From an uncultured Tateyamaria sp. (GTDB lineage Bacteria > Pseudomonadota > Alphaproteobacteria > Rhodobacterales > Rhodobacteraceae): 64,000 nt of DNA. Location: positions 248,001 to 312,000 of the forward strand of contig NZ_CANNDS010000004.1 of NCBI RefSeq assembly GCF_947503415.1, given 5' to 3'. The notes under the pieces were generated by a model. The model saw only the letters and a list, made by a program, of their open reading frames with translations. It was not told the DNA's origin and did not search any database. Below, piece by piece: positions 1 through 64,000 of the stretch (position 1 is its first letter; the number at the start of each line of letters is the position of its first letter). Made by a program: the position numbers and the translations under genes.

Positions 1-765
1 GATGACAAAGGCTGCCAGCGTGTAGGGCTTGGCGTTCAAGCCTGTGTAGTTCAGCCGTTGCTGGTTCGACTTCACCGCCCGCAGCATCATGCCAAAGGGA
101 GACCGGAAGATGCGGATCGACAGGTAAAAGGCCAGAAGCATCACGATGGCTGCGACGTAATAGCCAGCGTTGAAAGTAAAGAGCCAGTTGCCCACGCTCC
201 ACTCGATGCTTGATCCCATTTCCAGGCCAAAGAGGTTGGCTTTGGGCGTCGCGCCATCCGTCAGCGCACCGTCCAGAATACGGGCGTCGTTGACCTTGGG
301 CTGCAGGCCCGTTTCACCGCCGGTGATCGGTGTCAGCACCGAATAGGCGAGGGAATATGACATCTGCGCAAAGGCCAGTGTCAGGATCGAGAAGTAGATG
401 CCCGAGCGGCGCAGGCTGATCCAGCCCACCGCAAGGCTGAAGATGCCCGCGACGATGACCGAAACGATCACGGCCGGGATGACGTTCATGGTCAGCAGTT
501 TCATCATCCAGATCGCGGCGTAGGAGCCTACACCCAGGAAAGCCGCGTGCCCGAAGGACAGGTAGCCCGTAAGCCCGAAGAGGATGTTGAATCCGATGGC
601 GAAGATACCGAAGATCACGAATCGCTGCATCAGGTCGGGATAGCCCGCGTTGAATTGCGCCATGCCGGACCCTTCGGGAAAAGGGTTCAGGATGAAGGGG
701 GCCAGAGCGACCAGTACAGCGACCAGAAGCAGCAGGCGGGTGTCTTTTTTGTCCAGTCCAAACAT
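1..765 (-). CDS. Branched-chain amino acid-type ABC transporter permease, LivM-like (partial, C-terminus beyond window)
   Basis: The reading frame stays open from an ATG at 765 down to base 1, giving 255 residues without a stop, so the C-terminus lies outside the window. The protein is very hydrophobic, with several membrane segments and the glycine-rich stretch [13 protein letters not shown] (about residues 65-80) typical of LivM/UrtC permeases of the HAAT family. It starts 3 bases after the stop of the LivH-like gene, so the two permeases are translationally coupled parts of one inner-membrane channel. The substrate cannot be read from the sequence: branched-chain amino acids, other amino acids, amides or urea are all possible. 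The ATP-binding subunits are expected further downstream, out of view. Confidence 0.9.
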
Positions 766-768
766 GGA

Positions 769-1800
769 TTATTCCTCCATCACGCCCTTGCGGCCCATAA
801 GGCCCCGAGGACGGGTCAACAGAATGATGATGGCGACCAGGTAGATGATGATCTGGTTCAGGCCGGGCAGCACATTGAGCACTTCGCGCATCGACGCAAA
901 GCTTTCGAGAATGCCAAGAAGGAAACCCGCAGCGACAGCGCCGGGCAGGGAGCCCATGCCGCCCACAACGACAACCACGAAGCTCAGGACAAGGAAGTCC
1001 ATGCCCATGTGGTAGTTGGGCGAGTTGATGGGCGTGTACATGACACCTGCGAGCCCCGCGACGGCCGCCGCGATGCCGAACATCAGGGTAAAGCGGCGGT
1101 CGATGTTGATGCCCAGAAGCTGCACGGTTTCGCGGTCGGCCATACCGGCCCGCACCACCATCCCGAAGGTGGTGAATTGCAGGAAGGCAAAGACGGCACC
1201 GATGATGATGGCGGCAAAGGCGAAATAGATGATCCGCCAGTACGGGTAGATGATCTGGTTCGCTTCAAAGCCGAGCATGGTGCCGAAATCGAACGATCCG
1301 ACAAAGGCCGACGGGGCGGGCGTCGGAATCGGGTTGGCACCGTAGTAGTACTTGATGATCTCTTGCAGCACGATGGCCAGACCGAACGTCACGAGGATCT
1401 GGTCCGCGTGGGGGCGCTTGTAGAAGTGCTTGATCAGGCCGCGTTCCATAATGACCCCGATGGCGATCATCACCGGGATGGCAAACAGGATCGACAGCGG
1501 CACGGCCCAGTCAATGATGGCGGCACCTGTCGCCTCTCCGAACCAGTCCATGACATAAGGCACCTCGACCTTGAGCGGATTGCCCAGAAAGTCGGTCTGC
1601 GTCTCATCGATGATGGTGTGGCTTGTCGAGATGATCCGGCTCAGCGTCACGGCGCAGAACGCCCCGATCATGAACAGGGCACCGTGGGCAAAGTTCACCA
1701 CGCCCAGAGTGCCGAAAATCAGCGTGAGACCCAGCGCAATCAGCGCATAGGCCGAGCCCTTGTCGAGCCCGTTGAGAATTTGAAGGATGATCGCTTCCAT
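769..1800 (-). CDS. Branched-chain amino acid-type ABC transporter permease, LivH-like
   Basis: A 343-residue membrane protein of usual LivH length. The N-terminal GSAYALIALGLTLIFG, followed by GVVNFAHGALFMIGAF, is the hallmark start of LivH/UrtB permeases. The cytoplasmic coupling loop that contacts the ATPase is recognisable as RAGMADRETVQLLGINI (about residues 217-233), and the late VVVVVGGMGSLPGAVAAG segment is also typical. It is the second gene of the operon, 126 bp after the binding-protein gene and 3 bp before the LivM-like gene. It would form the heterodimeric inner-membrane channel with LivM. Confidence 0.92.
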   Translation of the reverse strand: MEAIILQILNGLDKGSAYALIALGLTLIFGTLGVVNFAHGALFMIGAFCAVTLSRIISTSHTIIDETQTDFLGNPLKVEVPYVMDWFGEATGAAIIDWAVPLSILFAIPVMIAIGVIMERGLIKHFYKRPHADQILVTFGLAIVLQEIIKYYYGANPIPTPAPSAFVGSFDFGTMLGFEANQIIYPYWRIIYFAFAAIIIGAVFAFLQFTTFGMVVRAGMADRETVQLLGINIDRRFTLMFGIAAAVAGLAGVMYTPINSPNYHMGMDFLVLSFVVVVVGGMGSLPGAVAAGFLLGILESFASMREVLNVLPGLNQIIIYLVAIIILLTRPRGLMGRKGVMEE

Positions 1801-1887
1801 CGGCCGAACCTCTGGTTGGGGGCATCTGTCCCACGATGGGACACATTATGTTAAATTTTGGGATGCCTGGGATCAGGTGCCAGGGAA

Positions 1888-1911
1888 GGGTGGGCCACAC
1901 AGGGCCCACCC
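1888..1911 (-). promoter_or_regulatory. Intergenic hairpin between binding-protein and permease genes
   Basis: A perfect 9-bp stem (GGGTGGGCC with GGCCCACCC) closes a 6-nt loop 16 bp after the stop codon of the substrate-binding protein gene and 88 bp before the permease start. On the transcribed minus strand it is not followed by a U-tract, so it looks more like an mRNA-stabilising or partial-attenuation element than a full terminator. Such elements commonly let the binding protein be made in excess over the membrane subunits; that role is inference. Confidence 0.6.
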
Positions 1912-1926
1912 AATATTTTCAATGGC

Positions 1927-3264
1927 TTATGCGCCGGGGTTGCAGGACCCCAGTTCGCCACCAAAGATCGACGCGTCGTATGTCACCTGGCTGACAGGCG
2001 TCACTTCCACGATTTCGAGAAGGTCGAACTCGGATGTCGGGTTCTCTTTCCCTTTCACGACCAGCACGTCCTTGAAGCACTGGTGGTCTTCGCCACGATA
2101 GAGTGTCGGGCCGTTGCCCATTCCGTCGAATTCGAAGTCCTTGAGCGCTTCGCCAACCGCACAGGGGTTGAACGAGCCCGCACGTTCCACGGCATCTGCA
2201 TACAGCAGGGCCTGAACGTAGCAGGTGTGCGCAGCCTGGCTGGGCGGGAAGCCGTACTTGGTGCCGAAGGACTTGACGAATGCTTTGGAGCCTTCGTCCT
2301 GCAGCGACCAGTGCCAGTTGGTGGACCCGAAGATACCTTTCACGTTGGCACCCGCACCCTTCGCCATCAGGCGGGAGTAGAGCGGCACAACGATCTCGAA
2401 GTTCTTGTCGTTCACCAGCTTGTCGCGCAGGCCGAACTGAACCGCGTTGGTCAGCGAGTTCACCATGTTCCCGCCGTAGTGGTTCAGAACCAGAACGTCG
2501 GCACCGGACTGCAGAACAGGCGCGATGTAGGAGGAGAAGTCGGTTTGTGTCAGCGGTGTTTTCACAGCTGCAACAGTCTCCCAACCCATTGCTTCGGTCG
2601 AGGTGCGCACGGCTTCTTCGGTCGTGTAGCCCCAGTTGTAGTCCGCTGTCAGGTGATAGGCCTTGCGGTCCGTGCCGTAGTTGTTGGCAAGGATGGGCGC
2701 GAGCGCTGCACCGGACATGTAGGAGTTGAAGAAGTGGCGGAAGCCATTGGCCTTCTTGTCCTTGCCGGTGGTGTCGTTGGAGTGGGTCAGACCCGCCATG
2801 AAGATGACGCCCGCCTCTTGGCAGAGCGCCTGCACGGCCACGGCCACACCCGAAGACGAGCCACCCGTGATCATCACGGCGCCGTCTTTTTCAATCATCG
2901 ACCGTGCGGAGGCGCGGGCTGCGTCGGATTTGGTTTGCGTGTCGCCCGTGACGTACTCGACTTTCTTGCCGAGGATGCCGTTGCCCTGCAGGGCCTTGGA
3001 CGAGAAGGTGTTCATCAGGCCACCGTCGCCGCCACCGTTCAGGTGCTCGACAGCAAGCTCATAGGCGCGCAGTTCGTCCGCGCCTTCGTCGGCGTATGGA
3101 CCGGTTTGCGGCACGTTGAAGCCGAGTGTCACGCTGGAACCCGTGGGTTCGTTGGTGAAAGCAGCGGCCGACTGCGCCGTAAAGATCGTTGGCGCTGCGA
3201 CGCCGGCACCTGCAATGGCACCGGTCTTGAGCACGCCACGACGCGTCAGATTCATTTTGGACAT
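1927..3264 (-). CDS. ABC transporter substrate-binding protein (type 1 periplasmic binding fold, Tat-exported)
   Basis: A 445-residue protein that begins with a twin-arginine signal (N-L-T-R-R-G-V-L-K-T-G, residues 5-15, then a hydrophobic alanine-rich core ending near A-Q-S-A-A-A at residue 34), so it is exported folded. The mature part has the LivJ/AmiC/UrtA-like type 1 binding-protein pattern, including GFNVPQTGPYAD near the start, TGGSSSGVAVAVQALCQEAGV and HYGGNMVNSLTNAVQFG. It is the first gene of an operon with two LivH/LivM-type permeases and would capture their substrate in the periplasm. It lacks the usual UrtA N-terminal signature, so I do not call it a urea-binding protein. The ligand is unknown. 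Confidence 0.88.
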   Translation of the reverse strand: MSKMNLTRRGVLKTGAIAGAGVAAPTIFTAQSAAAFTNEPTGSSVTLGFNVPQTGPYADEGADELRAYELAVEHLNGGGDGGLMNTFSSKALQGNGILGKKVEYVTGDTQTKSDAARASARSMIEKDGAVMITGGSSSGVAVAVQALCQEAGVIFMAGLTHSNDTTGKDKKANGFRHFFNSYMSGAALAPILANNYGTDRKAYHLTADYNWGYTTEEAVRTSTEAMGWETVAAVKTPLTQTDFSSYIAPVLQSGADVLVLNHYGGNMVNSLTNAVQFGLRDKLVNDKNFEIVVPLYSRLMAKGAGANVKGIFGSTNWHWSLQDEGSKAFVKSFGTKYGFPPSQAAHTCYVQALLYADAVERAGSFNPCAVGEALKDFEFDGMGNGPTLYRGEDHQCFKDVLVVKGKENPTSEFDLLEIVEVTPVSQVTYDASIFGGELGSCNPGA

Positions 3265-3382
3265 GAATATCCTCCCAATTGTTGAAATGCGCGGTCCTGC
3301 TCCTCAACCGGATCGCGCGGGCACCTTTTGATGCAAATGCACTATCGCGCGGTATTGGAAAACTGCGCAATAAACCCCTTGT

Positions 3383-3435
3383 TTTGCAGAATTATTTTGT
3401 AAACATTTGCACAATACGGCGGTATACTTTGTAAA
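3383..3435 (+). promoter_or_regulatory. Cluster of TTTGTAAA/TTTGCA-type boxes, probable ScfR/PccR-family binding sites
   Basis: Four related octamers lie within 53 bp upstream of the ScfR-like gene: TTTGCAGA (3383-3390), TTTGTAAA (3396-3403), TTTGCACA (3406-3413) and TTTGTAAA (3428-3435). From memory, the Rhodobacter sphaeroides regulator PccR binds paired TTTGCAAA octamers separated by 4 bp. The boxes here resemble that motif and sit where autoregulation, or control of the divergent ABC operon, would be expected. The spacings (5, 2 and 14 bp) are not the canonical 4 bp, so this is a candidate only. Confidence 0.55.
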
Positions 3436-3495
3436 CTTTCTTATGTCGCAGCGCAGAAACGCGTTGAAATGACTGACAATTGAGCGGGACGGACC

Positions 3496-4803
3496 ATGGC
3501 GCGAGATGCATTGACAGGCACGCGGATACGCGAGCGCAGGGCCATGGGTGGGTTGAAACAGTCTGATCTGGCACGCCAAATCGGAATTTCTGCATCCTAT
3601 CTCAACCTGATCGAGCACAATCGCCGCAGAATCGGGGGCAAGCTGCTGCTTGATATTGCCGCCGCTCTGAGTGTCGAACCGACCGTTCTGAGTGAGGGGG
3701 CAGAGGCTGCGCTGATCGCGTCCCTGCAAGAGGCCGCCCAGCGTGCGCGCCTGCCCGATGTCGAAAGCGAGCGGGCCGAGGAATTCGCGGGTCGTTTTCC
3801 CGGGTGGGCCGATGCGCTGGCCGCCGCCCACCGCAAGATTGCTGATCTCGAACGTACGGTCGAGACGTTGAGCGACCGGCTGGCCCACGATCCCGAATTG
3901 GCCGCGTCGGTCCACGAGGTTCTGTCTACGGCAGCGTCGATCCGATCCACAGCCTCCATTCTGGCCGAAGACAAGACCATCACCGACGACTGGCGCGACC
4001 GGTTTCATGCCAACATTGATGCCGACAGCCGCCGTCTGGCCGACAGCTCGAAAGCGCTTGTGGGCTTTCTGGATACGGAGACGGGAGAGGCTGCGCCATC
4101 CGGGTCGCCGCAGGAGGAAGTGGCGCAGTTTCTGGAAGCGCATGACTATGGCTTTGCGGCACTTGAGGATGGATCGGACACACCCGATCACATCGTTGCC
4201 GAAGCGCCGCAGCTGGTATCGGCCCAGTCGCGTCACCTTGCCCGTACCGTTCTGGAGCGTGTGGTTGCCGACAGTGCGCAGGTGCCGATGAAGGCGCTGA
4301 AATCCGCCCTGGCAGAGGCTGGACCAGACGTGATCGCATTGGCAAATCGGTTTTCCGTCACCGTGCCGCATATGATGCGCCGCCTGGCCGCTGTTCCCGG
4401 TCTGGATGCGGGGCTGGTTGTGGCTGACCGGGCTGGCAGTCTGCTGTTTCGCAAGGACCTTGCCGGGTTCACCATTCCCCGCCATGGCGCGGCCTGTCCC
4501 TTGTGGCCGTTGTTCCAGGTCATGGGGCAGGCGGGTCAGGTGATCCGAACACGGGTGCAGATGCCGACGCGGGATGGCGCCGTTTTTGACTGTTTTGCGG
4601 CGGCAGAACCGGCCGGACCCATCGTTCTGAATGCCCCACCATTGTTGGAAGCGACGATGCTCGTTCTGCCGGTGCCGGACGCGCCCGTCGACGCGGGAGT
4701 GGCCGTGCAGGACATCGGTCCGGCCTGCCGCATCTGCCCGCGTGGCGGCTGCCCCGGACGTCGCGAGCCATCAATCCTGAGTGACGGGTTCGGAGGCTTT
4801 TGA
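3496..4803 (+). CDS. XRE-family short-chain fatty acyl-CoA regulator (ScfR / PccR-like)
   Basis: A 435-residue regulator. Residues 8-65 form a Cro/C1-type helix-turn-helix (RIRERRAMGGLKQSDLARQIG, then SASYLNLIEHNRR). A long helical middle part follows, and the C-terminal region ends in a conserved cysteine motif C-R-I-C-P-R-G-G-C (cysteines 411, 414 and 419), which is typical of the DUF2083 ScfR group. Family members such as PccR, RamB and MccR sense acyl-CoA esters and switch on genes for propionate or acetate assimilation. No carbon-assimilation enzyme gene is adjacent, so the regulon is not visible here. It reads away from the ABC operon, with TTTGTAAA-type boxes in the shared upstream region, and is followed by a two-component system. 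The cysteines suggest metal or redox sensing (inference). Confidence 0.85.
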   Translation: MARDALTGTRIRERRAMGGLKQSDLARQIGISASYLNLIEHNRRRIGGKLLLDIAAALSVEPTVLSEGAEAALIASLQEAAQRARLPDVESERAEEFAGRFPGWADALAAAHRKIADLERTVETLSDRLAHDPELAASVHEVLSTAASIRSTASILAEDKTITDDWRDRFHANIDADSRRLADSSKALVGFLDTETGEAAPSGSPQEEVAQFLEAHDYGFAALEDGSDTPDHIVAEAPQLVSAQSRHLARTVLERVVADSAQVPMKALKSALAEAGPDVIALANRFSVTVPHMMRRLAAVPGLDAGLVVADRAGSLLFRKDLAGFTIPRHGAACPLWPLFQVMGQAGQVIRTRVQMPTRDGAVFDCFAAAEPAGPIVLNAPPLLEATMLVLPVPDAPVDAGVAVQDIGPACRICPRGGCPGRREPSILSDGFGGF

Positions 4804-4893
4804 CAGCCTGTCCAAATCGGCACATAGTTGGTCTGCGCAGACAAAGAGGTGAAACGCCCGAACGTCCGCGTGATTTGGGGAGGAAGCGCAGAC

Positions 4894-5268
4894 ATGGGCA
4901 AGCATGTTCTGCTCGTCGAAGACGAGATCAATATCATCGAAGCCATCCAGTTTTTGCTGAGCCGCGAAGGCTGGCAAGTGGATACACATTCGGACGGGGC
5001 CACGGCCGTCGACACCGTGCGCCGGATGCGCCCCAACCTGGTGGTTCTGGATTACATGCTGCCCGGCAAGAACGGCATTGATATCCTGACTGAACTGCGT
5101 GCGGACCCCGATTTCCAGAACCTGCCTGTCCTGATGTTGACCGCCCGCGGTCAGAGCCGCGACCGCGAACTGGCCGAGCGCGCAGGCGTCAGTCGCTTCA
5201 TGACCAAGCCGTTTTCGAACACGGAGGTGATGACGGCGGTGCGCGATCTTGTGCAACTGGCGCAATGA
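4894..5268 (+). CDS. Single-domain response regulator (CheY-like receiver)
   Basis: A 124-residue receiver domain with no output domain. The acidic pocket is E9-D10-E11, the phosphorylation site is D53 (VVLDYMLPG), and the conserved Thr and Lys are in MLTARG and MTKPF. The frame is open further upstream from 4828, but the ATG at 4894 follows GGGGAGGA at good spacing and starts at the normal receiver N-terminus. Its stop overlaps the start of the small membrane protein gene, which in turn overlaps the symporter-kinase gene, so the three form one translationally coupled unit. It is the likely phosphoacceptor of that kinase. Confidence 0.88.
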   Translation: MGKHVLLVEDEINIIEAIQFLLSREGWQVDTHSDGATAVDTVRRMRPNLVVLDYMLPGKNGIDILTELRADPDFQNLPVLMLTARGQSRDRELAERAGVSRFMTKPFSNTEVMTAVRDLVQLAQ

Positions 5269-5567
5269 GCGACGCGTCGGGCAAGACATCCCTGTTTCTC
5301 GAACGGCGCAGCTATCGCCGCCGCCGCATGATGGATGCGCTGCGTCTGTTGCCGGTTGTCGGCGTCCTGCTTTGGATCCTTCCCGTCTTTTGGCCCAGTG
5401 CCAATGATGCCGCAGGCGCACCACCGCCCGTCGCGATGTCCGGTGCCGTCACATATGTCTTTGTGGTGTGGGCAGGTCTGATCCTGTCCGGCATGGGGCT
5501 GTGGCTGGCCCTTGCTGATCCCAACGGGCGCATTCACAAAGACCCCGTATCCGAGCGGGACCCATGA
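5265..5567 (+). CDS. Small two-helix membrane protein of unknown function in a two-component operon
   Basis: A 100-residue protein with an arginine-rich N-terminus (RRSYRRRR, residues 15-22) followed by two hydrophobic segments (about 28-44 and 62-84), consistent with two membrane helices with both ends in the cytoplasm. It overlaps the receiver gene by 4 bp and the symporter-kinase gene by 4 bp. In acetate permease (ActP) systems, a short membrane protein of about 100 residues (YjcH, DUF485) precedes the sodium-solute symporter. The position here is analogous, but I cannot confirm DUF485 membership by eye. A small subunit that helps fold or regulate the adjacent symporter-like sensor is a reasonable inference. 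Confidence 0.7.
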   Translation: MSDASGKTSLFLERRSYRRRRMMDALRLLPVVGVLLWILPVFWPSANDAAGAPPPVAMSGAVTYVFVVWAGLILSGMGLWLALADPNGRIHKDPVSERDP

Positions 5568-8242
5568 TCTCCGTCAACCAGCTTGTCGGCGTCAGCCTTG
5601 TCTACGTCGCCTTCCTGTTTGCCATCGCGTTTTTCGCCGAACGCGCATCGGTCAGAGGACGTGGCGCCTGGCTGCGTTCGCCGCTGGTCTATACGTTGTC
5701 CCTGTCAATCTACTGTACCGCGTGGACGTTTTACGGCGCGGTTGGCTATGCGGCCCGGTCGGGCATGGAGTTCGTGACCATCTATCTTGGCCCAAGCCTG
5801 GTCATGATCGGTTGGTGGTGGGTGCTGCGCAAGCTGGTGCGCATTGGCCGTGCGCAACGGGCCACGTCGGTGGCTGACCTCATCTCGGCCCGGTATGGCA
5901 AGTCGAACCTGTTGGCCATTGTCGTCACGTTGATGGCCGTGGTCGGGGTCACCCCATACATTGCGCTGCAATTGCAGTCGGTGACGTTGTCGCTGTCGAT
6001 TTTCTCCGGGCCGGAGGTTTCCGAAAGCCTGACCATCTCGACCGCCTTCTGGGTCGCCTTCGGCCTTGCGCTGTTCACCGTCCTATTCGGCACCCGGAAC
6101 CTCAATGCGAACGAACGGCACGATGGCGTGGTCATCGCCATCGCGGTCGAGGCGGTGGTCAAGCTGATTGCCTTGCTGGCCGTTGGCATCTTTGTGGTCT
6201 GGGGCATCGCTGGTGGCATCGCGCCCATGATGGAACGGATCGACGCGTCGCCCATCGGGGAATGGAGCATGGATCGCAGCCGGTGGGTCGCCCTCACGGC
6301 GCTGTCGGCAGCTGCCTTTCTGGCGCTTCCGCGGATGTTTCAGGTGCTGGTCGTCGAGAACGAGGATGAGCGACACCTGCAAATTGCAAGCTGGGCCTTT
6401 CCTGTCTATTTGATGCTGATGAGCCTGTTTGTCGTGCCGATTGCCGTGATCGGCCTCGACATCATGCCTGCGGGATCGAACCCGGACCTGTTTGTTCTGA
6501 CCGTGCCGCTGGCCGAAGGGCAGGGTGGTTTGGCCACGCTGTCCTTCCTTGGGGGGTTTTCATCGGCCACATCCATGGTGATCGTTGCCACTCTGGCCCT
6601 GTCGACGATGGTGTCGAACCACGTGGTGATGCCCGTGTGGCTGAGCACTCAGGCCGAAGGGGCGCAAGTGTCTGGCGACGTGCGCAACGTCGTGATCCTT
6701 GCCCGGCGGGCGTCCATTCTGGTGATCATCGGATTTGGCTACATTTACTATCGTCTGTCGGGGGGCGGCTCTGCGCTGGCTGCAATTGGCCTGATCTCCT
6801 TTGCCGGGGTCGCGCAGTTTCTGCCTGCCATGCTTGGCGGTATCTTCTGGCGCGGGGCGACGCGCTGGGGGGCACTTGCGGGTTTGACGGTCGGTTTCGC
6901 GGTCTGGATTTTCTGCTCGCTCCTGCCCAGTTTCGGGCCTGATGCGGTGCTGAGTGCGGAGGTTTTTGACAACGGAATCGCCGGTCTGGGTTGGCTGCGG
7001 CCGCAAGCCCTGTTCGGAATCGAAGGCATCGATCCAACGGTGCATGCGGTTGTCTGGTCGCTTACGCTGAACATCGGCGCTTTTCTGGGCGTGTCATTGC
7101 TGACCTTCCCCACGCCGTTGGAACGGCTGCAGGGCGCGCAATTTGTCAACGTGTTTGACCATTCAACGCAGGCACGTGGCTGGGACGCGGCCCTTGCCAC
7201 CTCCGAAGACCTGATGATCATGGCGCAGCGCATCCTTGGACCCAACGATGCCCTGTCGCTGTTCCGGGAAGAGGCACAGCGGCAGGGATTGACGGGGCAC
7301 TTGCCCGAACCAACCCAGGGCTTTCTGCAAACACTGGAACGGGAACTTGCCGGGTCGGTGGGGTCTGCGACGGCCCATGCGATGATCAGCCAGCTTGTGG
7401 GCGGAACATCTGTCTCGGTCGAAGACCTGATGGCAGTGGCAGACGAATCCGCCCAAATCCTTGAATACTCGAACCGGCTTGAGGCAAAATCGGCGGAACT
7501 CAGTCGCACCGCCCGGCAATTGCGCGAGGCAAATGCAAAGTTGACGGCGCTTTCGGTGCAGAAGGACGCGTTTCTGGGGCAGATCAGTCATGAATTGCGG
7601 ACGCCGATGACATCCATCCGCTCATTTTCGGAGATTCTGCGGGACACGGACGGGTTGGATCAGGCCGAAAAGACCAAATACGCCTCTATCATTCATGGTG
7701 AAACTATCCGGTTGACGCGTTTGCTTGATGATCTCTTGGACCTGAGTGTTCTTGAAAACGGGCAGGTCAGTCTGAACCTGGACAGCGGCTCGTTGCGCGA
7801 CCTTCTGGAACAGGCGGTGCTGTCGGCAGGCGGGGATCGCAGTACGCATTTGACGGTGAAATATGCGCGGGCGGATACCGGTGTTGTGCTGACAACCGAC
7901 CTTGATCGACTGCGGCAGGTGTTCATCAACCTCATCACCAATGCACAGAAATACTGCGACGCCTCCAAGCCTGAATTGTCTATTGATGTCATTGACATGG
8001 GCGCGCGTGTTCAAGTGGTTTTCCATGACAATGGGACGCCCATTGCAGCGGAAGCACGCGCGTTGATCTTTGAAAAATTTGCCCGGATCAATGACAAGGA
8101 CGGATCAGGCGCTGGTCTTGGCCTTGCTATCTGCAGAGAGATCATGACCCGCTTGGGCGGGGACATCACGCATGAACCCCGCCCTGATGGGAACGCCTTT
8201 GTGGTTCATCTGCCTGCGCAGGCGGCTTTGGCCGCGCAATAG
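5564..8242 (+). CDS. Sodium:solute symporter-histidine kinase fusion (CbrA/CrbS-like sensor kinase)
   Basis: An 892-residue fusion. Residues 1 to about 520 form an SSS-type transporter domain with about 13 membrane segments (AWTFYGAVGYAARSG, ATSVADLISARYGKS). Residues 535-640 are a soluble linker that looks like the STAC region of CbrA-type kinases. A coiled coil then leads to a HisKA domain with the H-box FLGQISHELRTP (phosphoacceptor His near 676), and a HATPase domain ends with GSGAGLGLAI near 845-855. Relatives include CbrA (histidine or carbon balance) and CrbS (acetate switch). The partner is the single-domain receiver encoded two genes upstream. The substrate that is transported or sensed is unknown. 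Confidence 0.92.
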   Translation: MISVNQLVGVSLVYVAFLFAIAFFAERASVRGRGAWLRSPLVYTLSLSIYCTAWTFYGAVGYAARSGMEFVTIYLGPSLVMIGWWWVLRKLVRIGRAQRATSVADLISARYGKSNLLAIVVTLMAVVGVTPYIALQLQSVTLSLSIFSGPEVSESLTISTAFWVAFGLALFTVLFGTRNLNANERHDGVVIAIAVEAVVKLIALLAVGIFVVWGIAGGIAPMMERIDASPIGEWSMDRSRWVALTALSAAAFLALPRMFQVLVVENEDERHLQIASWAFPVYLMLMSLFVVPIAVIGLDIMPAGSNPDLFVLTVPLAEGQGGLATLSFLGGFSSATSMVIVATLALSTMVSNHVVMPVWLSTQAEGAQVSGDVRNVVILARRASILVIIGFGYIYYRLSGGGSALAAIGLISFAGVAQFLPAMLGGIFWRGATRWGALAGLTVGFAVWIFCSLLPSFGPDAVLSAEVFDNGIAGLGWLRPQALFGIEGIDPTVHAVVWSLTLNIGAFLGVSLLTFPTPLERLQGAQFVNVFDHSTQARGWDAALATSEDLMIMAQRILGPNDALSLFREEAQRQGLTGHLPEPTQGFLQTLERELAGSVGSATAHAMISQLVGGTSVSVEDLMAVADESAQILEYSNRLEAKSAELSRTARQLREANAKLTALSVQKDAFLGQISHELRTPMTSIRSFSEILRDTDGLDQAEKTKYASIIHGETIRLTRLLDDLLDLSVLENGQVSLNLDSGSLRDLLEQAVLSAGGDRSTHLTVKYARADTGVVLTTDLDRLRQVFINLITNAQKYCDASKPELSIDVIDMGARVQVVFHDNGTPIAAEARALIFEKFARINDKDGSGAGLGLAICREIMTRLGGDITHEPRPDGNAFVVHLPAQAALAAQ

Positions 8243-8330
8243 GTGCGAATTTTCTGACACTTAAAGCCCTTGGTAACTTATCGCCCTTAGACCGGACGGG
8301 CATGTACAGGCCGTAGAAACGGCGGAGTGA

Positions 8331-9542
8331 ATGGGCGAAACCGCAACAAACAGTGTATTGGGACGCATCGCAGCAGCGGGGCGCGAAGAGCGTAAGGCCA
8401 AGGCCATGACGCTTCCGAAAGCCATGCGCTTGACGCTGGCCAAGGTGGCGGACGCGCTGATGGACCTGCCTGTGGCCGTCATTGGGGGCGTTGTCGACAG
8501 TGTCGATGGCGAAACCATCGAAACGCATCTGAACGAGTCTGCTTTGCTGATGGTGCTCGACGGACCTGACGGTCATGTTGGCGCGGCGGTGTTCGAGGCA
8601 ACTGTCGTGGGTGGCCTTATCCAACAGCAGACCATGGGCGCGGTGCAGGCCGATATGGGTGCCACACGCACGATGACCAGAACGGACGCCGCCATTTGTG
8701 CGCCGCTGATTGATGCGTTGCTGGAACGCGTTTGCCCCGTTCTGGATGATCCGGATGAAGTGGCCTTGATCGACGGGTATCGCTTTGGCGCCAAGGCGGA
8801 TGATGCGCGCACTCTGGCAATGGCGCTTGATGCACACGAATATGCGGTGATTCGACTGACGGTCGATATCGCCCGCGGGGCGCGACAAGGTGAAATCCAG
8901 TTCATCCTGCCTGTTCCGGATACCAGCAACACGGCGCTTCCCGAAGATGGGGAATGGGACGAGGGTGCTGCACCCAACATGACTGACACGGTCATGGGGC
9001 TGAACGCCGACCTGCAGATGGTTCTGTGTCGCTTGCATCTGCCTTTGCGCGCTTTGCAGGCGCTGTCCGAAGGCGACGAATTGCCGCTTGAGCCGGGAGC
9101 ATTTCCCAAAGTTCAGATCATGACGAATACGGGTCGGGTTGTCGGGCGCGGGATCGTTGGCCATGTCGACGGGGTGCGCGCGGTCAAGCCGCAACGCAAG
9201 CCAAGCCATGCCAGCCAACCCTTGCGGCGCGAGTCGGACGAGCACATGGTCGATATGCCCCGTGTCGAAGAACTGGCGACCCCCAACCGGCGCGACGATG
9301 ATCCGATGGATGTCAGCGAAGCGGATATCGAGGCCGCGATGGCGGCCTTGCGCCCGGCAGATGTGCCGACAGCGGTGACGGCAGTGGTCGATGCCGACAT
9401 TGATGATGCAGATATCAAGCTGCCTTCCGTGGACGCGCTGCCCGATCTGGATGAATTGCCGGATCTCGCGGATCTTCCCGACCTGTCCGACCTGCCGGAT
9501 TTGTCAGAGTTGCCGGACCTTGGGGCCGAGGCTGCGCGCTAG
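8331..9542 (+). CDS. FliM/FliN-family (SpoA domain) protein with C-terminal LPDL repeats
   Basis: A 403-residue protein. The N-terminal half (about 20-210) is mixed alpha/beta and resembles the middle domain of FliM-type proteins. Residues about 223-290 read like a SpoA surface-presentation domain (DLQMVLCRLHLPLRALQAL, then VQIMTNTGRVVGRGIVG), the fold that builds the flagellar C-ring. The last 35 residues are a six-residue repeat of the type LPDL-x-x (about residues 369-399), an acidic low-complexity tail not usual for FliM. No other flagellar gene is nearby. It starts 88 bp after the symporter-kinase. It could be a C-ring variant or a SpoA-type protein recruited elsewhere; the exact role is open. 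Confidence 0.75.
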   Translation: MGETATNSVLGRIAAAGREERKAKAMTLPKAMRLTLAKVADALMDLPVAVIGGVVDSVDGETIETHLNESALLMVLDGPDGHVGAAVFEATVVGGLIQQQTMGAVQADMGATRTMTRTDAAICAPLIDALLERVCPVLDDPDEVALIDGYRFGAKADDARTLAMALDAHEYAVIRLTVDIARGARQGEIQFILPVPDTSNTALPEDGEWDEGAAPNMTDTVMGLNADLQMVLCRLHLPLRALQALSEGDELPLEPGAFPKVQIMTNTGRVVGRGIVGHVDGVRAVKPQRKPSHASQPLRRESDEHMVDMPRVEELATPNRRDDDPMDVSEADIEAAMAALRPADVPTAVTAVVDADIDDADIKLPSVDALPDLDELPDLADLPDLSDLPDLSELPDLGAEAAR

Positions 9543-9973
9543 TCGCGCTTATGCGCTGCTATCGCATCCAGTGTGGGCCGCAACGCACCAAGGTCGTAAC
9601 CACCGTCCCGTGCTGTTTTCAGGATATCGTCGGCGGTCATGTGTCCGGCCTGGCTGAGGCACCACACGATGGTAGAACGTGTGCCGGACGCGCAATAGGC
9701 CAGCACGGGCCCATCGTTTTCGGTTGCCAGAGCCATCTGTCTGGCCACGTTGTCAGGTGTCATCGTTTGATGGGTGAGGGGCAATCGGTGAAACTCAAGC
9801 CCCGCCGCACGGGCCGCGACTTCGACAGCATCCGCTTGAAATGCTGGCGGCACCTCGGCGTCGGGTCGGTTGCAAATCACCGTTTTGATCCCTGCCGCTG
9901 CGATATCGGCCATGTCCGCAGGGTCAACTTGCGGCGCCACGAAATAGGTCTGGGTGATTTGTCGGATATCCAT
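9539..9973 (-). CDS. DUF442 / TIGR01244-family sulfurtransferase or dual-specificity phosphatase-like protein
   Basis: A 144-residue protein with a cysteine phosphatase-type loop C-A-S-G-T-R-S (CX5R, near residues 93-99) within the context GPVLAYCASGTRSTIVW. It has the N-terminal FVAPQVDPADMADIAAAGIKTVI of the BlhA/Bigr-associated DUF442 family, members of which are often fused to persulfide dioxygenases. Here it stands alone as the last gene of a minus-strand run with a split YeeE/YedE sulfur transporter, 9 bp after the second half, which supports a role in sulfane sulfur or thiosulfate handling. It overlaps the FliM-like gene tail to tail by 4 bp. Confidence 0.85.
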   Translation of the reverse strand: MDIRQITQTYFVAPQVDPADMADIAAAGIKTVICNRPDAEVPPAFQADAVEVAARAAGLEFHRLPLTHQTMTPDNVARQMALATENDGPVLAYCASGTRSTIVWCLSQAGHMTADDILKTARDGGYDLGALRPTLDAIAAHKRD

Positions 9974-9982
9974 GGATGATGT

Positions 9983-10414
9983 CTAGGCCGCGGCCCGTCG
10001 ACTGTCCAGCGCGCGGCGTATGGGCGGAACGGCCCACATGCCCGCCAGCATCGCCGCCAGGAAAAGCACACCCTGCCATCCGCCATAGCTGAGAGATGCA
10101 AGGGCCGGACCCGGGCACAGCCCGACAAGACCCCAGCCAACCCCAAAAAGCAGGGATCCGACGATCAACGGCCGCGAAAGTTCGGCAGAGGGCGGCGGCG
10201 GAAATGCATCTCCGGTGACGGGTTTGCGATTTGTGGTCAGACGCCATGCCACGATCATAGGCAGCATTGCGCCGCCCATGACGAAGGCGAGCGTCGGGTC
10301 CCAAGAACCGGCGAAATCCAGAAAACCACGAACCTTCGCCGTGTCTGTCATGCCCGAGATATGAAGGCCTGCGCCAAAAAGCGCGCCGCTCAACACAGCG
10401 ATCAGCGCGCGCAT
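9983..10414 (-). CDS. YeeE/YedE-family sulfur transporter, second half (DUF6691-like)
   Basis: A 143-residue membrane protein with about four hydrophobic segments. LHISGMTDTAKVRGFLDF and GLCPGPALASL are the signature motifs of the second YeeE/YedE module; the cysteine in LCPGPA is expected to line the sulfur relay path. Its ATG overlaps the stop of the first-half gene (TGATG). A longer open frame in this register reaches 10816, but that upstream part lies inside the first-half gene in another frame and has no membrane character, so I take the start at 10414. Together the two halves equal one full-length thiosulfate or sulfide permease. Confidence 0.88.
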   Translation of the reverse strand: MRALIAVLSGALFGAGLHISGMTDTAKVRGFLDFAGSWDPTLAFVMGGAMLPMIVAWRLTTNRKPVTGDAFPPPPSAELSRPLIVGSLLFGVGWGLVGLCPGPALASLSYGGWQGVLFLAAMLAGMWAVPPIRRALDSRRAAA

Positions 10415-10833
10415 CACAAGCCCATCCCCACGCGCAAGAAGGTGACTGTGACGGCGCCTGCACCAATATATGCAATGGTGGCCGCGAAGCCGCGCACTGA
10501 CAGCCGCGACATCCCGCAAACGCCGTGGCCCGAGGTGCAGCCATTGGCAAACCGGGTGCCGATGCCCACGCAAAGCCCCCCCGCAATCAGCAGCCAAGGC
10601 ACGGGTGTGGCATTGGTGCTGACCTGCCACCCGCCCAAGGTCAAAAGTGCCGGCATTCCGACCAATCCCACAAGAAACGCAATCGTCGTCGACTTGTCCG
10701 TGCCGGAGCCATCGATCAACCCGCCTACGATGCCGCTGGCCCCCATGATGCGACCCGTTCCGAGAAGAAAAACAGCCGCCGCGGTTCCGATCATCAAACC
10801 GCCGACAAGTCCCCAAATCCAGTCCACTGGCAT
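10414..10833 (-). CDS. YeeE/YedE-family sulfur transporter, first half
   Basis: A 139-residue membrane protein with glycine-rich helices and the conserved motif FANGCTSGHGVCGMSRLS (about residues 95-112), which carries the cysteines thought to pass thiosulfate or sulfane sulfur through YeeE-type channels. It is 12 bp after a small membrane protein gene and overlaps the second half by one base. Such split pairs often go with ArsR-type repressors and persulfide metabolism. Here the partner is the DUF442 protein at the end of the operon. Confidence 0.88.
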   Translation of the reverse strand: MPVDWIWGLVGGLMIGTAAAVFLLGTGRIMGASGIVGGLIDGSGTDKSTTIAFLVGLVGMPALLTLGGWQVSTNATPVPWLLIAGGLCVGIGTRFANGCTSGHGVCGMSRLSVRGFAATIAYIGAGAVTVTFLRVGMGL

Positions 10834-10845
10834 CTTTCGCCTCCT

Positions 10846-11088
10846 TTAGCCCAGGAATATGCCTACGATAACAAGCATCAGCCCAATCACAGAAACAAAC
10901 AAGGCACCCAGGTTCAATGGCAGGACACTGGCCATGACGGCGCGCATGTCAACGTCGTCCAGCTTTGCCGCGCGTGCACGCCAGACCTTTGCGATGCACC
11001 ATATCAACCCGACCAACCCTACAACAGACAGGGCAGCGCCGCCCCAAATGATGCCGTCGAAAAGCGAAAAATGTGTGTCCTGTTCCAT
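10846..11088 (-). CDS. Small two-helix membrane protein, unknown function
   Basis: An 80-residue protein with hydrophobic segments at about 12-32 and 55-79, separated by a charged stretch (KVWRARAAKLDDVDMRA). It is the first gene of the minus-strand run with the split YeeE/YedE transporter, 12 bp upstream of it. I do not recognise a family. Position suggests an accessory role in sulfur uptake, or simply a conserved neighbour. The start at 11088 gives a normal amphipathic N-terminus. Confidence 0.7.
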   Translation of the reverse strand: MEQDTHFSLFDGIIWGGAALSVVGLVGLIWCIAKVWRARAAKLDDVDMRAVMASVLPLNLGALFVSVIGLMLVIVGIFLG

Positions 11089-11195
11089 GCCCTCGGGCTA
11101 TCCGAGCCGCCGCGTCATGGCAAGGGATCAACACCCCTTGCAGCACTGGCCCCGCACCGCTATCCAGCACATCCATCTGACCCAAGGAGCGCGCG

Positions 11196-11459
11196 ATGAC
11201 CGACACCGCCACCAATGCCGAAAGTTACCGTGTCACTGCAGACGAATTGCGCCAGTTCATCGAACGGTTCGAACGGCTTGAGATGGAGAAAAAGGACATC
11301 GCGGATCAGCAAAAGGAAGTGATGGCCGAGGCGAAGGCCCGTGGCTACGACACCAAGGTCATCCGTAAAGTGATCGCGCTGCGCAAACGCGACAGCGACG
11401 ACATCGCCGAAGAAGAAGCCGTGCTTGAGCTTTACAAGGAAGCGTTGGGCATGAGCTGA
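11196..11459 (+). CDS. gapR: GapR-family DNA-binding protein (DUF2312)
   Basis: An 87-residue charged helical protein matching the whole DUF2312 family: TADELRQFIERFERLEMEKKDIAD, then EAKARGYDTKVIRKVIALRK and a C-terminal EEEAVLELYKEALG. In Caulobacter, GapR is an essential nucleoid-associated protein that clamps overtwisted, AT-rich DNA ahead of moving polymerases and supports topoisomerase action. The length and motif order are normal for the family. The gene is monocistronic, facing away from the sulfur-transport operon, with AAGGAG at 11185-11190 before the ATG. Confidence 0.92.
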   Translation: MTDTATNAESYRVTADELRQFIERFERLEMEKKDIADQQKEVMAEAKARGYDTKVIRKVIALRKRDSDDIAEEEAVLELYKEALGMS

Positions 11460-11464
11460 TCGGC

Positions 11465-11956
11465 TCAGCTGCTGCCGTCTGCTTGTTTCTTGTCCCACAC
11501 CGGTTTGTAGGTCACCCAACGCAGGGGCAGGGCGCCGCCTTTGGGCACGACGCCGATCTTGACCGGATTGCCCGACCGTTTGTCCGTCAATTCAAGCGCC
11601 GACTCACCGTTCTTGATGTGCTTGTCGCCCCATTGCATGAGCGCGAGGATCACCGGCACCAATTCGCGCCCCTTTTGCGTAAGAACGTAAGCATAGCGGG
11701 TGCGCGCCGAGCCGTCGCGATAGGCTTCTTTCTTCACCAACCCGTTTTCGACGATTTGAGCCAAGCGGCCTGACAGGACCGATTTGGGAATTCCGATGTC
11801 TGTCTGGATGTCTGCAAACCGGCTGACCCCGTAAAACATCTCTCTCAAGATCAGCCATGTCCAACGGTCGGGGATCTGATCAATGGCAAGGGCTGCACCG
11901 CATTCGGACAGCGGAACGGGGCTTTCACGCACGGGCGCGTCATCTGAGTTTGACAT
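11465..11956 (-). CDS. HxlR-family winged helix transcriptional regulator
   Basis: A 163-residue protein with the HxlR pattern C-G-A-A-L-A-I-D-Q-I-P-D-R-W-T, LILREMFYGVSRFADIQTDIGIPKSVLSGRL and a wing ending in YVLTQKGRELVPVI (residues about 19-110). C19 is the conserved N-terminal cysteine that many HxlR proteins use to sense electrophiles or oxidants. It is transcribed divergently from the GFA-family gene 51 bp away, which makes that gene a plausible target. The last 50 residues are an unassigned extension. Confidence 0.9.
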   Translation of the reverse strand: MSNSDDAPVRESPVPLSECGAALAIDQIPDRWTWLILREMFYGVSRFADIQTDIGIPKSVLSGRLAQIVENGLVKKEAYRDGSARTRYAYVLTQKGRELVPVILALMQWGDKHIKNGESALELTDKRSGNPVKIGVVPKGGALPLRWVTYKPVWDKKQADGSS

Positions 11957-12007
11957 TTGAACTCTGCTCTGTCAGTTTTTTTCTTGTTGGTGCAAAGGTA
12001 GCCTGAA

Positions 12008-12436
12008 ATGCCTGCTCAGACCATAGTTAACACTACCAAAGATGGTGGCTGCTATTGCGGGGCCATCAGGTATGCGGTTTCCAAACCGCCGCTGGTTAAG
12101 GGGCAATGTCATTGTCGGGCGTGTCAGCGCTATGCCGGGGGTGCGCCGCAATTCTTCCTGTTGGTGCCGCCGGAAGGGTTCGACTGGACCAAAGGGTCTC
12201 CGGCGGAATATGCGCGACCGGACCTGCCAAACGCGGTCACACGGTATTTCTGTCCGACCTGCGGCACATCGCTTGTCACCCGCAGGCAAGACAACCCGGC
12301 CGTTGTCGTCAAGGTCGGAACGCTGGATGATCCCAGCCGATTTACGCCGCATGTCGCGATTTGCCACGGCGAAGCGCCTGCGTTTCACACCGTCCCGCAA
12401 GGTATTGCTGTGTTCGAAGATTTGCCGACAGGCTAG
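12008..12436 (+). CDS. GFA (CENP-V/glutathione-dependent formaldehyde-activating-like) family zinc protein
   Basis: A 142-residue beta-rich protein with the family zinc ligands: GGCYCGAIRY (about residues 14-23), GQCHCRACQRYAGG (33-46) and YFCPTCGTSL (80-89). Family members include Gfa, once proposed to speed up formation of S-hydroxymethylglutathione; most have no proven reaction. It is divergent from the HxlR gene, so it may be a regulated detoxification protein. Its end overlaps the next, oppositely oriented gene by 4 bp. Confidence 0.87.
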   Translation: MPAQTIVNTTKDGGCYCGAIRYAVSKPPLVKGQCHCRACQRYAGGAPQFFLLVPPEGFDWTKGSPAEYARPDLPNAVTRYFCPTCGTSLVTRRQDNPAVVVKVGTLDDPSRFTPHVAICHGEAPAFHTVPQGIAVFEDLPTG

Positions 12437-13308
12437 GGCGTTATGAGCGTGACACCCGGAATACGCGCGACGCGCTCCATGTCTTCTTCGTACACCTCGG
12501 TCATCGCGTCGATCACCGCGTCGGTCCAGCCGGGTGCGTTCAACTCTTCTTCGATCTCTTCTTCGATCGCGAACTTGTCTAGGAAGGCGGCAATCACCCG
12601 GCGCTTTTGCATTTCTGTCATGGTCGGGTGGGATTTGAGGTAGGCCCTGAACCGCTGCATGCCCTCCTTGGACATGATCTCCGACAGCAGATCAAAGCCG
12701 CCGATGATTTTCTCGCCATGTTCCAGCCCTGCCAATTCGCGCACGATCTGTGCCCACAGCATTGGCATGTCTTCGAAGCACCACGTGGTGATGGTGACCT
12801 CCGGCGCTGCCGACCGGATGGCAGCCAGTGTATCTGACCACCGGATGCTGTACGGATCGGCGCCGCGCAGAAACGCATCCATGTCGTCCTGAGGCGCGTT
12901 ATTGAACAATGACGGCAGGAACGTACCGGGATTGCGGATGGCCAGAAACAGCTCCACCTCGTCATGCGCAAACAAGGCCGACAATTGCGCGACCCGCTCC
13001 GGCGCGGATTGATAGATCTGGCCGTTGCGCACGCAGGCACGGGGGGCTCCGAACAGGTACATGTGGCTCAGGATCATGCGATCCGCGTTCTCTTCATCGA
13101 GGATGAGGTCCAGCAAAACGTCCCGGGCGTCAGGCGCGGGGGCTGCATCCTGCAGGGCCGACATGGTCTCTTTCAGCAACGATCGGTACTTGCCGGGACC
13201 GGGCACGGCGACGCCCCGCTTGGAAAAGTCCTCCTTGTTGCGCAGCAGGCAACGGACGAGGCGATCTTCCTCGGTGAAATGCGCGCCGGCGTGAAGAACA
13301 ATTTGCAT
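12433..13308 (-). CDS. Conserved hypothetical protein, possibly a degenerate sulfotransferase-like fold
   Basis: A 291-residue soluble protein that I do not firmly recognise. The N-terminal strand followed by HAGAHFTEEDRLVRCLLRN resembles the HAGxHKTGTT-type PAPS loop of roseobacter sulfotransferase-like proteins, but the catalytic Lys and Thr of that loop are replaced (F-T-E-E-D). VELFLAIRNPGTFLPSLFN (about residues 98-116) resembles the segment that carries the sulfotransferase 3-prime phosphate site. It may be an inactive relative or a binding protein. It stands alone, convergent with the GFA gene and upstream of tRNA-Thr on the other strand. Confidence 0.6.
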   Translation of the reverse strand: MQIVLHAGAHFTEEDRLVRCLLRNKEDFSKRGVAVPGPGKYRSLLKETMSALQDAAPAPDARDVLLDLILDEENADRMILSHMYLFGAPRACVRNGQIYQSAPERVAQLSALFAHDEVELFLAIRNPGTFLPSLFNNAPQDDMDAFLRGADPYSIRWSDTLAAIRSAAPEVTITTWCFEDMPMLWAQIVRELAGLEHGEKIIGGFDLLSEIMSKEGMQRFRAYLKSHPTMTEMQKRRVIAAFLDKFAIEEEIEEELNAPGWTDAVIDAMTEVYEEDMERVARIPGVTLITP

Positions 13309-13439
13309 ATTGGGCGACCTGAAGGGGCTGATTTTGCGTGGCTCAGATATACCGGAATTCTGTCCGGATAAAACCTCTGACCAAAGCGGAAAAACGATCT
13401 TGCCACCGCAAGAAACACGGAGTAGACGATGCGCCGAAG

Positions 13440-13515
13440 GCCCCTATAGCTCAGCTGGTAGAGCAACTGATTTGTAATCAGTAGGTCCGCGGTTCGAGTC
13501 CGTGTGGGGGCACCA
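13440..13515 (+). tRNA. tRNA-Thr (anticodon TGT)
   Basis: A 76-nt cloverleaf with encoded CCA end. The acceptor stem GCCCCTA (13440-13446) pairs with TGGGGGC (13505-13511) with one G-T pair. The D arm contains AGCTCAGCTGGTAGAGC. The anticodon stem ACTGA/TCAGT encloses the loop TTTGTAA, so the anticodon is TGT and reads ACA threonine codons. The T arm contains GGTTCGAGTCC. A discriminator A at 13512 is followed by CCA at 13513-13515. Confidence 0.97.
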
Positions 13516-13582
13516 TTCATCTTACAGGGTTGAACGACGAACCGCGTTGGGTTTGTAGCCGCGAAGTCCTTGCGACAGGCCG

Positions 13583-14380
13583 TCAGCGCTGTTCCGATGT
13601 GGCGGCGTTGTCGCGGGACCACCGCCGGTTCAGGTTTTGCACCTCGGACACGACGCGCTTCGTGGCTGTGCTGTCGTTCGTAAAGGCGGACATGTCCGTG
13701 GAAACCAGCGTCACAGCGGCCGCGAGCGTTCCGTCGTGATTGAATATCGGCAATGCGATGGCACATAGCCCCGGGATGTATTGACCGCTGGCCAGGGCGT
13801 AGCCCGCTTTGATCGTGTTTTGCCGCAGGTCCTCAACTCCGACGCTTTCAACCTCTGCCTGCGGCATCTGTGCGTGTACCGCATCCGATGTCGACGTCTC
13901 TGGCATGAAGCTGAGGTAGACGAGCCCCGAGGCTGACCTCTGCAAGGGCAGCACAGTTCCCACGGCGACGGGTGAAATCACGGGCGGCCCGCCATGGGCG
14001 CTGCGGATGACCACCGGGCCGACATCTGACCAAACGGAAAGGTGTCCGGACGTCCGAAACTCGTTGCACAGAGTGGTCAGCACCTCGTAGGCGCGCTCAA
14101 CAATATCGTGCTGTGCAATGGCTGCCAGCCCCATGCGGAGCGCCAACGGCCCCAGGCCATAGTGCCCAGTGCCCGCATGCTGCAGCGTCAGGCCAATCTC
14201 GCACAGACTGGTCAGATAGCGGTGGGCCTTGGCCGAGGGCAGGCCCGCGGCATTCGCGATATCGGACAGGGTGGCCGGCGCGCCGAGGCGCACCATCACC
14301 TCAAGCAGATCACCACCGATTTCAATCGATTGCACGCCGCTGCGGCGGGCACGTGTCGGGCTGTCACTGGGCTGGTCCAT
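13583..14380 (-). CDS. IclR-family transcriptional regulator of the gentisate cluster
   Basis: A 265-residue IclR protein. The N-terminal winged helix (residues about 15-80) contains TLSDIANAAGLPSAKAHRYLTSL. The effector-binding part includes TSGHLSVWSDVGPVVIRSAHG and YALASGQYIPGLCAIALPIFNHDG. It is divergent from the gentisate 1,2-dioxygenase gene, with a clear inverted repeat in the 120-bp gap that overlaps the expected promoter of that operon. IclR proteins next to aromatic catabolic operons usually respond to the substrate or a ring-cleavage product. Whether it represses or activates is not visible, although the operator position near the start favours repression. Confidence 0.9.
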   Translation of the reverse strand: MDQPSDSPTRARRSGVQSIEIGGDLLEVMVRLGAPATLSDIANAAGLPSAKAHRYLTSLCEIGLTLQHAGTGHYGLGPLALRMGLAAIAQHDIVERAYEVLTTLCNEFRTSGHLSVWSDVGPVVIRSAHGGPPVISPVAVGTVLPLQRSASGLVYLSFMPETSTSDAVHAQMPQAEVESVGVEDLRQNTIKAGYALASGQYIPGLCAIALPIFNHDGTLAAAVTLVSTDMSAFTNDSTATKRVVSEVQNLNRRWSRDNAATSEQR

Positions 14381-14451
14381 GATCCGTCCTTCTTTGTGTC
14401 GCCGATTACAGCTTGCAACACGACGCGTCCAGAATCGCTTGCCATTTCATT

Positions 14452-14480
14452 TTGCGTAATAGTATACGCAATGCGTAATA
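14452..14480 (+). promoter_or_regulatory. IclR operator upstream of the gentisate operon
   Basis: A perfect inverted repeat TTGCGTA (14452-14458), 6 nt, TACGCAA (14465-14471) is followed by a third half-site TGCGTAATA (14472-14480) that repeats 14453-14461 directly. It ends 20 bp before the dioxygenase ATG and lies over the likely -10 region. Its size and A/T-flanked core fit IclR-family operators. A ribosome binding site GGAGGGG follows at 14490-14496. Confidence 0.75.
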
Positions 14481-14500
14481 CGTGAGTGAGGAGGGGAATC

Positions 14501-15541
14501 ATGTCAACACTGGACGCACCGGACGGTGATGCCGTGTTCCGCAAAGGAATGAAGGACGCGTCGGTTTCGCCTTTGTGGGATGTGATGGCTGCCCTTGTGA
14601 CGGAAACGCCGCGGCCCCGCGCGGTGCCATATGTGTGGCCCTATGCAGATGTGCAGCCACGGCTGATCGAAGCTGGCCACCGGATCACCGCCGAGCAGGC
14701 GGAACGGCGCGTGCTTATCCTGGAAAATCCGGGCACGGACGGTGATCACACAATCACCGACGCGCTCTATGCCGGTCTCCAACTCGTCCTGCCTGGGGAA
14801 ACCGCTCCGGTCCACCGCCATACACAATCAGCGCTGCGTTTTGTTCTTGAATCGGATGGCGCGTGGACATCTGTCGATGGCGAGCCCGTAAAGATGCAAC
14901 CGTTCGACCTGGTTCTGACACCGTCTTGGCGGTGGCACGAGCATGGCGGAGCGACGTCGCCCACGATCTGGCTCGATGGGCTCGACATTCCGATCGTCCA
15001 GCGGTTTTCGGCCGGGTTCGCCGAAAGGGACGGGAACGTGCCTGCCAATGATGATGCCGTGTCTGGGCGCACGCGTGCCGCATATGGCGCGAACCTCAAG
15101 CCCGCACGCACCGAAGATGTCGACACCGACACGCCCCTGTTCCATTTCCCCTATGCCGTCTGGTCCAAATCCTTGGCCGAATACGCGGCGAAGGTCCCTG
15201 TCGATCCACATCGCGGCTGGACGCTGGAATTCACGAACCCGCGCAATGGCGGGTCGGTCATGCGCACGATTTCAGCCTTTGTGACGTGGGTGCCGCCGGG
15301 CATGACGACCAAACCGCGCAGGCAAAGTGCAGGCGCTGTGTATGCCGGAGTGTGCGGCGTCGGCACCCTGATCGTTGATGATACGCCACTGACTGTCGGC
15401 CCACGAGACGTGGCGGCGGTGCCATCCTGGGGCGCGCTTCAGATTGAAAACAGCAGTGATGAACCGCTGGTTCTGTTTTCGTACTCGGATCGCGCTTGCC
15501 ATGAAAAACTTGGGTTCTGGAAAGAAAGCCTTGAACAATGA
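14501..15541 (+). CDS. Gentisate 1,2-dioxygenase
   Basis: A 346-residue bicupin Fe(II) dioxygenase that opens the ring of gentisate (2,5-dihydroxybenzoate) to maleylpyruvate. The iron ligands of the N-terminal cupin are visible as H105 and H107 (PVHRHTQSALRF) and H146 (WRWHEHG). LILENPG and LDGLDIPIVQRF are also characteristic of the family. The start is the ATG at 14501 with GGAGGGG 5-11 bp upstream; the frame is open 15 bases further up but lacks a good site there. The stop overlaps the next gene by 4 bp. It is the first gene of a six-gene catabolic and uptake operon. Confidence 0.93.
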   Translation: MSTLDAPDGDAVFRKGMKDASVSPLWDVMAALVTETPRPRAVPYVWPYADVQPRLIEAGHRITAEQAERRVLILENPGTDGDHTITDALYAGLQLVLPGETAPVHRHTQSALRFVLESDGAWTSVDGEPVKMQPFDLVLTPSWRWHEHGGATSPTIWLDGLDIPIVQRFSAGFAERDGNVPANDDAVSGRTRAAYGANLKPARTEDVDTDTPLFHFPYAVWSKSLAEYAAKVPVDPHRGWTLEFTNPRNGGSVMRTISAFVTWVPPGMTTKPRRQSAGAVYAGVCGVGTLIVDDTPLTVGPRDVAAVPSWGALQIENSSDEPLVLFSYSDRACHEKLGFWKESLEQ

Positions 15542-16251
15542 CTGCCCTTTTTACGCCGGACGCCACCTCGTTTCTGAAAACCACAGATGATCGCGATTTC
15601 CCCTTGTCGCGCGTGTTTTGCGTGGGGCGCAATTATGCCGCTCACGCGCGTGAGATGGGCAAGGATCCCGACCGGGATCCACCGTTTTACTTTACGAAAT
15701 GGGCGGAGACGGTGCGCAACAGCGCGCCCGAGGACAATCTGGAAATTCCATATCCACCCGCAACTGAAATCTTTCATCACGAGGCCGAATTGGTCGTGGC
15801 CATCGGCACCGCCGGATTTCGCATCAGCCGGGAGGCCGCGCTCGATCATGTCTATGGATACGCTGTTGGTCTCGATATGACCCGGCGCGACTTGCAGCTT
15901 GAAGCGCGTGAAAAAGGCCGGCCATGGGACACGGGGAAAAACGTATCTGACAGCTGCCCAACAGGGCGATTGCAGATGGTGACGGATGCAGGACATATCC
16001 GATCCGGGCGCATCCATCTGACCGTCAACGGCGAAACGCGTCAGGACGCCGACATTGATGAGCTGATCTGGTCCGTTCCGGAAATCATCGCCGACCTGTC
16101 CCAATATTACGCACTTCGCCCCGGCGACCTGATCTATACCGGTACGCCTGCGGGTGTAGGTCCGGTGGACAGCGGGGACGAGATCACGTGCACCATCGCG
16201 GGACTGCCGGACCTCAAGGTCAGCGTCGGCGCACCCTTCGGGCAAGAGTGA
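15538..16251 (+). CDS. Fumarylpyruvate hydrolase (FAH family) of the gentisate pathway
   Basis: A 237-residue FAH-fold hydrolase with the metal ligands E82, E84 and D113 (FHHEAELVVAIG and GLDMTRRDLQ) and the C-terminal signature GDLIYTGTPAGVGPV. The N-terminal VFCVGRNYAAHAREMG is typical of the fumarylpyruvate and acylpyruvate hydrolase branch. It would split fumarylpyruvate to fumarate and pyruvate, the last step of the glutathione-type gentisate route. It overlaps the dioxygenase gene by 4 bp and precedes the isomerase by 10 bp, which fixes the substrate better than homology alone. Confidence 0.9.
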   Translation: MTALFTPDATSFLKTTDDRDFPLSRVFCVGRNYAAHAREMGKDPDRDPPFYFTKWAETVRNSAPEDNLEIPYPPATEIFHHEAELVVAIGTAGFRISREAALDHVYGYAVGLDMTRRDLQLEAREKGRPWDTGKNVSDSCPTGRLQMVTDAGHIRSGRIHLTVNGETRQDADIDELIWSVPEIIADLSQYYALRPGDLIYTGTPAGVGPVDSGDEITCTIAGLPDLKVSVGAPFGQE

Positions 16252-16261
16252 GGGCAAGGGC

Positions 16262-16912
16262 ATGAGCCTGCAGGTTTCATCTGCCACACTCTATGACTTT
16301 CCCTTCTCGTCGGCGTCCTATCGGCTTCGGATCGCGCTGAGCCTCAAGGGCGTGGCCCCAAGGCAAACCAAAGGTATCAATCTTCGTGCATTTGAACAGA
16401 AAGGCGACGATTACCTGGCTGTTTCGGATGCTCCGATGGTTCCGTCCATGGACTTTGGTCCGGCTGCGTTTGGACAATCCATCGCGCTGATCGAATGGTT
16501 GGACAAGGTGTATCCCGATCCACGTCTGATCCCCGAAGACTGCGATGATGCCCTTGCCGTACGCAGCATTGCGCTTGCCATCGCGTGCGACATCCATCCA
16601 CTGAACACGCCACGCGTGCTCAATCACCTTGTTGGCTCAATGGCGCAGAACGAAGACGTGCGCGACGATTGGTATGCCCATTGGGTGCGCGAAGGGTTCA
16701 CCGTGCTTGAACGGCAACTCGAACGTTATGCTTCGCGCGGTCCGTTCTGCATCGGCACCACGCCAACGCTCGCTGACCTGTGCCTTGTGCCACAGGTGCT
16801 GAACGCCCGACGCTTTGGCGTTCCGATCGACGAATTCGCGAGGATCAATGCCATCGACGCGCATTGCACAACGCAGGCCGCATTCCAGGTGGCTGCACCA
16901 AAACCGGATTGA
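16262..16912 (+). CDS. Maleylpyruvate/maleylacetoacetate isomerase (zeta-class GST)
   Basis: A 216-residue glutathione S-transferase-fold protein with the zeta-class active site S-S-A-S-Y-R-L-R (S16, S17, R21) near the N-terminus, PMVPSMDFG in the thioredoxin-like domain and DIHPLNTPRVL in the helical domain. In this operon it should convert maleylpyruvate to fumarylpyruvate with glutathione as cofactor, between the dioxygenase and the hydrolase. The conserved QS in FGQSIALIEWLD binds glutathione in the family. Confidence 0.9.
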   Translation: MSLQVSSATLYDFPFSSASYRLRIALSLKGVAPRQTKGINLRAFEQKGDDYLAVSDAPMVPSMDFGPAAFGQSIALIEWLDKVYPDPRLIPEDCDDALAVRSIALAIACDIHPLNTPRVLNHLVGSMAQNEDVRDDWYAHWVREGFTVLERQLERYASRGPFCIGTTPTLADLCLVPQVLNARRFGVPIDEFARINAIDAHCTTQAAFQVAAPKPD

Positions 16913-16937
16913 ACGTCAAAAGATCAGGGAGGATCAC

Positions 16938-17978
16938 ATGACATCAACATTCACACGGCGCGGCGCGCTTGCCGCTATGGGCGCCACATCACTCGTTTCA
17001 TTGGCCGGACAGGCCAGTGCGGCGGACGTCACGCTCAAGATCAGCAACTACCTGCCACCACGCCACGGCTTTACGGCTGACTTCATGGCCCCGTGGGCGG
17101 CCGAGATATCCGAACGCACAAACGGAGCTGTCGCGGTTGAACTCTTTGATGCCACAAGCGCGTTTGGCAAGATTGACCGGCAGGCCGATCAGGTCAGGGC
17201 AGGGGTGATCGACATCGGGTTGGGATTGAACGGCATTCCGCGCGACCGCTACCCGTCTGCCGCCGTCATTGAACTGCCGTTTCTGGTCGAAGATGCGGGC
17301 GCCGGATCGAAAGCCTTGTGGGAGCTCTACAAGGAAGGGGCGCTTGGGTCGGATTACGAGAACTTCAAGGTGCTGGGCCTGTTTACCCATCACGGCGGGC
17401 TGTTTCATACCGTCGACAAACCGGTGCGCACGCTCGAAGACCTCGCTGGCTTGCGCCTGCGGACACCAAGCCCAGCGGTGTCTGCCATGCTCGAAGCGGT
17501 TGGTGCCTCTCCGGTTGGGATGCCGCCCTCGGCCATCTATGAAAACCTGCAGAAGGGCAGCCTGAACGGGGTGGTTACCACTTGGGACCTCGTTGGCGCC
17601 ATTCGGGCCAACGAACTGCTCAAATACCACACCGATGCGCGCGCGTATGTTGCCGGGTTCCATGTTGTTATGAACCAGCGCAAATTCGATGGGCTGCCGA
17701 CGGAAATCCGCGATGTGCTGGACGACATGACCGGTGACAATCTGGTGGCACGTTTCGGTGACTGGTGGGATGCATGGGACGCACGCGGCAAAACCGACGC
17801 CATCGAACGCGGCAATGAGATCATCGAGATCGACAGCGACACGCGGGCTGCATGGCGCGCGCAATTGCAGCCAATGATTGAGGGCTTTCTTGCCAATATG
17901 GCGGACCAAGGCGTTGCGGATCCGCAGGCACTTTATGCCCACGCGCAGGACCTGGTGGCAGGGTTCGAAGGCGCCTGA
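16938..17978 (+). CDS. TRAP transporter substrate-binding protein (DctP family) of the gentisate operon
   Basis: A 346-residue periplasmic protein. The N-terminus FTRRGALAAMGATSLVSLAG is a twin-arginine signal, with cleavage expected after about residue 30 (Q-A-S-A-A). The mature part has the DctP pattern: FGKIDRQADQVRAGVIDIG, VRTLEDLAGLRLRTPSPAV with the ligand-binding Arg, and GVVTTWDLV. An in-frame reading goes back to 16815 within the isomerase gene, but the ATG at 16938 after AGGGAGGATC gives the signal peptide. Its place in the operon points to an aromatic acid (gentisate or a hydroxybenzoate) as ligand. Confidence 0.92.
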   Translation: MTSTFTRRGALAAMGATSLVSLAGQASAADVTLKISNYLPPRHGFTADFMAPWAAEISERTNGAVAVELFDATSAFGKIDRQADQVRAGVIDIGLGLNGIPRDRYPSAAVIELPFLVEDAGAGSKALWELYKEGALGSDYENFKVLGLFTHHGGLFHTVDKPVRTLEDLAGLRLRTPSPAVSAMLEAVGASPVGMPPSAIYENLQKGSLNGVVTTWDLVGAIRANELLKYHTDARAYVAGFHVVMNQRKFDGLPTEIRDVLDDMTGDNLVARFGDWWDAWDARGKTDAIERGNEIIEIDSDTRAAWRAQLQPMIEGFLANMADQGVADPQALYAHAQDLVAGFEGA

Positions 17979-17987
17979 GCCGACAAG

Positions 17988-18524
17988 ATGCCTGTCCCCC
18001 TGTCTCAACCACCCGAAGCGGGCCCGGTGGCCACGTTCGCCCTGCGCCTGGACGGCTTTCTGTTGCGACTGACTTCGGGCCTCGCCGTTTTTGGCATGTG
18101 TGCCCTTGTCGTTGCGATTGCTGTGGTTGTCGGGGACATCGTCTGGCGGCGGTTGGGGGGCGGGTCCTTTATCGGGTCGGTTGATCTGACCCAATTCAGC
18201 GTAATGATCGCGGTGTCCATGGCGATCCCCTACACCTTTGCCACGGCAGGGCATGTCAGCGTCGACCTCCTGACGGGGATTTTCAGCCATCGTGTGAACC
18301 AAGCGCTGGACATATGCGCAGCACTGGCAGGTGCCGTGATCACTGCATTTCTAAGCTGGCTGTCTGCGGGCCGCGCGCGGGAGATCTGGAGTTATGGCGA
18401 TGTCTCTCAGGATCTGGCAATCCCGATGATCTGGTTCTGGGGGGCTCTTGTTGCCGGGCTGGCGCTCTCCACCATCATATGCCTTGTCCGCGTGATGCGG
18501 CTGGCGTTGACGCAAAGGCGCTGA
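17988..18524 (+). CDS. TRAP transporter small permease subunit (DctQ family)
   Basis: A 178-residue inner-membrane protein with four hydrophobic segments (about 33-55, 72-92, 107-130 and 146-170), the usual DctQ layout. The central FSVMIAVSMAIPYTFATAGHVSVDLLTG resembles the conserved DctQ loop. It lies 9 bp after the binding-protein gene and 1 bp before the large permease gene and forms the membrane complex with it. Confidence 0.92.
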   Translation: MPVPLSQPPEAGPVATFALRLDGFLLRLTSGLAVFGMCALVVAIAVVVGDIVWRRLGGGSFIGSVDLTQFSVMIAVSMAIPYTFATAGHVSVDLLTGIFSHRVNQALDICAALAGAVITAFLSWLSAGRAREIWSYGDVSQDLAIPMIWFWGALVAGLALSTIICLVRVMRLALTQRR

Positions 18525-18525
18525 C

Positions 18526-19830
18526 ATGGCGTGGATTGGCATCGCAGGGTTTGGCGCCGCGCTGTTTCTGGCCATGTGCCGCGTGCCCGTGGCCCTCGCC
18601 ATGGCGTCGGTTGGCATCGTCGGGTCGATCATGCTTGGCGATTGGTTCTCATCCACCTACGTGATGGCCAGCTTGCCATTCGAGACGATCTTTCCCTACG
18701 GATTGTCCGTCGTGCCGCTGTTCATCTTCATGGGTGTCTTTGCGGGCCATTCCGGGCTTTCGGAAAACCTGTTTCGCGGGTTGATCGCGTTTGTGGGACA
18801 TCGCCCGGGCGGATTGGCGTCTTCGACAATCGGGGCGTGTGCGGTGTTTGGTGCAATAAGTGGTTCGTCTTTGGCCACCTGCGCGACCATGGGCAAGATC
18901 GCCTTACCGGAGATGGAGAGAAGGGGATATGCACCGCGTCTTGCGGGCGCTGTGGTCGCGGCAGGTGGCACGCTGGGTGTTCTGATCCCGCCGTCCATCC
19001 TGCTGGTGATCTACGCGCTGATGACCGAGGAATCGATTGGCGCGCTTTTTGCCGGCGCACTGATTCCCGGATTGCTGGCCGCGGCACTTTACGTGATTGC
19101 CATTCGCCTGCTGGTGCGGCGCAATCCAGACATGGCCCCACCCACTGCCTATGTGCCGTGGCGCGGCCGACTCTTGGCATTGGCAGGCATGTGGGACGCG
19201 CTGTTGCTGATTGTCGTGGTCATCGGCGGCATCTATGCCGGACTGTTCTCACCCACAGAGGCGGCCGCGGTGGGGGCGGGCGGCGCTTTGCTGGTGGCGT
19301 TTATGCGCCGCCGGTTGAACATCACCAGCCTGCGCAATGGCATGCTCGAAACTGCCAGCATGACCGGAATGATCTTCATGATCCTGATCGGTGCGACACT
19401 GTTCAATTTCTTCCTCGAACAATCCCAGCTGACAGAGACCCTGCTGCACTGGATCACCGCCGCAGACCTTGCACCTGGCACCGTCATTCTGGCGCTGTTG
19501 GTGTTCTACATCGTGCTGGGATGCTTCATGGATTCGCTGTCGATCATTCTGTTGACGGTGGTGCCCGCACACGGGCTGGTGACCAGCTTGGGCTATGATC
19601 CGATCTGGTTTGGCGTGCTGATGGTTTCGGTTGTCGAGATTGGTCTGATCACACCACCGATCGGCATGAACCTGTTTGTCGTCAAAGGTGTGGCACCGCG
19701 TATTTCCCTGGCGGACATATCGCGTGGAATACTGCCATTTATAGGTGCGGATGTTGTCAGGCTGGGTCTGCTTGTGTCAGTGCCTGGCTTGATACTTTGG
19801 TTGCCAAAAGTGTTGGGGCTTGGTTTCTGA
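18526..19830 (+). CDS. TRAP transporter large permease subunit (DctM family)
   Basis: A 434-residue membrane protein of normal DctM length with about 12 membrane segments. Recognisable motifs include PLFIFMGVFAGHSGLSENLF, GAISGSSLATCATMGKIALPEM, GTLGVLIPPSILLVIYAL and GLITPPIGMNLFVVKGVA, which form the sodium and substrate sites in the family. It is the last gene of the gentisate operon, so uptake is driven by a sodium gradient, as suits a marine organism. No clear terminator follows within 150 bp. Confidence 0.93.
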   Translation: MAWIGIAGFGAALFLAMCRVPVALAMASVGIVGSIMLGDWFSSTYVMASLPFETIFPYGLSVVPLFIFMGVFAGHSGLSENLFRGLIAFVGHRPGGLASSTIGACAVFGAISGSSLATCATMGKIALPEMERRGYAPRLAGAVVAAGGTLGVLIPPSILLVIYALMTEESIGALFAGALIPGLLAAALYVIAIRLLVRRNPDMAPPTAYVPWRGRLLALAGMWDALLLIVVVIGGIYAGLFSPTEAAAVGAGGALLVAFMRRRLNITSLRNGMLETASMTGMIFMILIGATLFNFFLEQSQLTETLLHWITAADLAPGTVILALLVFYIVLGCFMDSLSIILLTVVPAHGLVTSLGYDPIWFGVLMVSVVEIGLITPPIGMNLFVVKGVAPRISLADISRGILPFIGADVVRLGLLVSVPGLILWLPKVLGLGF

Positions 19831-19989
19831 CCTCAGGGGCGTTCCCGGCAGATCGACACGTTCGGAATGTGTTTTGGCAAAGTGGTCGTGTGGCTTCAAA
19901 CGAAAGAACGCGACCGTTTCCCTTTGCGTTTTGCAACCGCCGATTCATGTGCTCATTGGCCGAGATCACCGCACAGTAAAGGTCTGCCG

Positions 19990-20376
19990 TCAGTTGGCGG
20001 CGCTGACCGCCATGGCGCTTGGTGCGACGTGGTTGATCATCATGGTCAATTCGCGAAGATTGACAGGCTTGCGCAGCACCATGCTGGCGTTGCGTGTCAT
20101 GGAAAACAGCTCACCCTTGGTGAACAATCCGCTGCCGGTGACGTAAATGACTTCGGCGTCCGGTGCGCAGTAGCCTGCGTAATTGGCGACATCGGTGGAC
20201 AGGCCACCAGAGACCATCAGATCCAACAGCAGAACATCCGGTGCACAGCGCCGCATCGCGTTCATGGCCTGCTCGTTGTTGGATGCGATATGCACCTTGT
20301 GCCCGGCCTCTTCCAACGCTTCACAAAACGTGAATTGTAGACCCGGATCGTCCTCAAGAACCAAAACTATCGCCAT
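19990..20376 (-). CDS. Single-domain response regulator
   Basis: A 128-residue receiver domain with acidic residues E8, D9 and D10, the phosphoacceptor D52 (LLLDLMVSGG), the conserved Thr in YVTGSG and the Lys in LRKPV. There is no output domain. It is the most downstream gene of a minus-strand signalling island that also holds a PAS kinase, a CheB-CheR hybrid and a second lone receiver. A 111-bp gap with an inverted repeat separates it from the kinase gene, so it may have its own promoter. Confidence 0.87.
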   Translation of the reverse strand: MAIVLVLEDDPGLQFTFCEALEEAGHKVHIASNNEQAMNAMRRCAPDVLLLDLMVSGGLSTDVANYAGYCAPDAEVIYVTGSGLFTKGELFSMTRNASMVLRKPVNLRELTMMINHVAPSAMAVSAAN

Positions 20377-20418
20377 GAGATACTCCGCCTTCTGACGTCG
20401 ACCAGTTACTGTTGCCTG

Positions 20419-20436
20419 GTTAAAAATATTCTTAAC
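20419..20436. promoter_or_regulatory. GTTAA-N8-TTAAC inverted repeat upstream of the receiver gene
   Basis: A perfect 5-bp inverted repeat GTTAA/TTAAC with an A/T-rich 8-bp spacer lies 43 bp upstream of the receiver start at 20376. It resembles a CtrA box (TTAA-N7-TTAA), but the spacer is one base longer, so CtrA binding is doubtful. It may be a binding site for another regulator or part of the promoter. Confidence 0.35.
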
Positions 20437-20487
20437 ATACCGCGCAAACCGTGAAGAAGTCCGCTTCTGACCTAAAACATGAAAGTT

Positions 20488-21723
20488 TTAACGGCTTTGT
20501 AAGGATTGTTGGGTTTGCGGAAAGCGTATGCTGAAGGTTGCGCCGCTGCTTCCATCGGATTGTGCCGAGATATCCCAGCCATGCCGCCTGCAGACTTCGG
20601 AGCATGTGGAAAGGCCAATACCGGTCCCGTCGATGGACGTATGATAGCGGCGGAACGGCAGGAAAATGTTGTCGGCTTCTTTTGGGTCAAAACCGCGCCC
20701 ATTGTCGGCGATGCGCAGAATCGTTTCACAGTCGCCCACGGCGTCGAGTGACACGGTGATTCTGAGCGTGCGGTCCGGATGCTGATATTTTAGTGCATTG
20801 CTGAGCAGGTTCATCAGCATCATGCGCAACAATGTGGGTTCCGCCATGAGGGTACAGCTTGGACCCTCGATCAGCAGTGTCAGATCCGATTCTGTCAGAC
20901 CGTTCTGAAGATCGCGCCGCACATCCTTGATGACCTGTCGAAGATCCAGCGGTTCAGCGGATACTTCGGATGTCACGCTGCGCGCATGTTCAAGAAAGTC
21001 ATTGGTCAGCGCGTCCATCTGCACCACGGCCCGCGACATCACCGCCAGATATTCGCGTGCCTTGTCCGGCACCTCCGTCCCGAACTTGCTGTCAAACAAT
21101 TGCAACAGACCGGACAAGGTGCTCAGGGGGGTGCGCAAGTCATGCGATGCCTGCTGGGCAAAAGATTCCATCGCCATCAATGACGCGTGCAAATCTACGA
21201 AACGCGCTTCGAAGTTGGCCAGTTCTTCGCGGGTCTCAATACGGCGTTGATTCATCTGACCCAACGCTTCGGCGGCTGCCTTGAGGTGATCCTGGGTCAG
21301 CAGATAAAGCCGCTCACCACGGTCAGGTGACCGCAGCAGGGCTACACGGAACACGGTCGGTCGCACGGCGCTGGTTCGATTGGCGGTGAGCATGGGCAAT
21401 TCGACCGAACTGCGGGCGGCGCCACGGCGCAAGGCGTCTGCCAGCTCTTCCCGGGTCAGGCGGGTCAGTTCATGCATGGACATGCCACGCCCGGTCTCAG
21501 TCAGGTTGGGCGAAGTCGGAATATACATCCGTTCCGCCCGACGATTGCAGACAAGCACCCGTGCATCCTGATCCAGCAGAAACGACGCGTAGGGTGAGGC
21601 AAGAAAGGCCGCGCTCAGGGTGTCGGTATCGACATCCGCGGTCTTCGGCAAAAGGGCCAGTACCCGATCCACATCTTGGGAATACGCGTTACGCACCAGG
21701 CGGGGGGCAGACATCATGTTCAT
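20488..21723 (-). CDS. PAS-domain sensor histidine kinase
   Basis: A 411-residue soluble kinase. Residues about 36-145 resemble a PAS domain (FLASPYASFLLDQDARVLVCNRRAERMY). A helical linker leads to HisKA with the H-box FAQQASHDLRTPLSTL (His194). The HATPase domain has an N-box NLLSNALKYQHP, a G1 box DNGRGFDP and a G2 box GTGIGLSTC. No membrane segment is seen, so it senses a cytoplasmic signal or a partner protein. It lies 83 bp downstream of the CheB-CheR-PAS gene. Several Met codons occur in the first four residues, so the exact start could be 6-9 bases later. Confidence 0.9.
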   Translation of the reverse strand: MNMMSAPRLVRNAYSQDVDRVLALLPKTADVDTDTLSAAFLASPYASFLLDQDARVLVCNRRAERMYIPTSPNLTETGRGMSMHELTRLTREELADALRRGAARSSVELPMLTANRTSAVRPTVFRVALLRSPDRGERLYLLTQDHLKAAAEALGQMNQRRIETREELANFEARFVDLHASLMAMESFAQQASHDLRTPLSTLSGLLQLFDSKFGTEVPDKAREYLAVMSRAVVQMDALTNDFLEHARSVTSEVSAEPLDLRQVIKDVRRDLQNGLTESDLTLLIEGPSCTLMAEPTLLRMMLMNLLSNALKYQHPDRTLRITVSLDAVGDCETILRIADNGRGFDPKEADNIFLPFRRYHTSIDGTGIGLSTCSEVCRRHGWDISAQSDGSSGATFSIRFPQTQQSLQSR

Positions 21724-21806
21724 TTTGGGCTGATCATCCTTCCTTGGGCGAGCCAGGCGGATACTGCCCTCAGATGGTGAATGGAGTGTTAAAGCCTCGG
21801 ATGCAC

Positions 21807-24800
21807 TTAGGCCCGAGTGCGCTCTTCGCTTTCCTCGGCGTCCTGTAGAACGCGCAAACTGCCGAACACATGGGTCACACGGCCGTCATCGCCATGCCGC
21901 GCCTTGCCCAGACAGGCGCAAATCACAGGGGCAACACCATCACGCATCAGCGTAATCTCGCGTTTGAAGGGCGAGCCATCCTCAAGCACGGCTTGGAAAT
22001 CACTTCCGACATCAGCGCGTTCACCATCGGCAACACGGGTCAGCAGGCTTTCCACCGATGGTATGTGCCGGGCGGGATCAAAGCCAAGGATGTCGAACAT
22101 GGGCGTGCTCCAGAGCCCGGTATTGTTCTCGATATCGAAAGAGAAAAAGCCGACCCCAAGATCATCCTGCACCGCTTCGAGGCTCGACAGACGAATATCG
22201 CGCGCCAGACCTTCGGCGGAATCCCATGTCACACCGACCATTTGCACGGGGTCGTCTTCGGAATCGCGGATCAGGGTGACACTGCCGTCGATCTTGAAGA
22301 TGTGACCATCGGCACCAAAGATACGGATGTCGTAAGACGCGGTTGTGCCGTCCTTCATCAAGGCTTCGATCAACGAACGGAACCCTTCGCGGTCCGCCGG
22401 GTGGATCATGTTGTACATGTCGTCCCATGTCGGCATGTCGCCAGTGTCCGACCGCCCGTAGATCTTGAACATCTCCGGGGACCAGACAAGTTCCTTGGTG
22501 TCGAGGTTATAGGACCAATGCGCCACGTTGCTGACATCGCTCATCATGTCGATGACAATGCTCAGCGGGTCACTGATGTCTTGCGTGATGGTGATCGACA
22601 GGCCAATCAGCTTGCGATGCTGATCGTGCACGGGTGACATCAGCATCGTATAGTACTTGCCATGCGACAACACGGGCAGGCGGCGTGGTTCCTGAATACG
22701 CAGGACTGTGTTGGCAATCGGGGCGAGGGCGGGAAAACCGGCCGGCAGGTTGCACTGGCTCAGGTGAATACCGGTCGGGGGCATCTCTTTGAGGCCAAAG
22801 AATTCAAGCGCAACCTTCGACAACCGCCGCACCATCAGCGCCTGATCGGCAAGCGCCACGGGGTAGGGGGCCGACGTCATGGTAGCTTCCAACTCCGACG
22901 CCAAGGCCTGCCGTTCGGCAGAGCTGATCTGCAGCTCTTCGTTGACGGTCAACAATTCCTCGTTGGTGGACTGCAGTTCCTCGTTCGAGGTTTCAAGCTC
23001 TTCGTTGGTGGCCTGAAACTCTTCGTTGGTGGATTGTAATTCCTCATTCGATGATTGCAGCTCCTCGTTTGCCGTCTGCAATTCTTCGATGGTCTGCTGA
23101 AGCGCCTCTTGGGTGGATTTGATCTCCAGTTCCATCTTTTCGACATAGGCGCGCTGATCGCGATCCGAGATTTCGTCCAGATTGGGTTCGCTGATTTCTT
23201 CGAACTTGGTGTCGATGGCAATCAGGCACTGCGGCTCGCCACCCGACTGTCCGATAAAGGGGAAAACTTGCATCTGAATGTGATTGCCCACAGGCAGCGA
23301 TACCTTGTGCCAGCGACCAATGCGGCGGCCACGGTTGCGGATGGCGACGGCCATCAGGCTTGTCGCTTCGGTCTTCAGAGGGTCGATCAGCATCTTGACG
23401 TTCAGCGACGTCGGCGCACCGGCACGGATTTCCATGAAGGGGCTCAGATCGCCCAGCACTTCGATGATGTTGCCGTTCTGGGTGCAGATCATACCGTTTG
23501 GCGCGACCACACGGGCCAGGGTCAGTTCGCGGTTTTCCTCTTTCTGGGCACTTGCAGCACCCTGCCGATTGTTGGGGTAGGGGCGGACGCCGCCCTTGTA
23601 CCCGCGCGCGCCGGGATCAATCGACAATTCGCCGGAAATGCCACGGCGTTTGACATAAACCTTGTCGGCCCCCTGTCGGCCCTCAAAGAACACGCCCATC
23701 TCGCCAACCGTCTCGGACGTGCCGACAAACAGAAGCGCGCCGGCGGCCATGGCGTAGTGCAGGCGGCTCAGGACACGTTCTTGCAGGGCGAGGTTGAAGT
23801 AGATCAGCAGGTTGCGAATGCTGACCACATCCACGTTGATGAAGGGCGGATCCTGAAACACGTTATGGTGCGAGAACAGCGTGGCGCTGCGCAATTCGGG
23901 CCGCACGGTGATTTCGGTATCGCCAATGGTGAAATAATTGCTCAGCAGCTTCGGCGGTATGTCCGATGCGGCGGCAATCGGGTAGATGCCCTTTCGGGCA
24001 ATCTCGATCGCGTTCTGGTCGATGTCAGTGGCGAAGATCTGAACATTGCGTTGGGCCAACATCTCGATCCCGCCGAGGATTTCGGCGATGATGATCGCGA
24101 TGGAATAGGCTTCTTCGCCAGTGGCACAGCCCACGACCCAGATCCTGATCTGTCCGCTTGCGCGCTTCTTGAGCGACGATTCCATCTCCCGCTGCAGTTT
24201 CTCGAACTGGTCCGGATCGCGAAAGAAACGGGTGACCGAGATCAAAAGATCACGGTGCAGGGCGTCGACTTCGGCCATGTTTGCACGGCAATAGTCGACA
24301 TAATCGTCATATTTCTGAATACCCAGAGCGGTCATACGGCGGGCAATCCGCCGGTTCAGGGTGTTTTCCTTGTAGTCGGCAAAATCCACCTGGGTGCGTG
24401 CCAGAAGAATGCCGAACAATTCGCCCAACGGGTTGGGTTCGTCCTGCAGACCGCGCAGGCTGTCCAGATTTCGGGGCTGTGCCAGGATCTTTTCAAGATG
24501 TGTGCCGACCTGATCGGGCGACAGGGTCAGGTCAACGCATCCCGTTTCGATGGCCGAGGTGGGCATGCCGTCATATTTGGCACTTGCGGGATCCTGCGCG
24601 ATCGTGATGCCGCCCGCTTCGCGAATGGCTTGCACGCCGTAGCTGCCGTCAGACCCGGTGCCCGACAACACGATACCCATGCAATTCTCGCCCCGCTCGG
24701 CGGCGATGCTTTTGAACAGACGGTCAGCCGAAGGTTTGGGAGAGGCCGCGTGACCGGACGGATTGCGCAAGCGCAGAATGCCGTGTTCCAGCACAACATC

Positions 24801-25106
24801 GGTGTTGGGCGGGGTGACGTAGATATAGCCGCGCTCGGGAACGGTCTCGGGCTCCAACTCGCGCACGGGCAGGCTTGTCTCGCGCGAGATCAGGGTGGAC
24901 AGCACGCTTTTGTGGGTGGGCGACATGTGCTGGGCCACCACGTAGAACGCATTGGCGTCCTGCGGCAGGTTCTGCGCCAGCAGGGATACAGCCTCAAGCC
25001 CACCAGCGGATGCGGCAATGCCGATCACACGTGCTGGGTCTTTCTGATCCGTGTCTTCGGGAAGGGGAGTGTCGGTTTCGGCGTCAGGTGTCTGGTCCGC
25101 GCTCAT
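21807..25106 (-). CDS. CheB-CheR-coiled coil-PAS hybrid signalling protein
   Basis: A 1099-residue multidomain protein. Residues 26-205 are a CheB-type methylesterase domain with the catalytic triad S33 (AASAGG), H60 (AQHMSP) and D153 (GTGSDGS), lacking a receiver domain. Residues about 215-470 are a CheR-type methyltransferase with TRFFRDPDQF and the SAM loop VVGCATGEEAYSIAI. A coiled coil with repeated NEELQ heptads (about 665-725) follows, then two or three PAS-like domains to the C-terminus. There is no kinase domain of its own, so it probably acts with the PAS kinase encoded 83 bp downstream. Its target for methylation is unknown; no chemoreceptor gene is nearby. Confidence 0.93.
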   Translation of the reverse strand: MSADQTPDAETDTPLPEDTDQKDPARVIGIAASAGGLEAVSLLAQNLPQDANAFYVVAQHMSPTHKSVLSTLISRETSLPVRELEPETVPERGYIYVTPPNTDVVLEHGILRLRNPSGHAASPKPSADRLFKSIAAERGENCMGIVLSGTGSDGSYGVQAIREAGGITIAQDPASAKYDGMPTSAIETGCVDLTLSPDQVGTHLEKILAQPRNLDSLRGLQDEPNPLGELFGILLARTQVDFADYKENTLNRRIARRMTALGIQKYDDYVDYCRANMAEVDALHRDLLISVTRFFRDPDQFEKLQREMESSLKKRASGQIRIWVVGCATGEEAYSIAIIIAEILGGIEMLAQRNVQIFATDIDQNAIEIARKGIYPIAAASDIPPKLLSNYFTIGDTEITVRPELRSATLFSHHNVFQDPPFINVDVVSIRNLLIYFNLALQERVLSRLHYAMAAGALLFVGTSETVGEMGVFFEGRQGADKVYVKRRGISGELSIDPGARGYKGGVRPYPNNRQGAASAQKEENRELTLARVVAPNGMICTQNGNIIEVLGDLSPFMEIRAGAPTSLNVKMLIDPLKTEATSLMAVAIRNRGRRIGRWHKVSLPVGNHIQMQVFPFIGQSGGEPQCLIAIDTKFEEISEPNLDEISDRDQRAYVEKMELEIKSTQEALQQTIEELQTANEELQSSNEELQSTNEEFQATNEELETSNEELQSTNEELLTVNEELQISSAERQALASELEATMTSAPYPVALADQALMVRRLSKVALEFFGLKEMPPTGIHLSQCNLPAGFPALAPIANTVLRIQEPRRLPVLSHGKYYTMLMSPVHDQHRKLIGLSITITQDISDPLSIVIDMMSDVSNVAHWSYNLDTKELVWSPEMFKIYGRSDTGDMPTWDDMYNMIHPADREGFRSLIEALMKDGTTASYDIRIFGADGHIFKIDGSVTLIRDSEDDPVQMVGVTWDSAEGLARDIRLSSLEAVQDDLGVGFFSFDIENNTGLWSTPMFDILGFDPARHIPSVESLLTRVADGERADVGSDFQAVLEDGSPFKREITLMRDGVAPVICACLGKARHGDDGRVTHVFGSLRVLQDAEESEERTRA

Positions 25107-25172
25107 CGTGTCCTCAGGTGTTGGATCACCGCGTTACGGTCGTGTTGTTGTTTGTTTTTGCAGACGGTCGGG

Positions 25173-25556
25173 TCAATGTACGTGGCAGTATTGATCAATC
25201 AATTGCATCAGTTGGCCGGGGGATACGGGCTTGCTGGCATAGCCGTTCATTCCCAGTTCCTCGACCAAGCGCGCGTCGTGGTAGTCCATGTCGGCCGTCA
25301 CAGCGATGATGGGCACCGCGTTCGGCGGCACTTTGGCCCGGATGTACTTGGTCGCATCAATGCCGGACATTTCGGGCATGTGCACATCCATCAGAACCAA
25401 TCCATAGTCTTCGGGGTTCTGGTCCAGCGTATCGCAGCCCTGTTTGCCGTTTTCGGCAATATCAACATGCACGCCCAGCATATCGATGACTTCCTTCATC
25501 ATGAAGCGACTGAACTGGTCGTCCTCAATAAGAAGTACTTTTTTACGCTGTAACAT
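25173..25556 (-). CDS. Single-domain response regulator, phosphorelay type
   Basis: A 127-residue receiver domain with E11, D12 and D13, the phosphoacceptor D57 (LVLMDVHMPEMSG), Thr88 in VTADM and the Lys in ASKPV. The VHMPEMSGIDATKYIR pattern is that of receivers from hybrid kinases rather than of output-domain regulators. It is the first gene of the minus-strand island and starts 66 bp before the CheB-CheR hybrid. As a detached receiver it could pass phosphate from the PAS kinase to a histidine phosphotransferase encoded elsewhere. Confidence 0.88.
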   Translation of the reverse strand: MLQRKKVLLIEDDQFSRFMMKEVIDMLGVHVDIAENGKQGCDTLDQNPEDYGLVLMDVHMPEMSGIDATKYIRAKVPPNAVPIIAVTADMDYHDARLVEELGMNGYASKPVSPGQLMQLIDQYCHVH

Positions 25557-25748
25557 GATGGTGTCCTGACCGGCAGTGCACTGCGTCCCTATCGACGATG
25601 CAATCTAAGGTTATCAAACAAATACGCATCCCACCATCCCCTTACTGAATTATGCCGCAGGGTCTGCCAGTCCACCAAAAATGGCCCGTCATCGTGACCG
25701 CCGGGCAATTTTGACCGCGACCTGCGCCAATCCCCTTGCACCTAGGCT

Positions 25749-25802
25749 GCGCCCTGCATAGAAGGGCGCGAATTTCCGAATAGCCCCCCAATGTGCGGGG
25801 GC
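25749..25802 (+). promoter_or_regulatory. Two tandem hairpins in the trigger factor leader
   Basis: Hairpin 1 is GCGCCCT (25749-25755) with AGGGCGC (25763-25769), loop 7 nt. Hairpin 2 is GCCCCC (25783-25788) with GGGGGC (25797-25802), loop 8 nt, followed by CTTTACCCC. They end 22 nt before the tig ATG. The upstream gene is on the other strand, so they belong to the tig leader or promoter region rather than to an upstream transcript. Hairpin 2 could block or stage translation initiation. Confidence 0.5.
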
Positions 25803-25823
25803 CTTTACCCCATGGGAGCACAC

Positions 25824-27158
25824 ATGCAGGTCACCGAGACGCTGAACGAAGGGCTGAAACGCGGCTATGCCATCACCGTGACCGCCGCCGAGCTGGACGA
25901 CAAGGTCAATGAAAAGCTGACCGAGGCGCAGCCCGATGTCGAGATGAAGGGTTTTCGCAAGGGCAAGGTCCCCATGGCCCTGCTGAAAAAGCAGTTCGGC
26001 CAACGCCTGATGGGCGAGGCGATGCAGGAAAGCATCGATGGCGCAATGAACAAGCATTTCGAAGACAGTGGCGACCGCCCCGCCATGCAGCCCGAGGTCA
26101 AGATGACCAACGAGGACTGGAAAGAAGGCGACGACGTGAACGTCGAGATGTCCTACGAAGCACTGCCCGAGATCCCCGAAGTGGACCTGAGCAAGGTCAA
26201 ACTGGAGCGTCTGGTTGTCAAAGCCGACGACGCAGCCGTTGAAGAAACTCTGGGCTCACTGGCCGAGAATGCGCAGGACTTCAAAGCGCGCAAGAAAGGC
26301 TCCAAGGCCAAGGACGGCGATCAGGTTGTCATGGACTTCCTCGGCAAGGTCGACGGCGAAGCTTTCGAAGGCGGCGCAGCCGAAGATTACCCGCTGGTGC
26401 TGGGCTCCAACTCGTTCATCCCCGGCTTCGAAGAACAGCTTGTGGGTGCGAAAGCGGGCGAAGAGAAAGCCGTGACCGTGTCGTTCCCCGAGGATTATCA
26501 GGCCGATCACCTCGCCGGTAAGGAAGCTGTGTTCGATTGCACCATCAAAGAGGTCAAGGAACCCGTCGCTGCCGAAATCAACGACGAGTTGGCCAAGAAA
26601 TACGGCGCTGACGATCTGGACGGTTTGAAATCCCGCATCGCAGAGCAACTGGAAGGTGAATACTCCGGTGCAGCACGTGCGGTGATGAAGCGTGGCCTGC
26701 TGGACCAGCTTGATGACATCGTGAAATTCGACCTGCCGCCGTCGCTGGTCGAAGCCGAAGCCAAGCAGATCGCGCATCAGCTGTGGCACGAGGAAAACCC
26801 CGACGTCGAAGGTCACGACCACCCCGAGGTCGAGCCTACAGCTGAGCACAATGAACTGGCCGAACGCCGTGTGCGTCTGGGCCTGTTGCTGGCAGAGCTG
26901 GGTCAAAAGGCAGAGGTCGAAGTGACCGACGCCGAGATGAGCCAGGCCATCATGCAGCAAGCGCGCCAGTATCCCGGTCAGGAACGCCAGTTCTTTGAAT
27001 TCGTGCAACAAAACCAGCAGATGCAGCAACAGCTGCGCGCTCCGCTGTTCGAAGACAAAGTGGTCGACCACATCGTTGAGAACGCATCGGTGAAAGACAA
27101 GGAAGTCAGCAAGGACGACCTGCAAAAAGCCGTCGAAGCGCTGGAAAACGAAGACTAA
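25824..27158 (+). CDS. tig: Trigger factor (ribosome-associated chaperone and peptidyl-prolyl isomerase)
   Basis: A 444-residue trigger factor. The N-terminal ribosome-binding domain contains the signature G-F-R-K-G-K-V-P (residues 43-50). The FKBP-type domain (about 160-245) includes [20 protein letters not shown] and [16 protein letters not shown]. The long C-terminal chaperone domain is helical. It binds nascent chains at the ribosome exit near protein L23. An open frame begins 33 bases earlier, but [15 protein letters not shown] is the conserved start. It is monocistronic, with tandem leader hairpins and a strong terminator. Confidence 0.96.
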
Positions 27159-27181
27159 GTCACCGACACAGGTGAGAGTTC

Positions 27182-27214
27182 AAGGGCCACGCCAACCGGC
27201 GTGGCCCTTTTGTT
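27182..27214 (+). terminator. Rho-independent terminator of tig
   Basis: A 10-bp perfect GC stem GGGCCACGCC (27184-27193) and GGCGTGGCCC (27198-27207) with a 4-nt loop, flanked by AA/TT pairs and followed by TTTTGTTT. It begins 24 bp after the tig stop codon. Confidence 0.92.
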
Positions 27215-27256
27215 TGGGGGGTAGGCCCGGCTGGCGTGCGCCCAAACCTCAATGAT

Positions 27257-27727
27257 TCAGGTATTCAGCTGATAGGTCACCCAGTTACTCTTGGTCGCGT
27301 GCCGATCGTAGACTGATCTTGCGCGGTAATTGGTTTCGGACGTCATCCATCGAACCACATCCCAGCCGTGATCACTGGCATATACACCGACCGCTTCAAT
27401 CATTGCTTCAACGACACCCTGCCCACGTGCTGAAGGTGCGACAAACATATCGTCGATGAATGCACCTTTCGTCGCGGGCATTGGACGCTCATATGGCCTA
27501 AAGTGAACGAAACCAATCACTTCACGCTGATCGTTTTCAGCGATGAAACAGCGAGTTTGAGCGTCTTGATCATGTATCCAGCCCCAAACCCTGTCTCTCA
27601 TCTCAGAGGTTTGCTCTTCTCCGCCAAATGCACAGTAGGCTTGGAACAGAGCGTTCAATGCAGCCCGATCTTGCTCAGCGGCCCGTCGGATTTTCACAAC
27701 CATTTCAAACTCATCAATGCCTAGCAC
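27257..27727 (-). CDS. GNAT-family N-acetyltransferase
   Basis: A 156-residue single-domain GNAT protein. The acetyl-CoA binding region is visible as DDMFVAPSARGQGVVEAMIEAV (residues about 91-112), with the usual Q/R-x-x-G-x-G/A loop, preceded by the beta strand VIGFVHFRPY. The acceptor (small molecule or protein) cannot be deduced. An internal Met at residue 9 is an alternative start. It faces tig tail to tail and is followed upstream by about 700 bp without a gene. Confidence 0.82.
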   Translation of the reverse strand: MLGIDEFEMVVKIRRAAEQDRAALNALFQAYCAFGGEEQTSEMRDRVWGWIHDQDAQTRCFIAENDQREVIGFVHFRPYERPMPATKGAFIDDMFVAPSARGQGVVEAMIEAVGVYASDHGWDVVRWMTSETNYRARSVYDRHATKSNWVTYQLNT

Positions 27728-28434
27728 TCGTCAGCTTCAGATATTTTTAGAGTATCGACAAGCGGTGGAAAGGCGAACGTCAGATTTGCCCCGTATTTGG
27801 TTAGTCAAAACCTCCATCGCGCACGTGATGTCTTCAAAAGCGCCCTGCTGACGACCTGCAAAAACAAGGTTTCAAGCGCCGCTGGCCCTGACGATCCCGG
27901 TAATTCCGATACATACCAATGTCTTGCTGGGCCGTGCGTGCCTGACGACCCAACGTGCCTATAGGATAGGCCGCTCATGGCCTACGGATTGACGCCGGCG
28001 CTTCGTGGCCATCAGTGATGAATTGTCACGAAACACGTCCTAGTTCAGAACGCAGCCGCCCAATGTGCCTTTCGCGAACTGTGTGCTGCGCAGACCAATA
28101 ACGTCAGTCAACACAGCCATCCCTTACGTCAGAACGTATGAGAGCCGACCGGCGCACCTCCGACTTGACCTTACGAACGCACATTTTGGGCCCTCGCAAA
28201 CCTGCGGGACAGAAGTCGTTCGCACAAGGTCCCTCCTCAAGGCACGTGCCATGAAGGACCTTCTCAATAGGACTTTTCCAGACCTGTGAACCGAAACGCC
28301 GGAAACAGGCACTTATTGGACAGGTAGCAATCGAACGCGCAGTCAGAATTACAGAACCGCAAATGACGCACCGTATCAAAATCGAACCTGCATTTACCGA
28401 TGCAAAAACCGGCTGAAACCAAATTGGAGCCACC
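27728..28434. other. Gene-poor stretch of about 700 bp, possibly decayed DNA
   Basis: No reading frame here has good start context, length or family character; the longest are 60-136 codons and overlap one another on both strands. Base composition is visibly more AT-rich and less codon-structured than in the flanking genes. It may be the remains of a lost gene or element, but I could not recognise a protein family in any frame. The promoter of the sodium channel gene must lie at its right end. Confidence 0.4.
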
Positions 28435-29208
28435 ATGTCCTTTCCCAAGCGCATACAAGTGATCCTTGACCACACCCTGATCGACAATTTCATCCTCGGG
28501 GTCATCCTGTTCAACGCAGTGATCGCCGGCCTTCAGACCATTGCGCCGGTCAGGAACGCGGCAGGGCCTGTGTTTTCGGTGCTCGATACTCTGTGTCTGA
28601 CGATTTTCGTGGTTGAAATCACAGCCAAGCTGGTTGCCAGGGGCCGTGACTTCTTTCGAACGGGTTGGAACCTCTTCGACTTTGTCATCGTCGGCACGTC
28701 GCTGATCCCCGGATCAAGCGGGCTGTCGGTGCTGCGAGCGCTGCGCATCCTGCGGCTTTTCCGAGTGCTGTCCGTGGCCCCCAGTTTGCGTCGCGTGGTC
28801 GAAGGACTGTTCGCCGCTCTGCCTGGCATGGTGTCGGTGTTTGTGTTGATGGCGATGCTTTTCTACATCGGGTCGGTTATGGCAACGACGCTGTTTGGCG
28901 CGACATTCCCGGAGTGGTTCGGAGATCTTGGGTTGTCCGGCTACACCCTGTTCCAGATCATGACGTTGGAAAGCTGGTCCATGGGCATCGTGCGCCCCGT
29001 GATGGCCGTATATCCCTATGCGTGGGCATTTTTCCTGCCCTTCATTCTGGTGACATCCTTCGCGGTGGTGAACCTGCTGGTGGGTTTGATCGTGAATTCG
29101 ATGCAGGCCGCCTATTCCGAGGTCGAAGTTGCAGCCACCGACAAGTTCCGCGACGAGATGATCGCCCGGCTGGAGAAGATCGAAAAGGCGGTTCGGGTGC
29201 AGGACTGA
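28435..29208 (+). CDS. Voltage-gated sodium channel, NaChBac/NavAb-type
   Basis: A 257-residue six-helix ion channel. S2 carries FVVEITAKL (E61, K65), S3 carries WNLFDFVIV (D82), and S4 has arginines every third position (R101, R104, R107, R110) in LRALRILRLFRVL. The pore helix and selectivity filter read T-L-E-S-W-S-M (T177 to M183), the filter of the BacNav channels NavAb and related roseobacter channels, with E179 giving sodium selectivity. S6 is followed by a short C-terminal coiled coil (about 230-254) that assembles the tetramer. The start at 28435 follows GGAG with normal spacing. It is monocistronic. Marine relatives are proposed to help in pH, sodium or motility responses. Confidence 0.94.
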   Translation: MSFPKRIQVILDHTLIDNFILGVILFNAVIAGLQTIAPVRNAAGPVFSVLDTLCLTIFVVEITAKLVARGRDFFRTGWNLFDFVIVGTSLIPGSSGLSVLRALRILRLFRVLSVAPSLRRVVEGLFAALPGMVSVFVLMAMLFYIGSVMATTLFGATFPEWFGDLGLSGYTLFQIMTLESWSMGIVRPVMAVYPYAWAFFLPFILVTSFAVVNLLVGLIVNSMQAAYSEVEVAATDKFRDEMIARLEKIEKAVRVQD

Positions 29209-29412
29209 GGGGACAGGCCCCGAGCCTAGGGGCCCGTCTCAACGCAAATCGAGCCGCACTGCAAAGCGGGCTTACCGCAGTAACGGACGTCCATCACCCC
29301 AATGATCCCGCTACAAATCCAAACAGCGGAAATGACCCAAGCTGCGGTCATCTCAACGGACATCGGTTCGTTCTCGCAAACGCCCCGGCGGACTTCAGCA
29401 CAAACCAAACGC

Positions 29413-29973
29413 TCAAAACGCGCGCAGATCATCCAGTGTGTATTGCTGCAGCACGGGAAACTCGGGATCTTCGCGGTAATCGGGGTCGCTGACGAGGCAT
29501 CGCGTTCCACAAATCTGCTGAGCCAATTGGGCGCGCGCGTCTATATACCACAGCCGCCCACCGGGCGTGGCAATGTAGCCGTCGGTGTCATCTTCGATGT
29601 CCGTGCGCATATCGTCAAAGGAGGGCACCTCGGTCCAGTAGTCGGGATCGTAGTGGGAATGAGTGTGATAGGAGGCCAGAACCGTCACGCCCGGACCTGC
29701 ACGTTCGGGGGGCAGGCAGGATGAGACACCGCCGCGTCGGGCCGATGTGGCGACCAAAGCACCCGTCCGATCAACACCGATCAGACCGCAATACTCGCGC
29801 CCCTCGCTGATCGACAGCGGCTGTATCTCGTTAAAAAGGTCAGCCACAAACGCCACTTCGGCTTCGGTCTGCGGCTGTGCACGCGGCGCCATCGAGACAA
29901 AGGCCGGGTCCACAATTGGCTCGCAGCTTGCGAGGGTGACAACAAGGGCAAGGGGGAAAAGGCTGCGGATCAT
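29413..29973 (-). CDS. DUF4329-type lipoprotein with a JAMM-like metalloprotease motif
   Basis: A 186-residue protein with a lipoprotein signal: hydrophobic core FPLALVVTLA then lipobox L-A-S-C with C17. The mature domain has H103-T-H105 (SYHTHSHYD) followed by S118 and D121 (VPSFDDM), plus an upstream Glu in EGREYCGLIG (E58 or E60). This matches the JAMM zinc-site pattern E, HxH, SxxD, which DUF4329 domains share. It would be a membrane-anchored periplasmic or outer-membrane protein, perhaps a zinc peptidase. It is convergent with the sodium channel gene. Activity is inference from the residues only. Confidence 0.78.
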   Translation of the reverse strand: MIRSLFPLALVVTLASCEPIVDPAFVSMAPRAQPQTEAEVAFVADLFNEIQPLSISEGREYCGLIGVDRTGALVATSARRGGVSSCLPPERAGPGVTVLASYHTHSHYDPDYWTEVPSFDDMRTDIEDDTDGYIATPGGRLWYIDARAQLAQQICGTRCLVSDPDYREDPEFPVLQQYTLDDLRAF

Positions 29974-30022
29974 GGGCGCACCTTGGCGATGCGCCAGACA
30001 AAGGTCAAACAGGTGCGGTCAC

Positions 30023-30052
30023 AAAAAAACCGCGCCCCGGAAGGCGCGGTTT
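30023..30052 (-). terminator. Rho-independent terminator of the rpsF-rpsR-rplI operon
   Basis: On the minus strand a 10-bp stem AAACCGCGCC/GGCGCGGTTT (30027-30036 with 30043-30052) is followed by a run of seven T (complement of 30023-30029). It begins 25 bp after the rplI stop codon. Confidence 0.92.
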
Positions 30053-30076
30053 CCAATCTTGTCAGTCGGCGGCAGA

Positions 30077-30721
30077 TCAGGCTTTTGGCTCTTCTTCCGC
30101 GTCGCCTTCGGCTGCATCGTCAGTGGCGATGCCTGCGGTTTCCGCCAGCTCTTCGTCTTCGGATGCGGCTGCACCGATATCGTCGAACAGCTCCTGGATT
30201 TCGAACTCCGCAGCGGCTTCCTCTTCGGCAGCCAGCTCCTGGATCGATTTGCCGGAGGCCTGCAGCTCGGCTTCTTCGGGCGAACGGGCCACGTTCAGCT
30301 GAATGACCACGTCCACTTCAGGGTGCAGGGTGATGTGCACGTCGTGCAAGCCCAGCTCCTTGATGGGGTTCGGGATCACGACCTGCTTGCGGTCAACGCT
30401 GAACCCTTCGGCGGTCGCCACGTCCGACGCGTCACGGGGTGTGACGGAGCCATAGAGGTTCCCACCATCAGAGGCTTGGCGAATCACGATGAACTGCTGG
30501 CCATCCAGCTTGTCACCCAGCGCTTCGGCCTCTTTTTTGGTTTCAAGGTTGCGCGCTTCCAGTTGCGATTTCTGCGACTCGAAGTCTGCGATGTTGGCTT
30601 TGGATGCGACCAGCGCCTTTTTCTGCAGCAGCAGATAGTTGCGGGCGTATCCGGGTTTGACGTCAACGACGTCGCCCATCTGGCCCAGCTTGGCCACACG
30701 TTCGAGAAGGATAACTTGCAT
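30077..30721 (-). CDS. rplI: 50S ribosomal protein L9 with extended acidic C-terminus
   Basis: A 214-residue L9. The start [30 protein letters not shown] (first 30 residues) includes the L9 signature G-x2-GD-V-x-V-x-x-G-Y-x-R-N-Y-L. Standard L9 is about 150 residues; here the last 60 residues are an Ala/Glu-rich acidic tail, as seen in Rhodobacteraceae. An open frame runs upstream to 30925, but that part overlaps rpsR and is not coding. It is the third gene of rpsF-rpsR-rplI. L9 bridges neighbouring ribosomes and supports frame maintenance. Confidence 0.95.
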
Positions 30722-30732
30722 CGTCTCGCTCC

Positions 30733-30960
30733 TTATTTCACGGCGTAGGGCAGCAGGGCGAGGAAGCGGGCGCGCTTGATGGCACGGGCCAGTTCGCGTT
30801 GCTTCTTGGCCGAGACGGCGGTGATACGGGACGGCACGATCTTGCCACGCTCGGAAATGTAGCGTTGCAGCAGACGTGTGTCCTTGTAGTCGATCGCGGG
30901 TGCGTTCTCGCCCGAGAAGGGGCACACTTTACGACGGCGGAAAAACGGTTTTGCAGCCAT
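30733..30960 (-). CDS. rpsR: 30S ribosomal protein S18
   Basis: A 75-residue S18 with the normal length and core motifs [28 protein letters not shown] and [22 protein letters not shown]. It binds 16S rRNA together with S6, whose gene lies 18 bp upstream in the same operon; rplI starts 11 bp downstream. Confidence 0.96.
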
Positions 30961-30978
30961 GACTTAGCTCTCCTTCGC

Positions 30979-31332
30979 TTAGCGGCGCTCGCGACGGCTG
31001 TCGCGTTCGTCACGTTTCTGCATCTGGATCGAGGGGCCTTCGGCATGCTCGTCCACCTTGATCGTCAGAACGCGCATGACGTCGTCATGCAGGCGCATCA
31101 GACGCTCCATTTCCTGGATCGCAGGGGCAGGGGCATCGGTGCGCATATAGGCGTAGTGGCCCTTGCGGTTCTTGTTGATCTTGTAGGCCATTGTTTTGAC
31201 GCCCCAGTACTCGTTGTCCACGAGTTGACCGCCATTGTCGGCCAGAACGGTGCCAAAATGTTCGATGAGACCCTCGGCCTGAGTGTTGCTCAGGTCCTGA
31301 CGGGCGATCATCACATGCTCATAAAGAGGCAT
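30979..31332 (-). CDS. rpsF: 30S ribosomal protein S6
   Basis: A 117-residue S6 beginning MPLYEHVMIARQDLS, with YWGVKTMAYKINKNRKGHY and the basic C-terminal tail (QKRDERDSRRERR). The frame is open to 31446, but the ATG at 31332 is the conserved start; AAGTGGAGAAG precedes it. S6 forms a complex with S18 in the platform of the 30S subunit, and the pair autoregulates its own mRNA leader in many bacteria. Confidence 0.95.
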   Translation of the reverse strand: MPLYEHVMIARQDLSNTQAEGLIEHFGTVLADNGGQLVDNEYWGVKTMAYKINKNRKGHYAYMRTDAPAPAIQEMERLMRLHDDVMRVLTIKVDEHAEGPSIQMQKRDERDSRRERR

Positions 31333-31366
31333 GGACTTCTCCACTTCTATCAAGGCGCATTTCATA

Positions 31367-31396
31367 GACCGACCATTCATTCCCTGCGGGTCGGTC
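31367..31396 (-). promoter_or_regulatory. Stem-loop in the rpsF leader, candidate S6:S18 autoregulatory element
   Basis: A perfect 8-bp stem GACCGACC/GGTCGGTC with a 14-nt loop lies 35-64 nt upstream of the rpsF ATG, on the transcribed strand. Known S6:S18 leaders are hairpins upstream of rpsF with a conserved CCG-containing bulge. This hairpin has CCG-type triplets in the stem, but I cannot confirm the exact motif. It could equally be a transcription factor site. Confidence 0.4.
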
Positions 31397-31573
31397 ACGA
31401 GAGACTGCGCGGCAAAACAGGTTTGCAGGGACGCGTCTCTATACATCGTTGAGCGGGCCGCGCAAGGGTGGATTGGCCCACGCGTTTCCGATCACGGGCT
31501 TTCCTTGGACGGGCCGCATTTTGGTCATGTTTGCCCGACAAGGATTGCTTAACCAAGTTGGAGGATCACTGCC

Positions 31574-32059
31574 ATGACTGCCACTTTCGATGCGATGACC
31601 GATACGGACCAGACCGATGTGCCCAAGGCGCTGGAGGCCCGCGCCCTTTTCACGGCCTATGGGCGAAAAATTGCGGGCGGAGCCCTGCTGTTGGCGGGAT
31701 TGGGCTTATGGCTGGAACCTGGTGCGCATGTCGACACGGACCTGATCCTGATGAAGCTGGGCCTGTCGCTGACCTTCGGATTTGCCGGGCTGGCGCTCAT
31801 GCAGACGCACAATGCGCCCAGCGGCCAAGAGGTCGAGATTGACACTGTACGTCGCGAGGTGCGTCTGATCCGGTCGCATGGGCGCAAGCGCGCAGTCACA
31901 CGTCGTACGGCCATCCGTGATCTGGGCCGGGCTGAAGAGATTGGCGAAACGGTCCGCCTGTCCGCCGCCAACGGTGACTTTCTGGCCGAGGTGTCGCTTG
32001 CGGATGCGGCGGTGCGTTCGAGCCTTTGTGGGGCCTTGCGGGACGCGGGCAAACTGTAA
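31574..32059 (+). CDS. Membrane protein of unknown function
   Basis: A 161-residue protein with two adjacent membrane segments (about 33-48 and 58-76) and a cytoplasmic domain of 80 residues that looks beta-rich (VEIDTVRREVRLIRSHGRKRAVTRRTAIRDLG). The soluble part resembles the PH-like or YcxB-type domains seen after two-helix membrane anchors, but I cannot name the family. GGAG lies 10 bp before the ATG. It is monocistronic, between the divergent ribosomal operon and yceI. Confidence 0.72.
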   Translation: MTATFDAMTDTDQTDVPKALEARALFTAYGRKIAGGALLLAGLGLWLEPGAHVDTDLILMKLGLSLTFGFAGLALMQTHNAPSGQEVEIDTVRREVRLIRSHGRKRAVTRRTAIRDLGRAEEIGETVRLSAANGDFLAEVSLADAAVRSSLCGALRDAGKL

Positions 32060-32193
32060 AAGCACCAATTCCGGACATTGCGTGCGGGCACATTGTTCAG
32101 ATGCGCGCACGACATGTTGATGGATGTGCGCTTGTTTAAATCGTGGCATGGGGCATCTTCTCCACATACTTTAACTCTTGTGGAGCACGTCCC

Positions 32194-32763
32194 ATGAAAA
32201 CTCTCCTCCTTGCCGCTGCGCTGGCCACATCCGCATCATTTGCCTTTGCCGCGGACAAATACACCGTTGATTCGAGCCACGCCCAGGTTCTGTTTTCCTA
32301 CAACCACTTCGGCTTCTCGACGACGTGGGGCATGTTCTCGGGGTTTGAGGGCGAGATCAGCTTTGATCAGGAAAACCCGGCCAACTCCACCGTCAACGTG
32401 TCAATGCCCACAAAGTCGATGTTCACCGGCTGGGAACAGCGCGAGGCCCATTTCATGTCCGAAGATTTCTTCGGTGCCACAGATGAAGACGTCATTACGT
32501 TTACGTCGACTGCGGTTGAAGTGACAGGCGAGGACACCGCGAAGATCACCGGTGACCTGACCATGAATGACGTGACCAAGTCGGTTGTTCTGGATGCGAA
32601 GCTGAACCAAGTCGGCCCCAACCCGGTCAGCCAGAAGGACTGGGCCGGATTTGATGCCACCACAACCTTGCTGCGTTCCGATTTCGGTCTTGGCGCTTTT
32701 GCTCCGGCCGTAAGCGATGAAGTTCAGGTGCAGATTTCGGTTGAGGCTGAAAAGGCAGAATAA
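32194..32763 (+). CDS. YceI-family periplasmic protein
   Basis: A 189-residue exported protein. The signal peptide is MKTLLLAAALATSASFAFA, with cleavage before ADKYTVD. The mature domain is the YceI lipocalin-like barrel: SSHAQVLFSYNHFGFSTTWG, FEGEISFD, MSEDFFGATDEDVITFTST, KITGDLTMNDVTKSVVLDAKL and LLRSDFGLGAFAP. YceI proteins bind polyprenoid lipids such as ubiquinone or its precursors. An upstream in-frame ATG at 32143 would hide the signal peptide, so 32194 is preferred. A second YceI domain is encoded nearby, fused to cytochrome b561. Confidence 0.93.
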   Translation: MKTLLLAAALATSASFAFAADKYTVDSSHAQVLFSYNHFGFSTTWGMFSGFEGEISFDQENPANSTVNVSMPTKSMFTGWEQREAHFMSEDFFGATDEDVITFTSTAVEVTGEDTAKITGDLTMNDVTKSVVLDAKLNQVGPNPVSQKDWAGFDATTTLLRSDFGLGAFAPAVSDEVQVQISVEAEKAE

Positions 32764-33077
32764 GACCACCACTCACGGAAGACCTCGGGGCTGTGCGATC
32801 TCTTCGCATGGCCCTTTTTCTATGGTCGTCGTGGGCCTGGCCGCCCTGTACCAAAGGTCCTTGATTGGCGCGCTTGGACCCTGTCCTTCAACGGTGCAGC
32901 TATGGCGCCTGTCCTGTATTGGCGCGCCCTCGGCGCCTGTCCTGTATTGGCGCGCCTTCGGCGCGACACGAATTATTCAGGAGGGCCTTTTCAGACCCTC
33001 CTGCGATTTGCCTCCGGCGGTGGTATTTTCAGTCAGAAGAAGACAAAGAGTGGCGCATCGGCCCGCCCGTCGGGCAA
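32764..33077. repeat. Intergenic stretch with a 28-bp tandem duplication and a hairpin
   Basis: No gene is supported here. After the yceI terminator, a 28-bp unit beginning GGCGCCTGTCCTGTATTGGC occurs twice in tandem (32904-32931 and 32932-32959, one mismatch), with a partial third copy from 32960. Each unit holds a GGCGCGCC core, and the junctions GGCGCG-CCTTC-GGCGCG can pair. A separate hairpin AGGAGGG/CCCTCCT (32979-32985 with 32996-33002) lies 75 bp downstream of the b561-YceI stop on the minus strand and may end that transcript. Confidence 0.6.
32786..32820 (+). terminator. Probable terminator of yceI
   Basis: TGCGA/TCGCA forms a perfect inner stem with a 5-nt loop, extended by GGGG pairing with GGCCC across a small internal mismatch, and followed by CTTTTTC. 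It lies 23 bp after the yceI stop. Confidence 0.65.
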
Positions 33078-34304
33078 TCACTCCGCTGGCGCACGGGTTG
33101 CCGTCAGCCGGACATCGACCCCGACAGCGAAGTGGAGCGAGCTTTCGTCTGCCATGTTGTCGCCGATCCCAAAGGTGCGACGATCCAGGGTGAGCCCGCC
33201 CGACATCGAGGCCGTGTCACTGTCGATCGATAGCCCGAAGGGCAGGGTGATCGGCACCGACTGGTCCTTGATTGTCAGAGTGCCTTGCGCCTCGTACCCG
33301 TCCACCACGGGAATGATATCCGCCACGTAAGTCGCTGTGGGGAAGGTTTGTGCGTCAAAGAAATCCGGGCCCATGGCCTGATCCGTGACCGAGCCCAGGG
33401 TGAGCGAGCCGATTGCAATTGTCACTTCGACCGATCCGGCCACGCCATTCTGGACGGTTTCGTCAAAGCTGATGGCGGCTGTCCAGTCCGCGAACTGTCC
33501 TTCCACCTCCGATCCCAACTGGGTCACCGTGATGCCCAACGTACCGCTTTGAACCTGCCAGTCGGATTGCACCTCTTCCAGCTCTGCGACGTCCACCGCG
33601 CCTTCATGTGGCGCGTAGACGCCCAATGCTGCACCGCCGGACAGGGCCAGCGCCCAGAGGGCCAATGCCGCAGTGATGGGGGCTGCGTGCTTGTGCTTGG
33701 GATCGGTGGCCGGGATGTCGGCGCGGCCAAACCACATCCGGCGCAAGGTGGCGTCCTTGTCGATCACATGGTGCTTGAGCGCGCCCGCGATATGCAGCAG
33801 CACAGACGCGACCAGTACCTTGGTCAACACCCAATGTGCTCCGGCCATGACGCCTGCCAATGCTTCGGACTTGGGTATCAGCGGCAGTGTTTGCCCAAAG
33901 GGCCACCAGATCGGCGCAAAGCCGGAGGCGGCAGCGTGGTGGATCCAACCCGACAGCGGCACGACCACCAGACTGCCATAAAGCAGCCAGTGCACGGTTT
34001 CGGCGGCAAAGCTTTCCAGCTTGCGGTCCGGATGCAACAGGCCGGGCTTGGGCTGGCTCAATGCCCAGAGGATGCGCAGCACGGCCACAAAGAACACGAT
34101 CACGCCAAGCGTTTTGTGCAAGGAAAACAGCCACGCCGTCTGAGCGACGAGATCATCCGCGGGCGCAGATGAAGACTTCAGCTGATACGCCATGCGGTTG
34201 GCGACAACGCCCAATGGGATCAGCGTGATGATCAGAAGGGCTGTGAGCCAGTGAAAGGTCTTGGACAGGCTGCCATAACGGTCAGCGGTGTTGGCGAGCG
34301 GCAT
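33078..34304 (-). CDS. Cytochrome b561-YceI fusion protein
   Basis: A 408-residue fusion. Residues 1 to about 190 form a four-helix cytochrome b561 (YodB/CybB-type) with haem-binding His residues in TFHWLTALL, FSLHKTLGV, ETVHWLLYG and AGAHWVLTKVLVASVLLHIAGALKHH. A fifth membrane segment (about 205-225) leads to a C-terminal periplasmic YceI barrel (about 235-405). The design suggests electron transfer between membrane quinone and a lipid or quinone bound by the YceI domain. The frame is open upstream to 34589, but MPLANTADRYGSLSKTFHW is the natural b561 start. It is convergent with the stand-alone yceI gene. Confidence 0.92.
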   Translation of the reverse strand: MPLANTADRYGSLSKTFHWLTALLIITLIPLGVVANRMAYQLKSSSAPADDLVAQTAWLFSLHKTLGVIVFFVAVLRILWALSQPKPGLLHPDRKLESFAAETVHWLLYGSLVVVPLSGWIHHAAASGFAPIWWPFGQTLPLIPKSEALAGVMAGAHWVLTKVLVASVLLHIAGALKHHVIDKDATLRRMWFGRADIPATDPKHKHAAPITAALALWALALSGGAALGVYAPHEGAVDVAELEEVQSDWQVQSGTLGITVTQLGSEVEGQFADWTAAISFDETVQNGVAGSVEVTIAIGSLTLGSVTDQAMGPDFFDAQTFPTATYVADIIPVVDGYEAQGTLTIKDQSVPITLPFGLSIDSDTASMSGGLTLDRRTFGIGDNMADESSLHFAVGVDVRLTATRAPAE

Positions 34305-34474
34305 TGGGTGATCTCCGAGCGTTGCGTAAGGGTCTAACACCTCTGACCCTAATGTTATGCGCTTTGGCTTCAGCGCAAGCTGCAATTCATGCACAGATGC
34401 CGTGCGACCGTCCCTTGTCCGGGGCGGACGGTGCCAGTACACACAGACGTGAAAAGACAAAGAAGGGGCAGGCC

Positions 34475-35407
34475 ATGAGCGTGGCATTTGTATTTCCGGG
34501 ACAGGGTGCGCAGACAATCGGGATGGGCAAGGCGTTGGCCGATGCTTATCCTGCGGCACGTGCAGTGTTTGACGAGGTGGACGCGGCATTGGGCGAAAGC
34601 CTGAGCACCCTGATCTGGGAGGGAGATCAGGACACGCTGACGTTGACGCTGAATGCGCAGCCCGCGCTTATGGCCACCTCCATGGCCGTGATGCGCGCGC
34701 TGGAGGCCGAAGGGGTCACCATTGACAAGGCCAGCTTTGTGGCGGGCCATTCCCTGGGTGAGTATTCCGCGCTCTGTGCTGCTGGTGCGCTGAGTGTCGC
34801 CGACACTGCGCGCTTGTTGCGGACCCGCGGCCAAGCGATGCAGGAGGCGGTGCCGGTGGGTGTTGGTGCCATGGCGGCCCTGCTGGGTCTCGATTTCGAT
34901 ACCGTGACCGAGGTGGCGCAAGAGGCTGCTCAAGGTGAGGTTTGCGCCGCGGCCAATGACAACGACCCCGGACAGGTGGTTGTGTCGGGTCACAAGGCCG
35001 CCGTCGAACGTGCGGTCGATCTGGCGAAGGCCAAGGGGGCCAAGCGGGCCGTTCTGCTGCCCGTGTCCGCCCCGTTCCATTGCAGCTTGATGGCTCCGGC
35101 AGCGGAGGTGATGCAAGAGGCTCTGAGCGGTGTGACCTTCAACGCACCCGCCGTGCCACTGGTCGCCAATGTCACAGCGCAAGCCGGGTCCGATCCCGAT
35201 GAACTGCGTGCTCAGCTTGTGGCGCAGGTCACAGGCTCCGTCCGCTGGCGCGAAAGCGTGACCTATATGGCCGGGCAGGGCGTGACCGAGATCTGGGAGA
35301 TTGGCGCAGGCAAGGCTCTGTCGGGCATGGTGCGCCGCATTGACCGGTCCATTGCATGCCGCGCCGTAGGCACACCGGATGATGTGAAAGCGGCCTTGGA
35401 TGGCTGA
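34475..35407 (+). CDS. fabD: Malonyl-CoA:ACP transacylase (FabD)
   Basis: A 310-residue acyltransferase that loads malonyl groups on acyl carrier protein. The nucleophile motif GHSLGEY has S93, and the catalytic His is H202 in SAPFHCSLM; FPGQGAQ near the N-terminus and the Arg in the region after RTRGQAM complete the active-site pattern. The ATG at 34475 follows AGGGGCAGGCC; upstream in-frame Met codons are non-coding. It overlaps the GyrI-like gene by 8 bp and lies in a run with fabG, acpP and fabF. Confidence 0.95.
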   Translation: MSVAFVFPGQGAQTIGMGKALADAYPAARAVFDEVDAALGESLSTLIWEGDQDTLTLTLNAQPALMATSMAVMRALEAEGVTIDKASFVAGHSLGEYSALCAAGALSVADTARLLRTRGQAMQEAVPVGVGAMAALLGLDFDTVTEVAQEAAQGEVCAAANDNDPGQVVVSGHKAAVERAVDLAKAKGAKRAVLLPVSAPFHCSLMAPAAEVMQEALSGVTFNAPAVPLVANVTAQAGSDPDELRAQLVAQVTGSVRWRESVTYMAGQGVTEIWEIGAGKALSGMVRRIDRSIACRAVGTPDDVKAALDG

Positions 35408-35837
35408 TCTGGTCACCTTGCCACCGGAAACCCTCGGCGGTGTGATCGATACGGTGCCGTTTGCGCGCCGGTTCCAGTTCATACCCGATGTTTTCGGTCG
35501 CATGGATTCGGCGTTGGGCCAGTCGGGCATCTTCTTTGCGGGGCCACAGACAGCGCTCTACCGCGTCGATGGCGACGATATGGAAATCCGCATTGGCGTG
35601 GCGCTGCCCAAGCCCTTGCCGGGCTTCCAGATGTTTGAGGTGGCCGAAGCCACAGCACTGCACATGCGCCACTGCGGGCCGTTTGACACGCTGCCGGGGG
35701 TCTACAAGGCCCTGACGGCAGAGGTGGAAAATCGCGGTCTGATCCGCACGGGATGGGCGCGCGAAGTGTATCGTTTTGTGGCCAAGGACTCCTCCCTGAA
35801 TATTTGCGACGTCTATATGGACGTGGCCCAAGCTTGA
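35400..35837 (+). CDS. GyrI-like small-molecule-binding domain protein
   Basis: A 145-residue protein that reads as a stand-alone SOUL/GyrI-like (AraC effector-binding) domain: IFFAGPQTALYRVDGDDMEIRIGVALPKP, ALHMRHCGPFDTLPGVYKALTAEVENRGL and EVYRFVAKDSSLNICDVYMDV. Such domains bind hydrophobic small molecules or act as gyrase-protecting proteins. It is embedded between fabD (8-bp overlap) and fabG (17 bp), so a link to lipid synthesis is possible but unproven. Confidence 0.78.
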   Translation: MADLVTLPPETLGGVIDTVPFARRFQFIPDVFGRMDSALGQSGIFFAGPQTALYRVDGDDMEIRIGVALPKPLPGFQMFEVAEATALHMRHCGPFDTLPGVYKALTAEVENRGLIRTGWAREVYRFVAKDSSLNICDVYMDVAQA

Positions 35838-35854
35838 AGAATGAAGAGGTTCAT

Positions 35855-36592
35855 ATGTTTGATCTGACAGGAAAATCCGCGCTGATCACCGGCGCTTCGG
35901 GTGGCATCGGAGCGGAAATTGCACGCACGCTGCACACCGCCGGGGCGACCGTGGGTCTTAGCGGGACGCGCACCGATCCGCTTGAGGCGCTGGCCAGCGA
36001 GCTTGGAGAGCGGGCGCATGTGCTGCCCTGCAACCTCAGTGACTTCGCAGCCGTGGATGCGCTGCCCAAACAGGCGACAGAGGCGATGGGCGCGCTCGAC
36101 ATCCTCGTGAACAATGCGGGGATCACGCGTGACAACCTGTTCATGCGGATGTCGGATGACGAATGGCAATCGGTGATTGATGTGAACCTCACCTCGACCT
36201 TCAAGCTGTGCAAAGGGGTCATGCGGGGCATGATGAAGGCGCGCTGGGGCCGGATTGTGAATATCAGCTCGGTTGTCGGGGCCACGGGTAATCCGGGCCA
36301 GGCCAACTATGCAGCAAGCAAGGCGGGTATGGTGGGCATGTCGAAAAGCCTCGCCTACGAGGTCGCAAGCCGTGGGATCACGGTGAACGCCGTGGCACCG
36401 GGCTTTATCGCGACGGCCATGACTGACAAGTTGACGGACGACCAAAAGACTGGAATCATGGAACAAATTCCTGCCGGTCGCATGGGTGAGGCGCATGAAA
36501 TCGCTGCCGCAACCCTGTATCTGGCCAGCCCCGAGGCGGCCTATGTCACGGGCACGACCTTGCACGTCAATGGCGGCATGGCCATGTTGTAG
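35855..36592 (+). CDS. fabG: 3-oxoacyl-ACP reductase (FabG)
   Basis: A 245-residue short-chain dehydrogenase with the NADPH loop TGASGGIG (residues 12-19), NNAG (86-89) and the catalytic S139, Y152 and K156 (NYAASKAG). The sequence GFIATAMTDKL and the C-terminal HVNGGMAM are typical of FabG rather than other SDRs. Its position between fabD and acpP supports the role in the fatty acid elongation cycle. The start at 35855 follows AAGAGG. Confidence 0.95.
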   Translation: MFDLTGKSALITGASGGIGAEIARTLHTAGATVGLSGTRTDPLEALASELGERAHVLPCNLSDFAAVDALPKQATEAMGALDILVNNAGITRDNLFMRMSDDEWQSVIDVNLTSTFKLCKGVMRGMMKARWGRIVNISSVVGATGNPGQANYAASKAGMVGMSKSLAYEVASRGITVNAVAPGFIATAMTDKLTDDQKTGIMEQIPAGRMGEAHEIAAATLYLASPEAAYVTGTTLHVNGGMAML

Positions 36593-36622
36593 GCGCGAGG
36601 GCCTGACCCTACACGCTGCGTA

Positions 36623-36736
36623 TTGCCATCTTTTCGGGATATGCTATAGGCGGCGCAGTTTCCGGCGGCGGGCCACTATCACGGCCCGGCGCTGCACCGC
36701 CCCTCACGGGGCGAGGCTTCACCGCCCCAAGGGGGC
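36623..36736 (+). promoter_or_regulatory. acpP promoter and structured leader
   Basis: TTGCCA (36623-36628) and TATAGG (36645-36650) are separated by 16 bp and give a plausible sigma-70 promoter about 165 bp before acpP. The leader then holds two GC hairpins, CGCCCC/GGGGCG (36698-36703 with 36708-36713) and GCCCC/GGGGC around an AA loop (36724-36735). No gene fits in the 222-bp gap between fabG and acpP. This indicates that acpP is transcribed separately and strongly, as usual for this abundant protein. Confidence 0.5.
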
Positions 36737-36814
36737 AAGACCAGAGCCCTGTATGCACAGGGACACCACTTGGGGGCGCCACGATTTGCCCCGGCATAGA
36801 ATGAGGACAGTCAT

Positions 36815-37048
36815 ATGAGCGACATCGCCGATCGCGTGAAGAAGATCGTTGTGGAACACCTGGGTGTGGACGAAGAAAAGGTGACAGAAAACGCCTCGTT
36901 CATCGATGACCTGGGCGCTGACAGCCTGGACACCGTGGAACTGGTCATGGCGTTCGAAGAGGAATTCGGTATCGAAATCCCTGATGACGCGGCCGAAACC
37001 ATCCAGACATTCGGCGACGCAGTGGGCTTCATCACCAAAGCCTCGTAA
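36815..37048 (+). CDS. acpP: Acyl carrier protein
   Basis: A 77-residue acidic ACP with the phosphopantetheine attachment Ser37 in [10 protein letters not shown] and the usual helix [16 protein letters not shown]. It carries the growing acyl chain for the Fab enzymes encoded on both sides. It has its own leader upstream and a strong terminator 24 bp downstream. Confidence 0.97.
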
Positions 37049-37072
37049 GGTTTTCGGGCATTTGCTCGACAG

Positions 37073-37109
37073 AACGGCGTTCTTTCATGCGAAAGGACGC
37101 CGTTTTTTT
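37073..37109 (+). terminator. Rho-independent terminator of acpP
   Basis: An outer stem AACGGCGT/ACGCCGTT (37073-37080 with 37097-37104) and inner stem CTTTC/GAAAG around ATGC form a long hairpin followed by TTTTT. Confidence 0.92.
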
Positions 37110-37138
37110 GTGCCCGGCAGATGGGCTCTTGCCTTTGC

Positions 37139-37154
37139 TGTCCCCGCGGGGACA
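37139..37154. repeat. 16-bp perfect palindrome TGTCCCCGCGGGGACA, copy 1
   Basis: A perfect palindrome 30 bp after the acpP terminator and 44 bp before the GNAT gene. Identical copies lie at 40496 and 63601; all three are intergenic and near gene ends. It may be a dispersed repeat or a protein-binding site. Confidence 0.85.
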
Positions 37155-37197
37155 AGGTTTGTCAAAACAAACATATTGTTCGGGCAGGACATACACC

Positions 37198-37743
37198 ATG
37201 GGCAGACATGTGCCGACCATCAACACGGCGCGCGTGACCTTGCGCGCAATGCGGCCGGGCGAGTTCGACCGCTTTGCCGAGATTTGGGCGATGCCCGAAG
37301 TTGCAACCTACATCGGCGGCACACCGCGCAGTCGTGACATGTCCTGGAAAGCGTTTCTGGGCATAGCAGGCCACTGGCAGGTCACGGGCTTTGGCCAGTG
37401 GGGCATTGAAGAACATGGATCTCAAAAGCTGGTCGGTCAGGTCGGTTTCTTCTACGGCGCGCGGGGCTTGGGAGAGGATTTTGACACCGTGCCCGAAGCG
37501 GGCTGGGTGTTGGCGCCCGAGGCGCAGGGCCGTGGCCTTGGGATTGAGGCCGTGCAGGCGGCACACGACTGGTTTGACCGTGTCGTGACCGGGCCTTTGG
37601 TGTGCATGATGGACCCGGAACATGAGGCGTCGGCGCGGATCGCTGGTCATATCGGCTATGTCGATATGCGGATGGCCGAGGATGAGTTTGGCCCGATCCA
37701 GCTGAAGCTGCGCAAGTCCCCGCCTCAGGCGGGATCCTATTGA
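37198..37743 (+). CDS. GNAT-family N-acetyltransferase (RimJ/RimL type)
   Basis: A 181-residue acetyltransferase of the RimJ/RimL branch: TINTARVTLRAMRPGEFDRFAEIWAMPEVATYIGG at the start and the acetyl-CoA site PEAGWVLAPEAQGRGLGIEAVQAAHDW (residues about 99-125) with Q/R-G-x-G-x-G/A. The frame is open upstream to 37087 but includes a palindromic repeat there; the ATG at 37198 begins the conserved domain. The substrate is unknown. It sits between acpP and fabF without an obvious functional link. Confidence 0.85.
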   Translation: MGRHVPTINTARVTLRAMRPGEFDRFAEIWAMPEVATYIGGTPRSRDMSWKAFLGIAGHWQVTGFGQWGIEEHGSQKLVGQVGFFYGARGLGEDFDTVPEAGWVLAPEAQGRGLGIEAVQAAHDWFDRVVTGPLVCMMDPEHEASARIAGHIGYVDMRMAEDEFGPIQLKLRKSPPQAGSY

Positions 37744-37856
37744 GCGCGCTGTGCGCGCATTACATTTTTCACTTGGCGCTTCGGGCTCACCAAAGCGAGA
37801 TAGGTTGCGGCTGCGTAGGCAGACGCGGCCAGTGGCAAGGACTGCCTTTGTTTGCA

Positions 37857-37926
37857 AAAGCTGTCAGCCACACCGTGGAGTAGCTAGTTGCCGATCATCA
37901 AAGCTGTCAGCCATACCATGGAGCAG
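37857..37926. repeat. Pair of 27-bp imperfect direct repeats upstream of fabF
   Basis: The 27-bp segments 37857-37883 and 37900-37926, which begin AAAGCTGTCAGCCA, differ at three positions and are spaced 43 bp apart. A hairpin CCCCTGT/ACAGGGG (37937-37943 with 37954-37960) follows, 50 bp before fabF. Position suggests regulatory sites, such as binding sites for a fatty-acid-synthesis regulator, but this is inference. Confidence 0.65.
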
Positions 37927-38010
37927 TAGGGTGCATCCCCTGTCGGGACTTGAACAGGGGACACACGGCGCGGTAAGAGGCGGGCCAGAAACGTGAAGGG
38001 GCATGAGCAG

Positions 38011-39270
38011 ATGCGCAGAGTTGTCGTGACAGGTCTTGGACTGGTGACGCCGTTGGCCGATGGGGTCGAGGCCAGCTGGAGCCGTATTCTGGATGGCCAA
38101 TCGGGTGCAGGTCCGATCACCGGTTTTGACACCGAAGGTCTTGCCACCACATACGCGTGCGAAGTGCCCCTCGGGGATGGCAGCGATGGCACCTTCAATG
38201 CCGACACCTACATGGCGCCGAAAGAACAGCGCAAGGTCGACACCTTTATCATGTTTGGTCTCGCCGCCGCCCAGCAGGCGGTCGAGGATGCAGGCTGGAT
38301 GCCGGAAGACACCGAGAGCCTTGAGCGCACAGGCGTTCTGATTGGCTCCGGTATTGGTGGGTTGAACTCCATCGCGAACACCGCCGTGATGATGGAAGAG
38401 AAGGGGCCGCGCCGCGTGTCGCCCTTCTTTGTGCCGGGTGCGCTGATCAACCTGATCTCCGGTCAGGTGAGCATCAAGTACGGGTTCAAGGGGCCGAACC
38501 ATTCGGTTGTGACAGCCTGTTCCACCGGGGCGCACGCCATTGGTGACGCGAGCCGCCTGATCCAGCATGGGGATGCCGACGTGATGATTGCGGGCGGGGC
38601 TGAGGCTGCGATCTGCAAGATCGGGATTGCCGGGTTCAATGCGTGCAAGGCCCTGTCCACGAAACGCGCGGATGATCCCCAAGCGGCGAGCCGTCCTTAT
38701 GATGCGGACCGGGATGGGTTTGTGATGGGCGAGGGCGCGGGCATCGTTGTGCTTGAAGAATATGAACACGCCGTGGCCCGCGGTGCGAAGATTTATGCCG
38801 AGGTTCTGGGCTATGGCCTGTCCGGTGATGCCTACCACATCACGGCCCCGTCCGAGGATGGTGAGGGCGGCGAGCGGTCCATGAAGGCTGCACTGCGCAA
38901 CGCAGGGCTGGAGCCGTCGGACATCGACTATATCAATGCGCACGGCACCTCGACCATGGCCGACACGATTGAGTTGGGCGCGGTGGAGCGTTTGTTGGGC
39001 GATCATGCAGGCAATGTAACCATGTCCTCGACCAAGTCAGCGACAGGGCACTTGTTGGGGGCTGCGGGCGCGATTGAGGGGATTTTCTCGATCTTGGCCA
39101 TCCGCGATCAAGTGTGTCCGCCGACCATCAATCTGGACAATCCGGCTGTTGAGACGCCCGTTGATCTGGTACCGAATGCCAAGCGGGCGCGCAAGGTGGA
39201 CTATGCCTTGTCCAACAGCTTTGGCTTTGGTGGAACAAACGCCAGCGTGATCTTTGGAAAGGTCAGCTGA
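38011..39270 (+). CDS. fabF: Beta-ketoacyl-ACP synthase II (FabF)
   Basis: A 419-residue condensing enzyme with the nucleophile C170 (VTACSTGAHAIG), catalytic histidines in NAHGTST and KSATGHLLGAAG, and the C-terminal NSFGFGGTNASVIF. The frame also offers a GTG at 37993, but MRRVVVTGLGLVTPL is the family start and GGGG lies 10-13 bp upstream of this ATG. It elongates acyl-ACP with malonyl-ACP. Its last base overlaps the mltG start. Confidence 0.95.
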   Translation: MRRVVVTGLGLVTPLADGVEASWSRILDGQSGAGPITGFDTEGLATTYACEVPLGDGSDGTFNADTYMAPKEQRKVDTFIMFGLAAAQQAVEDAGWMPEDTESLERTGVLIGSGIGGLNSIANTAVMMEEKGPRRVSPFFVPGALINLISGQVSIKYGFKGPNHSVVTACSTGAHAIGDASRLIQHGDADVMIAGGAEAAICKIGIAGFNACKALSTKRADDPQAASRPYDADRDGFVMGEGAGIVVLEEYEHAVARGAKIYAEVLGYGLSGDAYHITAPSEDGEGGERSMKAALRNAGLEPSDIDYINAHGTSTMADTIELGAVERLLGDHAGNVTMSSTKSATGHLLGAAGAIEGIFSILAIRDQVCPPTINLDNPAVETPVDLVPNAKRARKVDYALSNSFGFGGTNASVIFGKVS

Positions 39271-40436
39271 TGTGGCGATCCATCGCCTCGAACGCACTGA
39301 CATTTCTGATCGTGGCCCTGTTTGTTCTGGGCGGATTAATCCTGTGGGGACGTGGCCAGTATGAAGGCCCCGGACCGCTGACCGATGCGATTTGCGTGCA
39401 AGTGGATCGCGGATCGAACTTTCGCCGTGTGAGTGCCGATCTGGAAGAGCAGGGCGCTGTGTCCTATGGCTGGATTTTTCGGACGGGTGCCGACTATTCA
39501 GGCAAAACCGGCGAGTTGAAGGCCGGGAGTTTCCTGGTCGAGCCGGGTGCGTCCATGGAAGAGATCGTGGATGCGGTGACCCGGGGCGGGGCCAGCACGT
39601 GCGGGACCGAAGTGGTCTATCGCGTCGGGGTCAACCGCTTGAGCGCGCAGGTCCGCGAGTTGGACCCGGCCACCAATCGTTTTGTGGAGCGGGCCGAGTT
39701 TCAGCCGGGTGAGGAAGAGACACCCGCCATCTATAGTGAAGTGCGTGAAGGACAGGACACGCGGTATCGCATCGCCCTGGCCGAGGGTGTGACCAGCTGG
39801 CAGGTGGTGAATGCCCTTCAGAACATGGACGTGCTGTCGGGTGAGGTGTCCGAGATCCCGCCCGAGGGTGCGCTTGCGCCGGACAGCTACGAAGTCCGCG
39901 AGGGGGATGACCGTGCCGGCATTCTTGCGCAGATGACCGAGCAGCAGGAGTTGTGGGTGTCGGCTGCGTGGGAGTCTCGCGATCCAGATCTGCCGCTGGA
40001 GAGCCCGGAGGAATTGCTGACACTGGCGTCCATCATCGAGAAAGAGACGGGGGTCGCCGAGGAGCGGCGTCAGGTGGCGTCTGTCTTTGTGAACCGGTTG
40101 AACCGGGGCATGCGCCTGCAGACCGACCCCACCGTCATCTATGGTGTCACGCGGGGGCAGGGTGTGCTGGGCCGTGGCCTGCGCCGGTCCGAGTTGCGGG
40201 CGGCGACGCCGTGGAACACATATGTCATTCAGGGACTGCCGCCGACGCCCATCGCGAACCCCGGGCGTGCAAGCCTGATGGCGGCGGCGCAACCGGATGA
40301 GACGCCGTATGTGTTCTTTGTGGCCGATGGGACGGGCGGGCACGCCTTTGCCGAGACATTGGACGAGCACAACCGGAATGTGGCGCGCTGGCGTGAGATT
40401 GAAGCGGAACGGGCGAACCAGTCGGACGGGGGATAG
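39270..40436 (+). CDS. mltG: Endolytic transglycosylase MltG
   Basis: A 388-residue protein with an N-terminal membrane anchor (about residues 7-27), a LysM-like domain, and the YceG/MltG catalytic domain with LTLASIIEKETGVAEERRQVASVFVNRL, where the Glu after IIEK is catalytic, and TDPTVIYGV and PIANPGRASLMAAA. It cuts nascent peptidoglycan strands in the periplasm to end their elongation. fabF-mltG coupling by overlapping start and stop resembles the fab-mltG linkage of many proteobacteria. Confidence 0.95.
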   Translation: MWRSIASNALTFLIVALFVLGGLILWGRGQYEGPGPLTDAICVQVDRGSNFRRVSADLEEQGAVSYGWIFRTGADYSGKTGELKAGSFLVEPGASMEEIVDAVTRGGASTCGTEVVYRVGVNRLSAQVRELDPATNRFVERAEFQPGEEETPAIYSEVREGQDTRYRIALAEGVTSWQVVNALQNMDVLSGEVSEIPPEGALAPDSYEVREGDDRAGILAQMTEQQELWVSAAWESRDPDLPLESPEELLTLASIIEKETGVAEERRQVASVFVNRLNRGMRLQTDPTVIYGVTRGQGVLGRGLRRSELRAATPWNTYVIQGLPPTPIANPGRASLMAAAQPDETPYVFFVADGTGGHAFAETLDEHNRNVARWREIEAERANQSDGG

Positions 40437-40448
40437 GCCGGGAAAGGT

Positions 40449-40466
40449 GGCGGGCTGAAGCCCGCC
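40449..40466 (+). terminator. Hairpin after mltG, possible terminator
   Basis: A perfect 7-bp stem GGCGGGC/GCCCGCC with a TGAA tetraloop starts 12 bp after the mltG stop. It lacks a T-tract, so termination would be factor-dependent or weak; it may protect the mltG 3-prime end. Confidence 0.45.
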
Positions 40467-40495
40467 CTACGGGCTGTTTGAACCGTTTTGATATT

Positions 40496-40511
40496 TGTCC
40501 CCGCGGGGACA
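40496..40511. repeat. 16-bp perfect palindrome TGTCCCCGCGGGGACA, copy 2
   Basis: Identical to the copies at 37139 and 63601. It lies 60 bp after mltG, between that gene and the gene transfer agent control region. Confidence 0.85.
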
Positions 40512-40552
40512 GACAACCGTTGTTGTGGGGGATCAAGAGGTTACGTGTTGCG

Positions 40553-40567
40553 TTAACCACATTTTAA
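40553..40567 (+). promoter_or_regulatory. Canonical CtrA box (TTAA-N7-TTAA) upstream of the GTA operon
   Basis: TTAA (40553-40556), seven bases CCACATT, TTAA (40564-40567) exactly match the full CtrA recognition motif. It lies about 100 bp upstream of the predicted transcription start. CtrA is a known requirement for GTA production in Rhodobacter capsulatus and related species. A second inverted repeat GATTA/TAATC (40574-40592) and a palindrome ACCGTACGGT (40595-40604) follow and are further candidate regulator sites, for example for a GafA-like activator. Confidence 0.65.
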
Positions 40568-40632
40568 CCTCTCGATTAGGAATTTGTTAATCGTACCGTA
40601 CGGTTAGCGGGCGCAGCTCATCCGGAATTCGC

Positions 40633-40661
40633 TTGACTCTGCGAACGGTCACACGTATAAC
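40633..40661 (+). promoter_or_regulatory. Sigma-70-type promoter of the gene transfer agent operon
   Basis: TTGACT (40633-40638) and TATAAC (40656-40661) are separated by exactly 17 bp, close to the ideal housekeeping promoter. The start of transcription would be near 40668. A short inverted repeat CTTG-TGT-CAAG (40661-40671) overlaps the start. The g1 start codon is 100 bp further on, with an intrinsic terminator between. Confidence 0.7.
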
Positions 40662-40686
40662 TTGTGTCAAGCTAGAAGAAGTGGGC

Positions 40687-40728
40687 AAGCGGCCGTCGGA
40701 GTGATCCGAGGTCGCTTTTCTGTTTCTC
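40687..40728 (+). terminator. Intrinsic terminator in the leader of the GTA operon
   Basis: AAGCG pairs with CGCTT, CC with GG and TCGGA with TCCGA around a GTGA tetraloop, giving about 13 bp with one G-T pair and one bulged G; the hairpin is followed by TTTTCTGTTTCTC. It lies roughly 20-60 nt after the predicted start and 40 bp before g1. No gene lies upstream on this strand for 250 bp, so it would act on the GTA transcript itself as an attenuator. Confidence 0.7.
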
Positions 40729-40767
40729 TCGTGCGGAGACAATCCAACGCATGAGAGGTCATATCAC

Positions 40768-41112
40768 ATGACACTGATTACCCCGGAGGCTGAAGAAGCC
40801 CGCAGCGAGGAGCTTGTCTCTTCGATGCAGGCTTCGCTCGCTGAATTGCGACAGACAATCCAAGCCTTCAAAGAAAAGGCGGATGCCGGGGAGGAATTCA
40901 AGGAAACCGAGGTGAACGGCCAGCTGACATCCTTGTCAAAGCTGGTGGTGAGCCTGCAAGGAGCGGAGCACAAGCTTGACACGTTCAGACAAGCCCGCAG
41001 TGGCATTGCCCAAAACGGATATGCTTTCGACCTTAGCATTGCCCGAGCTCAGGTTCGGTGCGCGCTTGGTCGCTTGCGCGACTGTGGACGCACAGGATCG
41101 GTTTCTGAGTGA
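40768..41112 (+). CDS. GTA g1, small terminase (TerS-like DNA-packaging protein)
   Basis: A 114-residue, mostly helical protein. Residues 10-75 form a coiled coil (SSMQASLAELRQTIQAFKEKADAG), as in RcGTA g1, which has the oligomer-forming core of a TerS but lacks a specific DNA-binding part, in line with random packaging of host DNA. The tail overlaps the start of the large terminase gene by 92 bp when the latter begins at 41021. Confidence 0.82.
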   Translation: MTLITPEAEEARSEELVSSMQASLAELRQTIQAFKEKADAGEEFKETEVNGQLTSLSKLVVSLQGAEHKLDTFRQARSGIAQNGYAFDLSIARAQVRCALGRLRDCGRTGSVSE

Positions 41113-42394
41113 GTTGGAGGCGGAGGGCGCTTTGGGCGCCCTCCCTTTTTTGTTCGAATTCTGGGCCATGGAGCACCAGCTGCCACCTGAGGGGGATTGG
41201 CGGACCTGGGTGATCATGGGCGGGCGCGGTGCGGGCAAGACCCGGGCCGGGGCGGAGTGGGTGCGCAGCATGGTCGAAGGTGACATGCCGCTGGACAAGG
41301 GCAAGGCCAGGCGCGTTGCATTGGTGGGCGAGACCATCGAGCAGGTGCGGGAGGTCATGGTGTTTGGCGAAAGCGGTTTGCTGGCCTGTTCGCCATCGGA
41401 CCGGCGGCCCAAGTTTCATGCAGGCCGCAAGATGCTGGAATGGCCCAACGGGGCTGTTGCCACAATTCACACGGCCTTTGACCCCGAAGGATTGCGGGGG
41501 CCGCAATTTGACTGTGCATGGGTGGACGAGCTGGCCAAGTGGAAACGCGGGGCCGAGACCTGGGACATGCTGCAATTTGCGTTGCGGCTGGGCGATGATC
41601 CACGCTGTTGCGTGACGACGACGCCGCGCAATGTCGAGGTTTTGAAAGAGCTTTTGGAGCAGTCATCGACTGTTGTCACGCATGCGCCAACCGAGGCCAA
41701 TGCGGCCAATCTGGCGTCGTCGTTCCTTGCCGAGGTCAAGCGCCGCTATGCTGGGACGCGGTTGGGCCGGCAGGAGCTGGAAGGCATTCTGCTGAGTGAT
41801 GCCGAGGGCGCGCTGTGGACCACAGCGATGCTGGATGCTGTGCGCCGCAAGCGCAAGCCGAAGCTTGATCGCGTGGTGGTGGGGCTGGACCCTGCGGTGT
41901 CGTCGGGCAAAGCGTCGGACGCGTGTGGGATTATCGTGGCTGGCGTGTCGATGGACGGCCCGCCGCAGGATTGGCGCGCCCATGTGATTGCCGATTGCAC
42001 CGTGCAGGGACTGGGACCTGCAGGCTGGGCGCAGGCGGCCATTGATGCGATGAAGAAATACGATGCTGACCGCCTCGTGGCCGAGGTCAATCAGGGCGGG
42101 CAGCTTGTCAGCGAGGTGATCCGGCAGGTCGACCCGCTGGTGTCTTTGAAGACTGTGCACGCCTCTCGGGGCAAGGTGGCGCGATCGGAGCCGGTGGCGG
42201 CCTTGTACGAGCAGGACCGTGTGACACATGCGTTGGAACTGGGGCCTTTGGAGGATCAGATGACGCGGATGACCCGCGCTGGCTATGAGGGACAGGGGTC
42301 GCCGGACCGGGTCGATGCTTTGGTCTGGGCGTTGCACGAGTTGATGATCGAGCCCGCTGGCCAGTACCAGAGGCCCGGTGTGCGCCGGTTGTGA
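41021..42394 (+). CDS. GTA g2, large terminase subunit (packaging ATPase-nuclease)
   Basis: A 457-residue terminase. Walker A is GGRGAGKTRAGAEW (about residues 67-80), Walker B is FDCAWVDELAKW, and the C-terminal RNase H-like nuclease begins at RVVVGLDPAVSSGKASDACGI with acidic residues in VAEVNQGGQL. It drives headful packaging of random chromosomal fragments into GTA capsids. The start is uncertain: a TTG at 40976 and a later Met at 41168 are alternatives; 41021 gives the family N-terminus LALPELRFGARL. Confidence 0.9.
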   Translation: MLSTLALPELRFGARLVACATVDAQDRFLSELEAEGALGALPFLFEFWAMEHQLPPEGDWRTWVIMGGRGAGKTRAGAEWVRSMVEGDMPLDKGKARRVALVGETIEQVREVMVFGESGLLACSPSDRRPKFHAGRKMLEWPNGAVATIHTAFDPEGLRGPQFDCAWVDELAKWKRGAETWDMLQFALRLGDDPRCCVTTTPRNVEVLKELLEQSSTVVTHAPTEANAANLASSFLAEVKRRYAGTRLGRQELEGILLSDAEGALWTTAMLDAVRRKRKPKLDRVVVGLDPAVSSGKASDACGIIVAGVSMDGPPQDWRAHVIADCTVQGLGPAGWAQAAIDAMKKYDADRLVAEVNQGGQLVSEVIRQVDPLVSLKTVHASRGKVARSEPVAALYEQDRVTHALELGPLEDQMTRMTRAGYEGQGSPDRVDALVWALHELMIEPAGQYQRPGVRRL

Positions 42395-42453
42395 GCGGCC
42401 CTGCGGGGCGAGTTTATTTGGCAAGATGAAGCAGGGGATGACCCTTGCGGTGA

Positions 42454-42479
42454 GGCGGTTCTTTTTGAGCCGCCTTTTT
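42454..42479 (+). terminator. Terminator-like hairpin between GTA g2 and g3
   Basis: GGCGGTTC (42454-42461) pairs with GAGCCGCC (42467-42474, one T-G pair) around a T-rich 5-nt loop and is followed by TTTTTC. It lies 60 bp after the g2 stop and 50 bp before g3, in the only sizeable gap of the early part of the operon. Confidence 0.75.
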
Positions 42480-42528
42480 CTTTGGACGACGGGCCGGGCG
42501 GCCCATTGGGATCAAAAGGAGACCCTTC

Positions 42529-43713
42529 GTGTTTGATTTCTTTCGGAACCGGGCTGTGGCGGATGTACCAGAGCAGAAGGCAAGTGCGACGGGGAAGGTT
42601 GTGGCCTGGCAGACGGGGGGCCGTGTGGCGTGGTCCCCGCGCGATGCGGTGTCTTTGACCCGTTCGGGCTTTTCCGGGAACCCGGTTGGGTTTCGGTCCG
42701 TCAAGCTGATTGCTGAGGCTGCTGCGGCCTTGCCCCTGGTTTTGCAGGATATGGAGCAACGCTTTGACGTGCATCCGCTGCTTTCGCTGATCAAGCGGCC
42801 CAATCCGGGGCAGGGGCGTGCGGAGCTCTTGGAGGCGCTCTATGCGCAGCTTTTGCTGTCCGGGAATGCCTATGTCGAGGCCGTGGCCGGCGAAAGCGGC
42901 GCGCCGCTGGAGTTGCATGTGTTGCGGTCGGACCGGATGTCTGTTGTGCCCGGTGCGGATGGGTGGCCTGTGGCCTATGACTATTCCGTGGGCGGCAAGA
43001 CGCACCGTTTTGACGCCTCCGGGCCGGTGAGCCCGATCTGTCATATCAAGAGCTTTCATCCCCAGGATGATCATTACGGGTTTTCGCCCATGCAGGCGGC
43101 GGCCATGGCGCTGGATGTCCATACGGCGGCGTCTCGGTGGTCGAAGTCCTTGCTGGATAACGCGGCGCGTCCTTCGGGGGCCATTGTGTATCGCGGGTCT
43201 GATGGCCAATCGCAATTGTCAGGCGATCAATATGACCGTCTGGTGAGTGAGATCGAGACCAACCATTCGGGCGCGCGCAATGCGGGGCGGCCGATGTTGC
43301 TTGAGGGTGGTCTGGATTGGAAGCCGATGGGCTTTTCGCCGTCGGACATGGAGTTCCAGAAGACCAAGGAGGCTGCGGCGCGGGAGATCGCGTTGGCCTT
43401 TGGCGTGCCGCCGATGCTTTTGGGCATTCAGGGTGATGCCACTTACGCCAATTATCAGGAGGCGAACCGGGCGTTTTATCGTTTGACAGTTCTGCCCCTG
43501 GCCACGCGCGTGGCGGCGGCTTTGGCCGAATGGCTTGGTGCCCATACGGGCGAGGATGTGGTGCTGTCTCCGGATCTGGATCAGGTGCCTGCCTTGTCTG
43601 CCGAGCGCGACGCGCAGTGGGCGCGGGTGGCAGGGGCCGATTTCCTGAGCGTGGCCGAGAAGCGCCGTCTGTTGGGTCTGCCCGCGGTGGCCGAGGAGGA
43701 TGCGGATGGATGA
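42529..43713 (+). CDS. GTA g3, portal protein (HK97 family)
   Basis: A 394-residue HK97-type portal that starts with GTG after AAAAGGAGA. Typical segments are NPVGFRSVKLIAEAAAALPLVL, HPLLSLIKRPNPGQGRAELLEALYAQLLLSGNAYVE, DDHYGFSPMQAAAMALDVHTAASRW and FGVPPMLLGIQGDATYANYQEANRAFYRLTVLPL. It forms the dodecameric channel through which DNA enters and leaves the head. It overlaps g3.5 by 8 bp. Confidence 0.93.
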   Translation: MFDFFRNRAVADVPEQKASATGKVVAWQTGGRVAWSPRDAVSLTRSGFSGNPVGFRSVKLIAEAAAALPLVLQDMEQRFDVHPLLSLIKRPNPGQGRAELLEALYAQLLLSGNAYVEAVAGESGAPLELHVLRSDRMSVVPGADGWPVAYDYSVGGKTHRFDASGPVSPICHIKSFHPQDDHYGFSPMQAAAMALDVHTAASRWSKSLLDNAARPSGAIVYRGSDGQSQLSGDQYDRLVSEIETNHSGARNAGRPMLLEGGLDWKPMGFSPSDMEFQKTKEAAAREIALAFGVPPMLLGIQGDATYANYQEANRAFYRLTVLPLATRVAAALAEWLGAHTGEDVVLSPDLDQVPALSAERDAQWARVAGADFLSVAEKRRLLGLPAVAEEDADG

Positions 43714-43933
43714 TGCGAAGCTTTGGGAAAAGTTTGCGTGCGGTCCGGGGCTGAAACTGGAAGCCCATGAGCGTCTGACGGAAGTTCACTTCGCCAATAT
43801 TCTTGACCGTTTGCAGCGTCTTGAGACGTTGATGGAGCGGTTGGAGAAGCGGCTTTGGCTGACTGTCTATGGCGTTGTGGCCGTTGTTCTGGCGACTGGG
43901 TTTCAATCGATCATGGCGGCGATACCCCATTAG
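43706..43933 (+). CDS. GTA g3.5, small helical membrane protein
   Basis: A 75-residue protein with a helical N-terminal half (HERLTEVHFANILDRLQRLETLMERLEKRLW, a coiled coil) and a C-terminal hydrophobic segment (VYGVVAVVLATGFQSIMA). It corresponds in place and size to RcGTA gene 3.5, whose function is not settled. The start could also be 6 bases earlier. It overlaps the portal gene. Confidence 0.75.
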   Translation: MDDAKLWEKFACGPGLKLEAHERLTEVHFANILDRLQRLETLMERLEKRLWLTVYGVVAVVLATGFQSIMAAIPH

Positions 43934-43963
43934 TGGGCCGCATTGAGAATGAGGAGAGAGCAG

Positions 43964-44527
43964 ATGCAGGCAGAAACCGGTCTGGAGACGAAATTTGCGC
44001 GCTTTGGCGACAGTGTCGAAGTGCAGGACGGCACCGTGATCGAGGGCTATGCCAGCCTGTTCGGTGCCTGCGATCAAGGTGGTGATGTCGTGGGCAAGGG
44101 CGCTTATGCGGCGTCGTTGAAGACCATTGCCGCCGAGGGGCGCAACGTGAAGATGCTGTGGCAACACGATCCGGCCTATCCCATCGGGGTGTGGGACGAG
44201 GTGCGGGAAGATGCCAAGGGGCTTTGGGTGAAGGGGCGGCTGTTGCCGTCCATTGCCAAGGGTCGCGAGGCGGCGGAGCTGATTGGTGCGGGGGCCATTG
44301 ATGGCCTGTCCATCGGCTACCAGACCGTGAAGGCCACGAAGAACGACAAGGGCCAGCGGCTCTTGACCGAACTGGAGCTTTGGGAGGTGTCGCTTGTGAC
44401 CTTCCCGATGCTGCCCAGTGCGCGGGTGGCGGCCAAGGCCGAAGAGATGTCTTCGGATCAGGACGCGCATCTGCGTGACATGGCGGCGGCCCTGCGGGCT
44501 GCGCGCGCGGAGTTGGCGCAGCGCTGA
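43964..44527 (+). CDS. GTA g4, prohead maturation protease (HK97 family)
   Basis: A 187-residue serine protease of the HK97 prohead type. The catalytic His is in VKMLWQHDPAYPIG and the catalytic Ser in GAIDGLSIGYQ; IEGYASLFGACDQGGDVV is the family start. GAGGAGAGAG directly precedes the ATG at 43964. It processes the capsid protein, which follows 40 bp downstream, during head assembly. Confidence 0.92.
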   Translation: MQAETGLETKFARFGDSVEVQDGTVIEGYASLFGACDQGGDVVGKGAYAASLKTIAAEGRNVKMLWQHDPAYPIGVWDEVREDAKGLWVKGRLLPSIAKGREAAELIGAGAIDGLSIGYQTVKATKNDKGQRLLTELELWEVSLVTFPMLPSARVAAKAEEMSSDQDAHLRDMAAALRAARAELAQR

Positions 44528-44567
44528 CGCGCAGGGCCGTTTCATACCAACCATCAAGGACATGCTG

Positions 44568-45746
44568 ATGAGCAAGACCGAGATCAAGGCTCGGGCCGGG
44601 GAAGGTTTGTCCCCCGCCCAGGACGTGGCCGAAGCCGTGCAGGGTTTCGTCACGGAATTCAAAGGCTTCCAAGCCGAACTGCAATCCAAACTTCAACAAA
44701 CGGAAGAGCGACTGACCATGCTGGATCGGAAAAACATGACTGCGACGCGTACCCCTCTGGCCGGGGCCGTCGAATTGGGTGCCCCCCATCAGAAGGCGTT
44801 CAATGCCTATCTGCGTTCGGGCGAAGATGATGGCCTGCGTGGCCTTGAACTGGAGGGCAAATCGCTGTCCACGGCAGTGAATTCGGATGGCGGCTACCTT
44901 GTAGATCCGACCACATCCGAGAGCGTGAAGTCGGTTCTGAACGCAACCGCGTCGATCCGTTCCATCGCAAGCGTCGTGAATGTCGAAGCGACGTCCTATG
45001 ACGTGCTGGTGGATCACACCGACGTCGGCGCAGGCTGGGCGACCGAAACGGCCACACAGGCCGAGACCGACACCCCCACCATTGACCGCATCACCATCCC
45101 GCTGCATGAGCTGTCGGCCCTGCCGAAAGCGTCACAGCGCCTGCTGGACGACAGCGCGTTTGATATCGAAGCGTGGCTCGCTGGTCGTATTGCCGACAAG
45201 TTCGCCCGCGCCGAAGCGGCTGCTTTCATCAACGGTGATGGCGTGGACAAGCCCCGCGGTTTCCTGACCCACACATCGGTCGACAATGACGTGTGGGCCT
45301 GGGGCAACCTTGGCTATGTGCCTTCGGGTATCGACGGTGACGTGACTGCCGAGGCTATCATCGACGTGGTGTATGCCCTGGGTGCTGAATACCGCGCCAA
45401 CGCGTCCTTCGTGATGAACTCCAAGACCGCTGGTCTTGTGCGCAAGCTCAAGGACAATGACGGTCGTTTCCTGTGGTCGGACGGTCTGGCCGCTGGTCAG
45501 CCTGCGACCCTGATGGGTTACCCCGTCCTGATCGCCGAAGACATGCCTGATGCGGACAGCGATGCCGACGCCATTGCGTTTGGTGACTTTGCCGCCGGTT
45601 ACACCGTGGCCGAGCGTCCTGACCTGCGTGTCCTGCGTGACCCCTTCAGCGCGAAGCCCCACGTCCTGTTCTATGCCACCAAGCGCGTTGGCGGTGACGT
45701 GAGCGACTTTGCGGCCATCAAGCTGCTGAAATTCGCGACAGCCTAA
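44568..45746 (+). CDS. GTA g5, major capsid protein (HK97 fold)
   Basis: A 392-residue capsid precursor. The first 95-100 residues are a helical scaffold domain (AVQGFVTEFKGFQAELQSKLQQTEERL), expected to be removed by g4. The shell domain follows: GGYLVDPTTSESVKSVLNATASIRSIASVV, TDTPTIDRITIPLHELSALPKASQRLLDDSAFDIEAWLA and FVMNSKTAGLVRKLKD. The ATG at 44568 is placed 7 nt after AAGGA. Its codons are biased to C and G at third positions, as expected for a highly expressed gene. Confidence 0.95.
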   Translation: MSKTEIKARAGEGLSPAQDVAEAVQGFVTEFKGFQAELQSKLQQTEERLTMLDRKNMTATRTPLAGAVELGAPHQKAFNAYLRSGEDDGLRGLELEGKSLSTAVNSDGGYLVDPTTSESVKSVLNATASIRSIASVVNVEATSYDVLVDHTDVGAGWATETATQAETDTPTIDRITIPLHELSALPKASQRLLDDSAFDIEAWLAGRIADKFARAEAAAFINGDGVDKPRGFLTHTSVDNDVWAWGNLGYVPSGIDGDVTAEAIIDVVYALGAEYRANASFVMNSKTAGLVRKLKDNDGRFLWSDGLAAGQPATLMGYPVLIAEDMPDADSDADAIAFGDFAAGYTVAERPDLRVLRDPFSAKPHVLFYATKRVGGDVSDFAAIKLLKFATA

Positions 45747-45763
45747 GGGTTGATCGTGGATGG

Positions 45764-45787
45764 CCGGGGGTGGGTGACCATCCCCGG
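45764..45787 (+). promoter_or_regulatory. Hairpin after the capsid gene
   Basis: CCGGGGGTGG pairs with CCATCCCCGG (one G-T pair) around a GTGA tetraloop, 17 bp after the capsid stop codon and 120 bp before g6. There is no T-tract, so it may act as an mRNA-stabilising or partial terminator element that raises capsid yield over the connector genes. Confidence 0.6.
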
Positions 45788-45907
45788 TTCCGGGTGCGCG
45801 CTGAAGTGCGCCGTGTTGTCTAGCTGCTCCCCTCCGTCCGAGCAACGTGGACTGGCGCGCACCCGGGCCTTTGGAGCCGAGGGGCAGAGTTTTTCTGGAG
45901 ATGTTCC

Positions 45908-46504
45908 ATGATGTTGAACGAAGTGACCACGGTGCCTGATGCAGCACTTCCGGTCGAGCAATTCAAGGCGCATCTGCGTCTGGGCAGCGGGTTTGGCAAT
46001 GACAGCGTACAGGATGCGGTGTTGGTCAGCTTTTTGCGAGCGGCTGTCACGGCGATCGAGGCGCGCACGGGCAAGGTCCTGATCGCGCGTGATTTTGTTC
46101 TGTCGGTAACGGCATTGGCTGCGGATGATGCCGTTGCTTTGCCCGTGGCGCCTGTCGCTGCGATTGGCGCGGTCGCTCTGGTCGATCGTGCGGGCGATGA
46201 GACGCCTATCGGCGGTGATCTGTTTTGGCTTGAGCGTGACATGCACCGCCCGCGTCTGCGGTCGGTCGGTCACGCGCTGCCGACGATCCCTGTTGCCGGA
46301 ACTATGACCGTGAGCTTCACCGCCGGGTACGGGGCTGTCTGGTCCGAGGTGCCGGCTGATCTGGCGCAGGCTGTGATGCTTTTGGCTTCGCATTACTATG
46401 AATTCCGCCATGAGACGACCTTGAGTGAAGGTTGCATGCCCTTTGGCGTGACCAGTCTGATCGAGCGCTACAAGCCCATTCGTTTGGGCGGGGGTGTCCG
46501 GTGA
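45908..46504 (+). CDS. GTA g6, head-tail connector (gp6-like)
   Basis: A 198-residue connector adaptor. The N-terminal ALPVEQFKAHLRLGSGFGNDSVQDAVLVSFLRAAVTAIEARTGKVLI resembles HK97 gp6-like adaptors, and the C-terminal DLAQAVMLLASHYYEFRHET helix is also typical. The middle beta-rich insertion is common in GTA g6. It binds beneath the portal. It overlaps g7 by 4 bp. Confidence 0.88.
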   Translation: MMLNEVTTVPDAALPVEQFKAHLRLGSGFGNDSVQDAVLVSFLRAAVTAIEARTGKVLIARDFVLSVTALAADDAVALPVAPVAAIGAVALVDRAGDETPIGGDLFWLERDMHRPRLRSVGHALPTIPVAGTMTVSFTAGYGAVWSEVPADLAQAVMLLASHYYEFRHETTLSEGCMPFGVTSLIERYKPIRLGGGVR

Positions 46505-46839
46505 AGACGCCGCGCCTGAACCGGCGCCTGAACCTGGAAAGCCCATCTCGCGCATCTGATGGAGCGGGGGGGTACGCCGAAAGCTGGACGTCCTTGGGTG
46601 TGATCTGGGCCGAACTGACGGCGCGGACGGGTCGCGAAACGGTGACCACCGGGGCAGCTGTTTCTGCCGTGCCTTACACTGTCGTTGTGCGTGGTGCGCC
46701 CGTGGGTCACCCAGAACGCCCCATGGCCGAGCAACGTTTCCGAGATGGAAACCGCCTGTTCAACATCCGCAGTGTGGCCGAGCGCGACCCCGAGGGTCGC
46801 TATCTGGTCTGCATGGCCGACGAGGAGATCGCGATATGA
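46501..46839 (+). CDS. GTA g7, head-tail stopper/adaptor
   Basis: A 112-residue protein that begins at a GTG overlapping the g6 stop. LNRRLNLESPSRASDGAGGYAESWTSLGVIWAELTARTGRE is typical of SPP1 gp16-like head closure proteins, a small beta barrel. An ATG-led longer frame exists within g6 but is out of family. It overlaps g8 by 4 bp. Confidence 0.87.
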   Translation: MKTPRLNRRLNLESPSRASDGAGGYAESWTSLGVIWAELTARTGRETVTTGAAVSAVPYTVVVRGAPVGHPERPMAEQRFRDGNRLFNIRSVAERDPEGRYLVCMADEEIAI

Positions 46840-47246
46840 GCTATGCTGTTGCAGCGGCGCTTCAAAGCGCCGTGTTTGCTGCTGTTGCTGCTGATCTGGC
46901 CGTGGGAGATGCGGTTGGAGATGCTGTGTATGACGCGCTGCCCAGTGGCGCGTTGCCGAGCCTTTATGTCAACCTTGGTCCCGAGACCGTGCGTGTGGCG
47001 GATGACAAGACGGGCAGTGGCGCCGTTCACAACTTTGTCGTGTCTGTCGTGACTGACGTCCCCGGTTTTTTTGCGGCCAAGGAAGCTGCAGGCGCTGTGT
47101 GTGACGTGTTGCATGATGCTGACTTGCCTCTGGATCGTGGGCGCCTCGTGTCCCTGCGATTTGAGCGTGCCCGCGCCGTCAAGATCGACAAGGGCACAGG
47201 GCGCCGCATTGATCTGACTTTCCGCGCGCGGACTGAAGACAACTAA
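46836..47246 (+). CDS. GTA g8, tail terminator (DUF3168)
   Basis: A 136-residue protein of the DUF3168 tail-terminator family: helical N-terminus (AVAAALQSAVFAAVAADLAVGDAV), then GALPSLYVNLGPETVRVADDKTGSGAVHNFVVSVVTDV and a final beta strand pair ending FRARTEDN. It caps the tail tube at the head side. It is the last of the overlapping g6-g7-g8 set. Confidence 0.88.
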   Translation: MSYAVAAALQSAVFAAVAADLAVGDAVGDAVYDALPSGALPSLYVNLGPETVRVADDKTGSGAVHNFVVSVVTDVPGFFAAKEAAGAVCDVLHDADLPLDRGRLVSLRFERARAVKIDKGTGRRIDLTFRARTEDN

Positions 47247-47273
47247 TCAACCAATTTCAAACGGAGAAAACCC

Positions 47274-47693
47274 ATGGGTGCTCAGAACGGAAAGGACCTG
47301 CTGCTGAAGGTCGACATGACCTCGGACGGGCAGTTCGAAACCATTGCTGGTCTGCGGGCGACACGCGTCAGTTTCAACGCTGAGAGTGTCGACGTCACCA
47401 GTCTGGAAAGCCAAGGTGGCTGGCGTGAGCTGCTCGCTGGTGCCGGTGTTCGGTCCGCCAACATTTCAGGTGGTGGTGTCTTCAAGGACGAAGGCACGGA
47501 CGAACGCGCGCGCCAGATCTTTTTTGACGGAGAGACACCGGAGTTCCAGGTTATCATCCCCGACTTCGGCATTGTCGAAGGCTCGTTTCAGGTGACGTCG
47601 CTGGAATACAGTGGGAGCCACAATGGCGAGGCGACCTATGAGATGTCGCTGGCATCTGCTGGCGCGCTGACCTTTACGGCGCTTGTGGCCTGA
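47274..47693 (+). CDS. GTA g9, major tail tube protein
   Basis: A 139-residue TP901-1-type tail tube protein: GKDLLLKVDMTSDGQFETIAGLRATRVSFNAESVDVTSLESQGGWRELL at the start and YSGSHNGEATYEMSLASAGALTFTALVA at the end. GGAGAAAAC precedes the ATG. It forms stacked hexamers around the tape measure protein. Confidence 0.93.
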   Translation: MGAQNGKDLLLKVDMTSDGQFETIAGLRATRVSFNAESVDVTSLESQGGWRELLAGAGVRSANISGGGVFKDEGTDERARQIFFDGETPEFQVIIPDFGIVEGSFQVTSLEYSGSHNGEATYEMSLASAGALTFTALVA

Positions 47694-48010
47694 TGACCAA
47701 TCCTTGGAGGGGAGAGGTCACGCTGGTGGTTGAGGGGGCGCCGCAGGTGATGCGGCTGACCCTTGGAGCGCTTGCAGGGCTTGAGGCGGCTTTGGCTGAG
47801 CCTTCGTTGGTTGCCTTGGTCGAACGATTTGAACAGGGCCGGTTTTCGAGCGGTGATGTATTGGCCGTGTTGAAAGCCGGGCTTGTTGGCGGTGGGGCGG
47901 CTTTTGATCCCGCGCAACTCGATCATGCTGAGATCGCAGGTGGTCCGATGGGTGCTGCTCGCGCTGCAGCTGAGTTGATCGCCCGCGCTTTCGTGGTGCC
48001 AGAGGTATGA
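47693..48010 (+). CDS. GTA g10, tail assembly chaperone-like protein
   Basis: A 105-residue protein with a short beta N-terminus (RGEVTLVVEGAPQVMRLTLGALAGLEAAL) and a helical rest, matching GTA gp10 proteins. Its place between tail tube and tape measure genes is that of tail assembly chaperones. It shares one base with g9 and overlaps g10.1 by 4 bp. No slippery frameshift sequence was noticed; the two chaperone parts are separate genes. Confidence 0.85.
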   Translation: MTNPWRGEVTLVVEGAPQVMRLTLGALAGLEAALAEPSLVALVERFEQGRFSSGDVLAVLKAGLVGGGAAFDPAQLDHAEIAGGPMGAARAAAELIARAFVVPEV

Positions 48011-48213
48011 CCAAGACACTTGACTGGCCCGCCTTGATGCGGGCCGGGATGCAGGGGCTTCGCCTGACGCCTGAGGCGTTCTGGGCGCTGACCCCTGCCG
48101 AATTGCAGATGATGCTGGGCACACCGGGTCAGAGCGCGCCGCTGTTGAGTGGTGGGCTGGATGCTCTGATGGCTGCCTGGCCGGACGAACAGTCGGAAGG
48201 GGATCAGACATGA
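48007..48213 (+). CDS. GTA g10.1, small tail assembly protein (rcc01693 family)
   Basis: A 68-residue helical protein: DWPALMRAGMQGLRLTPEAFWALTPAELQMMLG is the conserved core of the rcc01693-type family. It overlaps both neighbours by 4 bp. In position it equals the second part of a tail chaperone pair that wraps the tape measure before tube assembly. Confidence 0.87.
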   Translation: MTKTLDWPALMRAGMQGLRLTPEAFWALTPAELQMMLGTPGQSAPLLSGGLDALMAAWPDEQSEGDQT

Positions 48214-48875
48214 GCGATTACCGAGATGAGATTGAAAATCTCGAAGATCATACCGATGGATTGCGTCAGACACTGGATGCGACAACGATCATGGTGACTG
48301 GCTTTGACAGCGAGTTGCGGCGGATGCGCGAAAGCCTTGCTGCGACCAACAAGGACGTGGCGACCCTTGAGAAGGGTTTGTCGCGCGGTTTGCGGAAGGC
48401 TTTTGACGGGTTGGTGTTTGATGGGCTGAGTCTGTCGGATGCCTTGGATACCGTGGCCAACTCCATGATCAACGCGACGTATAATGCTGCGATCAAGCCC
48501 GTAACCGATCATGTCGGCGGGTTGCTTGCCACTGGTGCCGGCGGGCTCTTCGAGAAGATCCTGCCCTTTGCCGATGGCGCGCCCTTTAGCCAGGGTCGCG
48601 TGATGCCCTTTGCGTCTGGCGGCATTGTCAGTTCGGCCACACCTTTTGGAATGCGTGGTGGTACCGGTGTGATGGGCGAGGCAGGACCAGAGGCCATCAT
48701 GCCGTTGGCCCGTGGCCCGGACGGCAAGTTGGGCGTGCGTGGAGGCGGCGGGCAGGGCGGCCCGACCGTGGTGATGAATATCACGACGCCGGACGTACAG
48801 GGTTTTGCCCGATCCCAGAACCAGATCGCCGCACAGATGAACCGCGCGCTGAGCCGCGCGAGCCGAAACCGTTAA
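48210..48875 (+). CDS. GTA g11, short tape measure protein
   Basis: A 221-residue protein, very short for a tape measure. A coiled-coil N-terminus (MSDYRDEIENLEDHTDGLRQTLDATT) is followed by LRKAFDGLVFDGLSLSDALDTVANSMINATYNAAI and a glycine-rich C-terminal part (FASGGIVSSATPFGMRGGTGVMGEAGPEAIMPLARGPDGKLGV) that is the usual tape-measure end motif. The small size implies a tail of only a few tens of nanometres, like RcGTA. Confidence 0.9.
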   Translation: MSDYRDEIENLEDHTDGLRQTLDATTIMVTGFDSELRRMRESLAATNKDVATLEKGLSRGLRKAFDGLVFDGLSLSDALDTVANSMINATYNAAIKPVTDHVGGLLATGAGGLFEKILPFADGAPFSQGRVMPFASGGIVSSATPFGMRGGTGVMGEAGPEAIMPLARGPDGKLGVRGGGGQGGPTVVMNITTPDVQGFARSQNQIAAQMNRALSRASRNR

Positions 48876-48898
48876 GAAATTGAAGGGGAGCCAAGGCC

Positions 48899-49531
48899 AT
48901 GAATTTTCACGAGGTTCGATTTCCCGCGTCCTTGAGCTTTGGCTCGGTTGGCGGGCCACAACGCCGCACAGAAGTTGTGACCCTTGCCAATGGGTTTGAG
49001 GAGCGCAACACGCCGTGGGCGCATTCGCGTCGCCGATATGATGCAGGTTTGGGGATGCGATCATTGGATGATGTCGAGACGTTGATCGCGTTCTTTGAAG
49101 CCCGGATGGGACAGATGTATGGGTTCCGCTGGAAGGACTGGGCGGATTTCAAGTCTGGTGCTGCAAGCGCTGACCCGCGCTTTTCAGACCAGACAATCGC
49201 TCAGGGTGATGGCATTGTCGACACCTTCCCGCTTCTCAAAACCTATCGCTCCGGCGAGTTTTCATATTCCCGCCCAATCGTGAAACCCGTGGCTGGCACT
49301 GTCCGCGTGGGCTTGGGTCGTGATGAAATGCAGGAAGGCGTGGATTACGACGTAGATCTGTCCACCGGGTTGATCACATTCCAGCACCCCCCAGAAGAGA
49401 ATGAGGAAATCACAGCTGGTTTCGAATTCGATGTACCCGTGCGTTTTGATACGGACCAAATTCAGACCTCGGTTGCGAGCTTCCAAGCGGGCACGGTCCC
49501 TAACGTTCCAATCATCGAGGTGCGTGTGTGA
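48899..49531 (+). CDS. GTA g12, distal tail protein (DUF2460)
   Basis: A 210-residue protein with the DUF2460 pattern: NFHEVRFPASLSFGSVGGPQRRTEVVTLANGFEERNTPW, RRRYDAGLGMRSLDDVETLIAFFEARMGQMYGFRWKDWADF and EITAGFEFDVPVRFDTDQ. In RcGTA it forms the ring that links tail tube to baseplate hub. AAGGGGAGCC lies before the ATG. It overlaps the next gene by one base. Confidence 0.92.
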   Translation: MNFHEVRFPASLSFGSVGGPQRRTEVVTLANGFEERNTPWAHSRRRYDAGLGMRSLDDVETLIAFFEARMGQMYGFRWKDWADFKSGAASADPRFSDQTIAQGDGIVDTFPLLKTYRSGEFSYSRPIVKPVAGTVRVGLGRDEMQEGVDYDVDLSTGLITFQHPPEENEEITAGFEFDVPVRFDTDQIQTSVASFQAGTVPNVPIIEVRV

Positions 49532-50418
49532 TGAGCGGGCAAAGTGAAGAGTTTCTCGCACACGCTGGAACAGGTGTCACAACGTTGTGCCGGGCGTGGG
49601 CTATTCTGCGGACAGACGGCAAGACCTTTGGCTTCACCGACCATGACACGCCTCTAAACTTCGATGGCATAGAGTTTCGGGCGGACACCGGCTTGTCGGC
49701 GGCTGCCTTGGCGCAGAGTACAGGCTTGAGCGTCGACAACACTGAAGCATTGGGTGCGTTGACTGATGCATCCGTGCGCGAAGATGAGATCGAAGCGGGT
49801 CGTTTTGACAATGCAGAAGTACGCGCTTGGATGGTCAACTGGGCAAAGCCGGACGTGCGATGGCTTCAATTTCGTGGCTCAATTGGTGAGTTGCGTCGTT
49901 CAGGCGGCGCGTTCCATGCGGAATTGCGCGGATTGACCGAAGCCCTGAACAGACCGTTGGGCCGTATATACCAAAAGCCATGTACAGCAGTACTGGGTGA
50001 TGGCTCGTGCGGCTTTGACCTGAGCCAACCGGGATATGTGTTCGAAGGCCAACCGGATCGCGTGATCGATAACCGTGTTTTCGAGTGGGACGATCTGGCC
50101 GGCTTTGAACCCCGGTGGTTCTCCCGTGGCCGTCTTGATGTGACATCGGGAAATGCAGCAGGGCTTTGGGGGATGATCAAGCGCGATGCGTTCGAAGACG
50201 GCGTACGGCGGATTGAGCTGTGGGAAGCCGTGCGCGGACAGATGAACCGCGCTGATGCGGTCCGGCTAACCGCTGGCTGCGACAAGCGTTTTGATACCTG
50301 CCGTTTAAAGTTCAACAACTTGCTGAATTTTCAGGGTTTTCCTGATTTGCCAAGTGATGACTGGATGATGACCTATCCCACCTCCGGTGGCACAAATTCT
50401 GGGGGGAGCCTGCGATGA
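49531..50418 (+). CDS. GTA g13, baseplate hub protein (DUF2163), probable Fe-S protein
   Basis: A 295-residue hub protein of the DUF2163/BR0599 type. TDHDTPLNFDGIEFRADTGLSAAAL is characteristic of its N-terminal half. Four cysteines, C151 and C160 (YQKPCTAVLGDGSCGFDL) and C250 and C257 (LTAGCDKRFDTCRLKF), match the pattern that holds an iron-sulfur cluster in the RcGTA hub and in lambda gpL. A GTG three bases earlier is an alternative start. It overlaps g14 by 4 bp. Confidence 0.9.
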   Translation: MSGQSEEFLAHAGTGVTTLCRAWAILRTDGKTFGFTDHDTPLNFDGIEFRADTGLSAAALAQSTGLSVDNTEALGALTDASVREDEIEAGRFDNAEVRAWMVNWAKPDVRWLQFRGSIGELRRSGGAFHAELRGLTEALNRPLGRIYQKPCTAVLGDGSCGFDLSQPGYVFEGQPDRVIDNRVFEWDDLAGFEPRWFSRGRLDVTSGNAAGLWGMIKRDAFEDGVRRIELWEAVRGQMNRADAVRLTAGCDKRFDTCRLKFNNLLNFQGFPDLPSDDWMMTYPTSGGTNSGGSLR

Positions 50419-50864
50419 CTGTGTCACCGTCGTTGATCGTTAAAGAGGCGCGAACCTGGATTGGTACACCTTATGTCCACCAGATGGCTGCGCGCGGGGC
50501 GGGCACGGATTGTCTGGGCCTGGTCCGCGGTGTGTGGCGGGCGCTTTTCGGGTCCGAGCCGGAGTTACCTCCCGCCTATAGCATGGATTGGTCGGAGCCG
50601 CAGGGCGAAGAACAATTGTGGGGTGCTGCGTCTCGCCACTTGCATCCGAAGCAATTGAATACCTTGGCGGTTGGCGATGTGATCCTCTTTCGCATGCGCG
50701 AGGGTTCCATTGCCAAGCATTTGGGAATTCAAGCTGGCATTGGCGCCGCACCAAGTTTTGTTCACGCATATAGCGGACATGGCGTTGTTGAAAGCCCCAT
50801 GAGCGAACCCTGGGCCCGACGCGCTGTGGCCCGTTTCCAATTTCCCGATGTGGAGGCCGACTGA
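50415..50864 (+). CDS. GTA g14, NlpC/P60 cell-wall peptidase of the baseplate
   Basis: A 149-residue NlpC/P60 peptidase with the nucleophile C33 in GTDCLGLVRGVW and the catalytic His in REGSIAKHLGI; EARTWIGTPYVHQMAARG is the family start. In RcGTA it sits in the tail tip and is thought to cut peptidoglycan of the recipient cell. It shares one base with g15. Confidence 0.92.
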   Translation: MTVSPSLIVKEARTWIGTPYVHQMAARGAGTDCLGLVRGVWRALFGSEPELPPAYSMDWSEPQGEEQLWGAASRHLHPKQLNTLAVGDVILFRMREGSIAKHLGIQAGIGAAPSFVHAYSGHGVVESPMSEPWARRAVARFQFPDVEAD

Positions 50865-53800
50865 TGGCAACCGTAGTACTTTCTGCCGCTGGCGCGGCTA
50901 TTGGCGGATCGATTGGTGGCACTGCCTTGGGCTTGTCATCGGTTGCGATCGGGCGCGCGATTGGAGCAACGCTGGGTCGGGTCATCGACCAACGTGTGAT
51001 GGGGCAGGGTTCTGATGTCGTAGAGCACGGTAAGGTTGACCGTTTTAGATTGTCGAATTCGGGTGAAGGCGCGCCTATCTCGCAACTGTACGGCCGTATG
51101 CGTTTAGGTGGTCAGGTGATTTGGTCTTCGGATTTCAAGGAAACCGTCACTGTCACCGGTGGCGGTGGAGGCGGCAAAGGTACTGGCGGCCAGAAAGCGT
51201 CGCCAAAAGTGCGTGAATACTCTTATTCCGTCAGCCTTGCCCTCGCCGTTTGCGAAGGGGAAATCACGCGGATTGGCCGCGTCTGGGCTGACGGCGAAGA
51301 GGTGTCAATCAACGATTTGAACATGCGCGTTTACACCGGCGCGCGGGATCAACTTCCTGATCCGTTGATGGAAGCCACCGAAGGGCAGGGTCTGGTCCCG
51401 GCGTATCGGGGTACTGCCTATGTGGTTATTGAAAACCTCGCGCTGGGCCAATTCGGCAATCGTGTGCCGCAGCTGTCCTTCGAAGTTGTCCGCCCAGAGC
51501 AACCAGAAGAGGTTGGTGCAGACGAAGAGATCACGCGCGCAGTAGAGGCTGTCGCGCTGATGCCCGGTACTGGTGAATACGCATTGGCGACGACCGCGGT
51601 CAATTATGTCGATGGGAACCGAGGCCGATGGAGCGCGAATATCAACACCCCCGCTGGCCGGCCAGATTTTGCTGTGTCGTTGGATGCGCTGACGACGGAG
51701 ATGCCGAACTGTGAAGCGGCGTCCTTGATTGTTTCCTGGTTTGGTAACGATCTGAGGTGTGGGTCTTGCGAGGTTAAACCGAAAGTCGAACGCCTTGATA
51801 TTGACGGTGAGAACATGCCGTGGCGGGTTGCGCATAGGCTGCGGAACACTGTGGAGCGTGTCCCTTACATAAATGATCGTCCGATTTATGGAGGTACGCC
51901 AGCTGACGCAGCTGTTGTGGAAGCCATCAACGGCCTACGTGCTGCAGGCAAGAATGTGATGTTCTATCCATTCATTCTGATGGACCAATTGGAAGGCAAC
52001 GATTTGCCAAATCCATATGCTCCGGATGACACTCAGCCGCATTTGCCATGGCGTGGTCGCATCACCCTGTCTCGTGCACCCGGCGTGGACGGATCACCCG
52101 ACGGGACCGAAGCAGCAGAAGCTGAGGTCGACGCGTTTTTTGGAACAGTCACGGCGGCGGATTTCCGCGTCACAGGCTCATTTGAGTACTTCGGTCCTCA
52201 AGAATGGTCTTTGTCGCGCTTTATTTTGCACTATGCGGCGTTGTGTCGTTGGGCAGGCGGGGTGGAGTCGTTCTGCATAGGCTCCGAGATGCGCGGCTTG
52301 ACCCAGATCCGCGGAGTTGAGAACCGTTTTTATGCTGTACAGAAGCTGAAGGAACTTGCAGCGCAAGTTCGCCTGCTACTTGGGCCAGATACTAAGATCA
52401 GTTACGCAGCGGATTGGACCGAATACTTTGGTTATCAACCGCAAGACGGTTCAGGTGACCGCTTCTTCCATCTTGATCCGCTTTGGGCCGACGACAATAT
52501 CGATTTTATCGGCATTGATAACTATATGCCTGTGTCGGACTGGCGCGAAGGTGACGATCACGCGGACGCTCACTGGCAAGATATATACAACTTGGACTAT
52601 CTAAGCGCTAATATCGAGGGTGGCGAGGGGTATGATTGGTACTACCAATCGGCCGAAGCAGAAGCGGCACAAATACGCACACCGATCACTGACGGGGCTC
52701 ACGACGAGCCTTGGATTTACAGGTACAAAGATATTCGAAATTGGTGGAGCAACGCGCACCACGAACGTATCGATGGTGTTCGTTCAGCGAGCTCGACCGA
52801 CTGGGTGCCAGGATCTAAGCCTATCTGGTTTACAGAGTTTGGTTGCGCCGCAATCGACAAGGGTACAAATCAACCTAACAAGTTTCTCGATCAGAAATCG
52901 TCCGAGAGCAGTCTGCCGAAGTATTCGAACGGTGCACGCGACGATCTGATCCAGAAACAGTACCTGCGCGCGGTACATAGTTATTGGCGGGATCCGGAAA
53001 ACAACCCGGCCGCTACTGACTACGAAGGCCGAATGGTGGATATGTCGAGGGCTTTCGTTTGGGCGTGGGATGCGCGGCCTTATCCATTTTTTCCGAACTC
53101 TTTGCGCATGTGGTCTGACGGCGAGAACTATCCACGCGGGCACTGGATCAACGGGCGTACCTCGGGTCGTAGTCTTGCGTCGGTCGTTGGTGAAATCTGT
53201 GAGCGGTCGGGGTTGAAACACTACGACACGTCAGAGTTATTTGGGTATGTTCGAGGCTACGTTGTTGATGACGTCACCGATGCGCGCGGCGCGTTGCAGC
53301 CGCTCATGTTGCGGTTTGCGTTCGATGCGATTGAGCGTGATGGCATCCTGAAATTCATTTCGCGGACAGGCAAACGCGCCGTATCGCTTCCTTCGGATAC
53401 CATTGCCATCCATCCGGACTTGGATGGTCGATTGGAGCAAGCACGCGAATCGGAGGCCGAGTTGGCTGGTCGAGTGCGCGTAAGGTTTGTGCAAACTGAT
53501 GGCAACTTTGATGTCCTGTCTGAGGAAGCGATCCTTGCCGACGACGCAACGCACGCCGTGTCCACAAGCGAAGTTCCAATGGCTTTGACGCGACCTGAAG
53601 GGAGGCAAGTTGCCGAACGGTGGCTGGCCGAAGCCCGGATTGCCAGAGAAGCCATCAAGCTTGCATTGCCACCGTCACAAATTGGCGTTGGGGCTGGTGA
53701 TGTCATAGAAGTAACGGCGGATCAGTCTGAAGGCGCTGGGCTTTATCGCGTAGATCGGGTCGAGCACGGTGAAATGCAGCTTTTGGAGGCGGTGCGTATT

Positions 53801-54802
53801 GAGCCGGAAGTCTATACGCCTTCCGAGCTTTCCGACGAACTTGCAGGTGTGCGGGAATTCGTACCACCAGTACCATTGACATCGGTTTTCCTGGACTTGC
53901 CACTGTTGTCCGGAGACGAGGTTGAGCATGCACCGCACCTCGCCGTGACGGGAACCCCGTGGCCTGGAAGCGTCGCAGTGTACCAATCGCCGACTGAGTC
54001 TGACTTCGTACTCAACTCAGTCGTCGCTGCCCGATCAAGTATTGGTTTTTTGAGTAGTCCGCTTCGGCGCAGCGCTACAGGAGTAATCGATCGTGGTGCA
54101 CCGTTGGAGGTTAAGATGCTCCATGGGACGCTGCAATCCATTCCGGATCTTGCTTTTCTGAGTGGTGGCAACTTGGCCGCCGTCGGTGATGGGTCGCCGG
54201 ATAATTGGGAGCTGGTGCAATTCCAGAGTGCAGAACTTATCGCACCTGATCAGTATCTCGTTTCCGAACGCCTTCGGGGTCAAGCGGGGACGGACGCATT
54301 CATTGCCGACGAGTGGCCTGTAGGCTCTTGGTTCGTGTTGTTAAATGGTGTGCCATCACAGATTGAGTTGTCGAGAGCGCTGCGCCGTGTCTCTCAGACT
54401 TTTCGTTTCGGCCCTGGTCAGAGAAGTTTTGATGATCCGTCTTACACTCAGACTGCGGCCGCATTTAATGGTAACGGGCTGCGACCGTACGCGCCGGTTC
54501 ATCTTCGATTGTCGGATGGAACCTCTGGCGTCAGTGCTGAGTGGATTCGACGCACGCGACTAGACGGTGACGATTGGGGTTTGCCAGAAGTGCCGCTGGC
54601 GGAAGAGGCGGAAAGCTATACCGTTCGTGTGACCCAAGGCGGGGAGGTCAAGCGAGAAGTCGTCGTTGATTCACCACAATGGGCGTATACGTCATCGATG
54701 CAAGATGCTGATGAGATCATTGGTGGTTTTGACATATCGGTTGCGCAGAATTCGGCGCGATTTGGTCCTGGTCCGTTCAAAACGGCATCCTGGGGCAACT
54801 GA
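50864..54802 (+). CDS. GTA g15, megatron/tail tip host-specificity protein with TIM-barrel-like domain
   Basis: A 1312-residue tail tip protein. The N-terminus is hydrophobic and glycine-rich (VVLSAAGAAIGGSIGGTALGLSSVAIGRAIG). Residues about 430-760 form the GTA TIM-barrel-like domain (YAADWTEYFGYQPQDGSGDRFFHLDPLWADDNIDFIGIDNYMP, with WFTEFGCAAIDKGTNQPN). A phage-tail-3/rcc01698-type region follows (about 820-1000), and the C-terminal third is beta-rich and more variable, as expected for receptor contact. By eye the gene is more AT-rich and less codon-biased than g1-g9. Confidence 0.92.
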   Translation: MATVVLSAAGAAIGGSIGGTALGLSSVAIGRAIGATLGRVIDQRVMGQGSDVVEHGKVDRFRLSNSGEGAPISQLYGRMRLGGQVIWSSDFKETVTVTGGGGGGKGTGGQKASPKVREYSYSVSLALAVCEGEITRIGRVWADGEEVSINDLNMRVYTGARDQLPDPLMEATEGQGLVPAYRGTAYVVIENLALGQFGNRVPQLSFEVVRPEQPEEVGADEEITRAVEAVALMPGTGEYALATTAVNYVDGNRGRWSANINTPAGRPDFAVSLDALTTEMPNCEAASLIVSWFGNDLRCGSCEVKPKVERLDIDGENMPWRVAHRLRNTVERVPYINDRPIYGGTPADAAVVEAINGLRAAGKNVMFYPFILMDQLEGNDLPNPYAPDDTQPHLPWRGRITLSRAPGVDGSPDGTEAAEAEVDAFFGTVTAADFRVTGSFEYFGPQEWSLSRFILHYAALCRWAGGVESFCIGSEMRGLTQIRGVENRFYAVQKLKELAAQVRLLLGPDTKISYAADWTEYFGYQPQDGSGDRFFHLDPLWADDNIDFIGIDNYMPVSDWREGDDHADAHWQDIYNLDYLSANIEGGEGYDWYYQSAEAEAAQIRTPITDGAHDEPWIYRYKDIRNWWSNAHHERIDGVRSASSTDWVPGSKPIWFTEFGCAAIDKGTNQPNKFLDQKSSESSLPKYSNGARDDLIQKQYLRAVHSYWRDPENNPAATDYEGRMVDMSRAFVWAWDARPYPFFPNSLRMWSDGENYPRGHWINGRTSGRSLASVVGEICERSGLKHYDTSELFGYVRGYVVDDVTDARGALQPLMLRFAFDAIERDGILKFISRTGKRAVSLPSDTIAIHPDLDGRLEQARESEAELAGRVRVRFVQTDGNFDVLSEEAILADDATHAVSTSEVPMALTRPEGRQVAERWLAEARIAREAIKLALPPSQIGVGAGDVIEVTADQSEGAGLYRVDRVEHGEMQLLEAVRIEPEVYTPSELSDELAGVREFVPPVPLTSVFLDLPLLSGDEVEHAPHLAVTGTPWPGSVAVYQSPTESDFVLNSVVAARSSIGFLSSPLRRSATGVIDRGAPLEVKMLHGTLQSIPDLAFLSGGNLAAVGDGSPDNWELVQFQSAELIAPDQYLVSERLRGQAGTDAFIADEWPVGSWFVLLNGVPSQIELSRALRRVSQTFRFGPGQRSFDDPSYTQTAAAFNGNGLRPYAPVHLRLSDGTSGVSAEWIRRTRLDGDDWGLPEVPLAEEAESYTVRVTQGGEVKREVVVDSPQWAYTSSMQDADEIIGGFDISVAQNSARFGPGPFKTASWGN

Positions 54803-54911
54803 CAGAGTGCGATGACTATGGATTGATCTCATTTTGCAATGATATCCATCACGGGTTTGCGTTTGGAGAAAGTGTCTTAAGTAGGGTATCGAGAGCCTGA
54901 AAGGACACATC

Positions 54912-55721
54912 ATGGCTGACCTACGTACGAATATCGCTTCTGTTGATCCAGTTTGGGACCAAATCACAGAAGAAGCGCGGCAAGCGGTCTCAGATGAGCC
55001 GTTGATTGGCGGATTTGTGCATGCCTGTATCTTGCACCACAAATCGGTTGAAAAGGCGCTGTCCTATCGTATTGCTGCCAAGCTGGCTTCAAACGAGATG
55101 TCGATGGTCGTTGTGCGCGAGATTGTCGAAGAGGCGTACCAGAAGTCTCCGGAGTTGGTAGAGGCGTCACGCGCGGATCTTGTCGCGGTCTACGAGCGTG
55201 ATCCCGCGTGCCATCGTCTGTTGCAGCCCATTTTGTACTTCAAAGGATATCAGGCGATGCAGGCCTATAGGGTGGGCCATTTTCTGTGGGAACAAGGCCA
55301 CGCGGATCTTGCCTATTTTTTCCAGATGCGGGTATCGGAAATCTTCGGTGTCGATATCCATCCGGCCGCCCGGATAGGCAAAGGCATCATGATTGATCAC
55401 GCCCATTCCATCGTCATTGGTGAAACGGCCGTGGTTGGTGACAATGTGTCTATGCTCCATTCCGTCACGCTGGGCGGGACAGGCAAGGAAGAAGAAGATC
55501 GCCACCCAAAGATTGGGGACGGTGTCCTGATTGGCGCGGGAGCGAAGGTTCTAGGCAACATTCGCATCGGAAACTGCAGCCGTATTGCCGCGGGATCGGT
55601 CGTTCTTGAAGAGGTGCCGCCATGCAAGACGGTTGCCGGCATTCCGGCCAAGATTGTAGGGGAGGCGGGGTGCGACCAACCGGCAGTGTCCATGAACCAT
55701 ATGCTGGGCAAGAACCAATAG
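54912..55721 (+). CDS. cysE: Serine O-acetyltransferase
   Basis: A 269-residue enzyme that makes O-acetylserine from serine and acetyl-CoA, the first step of cysteine synthesis. The helical N-terminal domain is followed by the left-handed beta-helix: GVDIHPAARIGKGIMIDHAHSIVIGETAVVGDNVSMLHSVTLGGTGKEEEDRHPKIGDGVLIGAGAKVLGNIRIGNCSRI (about residues 143-222), with the catalytic D and H in MIDHAHSIVIGE. AAAGGA precedes the ATG. It lies 109 bp after the GTA cluster. Confidence 0.96.
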   Translation: MADLRTNIASVDPVWDQITEEARQAVSDEPLIGGFVHACILHHKSVEKALSYRIAAKLASNEMSMVVVREIVEEAYQKSPELVEASRADLVAVYERDPACHRLLQPILYFKGYQAMQAYRVGHFLWEQGHADLAYFFQMRVSEIFGVDIHPAARIGKGIMIDHAHSIVIGETAVVGDNVSMLHSVTLGGTGKEEEDRHPKIGDGVLIGAGAKVLGNIRIGNCSRIAAGSVVLEEVPPCKTVAGIPAKIVGEAGCDQPAVSMNHMLGKNQ

Positions 55722-56134
55722 CATTTGATCAGTTGCTACAAATCTGATGGTCAGGTTTACGATCCGCCAAGTGGTGCGTGAAGTGGATCGCCTTGTTGCC
55801 TCGAGCCGCCTCTGATGTCGGTGCTGAAGGTGAGATCAACGAAACAATTGGGCTGCTGCCGATGCTCGCTCGTCCTGCAATCATTTCGCCAAAAAAATCG
55901 TATCGAACAATTCGACTGGCGACGTCGTCCGGATACTCATTAACGGGGACTCGTTAGTCTCTGTTTTCGTTGTAAACGAATTTGGGCAGTCCAGAGCCGT
56001 CCAACGTTTTGTAGACAGATTCTAGTTGTTTGAGTTTATGGCACTGTGTCGAAGACGTGCCAACGACATCTCATCCGAAATGAATAGCCCCCCTTGCCGC
56101 GAAGCAAGGGGGGCTTTTTTGATTCTACGTGTGT
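55722..56134 (+). other. Noncoding stretch after cysE ending in a strong terminator, possible small RNA
   Basis: No frame of meaningful length or family character is present in these 413 bp. The right end is a strong hairpin terminator read on the plus strand, 365 bp away from the only plus-strand gene upstream (cysE). That distance is long for a 3-prime UTR and leaves room for an independent short transcript. No sure promoter was found, so an sRNA is only suspected. Confidence 0.35.
56086..56120. terminator. Strong, possibly bidirectional terminator between cysE and the pyruvate dehydrogenase operon
   Basis: A perfect 12-bp stem AGCCCCCCTTGC/GCAAGGGGGGCT (56086-56097 with 56104-56115), loop 6 nt, followed on the plus strand by TTTTTT. 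It lies 15-49 bp downstream of the E2 stop codon on the minus strand, where the trailing sequence ATTCATTT is less U-rich, so it may serve both directions. Confidence 0.85.
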
Positions 56135-57433
56135 TTATGCGAGCATAGTCAGCGGATTTTCAAGATTTTCGACAATTGCTTGCAGCAGTTGGGCGCCGAG
56201 CGCGCCGTCGATGACCCGGTGATCGACCGACAGTGTTACCGACATCACAGTCGCAACTTCCAGCGCGCCTTCCTTGCCTACGACCGGCTTTTTCACGCCA
56301 GCACCGACCGCAAGGATTGCCCCATGTGGCGGGTTGATTACGGCGTCAAAATTGTCGATGCCGAACATGCCAAGGTTCGAGATGGCAAAGCTGCCACCCT
56401 GATATTCGTGCGGAGCAAGTTTCCTATCGCGGGCGCGACCTGCCAAATCCTTCATCTCAGCGGACAAGGTCGAAAGCGATTTTTGATGTGCGTCCTGAAG
56501 CACAGGTGTGAACAGACCGCCTTCAATAGCGACCGCCACTGCAACATCGGAAGGAGTCAGCTTTAGAACTTTGTCGCCGGCCCAGACTGCATTGGCTTCG
56601 GGCACCTGTTGCAGTGCGAGCGCACAGGCCTTGATGATAAAGTCATTGACCGACAATTTCACACCGCGGTCGGCAAGTTGGCCGTTCAGCGTGCCACGAA
56701 ACTCCAGAAGCGCATCCAGCTTGATATCGCGCCGGAGATAGAAATGCGGGACGGTTTGCTTGGCTTCCGTCAGGCGCGCGGCGATTGTTTTACGCATCCC
56801 GTCAAGCTTTACCACTTCGTAGTCGCGGCCTTCGTACATCTTGGCGACGGCGTCGCTGGACGGGCCAGACGGCGTTGCCGCGGCAGTGGCTGGTGCGGAT
56901 GCAGCAGGTGCCTCGGACTTGGCGGGAGTTGCCTCCGCGTTTTCGACGTCCGCTTTTACGATGCGTCCGTGCGGTCCTGATCCCTTGATACCGCTGAGGT
57001 CGAGACCTTTTTGAGCAGCGATCCGGCGGGCGAGGGGGGATGCAAATACGCGTTTGCCATCGCTTCCTTTCGAAGCGGCCGGTGCGGGAGTAGCTGGCGC
57101 CGCTGCTTCCGAGGGCGCTGCCTCAGGCTCGGGAGCCGCTGGTGCAGGGGCGGCGGGAGCAGAACCGCTGCCAATGTCATCCGCGCTTTCACCCTCTTCG
57201 AGAAGTACTGCGATCGGTGTATTGACCTTCACCCCCTCGGAACCTTCAGGCACCAGTATCTTGCCCACTGTCCCTTCGTCCACGGCTTCGAATTCCATGG
57301 TCGCTTTGTCGGTCTCGATCTCGGCCAGAAGGTCACCGGACGATACCGTATCCCCTTCCTTTACAAGCCATTTCGCAAGCGTGCCTTCCTCCATCGTCGG
57401 AGACAGCGCGGGCATGAGAATTTCTGTCGGCAT
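56135..57433 (-). CDS. pdhC: Pyruvate dehydrogenase E2, dihydrolipoamide acetyltransferase
   Basis: A 432-residue E2. The lipoyl domain (residues 1-80) carries the lipoyl Lys43 in E-T-D-K-A-T-M. An Ala/Pro-rich linker leads to the E1/E3-binding domain ([36 protein letters not shown], about 130-165) and the catalytic acyltransferase domain with the C-terminal [13 protein letters not shown]. It is the last gene of pdhA-pdhB-pdhC, 12 bp after pdhB. No E3 gene is visible here. Confidence 0.96.
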
Positions 57434-57445
57434 GTCTGCGGCTCC

Positions 57446-58825
57446 TTAGCGGTAGGTGACTTGTTTGACGGCTGCGATCACCTCGTCGGTGGTGATCAGC
57501 GCGTGTTTTTCAAGATTTGCGGCATAGGGCATTGGAACGTCCTTGCCTGTGCAATTGATGACGGGCGCGTCCAGATAATCGAACGCCTCTTGCATGATAA
57601 CCGAGCTGATGTAGCTGCCGACGGACCCTTGCGGCCAGCCTTCTTCCACAGTCACGCAGCGATTGGTCTTCATCACCGAATTGATGATGGCACCTGTGTC
57701 CATAGGCCGGATTGTGCGCAGGTCCAGCACTTCGGCGCTGATGCCGTCCTCGGCCAGCTTGTCGGCAGCCTCAAGCGCATATTGCATGCCGATGCCGAAG
57801 GACACGATGGTCACGTCAGACCCCTCACGCCAGATGCGCGCCTTGCCGAACGGAACCGTAAAATCATCCATGTCCGGCACTTCAAAGCTGCGACCGTAGA
57901 GGATCTCATTCTCAAGGAAACACACTGGGTTGTTGTCGCGGATGGCAGTCTTCATCAGACCTTTCGCGTCCGCGGCAGAGTAGGGCATGACAACCTTCAA
58001 GCCGGGCACCTGCATGTACCATGCGGCATAGTCCTGCGAATGCTGGGCACCCACGCGGGCCGCAGCACCGTTGGGGCCACGGAACACCATGGGCGCACCC
58101 ATCTGACCACCGGACATGTACAACGTCTTGGCGGCAGAGTTCAGGATCTGGTCAATCGCCTGCATGGCGAAGTTCCACGTCATGAACTCGACAATGGGAC
58201 GCAATCCGCCAAAGGCGGCACCCACACCAATCCCCGCAAAACCATGCTCTGTAATGGGCGTGTCGATGACACGCTTGGAGCCGAACTCGTCCAGCAGGCC
58301 CTGCGATACCTTGTAGGCACCCTGATACTCGGCCACTTCCTCGCCCATCAGGAAAACGGTGTCGTCGCGGCGCATCTCTTCGGCCATGGCATCGCGCAAC
58401 GCTTCGCGCACGGTCTGCTCTTTCATGGTCGTGCCCTCGGGATAGTCGGGGCTCAAATCGACAGACGGGGTCGGGGGCGCATCCGGGGTGGAGGCGGTTG
58501 CGGGCGACGCAGCCTTGCCTTCCTCGCCGCTCAAAGCTGCGGGGGCAGGGGCGCTGGACGCTTCGATATCGTCAGCGCTTTCACCTTCTTCGATCAACAC
58601 GGCGATGGGGGTGTTCACTTTCACGCCCTCGGTGCCTTCGTCGATCAGGATCTTGCCGATGATCCCCTCATCGACGGCCTCGAATTCCATCGTGGCCTTG
58701 TCAGTCTCGATCTCGGCCATGATGTCACCGGACGATACCGTATCGCCTTCCTTCACCAGCCACTTCGCCAACGTGCCTTCTTCCATCGTGGGGGACAGGG
58801 CGGGCATGAGAATTTCAGTTGCCAT
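57446..58825 (-). CDS. pdhB: Pyruvate dehydrogenase E1 component, beta subunit with N-terminal lipoyl domain
   Basis: A 459-residue protein. Residues 1-80 are a lipoyl domain almost identical to that of the adjacent E2, with lipoyl Lys43. After an Ala/Pro/Asp linker, the transketolase-like E1-beta part begins at [45 protein letters not shown] (about residue 130) and ends with VKQVTYR. A lipoylated E1-beta is known in several alphaproteobacteria such as Sinorhizobium and Zymomonas. It lies 14 bp after pdhA. Confidence 0.95.
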
Positions 58826-58839
58826 TGGTCAATCTCCCC

Positions 58840-59853
58840 TTACGCGTTCTGCGGCGCCGTTTCGGCGGCATAGATATCGGTCCAAAGCTCTTCAAGCGCG
58901 GGCTCGGGGCTTTCCTTCGCAAACTCGGCAGAGGCGTTCACGATTTCCTTGATCTCTTTGTCGATGGCCTTCAGGTCCTCTTCGGTGGCGTGCTTGCCAG
59001 TGAGCAGCATGGAGCGGACGGCCTCGATCGGATCACGCTCATCACGCATCTTCTGCACTTCCTCGCGGGTGCGATACTTGGCCGGGTCGGACATGGAATG
59101 CCCGCGATAGCGATATGTCTTGATTTCAAGGATATACGGACCCTTGCCAGCCCGGCAGTGGGCCACAGCCTTGGCGCCGGCCGCCTTCACAGCCAAAACA
59201 TCCATACCGTCCACTTCCTCACCAGGGATGCCATAAGCCGCCCCACGCTCCCAATAGCTGGGCGATTTGGTCGACCGCTGGGTCGAGGTGCCCATGGCAT
59301 ACTGGTTGTTTTCAATGACAAAAATACAGGGCAGCATCCACAGCTCGGCCATGTTGTAGGCCTCATAGACCTGGCCCTGGTTCGCCGCGCCGTCGCCAAA
59401 ATAGGTAAAGGTCACGCGGTCATTGCCCTTGTACATGTCGGAAAAGGCGAGACCCGCCCCAAGCGGCACCTGAGCCGCCACAATCCCATGACCGCCGTAG
59501 AAATGCTTCTCTTTCGAGAACATGTGCATCGACCCGCCCTTGCCTTTGGAATAGCCGCCCTCGCGGCCCGTGAGCTCGGCCATCACGCCGTTGGGATCCA
59601 TGCCACAGGCCAGCATGTGGCCGTGATCGCGGTAGGATGTGATGCGCTTGTCGCCTTCCTCGGCGGCCGCTTCCAAACCCACAACAACCGCTTCCTGCCC
59701 GATATAGAGGTGGCAGAACCCACCAATCAGACCCATGCCGTACAACTGGCCCGCCTTCTCTTCGAAGCGGCGGATCAAAAGCATGTCGCGATAGTAGCCC
59801 TGAAGCTCCTCCGCGGACACATTCGGTTTCTTTGCGGCTTTGCGTGCGGCCAT
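58840..59853 (-). CDS. pdhA: Pyruvate dehydrogenase E1 component, alpha subunit
   Basis: A 337-residue TPP-binding subunit. The TPP/magnesium motif is FGDGAANQGQVYEAYNMAELWMLPCIFVIENN (about residues 165-196), from GDG to NN. The phosphorylation-loop-like segment RYRGHSMSDPAKYRTREEV is present. It heads the operon, and a perfect 26-bp operator-like palindrome lies 20 bp upstream. Together with E1-beta it decarboxylates pyruvate. Confidence 0.96.
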   Translation of the reverse strand: MAARKAAKKPNVSAEELQGYYRDMLLIRRFEEKAGQLYGMGLIGGFCHLYIGQEAVVVGLEAAAEEGDKRITSYRDHGHMLACGMDPNGVMAELTGREGGYSKGKGGSMHMFSKEKHFYGGHGIVAAQVPLGAGLAFSDMYKGNDRVTFTYFGDGAANQGQVYEAYNMAELWMLPCIFVIENNQYAMGTSTQRSTKSPSYWERGAAYGIPGEEVDGMDVLAVKAAGAKAVAHCRAGKGPYILEIKTYRYRGHSMSDPAKYRTREEVQKMRDERDPIEAVRSMLLTGKHATEEDLKAIDKEIKEIVNASAEFAKESPEPALEELWTDIYAAETAPQNA

Positions 59854-59872
59854 AGGGCGACCTCCCTCAAAA

Positions 59873-59898
59873 GGAATAGTTTAGCGTTAAACTATTCC
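59873..59898 (-). promoter_or_regulatory. Perfect 11-4-11 operator-like palindrome upstream of pdhA
   Basis: GGAATAGTTTA (59873-59883), GCGT, TAAACTATTCC (59888-59898) is a perfect inverted repeat 20 bp before the pdhA ATG. The core TTAGCGTTAA differs by one base from the TTAGCGCTAA core I recall for CceR, a LacI-family regulator of central carbon metabolism in Rhodobacter sphaeroides, and has the central CG usual for LacI-type operators. Position over the promoter suggests repression. Confidence 0.7.
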
Positions 59899-59978
59899 CT
59901 ACAGGATTCGGTTCCCATACGCGAGTGTCAATGTGCCGCAACGGCAACTTGCGCGCGATCACCATGTTTTATTGGGGG

Positions 59979-60278
59979 TTAGCGAATGACGATCTCGTCG
60001 CTGCGCAACATGCCCAAGACACTGCGGGCCTGTTCGTCCAGCAGATCAAGGTCCAGATAATCGTCCGACAGGCGCTTGGTCAGGTTCTCCATCTGCGTCA
60101 CGTCCGCCTGCACGTCCGTCAACTGGCGCGCCAGATCACGGGCCTCCGCATCGATCTCTGCCCGGCGAAACAGGCCGAAATCCCCTTGCACGGCGGCAAA
60201 GGTGAAATAGATCGCCAAAGCGAACGCAACTGAGAAGAAAACGAAAGTGCCCAAAGCGGGACGCGCGGTACGGGTCAT
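59979..60278 (-). CDS. FtsB/DivIC-like septum formation initiator protein
   Basis: A 99-residue single-pass membrane protein: transmembrane segment GTFVFFSVAFALAIYFTFAAVQG (residues 10-32), then a coiled coil (EIDAEARDLARQLTDVQADVTQMENLTKRLSDDYLDLDLLDEQARSVLG). The end LDEQARSVLGMLRSDEIVIR is typical of the alphaproteobacterial FtsB/DivIC family, which links early and late divisome proteins. It lies upstream of pdhA on the same strand, as commonly seen between pgk/eno-type genes and pdh in this group. Confidence 0.87.
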   Translation of the reverse strand: MTRTARPALGTFVFFSVAFALAIYFTFAAVQGDFGLFRRAEIDAEARDLARQLTDVQADVTQMENLTKRLSDDYLDLDLLDEQARSVLGMLRSDEIVIR

Positions 60279-60368
60279 GTCAAACTGCCTCTGCTCCGCC
60301 TCTGTCGTGCGGTTTCACACAGTATGACACAGGTGATTCTTCCTGTGAATCCCCTTTGTTTCAATGAC

Positions 60369-61142
60369 CTAGTGTTTTCCCATAATCTGTGCGGCGATCC
60401 GCGTGGTCATTGAGCGCGGCGAGACGCGCGGCAAAAAGGCAAAGAACTTGTTCATCGCGCCGGGCACCACGATGCGCTTGCCGATCCGCGCCTCCAGCCA
60501 ACCGGCTTCGGCAACATCCTTGGCTTTCATCGGCTTCGACAACTTCAGCAGACGCACACCGTCCATATCGGCATCTTCAAAGAAGTTGGTGGCCGTGGCC
60601 CCGGGGCACAGTGCCGTGATCGTGACGGTCGATCCTCGCAATTCCTCTGCCACCGCTTCGGACAGCGACAGGACATAGGCTTTGGTGGCGTGATACGTCG
60701 CCATATGTGGACCGGGGGTAAAGCTCGCCACCGACGCCACGTTCAGAATACGGCCCTTGGGCAGCGCCTGCATGTGCGGGATCGCCAGCTTCATCAACCG
60801 CGTCAGCGCCAGCATGTTGACGTTGATCGACGCCAGTTCCCGTTCCCAGCTTTGACCGGCCTCGAACGGGCCGTTGTAGCCAAGCCCCGCATTGTTCACG
60901 AGCACATCAACCTCGCGCCCGTCCGTGGCGTCGGACCACAGCCGGTCCACCTCATCCATGTTCGACAGATCCGCCGGGATCACGACCGCTTCGACACCGT
61001 GGCTGCGCACCTCATCGGCCACCTTTTCCAGCTTGTCCTTGGACCGCGCCGCAAGGATCACATTGCGGCTTTCCTTGGCTGCGATGCGCGCAAATTCCAC
61101 GCCAAGGCCCTCGGAAGCGCCAGTGATGAGTGTCCAAGCCAT
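60369..61142 (-). CDS. SDR-family NAD(P)-dependent oxidoreductase
   Basis: A 257-residue short-chain dehydrogenase with GASEGLG (residues 7-13), NNAGLGYNGP and the catalytic Ser, Tyr and Lys in NVASVASFTPGPHMATYHATKAYV. The C-terminal 60 residues resemble the DltE/YqjQ-like SDR branch acting on lipids or ketones. The substrate is unknown. It lies between pgk and the FtsB-like gene on the same strand with 78- and 90-bp gaps. Confidence 0.88.
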   Translation of the reverse strand: MAWTLITGASEGLGVEFARIAAKESRNVILAARSKDKLEKVADEVRSHGVEAVVIPADLSNMDEVDRLWSDATDGREVDVLVNNAGLGYNGPFEAGQSWERELASINVNMLALTRLMKLAIPHMQALPKGRILNVASVASFTPGPHMATYHATKAYVLSLSEAVAEELRGSTVTITALCPGATATNFFEDADMDGVRLLKLSKPMKAKDVAEAGWLEARIGKRIVVPGAMNKFFAFLPRVSPRSMTTRIAAQIMGKH

Positions 61143-61220
61143 GTCGTGATCCCTGTTTGGTGCTGGTCAATACGCTGTCATATGGGGGCGCACCTGTCTG
61201 TCGCCAACGGTTTGGCGCGA

Positions 61221-62408
61221 TCAGCGAGTGAGGGCCGCAACCCCCGGCAATTCCTTGCCCTCCATCCACTCCAGAAATGCACCGCCCGCGGTGGAAATAT
61301 AGGTGAAGTCATCCGCCACACCCGCTTGGTTCAGAGCGGCCACTGTGTCACCGCCACCAGCCACAGTGACCAGTTTGCCCGCGCGTGTCAGCGCCGCCGC
61401 CGCCTTGGCCGCGGTCACGGTTGCCGTGTCAAAGGGCGCAATCTCGAACGCGCCCAGCGGTCCGTTCCAGATCAAGGTTTCCAAACCGTCAAAGCTGCGT
61501 GCGATGGTCTCTGCCGCGTCGTCGCCCGCGTCCAGCACCATCTGGTCCGCGGCCAGCTTCGTGTCTTGCCCAAGGGCAATAATGTCGTGGTCCGCACCGG
61601 CCTTAAACTCGGTCGCAACCCGCCCATCCGTGGGCAGGATCACGGTGCAGCCCGCAGCATCGGCGGCTGCCATTATGTCCCGCGCCGTGTCATGCAGGTC
61701 GGCCTCTTGCAACGACGCGCCAAGGTCTGCGCCTTGAGCTGCGATGAACGTGTTGGCCATGCCGCCCCCGATCACCAGTACGTCGATCTTCTTCACAAGG
61801 TTCTGCAGCAGGTCCAATTTGGTCGACACTTTCGCGCCCCCCACAACCGCGCCCACGGGACGCTTGGGGTTGGACAGGGCCGCCTCCAGCGCCTCCAGTT
61901 CCGCCTGCATCAAACGGCCCGCGCAATTGGGCAGCAGATGCGCCACCCCGGTGGTCGAGGCATGCGCCCGGTGCGCGGCCGAGAATGCGTCGTTGCAGAA
62001 CACATCTCCAAGGCTCGCGAGGAACTGCGCCATCTGCGGATCATTCGCTTCTTCCATGGGGGTAAAGCGCGTGTTCTCGACCAGGATCACCGCGTCGCTG
62101 GGTTGCGCATCGATGAAGTCGCGGCTGGGACGTTCGACAAAGGTGACCGGACAGCCAAAGGCGTCCTCAAGGGCAGGGATCAGCGGCTGCAGCGACATCT
62201 CGGGGTTCGGCTTGCCCTTGGGCCGTCCAAAGTGGGCCAGCAACACCGGGCTGCCGCCCTTGGCGCGGATGTCCTTGATCGTCGGTACGATCCGCTCGAT
62301 CCGCGTGGCGTCGGTGACCTGACCGTTCTCCATGGGGACATTGATGTCCACGCGTGTCAGCACGCGTTTGCCTGCAAGGTCCATGTCGTCCAGCGAATTC
62401 CAGCCCAT
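61221..62408 (-). CDS. pgk: Phosphoglycerate kinase
   Basis: A 395-residue glycolytic kinase. The conserved start is [19 protein letters not shown], with [23 protein letters not shown], the hinge [25 protein letters not shown] and the ATP loop [17 protein letters not shown] at 62417 is in frame, but AAGGAG lies 8 nt before the ATG at 62408 and overlaps the GTG, so the ATG is preferred. It makes ATP and 3-phosphoglycerate from 1,3-bisphosphoglycerate. Confidence 0.95.
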
Positions 62409-62538
62409 GTCGCGCACTCCTTATGTCTTGTGTATGCGCCCTTGCATCGCGGCAAATGCCGCTGCGGTCAACCACGTGTCTTGTCCCCGGCAGCCCTGCG
62501 GCTTAGGTAGGTGCCCAAACCATATGGAAAGAGCACTC

Positions 62539-63048
62539 ATGGCCGATATCAAAGACCCCGAAAACACGATCCTGATGGAGCTGAAGGGCGGCACTGTCAC
62601 CATCGAATTGCTGCCCGACGTGGCGCCGAAGCATGTCGAGCGTATGAAGGAACTTGCGCGTGCGGGCGAGTACGACAACGTGGCCTTTCACCGGGTGATC
62701 GACGGGTTCATGGCGCAGACCGGTGACGTGCAGCACGGCGATATGGAAGACGGGTTCAACATCCGCATGGCCGGCACCGGCGGGTCTGACAAGCCGGACG
62801 TGCCGGCCGAGTTCTCCAAGATCCCGCACGCCCGCGGCTCGCTTGGTGCGGCCCGGTCTGCCAACCCTGACAGTGCGAACTCGCAGTTCTTCATCAACTT
62901 CAAGGACAATGACTTCCTGAATGGTCAGTACACCGTTTACGGTCAGGTCACCGCCGGGATGGAGCACGTGGACGCCATCACCCGCGGCGAGCCACCAGCG
63001 GAGCCGGACCGGATGATCAGCGTGAAGGTTGCCGCCGATGTGGCGTAA
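62539..63048 (+). CDS. Cytosolic peptidyl-prolyl isomerase (cyclophilin)
   Basis: A 169-residue cyclophilin without signal peptide. Active-site segments are VAFHRVIDGFMAQTGD, ANPDSANSQFFINFKDNDFLNGQYTVYGQV. Upstream in-frame starts at 62332 and 62524 exist, but GAAAGAG lies 5 nt before the ATG at 62539. It overlaps the second, exported cyclophilin gene by 11 bp, so the pair is translationally coupled. Confidence 0.92.
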   Translation: MADIKDPENTILMELKGGTVTIELLPDVAPKHVERMKELARAGEYDNVAFHRVIDGFMAQTGDVQHGDMEDGFNIRMAGTGGSDKPDVPAEFSKIPHARGSLGAARSANPDSANSQFFINFKDNDFLNGQYTVYGQVTAGMEHVDAITRGEPPAEPDRMISVKVAADVA

Positions 63049-63595
63049 CCTTTTGGCCGCAGCATTGATTGTCCCCGCCGGGACAGCCTTTGCTACCGGC
63101 ATCGAGATCGAAGTGACGGGCGAGGCCAACGGCACCATCGCCATCGACCTGCTGGAAGAGACGGCCCCACAACACGTGGACCGCATCACAGCGTTGGCCG
63201 AGGCGGGCGAGTACAATGGTGTGGCCTTTCACCGTGTGATCGACGGTTTCATGGCGCAGACGGGCGACGTGGAGTTTGGCGACACCACGGCAGAGTACGA
63301 CGCCCGCTCGGCAGGGCGGGGTGGATCGGATCAGCCTGACCTCCCAGCGGAGTTTTCGGACATTCCGTTTGAGCGTGGTGTGGTCGGCATGGCCCGGTCG
63401 CAAAGCCCCAACAGTGCCAACAGCCAATTCTTTATCATGTTCGCGCCGGGGCCGTTCCTGAACGGTCAATACACCGTTGTCGGGCGGGTCACAGATGGTT
63501 TGGACACACTTGATCAGATCAAGCGCGGGAACCCGCGGTCGGGCGCGATCACCGGTGCGCCGGATGTGATGCAGACGGTCACCGTGACCGAGTGA
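63038..63595 (+). CDS. Exported peptidyl-prolyl isomerase (cyclophilin)
   Basis: A 185-residue cyclophilin with an N-terminal signal peptide (MWRNLLAAALIVPAGTAFA, cleavage before TGIEIEV). The catalytic segments GVAFHRVIDGFMAQTGDVEFGDTTAEY and SPNSANSQFFIMFAPGPFLNGQYTVVGRV match its upstream neighbour, showing an ancestral duplication. It would act on periplasmic proteins. The signal peptide codons include an imperfect copy of the 16-bp palindrome found elsewhere in the window. Confidence 0.92.
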   Translation: MWRNLLAAALIVPAGTAFATGIEIEVTGEANGTIAIDLLEETAPQHVDRITALAEAGEYNGVAFHRVIDGFMAQTGDVEFGDTTAEYDARSAGRGGSDQPDLPAEFSDIPFERGVVGMARSQSPNSANSQFFIMFAPGPFLNGQYTVVGRVTDGLDTLDQIKRGNPRSGAITGAPDVMQTVTVTE

Positions 63596-63600
63596 AAATC

Positions 63601-63616
63601 TGTCCCCGCGGGGACA
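63601..63616. repeat. 16-bp perfect palindrome TGTCCCCGCGGGGACA, copy 3
   Basis: Identical to the copies at 37139 and 40496; it lies 5 bp after the exported cyclophilin stop and 5 bp before the terminator. A one-mismatch copy lies in coding DNA at 63070-63085. Confidence 0.85.
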
Positions 63617-63621
63617 AAATT

Positions 63622-63650
63622 AAAGGGTGTGCAACAAGCGCGCCCTTTTT
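63622..63650 (+). terminator. Rho-independent terminator of the cyclophilin pair
   Basis: AAAGGGTGTGC pairs with GCGCGCCCTTT (11 bp with two T-G pairs), loop AACAA, and the stem runs into TTTTT. It lies 26 bp after the last cyclophilin gene. Confidence 0.82.
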
Positions 63651-63708
63651 GCGTTTCAAGACAGAAGGTTGCGCGAAGCTCTTCACCTTTCTGGAAGGTT
63701 AACGCTGG

Positions 63709-64000
63709 TTAATTTTCCGTTACACTGCGCGTCAACCACCCGAGCCCCGCACTGATCAGAGACAACATCGTCGCAATCCAGGCGAGACCGACGAAGGCGG
63801 TGGTCATGGCGGCTGCGTGACCTTCCGTATCGCTTTCGATCCCGAAGCTCGCAGAGCCACCAGCCCCGACATACAACGCCCCAACGACGCCACCCACGGC
63901 TGCCACCGAGATCAGAGACGCCATGCGTGTCACGGCGTTGTTGATGCCTGAGGCAATGCCGGACTGCGCCTCGTCCACGGCGCCCATCACGGCGGTTGAG
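63709..64000 (-). CDS. MFS transporter, DHA2-type (partial, C-terminal end)
   Basis: The frame is open from the right edge of the window to a TAA at 63709, giving the last 96 residues of a membrane protein. GAVDEAQSGIASGINNAVTRMASL is the conserved segment before the last helices of 14-helix drug:proton antiporters (EmrB/QacA type), followed by two hydrophobic segments. The substrate cannot be told. The N-terminal part lies outside the window. Confidence 0.85.
   Translation of the reverse strand, partial: STAVMGAVDEAQSGIASGINNAVTRMASLISVAAVGGVVGALYVGAGGSASFGIESDTEGHAAAMTTAFVGLAWIATMLSLISAGLGWLTRSVTEN

Follow-up and report, generated by a model that had tools for sequence, protein, structure and literature searches.

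In lambdoid late operons, the promoter pR' is followed by the terminator tR', and the arrangement works together with Q. For the GTA of Caulobacter (CcGTA; GafY, GafZ and IHF), a comparison of GafZ with Q was made by Tran and Le (PMC11150451). In that system, GafZ lets some polymerase past terGTA, which consists of three 150-bp repeats downstream of gtaT, and also past E. coli rrnB T1, and in the absence of GafZ a reporter carrying the leader but devoid of terGTA dropped about fourfold (PMC11150451). An element located between the −35 and −10 elements, GCGCCCG-CTGGCGC, is required for GafZ binding. The promoter itself is far from consensus (AATCAT, TATCTTT), and a near-consensus −35 element makes it independent of GafYZ (PMC11150451). 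GafY and GafZ, two separate proteins, resemble the N- and C-terminal parts of GafA (PMC11150451).

In Rhodobacter, the C-terminal part of GafA binds an RcGTA fragment comprising the −10 element, the −35 element and the transcription start (Sherlock and Fogg 2022, PMC9638019), and binding of GafA to the −10 and start region was also reported (Fogg 2019, PMC6363796). GafA acts through omega, which the RcGTA work explains by polymerase recruitment (PMC9638019). Two readings of Rhodobacter GafA are therefore available: recruitment through omega, which has experimental support, and antitermination, which Tran and Le (2024) suggest as a possibility (PMC11150451). The literature searched, which was mainly open-licence, yielded no report in which GafA had been tested for antitermination. 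At issue is what makes a bacterium sacrifice itself to spread its DNA by way of GTA particles.

With regard to the leader itself, a promoter (−129 to −100) and a putative RNA stem-loop (−74 to −51) were described for orfg1 of R. capsulatus (Mercer and Lang 2014, PMC3999984). Deletion of the stem-loop had little effect, since the activity of a plasmid g2-lacZ reporter remained very similar in the stationary-phase wild type SB1003, and most RcGTA is made by about 3% of cells (PMC3999984). In the available part of that report, the stem-loop is neither interpreted as a terminator nor compared across species. The earlier note on the DNA studied here knew of no described leader terminator in a GTA; this has to be amended inasmuch as the R. 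capsulatus stem-loop was described in 2014, although it is not called a terminator in the available part. As far as their accessible text goes, none of the mainly open-licence papers searched gives that name to a Rhodobacteraceae leader hairpin.

Layout of the GTA leader

The window, i.e., the whole stretch of 64,000 nucleotides that was analysed, is Tateyamaria-like (Rhodobacteraceae), its closest named terminase loci being those of Tateyamaria (90–91%). Its GTA cluster encodes terminase, portal, capsid, connector and a GTA TIM-barrel and, as in Caulobacter, belongs to an alphaproteobacterial GTA. The following features are considered here:

40553–40567, plus strand: CtrA-type box TTAA-N7-TTAA (TTAACCACATTTTAA) upstream of the promoter, from the sequence
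40633–40638, plus strand: −35 element TTGACT, from the sequence and the leaders of relatives
40641–40650, plus strand: conserved spacer element GCGAACGGTC with a CGnnCG core, candidate GafA (ZBE-like) binding site by analogy with the GafZ element
40656–40661, plus strand: −10 element TATAAC, from the sequence and the leaders of relatives
40678–40684, plus strand: 5' arm of outer helix O, GAAGTGG, pairing with 40720–40726, from fold and covariation
40687–40717, plus strand: T1, putative leader terminator hairpin, from fold, covariation and terminator scans
40716–40725, plus strand: T-tract of T1 (TTTTCTGTTT), with conserved T at 40716–40719
40720–40726, plus strand: 3' arm of outer helix O, formable in read-through RNA only, from fold and covariation
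40726–40757, plus strand: S, possible hairpin pairing the Shine-Dalgarno region (GAGAGG, 40753–40758), from the fold
40768–41112, plus strand: g1, first gene of the cluster, from its ORF and protein and from homologues or ORFs in the corresponding position ahead of terminase
41117–41152, plus strand: T2, terminator-like hairpin within the beginning of g2, with CTTTTTTG behind it, from fold and relatives
41168–42394, plus strand: g2, terminase large subunit, from PF03237, PF17289 and translation
42452–42476, plus strand: T3, terminator-like hairpin in the g2–g3 gap (−17.3 kcal/mol, z −6.47)

Judging from its −10 element, the promoter TTGACT-N17-TATAAC (40633–40661) is expected to start transcription near 40668. 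T1 (AAGCGGCC-G-TCGGA-GTGA-TCCGA-GGTCGCTT, 40687–40717) would then begin about 20 nt into the RNA, and it is followed by a T-rich tail that ends about 43 bp upstream of the ATG of g1 at 40768. The box, the promoter and the hairpin with its T-tract are all located where the earlier note had put them, and its description of a hairpin beginning about 20 nt after the expected start and about 40 bp before g1 was right. A local promoter scan, which requires a T at the end of the −10 element, did not list the window promoter. A conserved GCTAGAAG at 40671–40678, right behind the expected start, resembles a −10 element and could be a promoter-proximal pause site. Further upstream, at 40448–40476, there is a palindromic stretch (GGCGGGCTGAAGCCCGCC) of a dispersed repeat, and this part of the query has matches at six other sites of the own genome.

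The fold of T1 (−20.0 kcal/mol, z −4.65) was equalled by none of 200 shuffles, and its T-tract (40716–40725) is broken after four Ts. Local pattern counts yielded four terminator-like sites in 2 kb, compared with 2.0 ± 1.4 in shuffles; as such counts are not decisive, the evidence beyond chance comes from the comparison with relatives. The window shares with RcGTA a sigma-70 promoter with a 17-nt spacer. Its leader promoter (−135 to −107) and hairpin (−81 to −51) lie at distances close to those of R. capsulatus, and on this basis the R. capsulatus stem-loop is taken as the same element as T1, a match judged by geometry, not by alignment.

The CtrA-type box is real and confined to a minority of genera. 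Of 148 genera, 28 have TTAA-N7-TTAA ahead of g1 (0–1 in shuffles). Among the 80 leaders, from the window and named loci, 16 contain it, eight of them from Tateyamaria (the window, L009–L014 and L023). On the RcGTA promoter, binding of CtrA was undetected by EMSA, as reported by Fogg (2019, PMC6363796). Of the control by CtrA that the earlier note took as established, the box itself stands, and the claim is weakened by its restricted occurrence and by the EMSA result.

Conservation of the hairpin and of its promoter

The distribution of the leader was determined with a covariance model, R1, at a cut-off of E ≤ 0.01 in 295 genomes of the family, about one per genus. The leader was detected in 189 of them, a reach that is partly by construction, since the model was built from leaders of this same family. 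It gave a single hit in 188 of the 189 genomes and hence marks GTA promoters. Terminase was found in 238 of the 295 genomes. Among the matches listed for both, the leader is located 394–481 nt upstream of terminase and on the same strand in 96 of 97 genomes; in the 97th, leader and terminase are on separate contigs. In the own genome, R1 yielded one clear hit (86 bits), followed by one of 18.7 bits (E 3.2), and a wider regulon of leader copies was rejected on this ground.

A terminase-anchored scan was performed independently of R1 on the regions upstream of terminase in the best 150 of 238 genomes, a choice somewhat biased to nearer kin. The hallmark of an intrinsic terminator, a G+C-rich stem with a T-run directly after it, is present in T1 and in 135 of these 150 leaders (dG ≤ −8 with at least 5 T of 8; median dG −21.8), compared with 22–31 in five rounds of dinucleotide shuffles. 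At dG ≤ −12, 128 of the 150 leaders were retained, compared with 6–10 in shuffles. The coding DNA of g1 gave only 7 and 3 hits at the two thresholds and the reverse strand 20 and 5, and an artefact of coding sequence or of palindromes was rejected on these grounds. In 15 of the 150 leaders no terminator was found, one of them (G080) being cut by a contig end, and in 7 the terminator was weak. Taken from the sequence, T1 is probably an intrinsic terminator of the GTA leader that would terminate transcription in the cell.

Outside the family the picture was different. In a draw from the whole class, R1 matched 4 of 289 genomes, three of them Rhodobacteraceae, so that a single match among at most 285 genomes lies outside the family, at about chance level (E 0.0049). 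In other orders, terminator-like sites were found up to 910 nt upstream of terminase in 7 of the 28 loci given, compared with 2 of 28 after shuffling; these loci come from 36 non-family genomes with a terminase match. Based on both results, the leader terminator looks largely specific to Rhodobacteraceae. A search of a phage collection produced no useful match to the leader (19 bases in two records of a single phage, E about 5), and the relatives of the terminase in that collection are all less than 60% identical. Term searches in the main text of two papers on new bacterial RNA motifs did not bring up the element either, one of these papers having passages on Rhodobacterales motifs elsewhere.

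Covariation was examined in 80 leaders, that of the window and those of 79 named terminase loci (of 80; the truncated L080 was left out). In line with the pairing across Rhodobacterales GTA leaders on which the earlier note had made its proposal depend, the hairpin covaries in relatives: 84.4% of cells are paired in the consensus structure (77.6 in shuffles), two-sided changes occur in 24 of 29 pairs (17.2 in shuffles, with 1 of 500 as high), and the covariation score is 0.300, compared with 0.201 in shuffles (0 of 500 as high) and 0.070–0.114 in slid controls, all these values being biased in favour of the structure in that it came from the same rows. The 61-row alignment of the model showed two-sided changes in 19 of 26 pairs. 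An independent alignment of 148 genera, in which pairs were taken from the window and genera without the hairpin were kept, gave 84.1% pairing for the T1 stem, above all of 200 shuffles (mean 76.8, maximum 79.1).

Since these shuffles leave relatedness in place, three pairs (two of T1 and one of the outer helix) were also followed on a tree of 72 named-locus rows. Of 3, 7 and 4 independent pairs, 1.9, 3.3 and 2.0 agree and 0, 0 and 0.5 go the opposite way; the pairs thus go the right way, each being too few for significance. The T-tract is conserved as well, with T at 40716, 40717, 40718 and 40719 in 72, 71, 75 and 68 of the 80 leaders. As position 40718 is unpaired in the model structure, conservation of its T is unexplained by pairing. 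We consider the conserved, covarying T1 element itself secure.

The promoter was analysed in 116 leaders with T1, defined by a hairpin of dG ≤ −12 that ends 420–480 nt before the terminase start (from the best 150 of 238 genomes). With ties decided in favour of TTGAC and a 17-nt spacer, TTGAC was found in 109 and the 17-nt spacer in 110 of the 116. A promoter score of at least 8 of 12 was reached in 108, compared with 28 of 116 after shuffling of the 100 bases upstream. From the −10 element to the hairpin, the distance is 24–26 nt in 78 of the 108 promoters. This nearly fixed distance supports the reading of the earlier note, and, as that note had it, the plan resembles that of Q-type loading.

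No conservation is expected in the spacer of an ordinary sigma-70 promoter. Here, the CGnnCG core of the spacer is near-invariant in the promoters of the family, with C, G, C and G in 96, 103, 103 and 94 of the 105 promoters with a 17-nt spacer, and these bases carried no score when the promoters were located. In the alignment of 148 rows, unfiltered for T1 and with gaps included, the corresponding numbers were 109, 118, 121 and 111. The own genome holds two matches of the promoter pattern, namely the GTA promoter and C1:1536316-1536340 (L243:1501-1525). The 1100 bases before the latter show no resemblance to a GTA locus, and by eye they resemble a leuB-like gene on the opposite strand.

A candidate gate at elongation

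A candidate regulator is encoded in the own genome by a single DUF6456 (PF20057) gene, located on another contig. With the start codon that we chose, the protein comprises an HTH at 19–55 (HTH_23, 25.8 bits, compared with a cut-off of 24.6) and DUF6456 at 223–360, an architecture that, as read from the sequence, would be as expected of GafA. This differs from the situation in Caulobacter, where GafY and GafZ divide these parts between two proteins. PF20057 was detected in 269 of the 295 family genomes. Among the 20 listed of the 26 genomes devoid of it, three (G133, G179 and G215) have the leader. Of 14 control genomes only that of Caulobacter vibrioides gave a PF20057 hit, which may be GafZ.

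The comparison with Caulobacter can be extended to the operon. In both systems a conserved element lies between the −35 and −10 elements, binding in the window being predicted, and the CGnnCG core resembles, by eye, the left half of the Caulobacter element (GCGCCCG). The Caulobacter terGTA follows the first gene, which is where the putative T2 sits in the window, although T2 is a compact hairpin and not a set of long repeats (PMC11150451). Two further differences are that the available part of the Caulobacter description includes no leader terminator, in contrast to T1 in the window, and that the Caulobacter start codon is at +251 (PMC11150451). Lambdoid late operons likewise have a terminator close behind the promoter, and the window shares with them a candidate loading element in the promoter; this likeness implies no Q homologue. 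By analogy, the leader-terminator plan may be a variant on the known GafZ-type control of GTAs.

In the mechanism that we propose, polymerase without GafA, whether starting here or arriving from upstream, would be released at T1 after about 50–60 nt. GafA, whose DUF6456 gene lies elsewhere in the genome, would bind the CGnnCG spacer element and aid initiation. It would then stay with the polymerase or modify it, allowing run-through of T1 and subsequently of T2, where g2 begins; T3 before g3 would also be passed by GafA-modified polymerase in this lineage. The operon would thus be controlled by a two-step gate, at initiation and at elongation. Given that the promoters of the family score at least 8 of 12 in 108 of 116 leaders, whereas that of Caulobacter is far from consensus, a block placed after the start would presumably be useful.

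T2, which the earlier note missed together with the near-kin T3 while describing T1, is a 10-bp hairpin (−21.2 kcal/mol, z −2.56) that was matched by 4 of 200 shuffles. It lies right after g1 and within coding sequence (EGALGALPFLFEFWA), the conserved reading frame of g2 beginning upstream of 41168. Among the best 150 of 238 genomes, a scan for sites of this type found them in 63 genera (15 in one shuffle), and at dG ≤ −12 in 59 (2 in one shuffle). Compared codon by codon in 142 genera, the T2 stem is nearly all-or-none, with a perfect 8-bp stem in 53, 7 bp in 1 and at most 3 contiguous pairs in 66, and genera that have the stem show more T in the tail than those lacking it (5.7 vs. 4.0 of 8). 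Two of nine T2 pairs covaried above shuffles (90 vs. a mean of 54 and a maximum of 70; 79 vs. 49 and 64), the remaining seven not exceeding simple shuffles. For the first of the two exceeding pairs, C against A/G on the tree of 72 named-locus rows gave 4 independent pairs, 1.2 the same way and 1.0 opposite, and A-T against G-C gave one independent pair, 0.9 the same way. As the tree offered no support, covariation of T2 was dropped as an argument. We consider T2 likely to be a real terminator-like element, less secure than T1 on account of the seven pairs at shuffle level and the lack of support from the tree.

In the g2–g3 gap, a terminator-like site was found in 31 of 76 readable loci, compared with 11 after shuffling, and the sequence core of T3 is identical in the window and L011–L014. 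With T1 counted at dG ≤ −12 and in place, and T2 as a stem of at least 7 bp (74 of 150 genera, counted without a control), the best 150 of 238 genomes comprise 54 with T1 and T2, 62 with T1 alone, 20 with T2 alone and 14 with neither. The last group counts against the mechanism proposed here.

Taken together, we favour GafA-dependent initiation followed by read-through of the leader terminators, much as GafZ acts past terGTA, with a probability of roughly 0.6. It is held at this level because the null deletion in R. capsulatus fits a promoter that hardly fires without GafA together with a GafA-modified polymerase that ignores T1, but fits a T1 of no weight in that assay as well. Against the mechanism, most RcGTA comes from about 3% of cells, so that deletion of a strong T1 would have been noticed if the promoter in front of it were active in every cell; the null result fits full read-through in producers with the promoter off elsewhere, or a hairpin without effect. 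Of the antitermination switch and the control at elongation that the earlier note had put forward, the former has a published precedent in GafZ of Caulobacter (PMC11150451) and would apply here by extension, whereas a strict gate at T1 is weakened by the small effect of the R. capsulatus deletion on the reporter. T1 at its nearly fixed distance, the spacer element and the early terminator-like sites, for all of which exact positions are given, make antitermination by GafA directly testable in R. capsulatus and other laboratory strains.

A more far-reaching version of this mechanism is doubtful. Here, most cells would show weak firing of the promoter, and T1 would convert these events into a short leader RNA; loading of GafA at the spacer would make single polymerases terminator-proof, and the rare, all-or-none choice of GTA production and lysis would be set largely at elongation. 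The R. capsulatus reporter result speaks against firing in most cells of that species, but such firing may still occur in the organism of the window. If this version were true, the DUF6456 proteins of GTA-bearing Alphaproteobacteria would form a family of processive antiterminators, and a role for the leader RNA itself would be conceivable.

Possible other roles for the leader hairpin

T1 could also be a plain insulator that keeps leak from upstream, or weak uninduced firing, out of the lethal GTA genes, while GafA acts on initiation only and induced polymerase outruns a partial terminator. The null deletion in the R. capsulatus plasmid reporter fits this explanation, as does the end of a yceG gene of the same direction upstream in 60 of 80 loci, the window included. 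We nevertheless regard it as unlikely, given that T1 is placed by the promoter and not by yceG, from which it is separated by anything from 80 to 1815 nt (50 loci with both). Moreover, T1, found in 68 of the 80 loci overall, is present in 18 of the 20 in which the search upstream detected no yceG end. A terminator placed ahead of the promoter would give insulation and leave the operon's own transcripts free. T1 as the terminator of yceG was rejected on account of the varying distance, of its presence in these 18 loci, and of a further terminator between the yceG end and the promoter in 17 of the 60 loci.

A role after transcription would assign T1 and helix O to a stable 5' hairpin that protects the GTA mRNA, and S to a limitation of g1 translation through pairing of the Shine-Dalgarno region. 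Helix O, which pairs bases beyond the T-tract and hence forms only after read-through, covaries, being 81.7% paired in 148 genera (shuffles 76.9, maximum 78.3). Part of the selection thus acts on read-through RNA, which is unexplained by antitermination alone and suggests a further role of the leader in the full-length mRNA, possibly in its stability. Further, the stretch behind T1 folds better than shuffles (mean z −1.37, 115 genera), and S has a 10-bp outer stem in the window (−17.4 kcal/mol, z −4.53) and some two-sided changes across species in the 80-leader and 61-row alignments. In the independent alignment, however, pairing of S did not rise above shuffles (67.8%; mean 66.7, maximum 68.0), and S was rejected as a conserved switch and kept as a possible hairpin only. 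As the T-tract is also conserved at a position that is unpaired in the model, we find it improbable that this role accounts for the leader.

That T1 is a conventional attenuator for another protein, RNA or ligand, or a relic of an ancestral phage with little present effect, is very unlikely: the R. capsulatus deletion without effect and the leaders in which the terminator is weak or was not found would agree with it, whereas an Rfam 15 search of 40400–41200 gave no match up to E = 1, the consensus folds, read without a systematic search of alternatives, show no competing antiterminator helix, and compensatory changes maintain T1 across much of the family.
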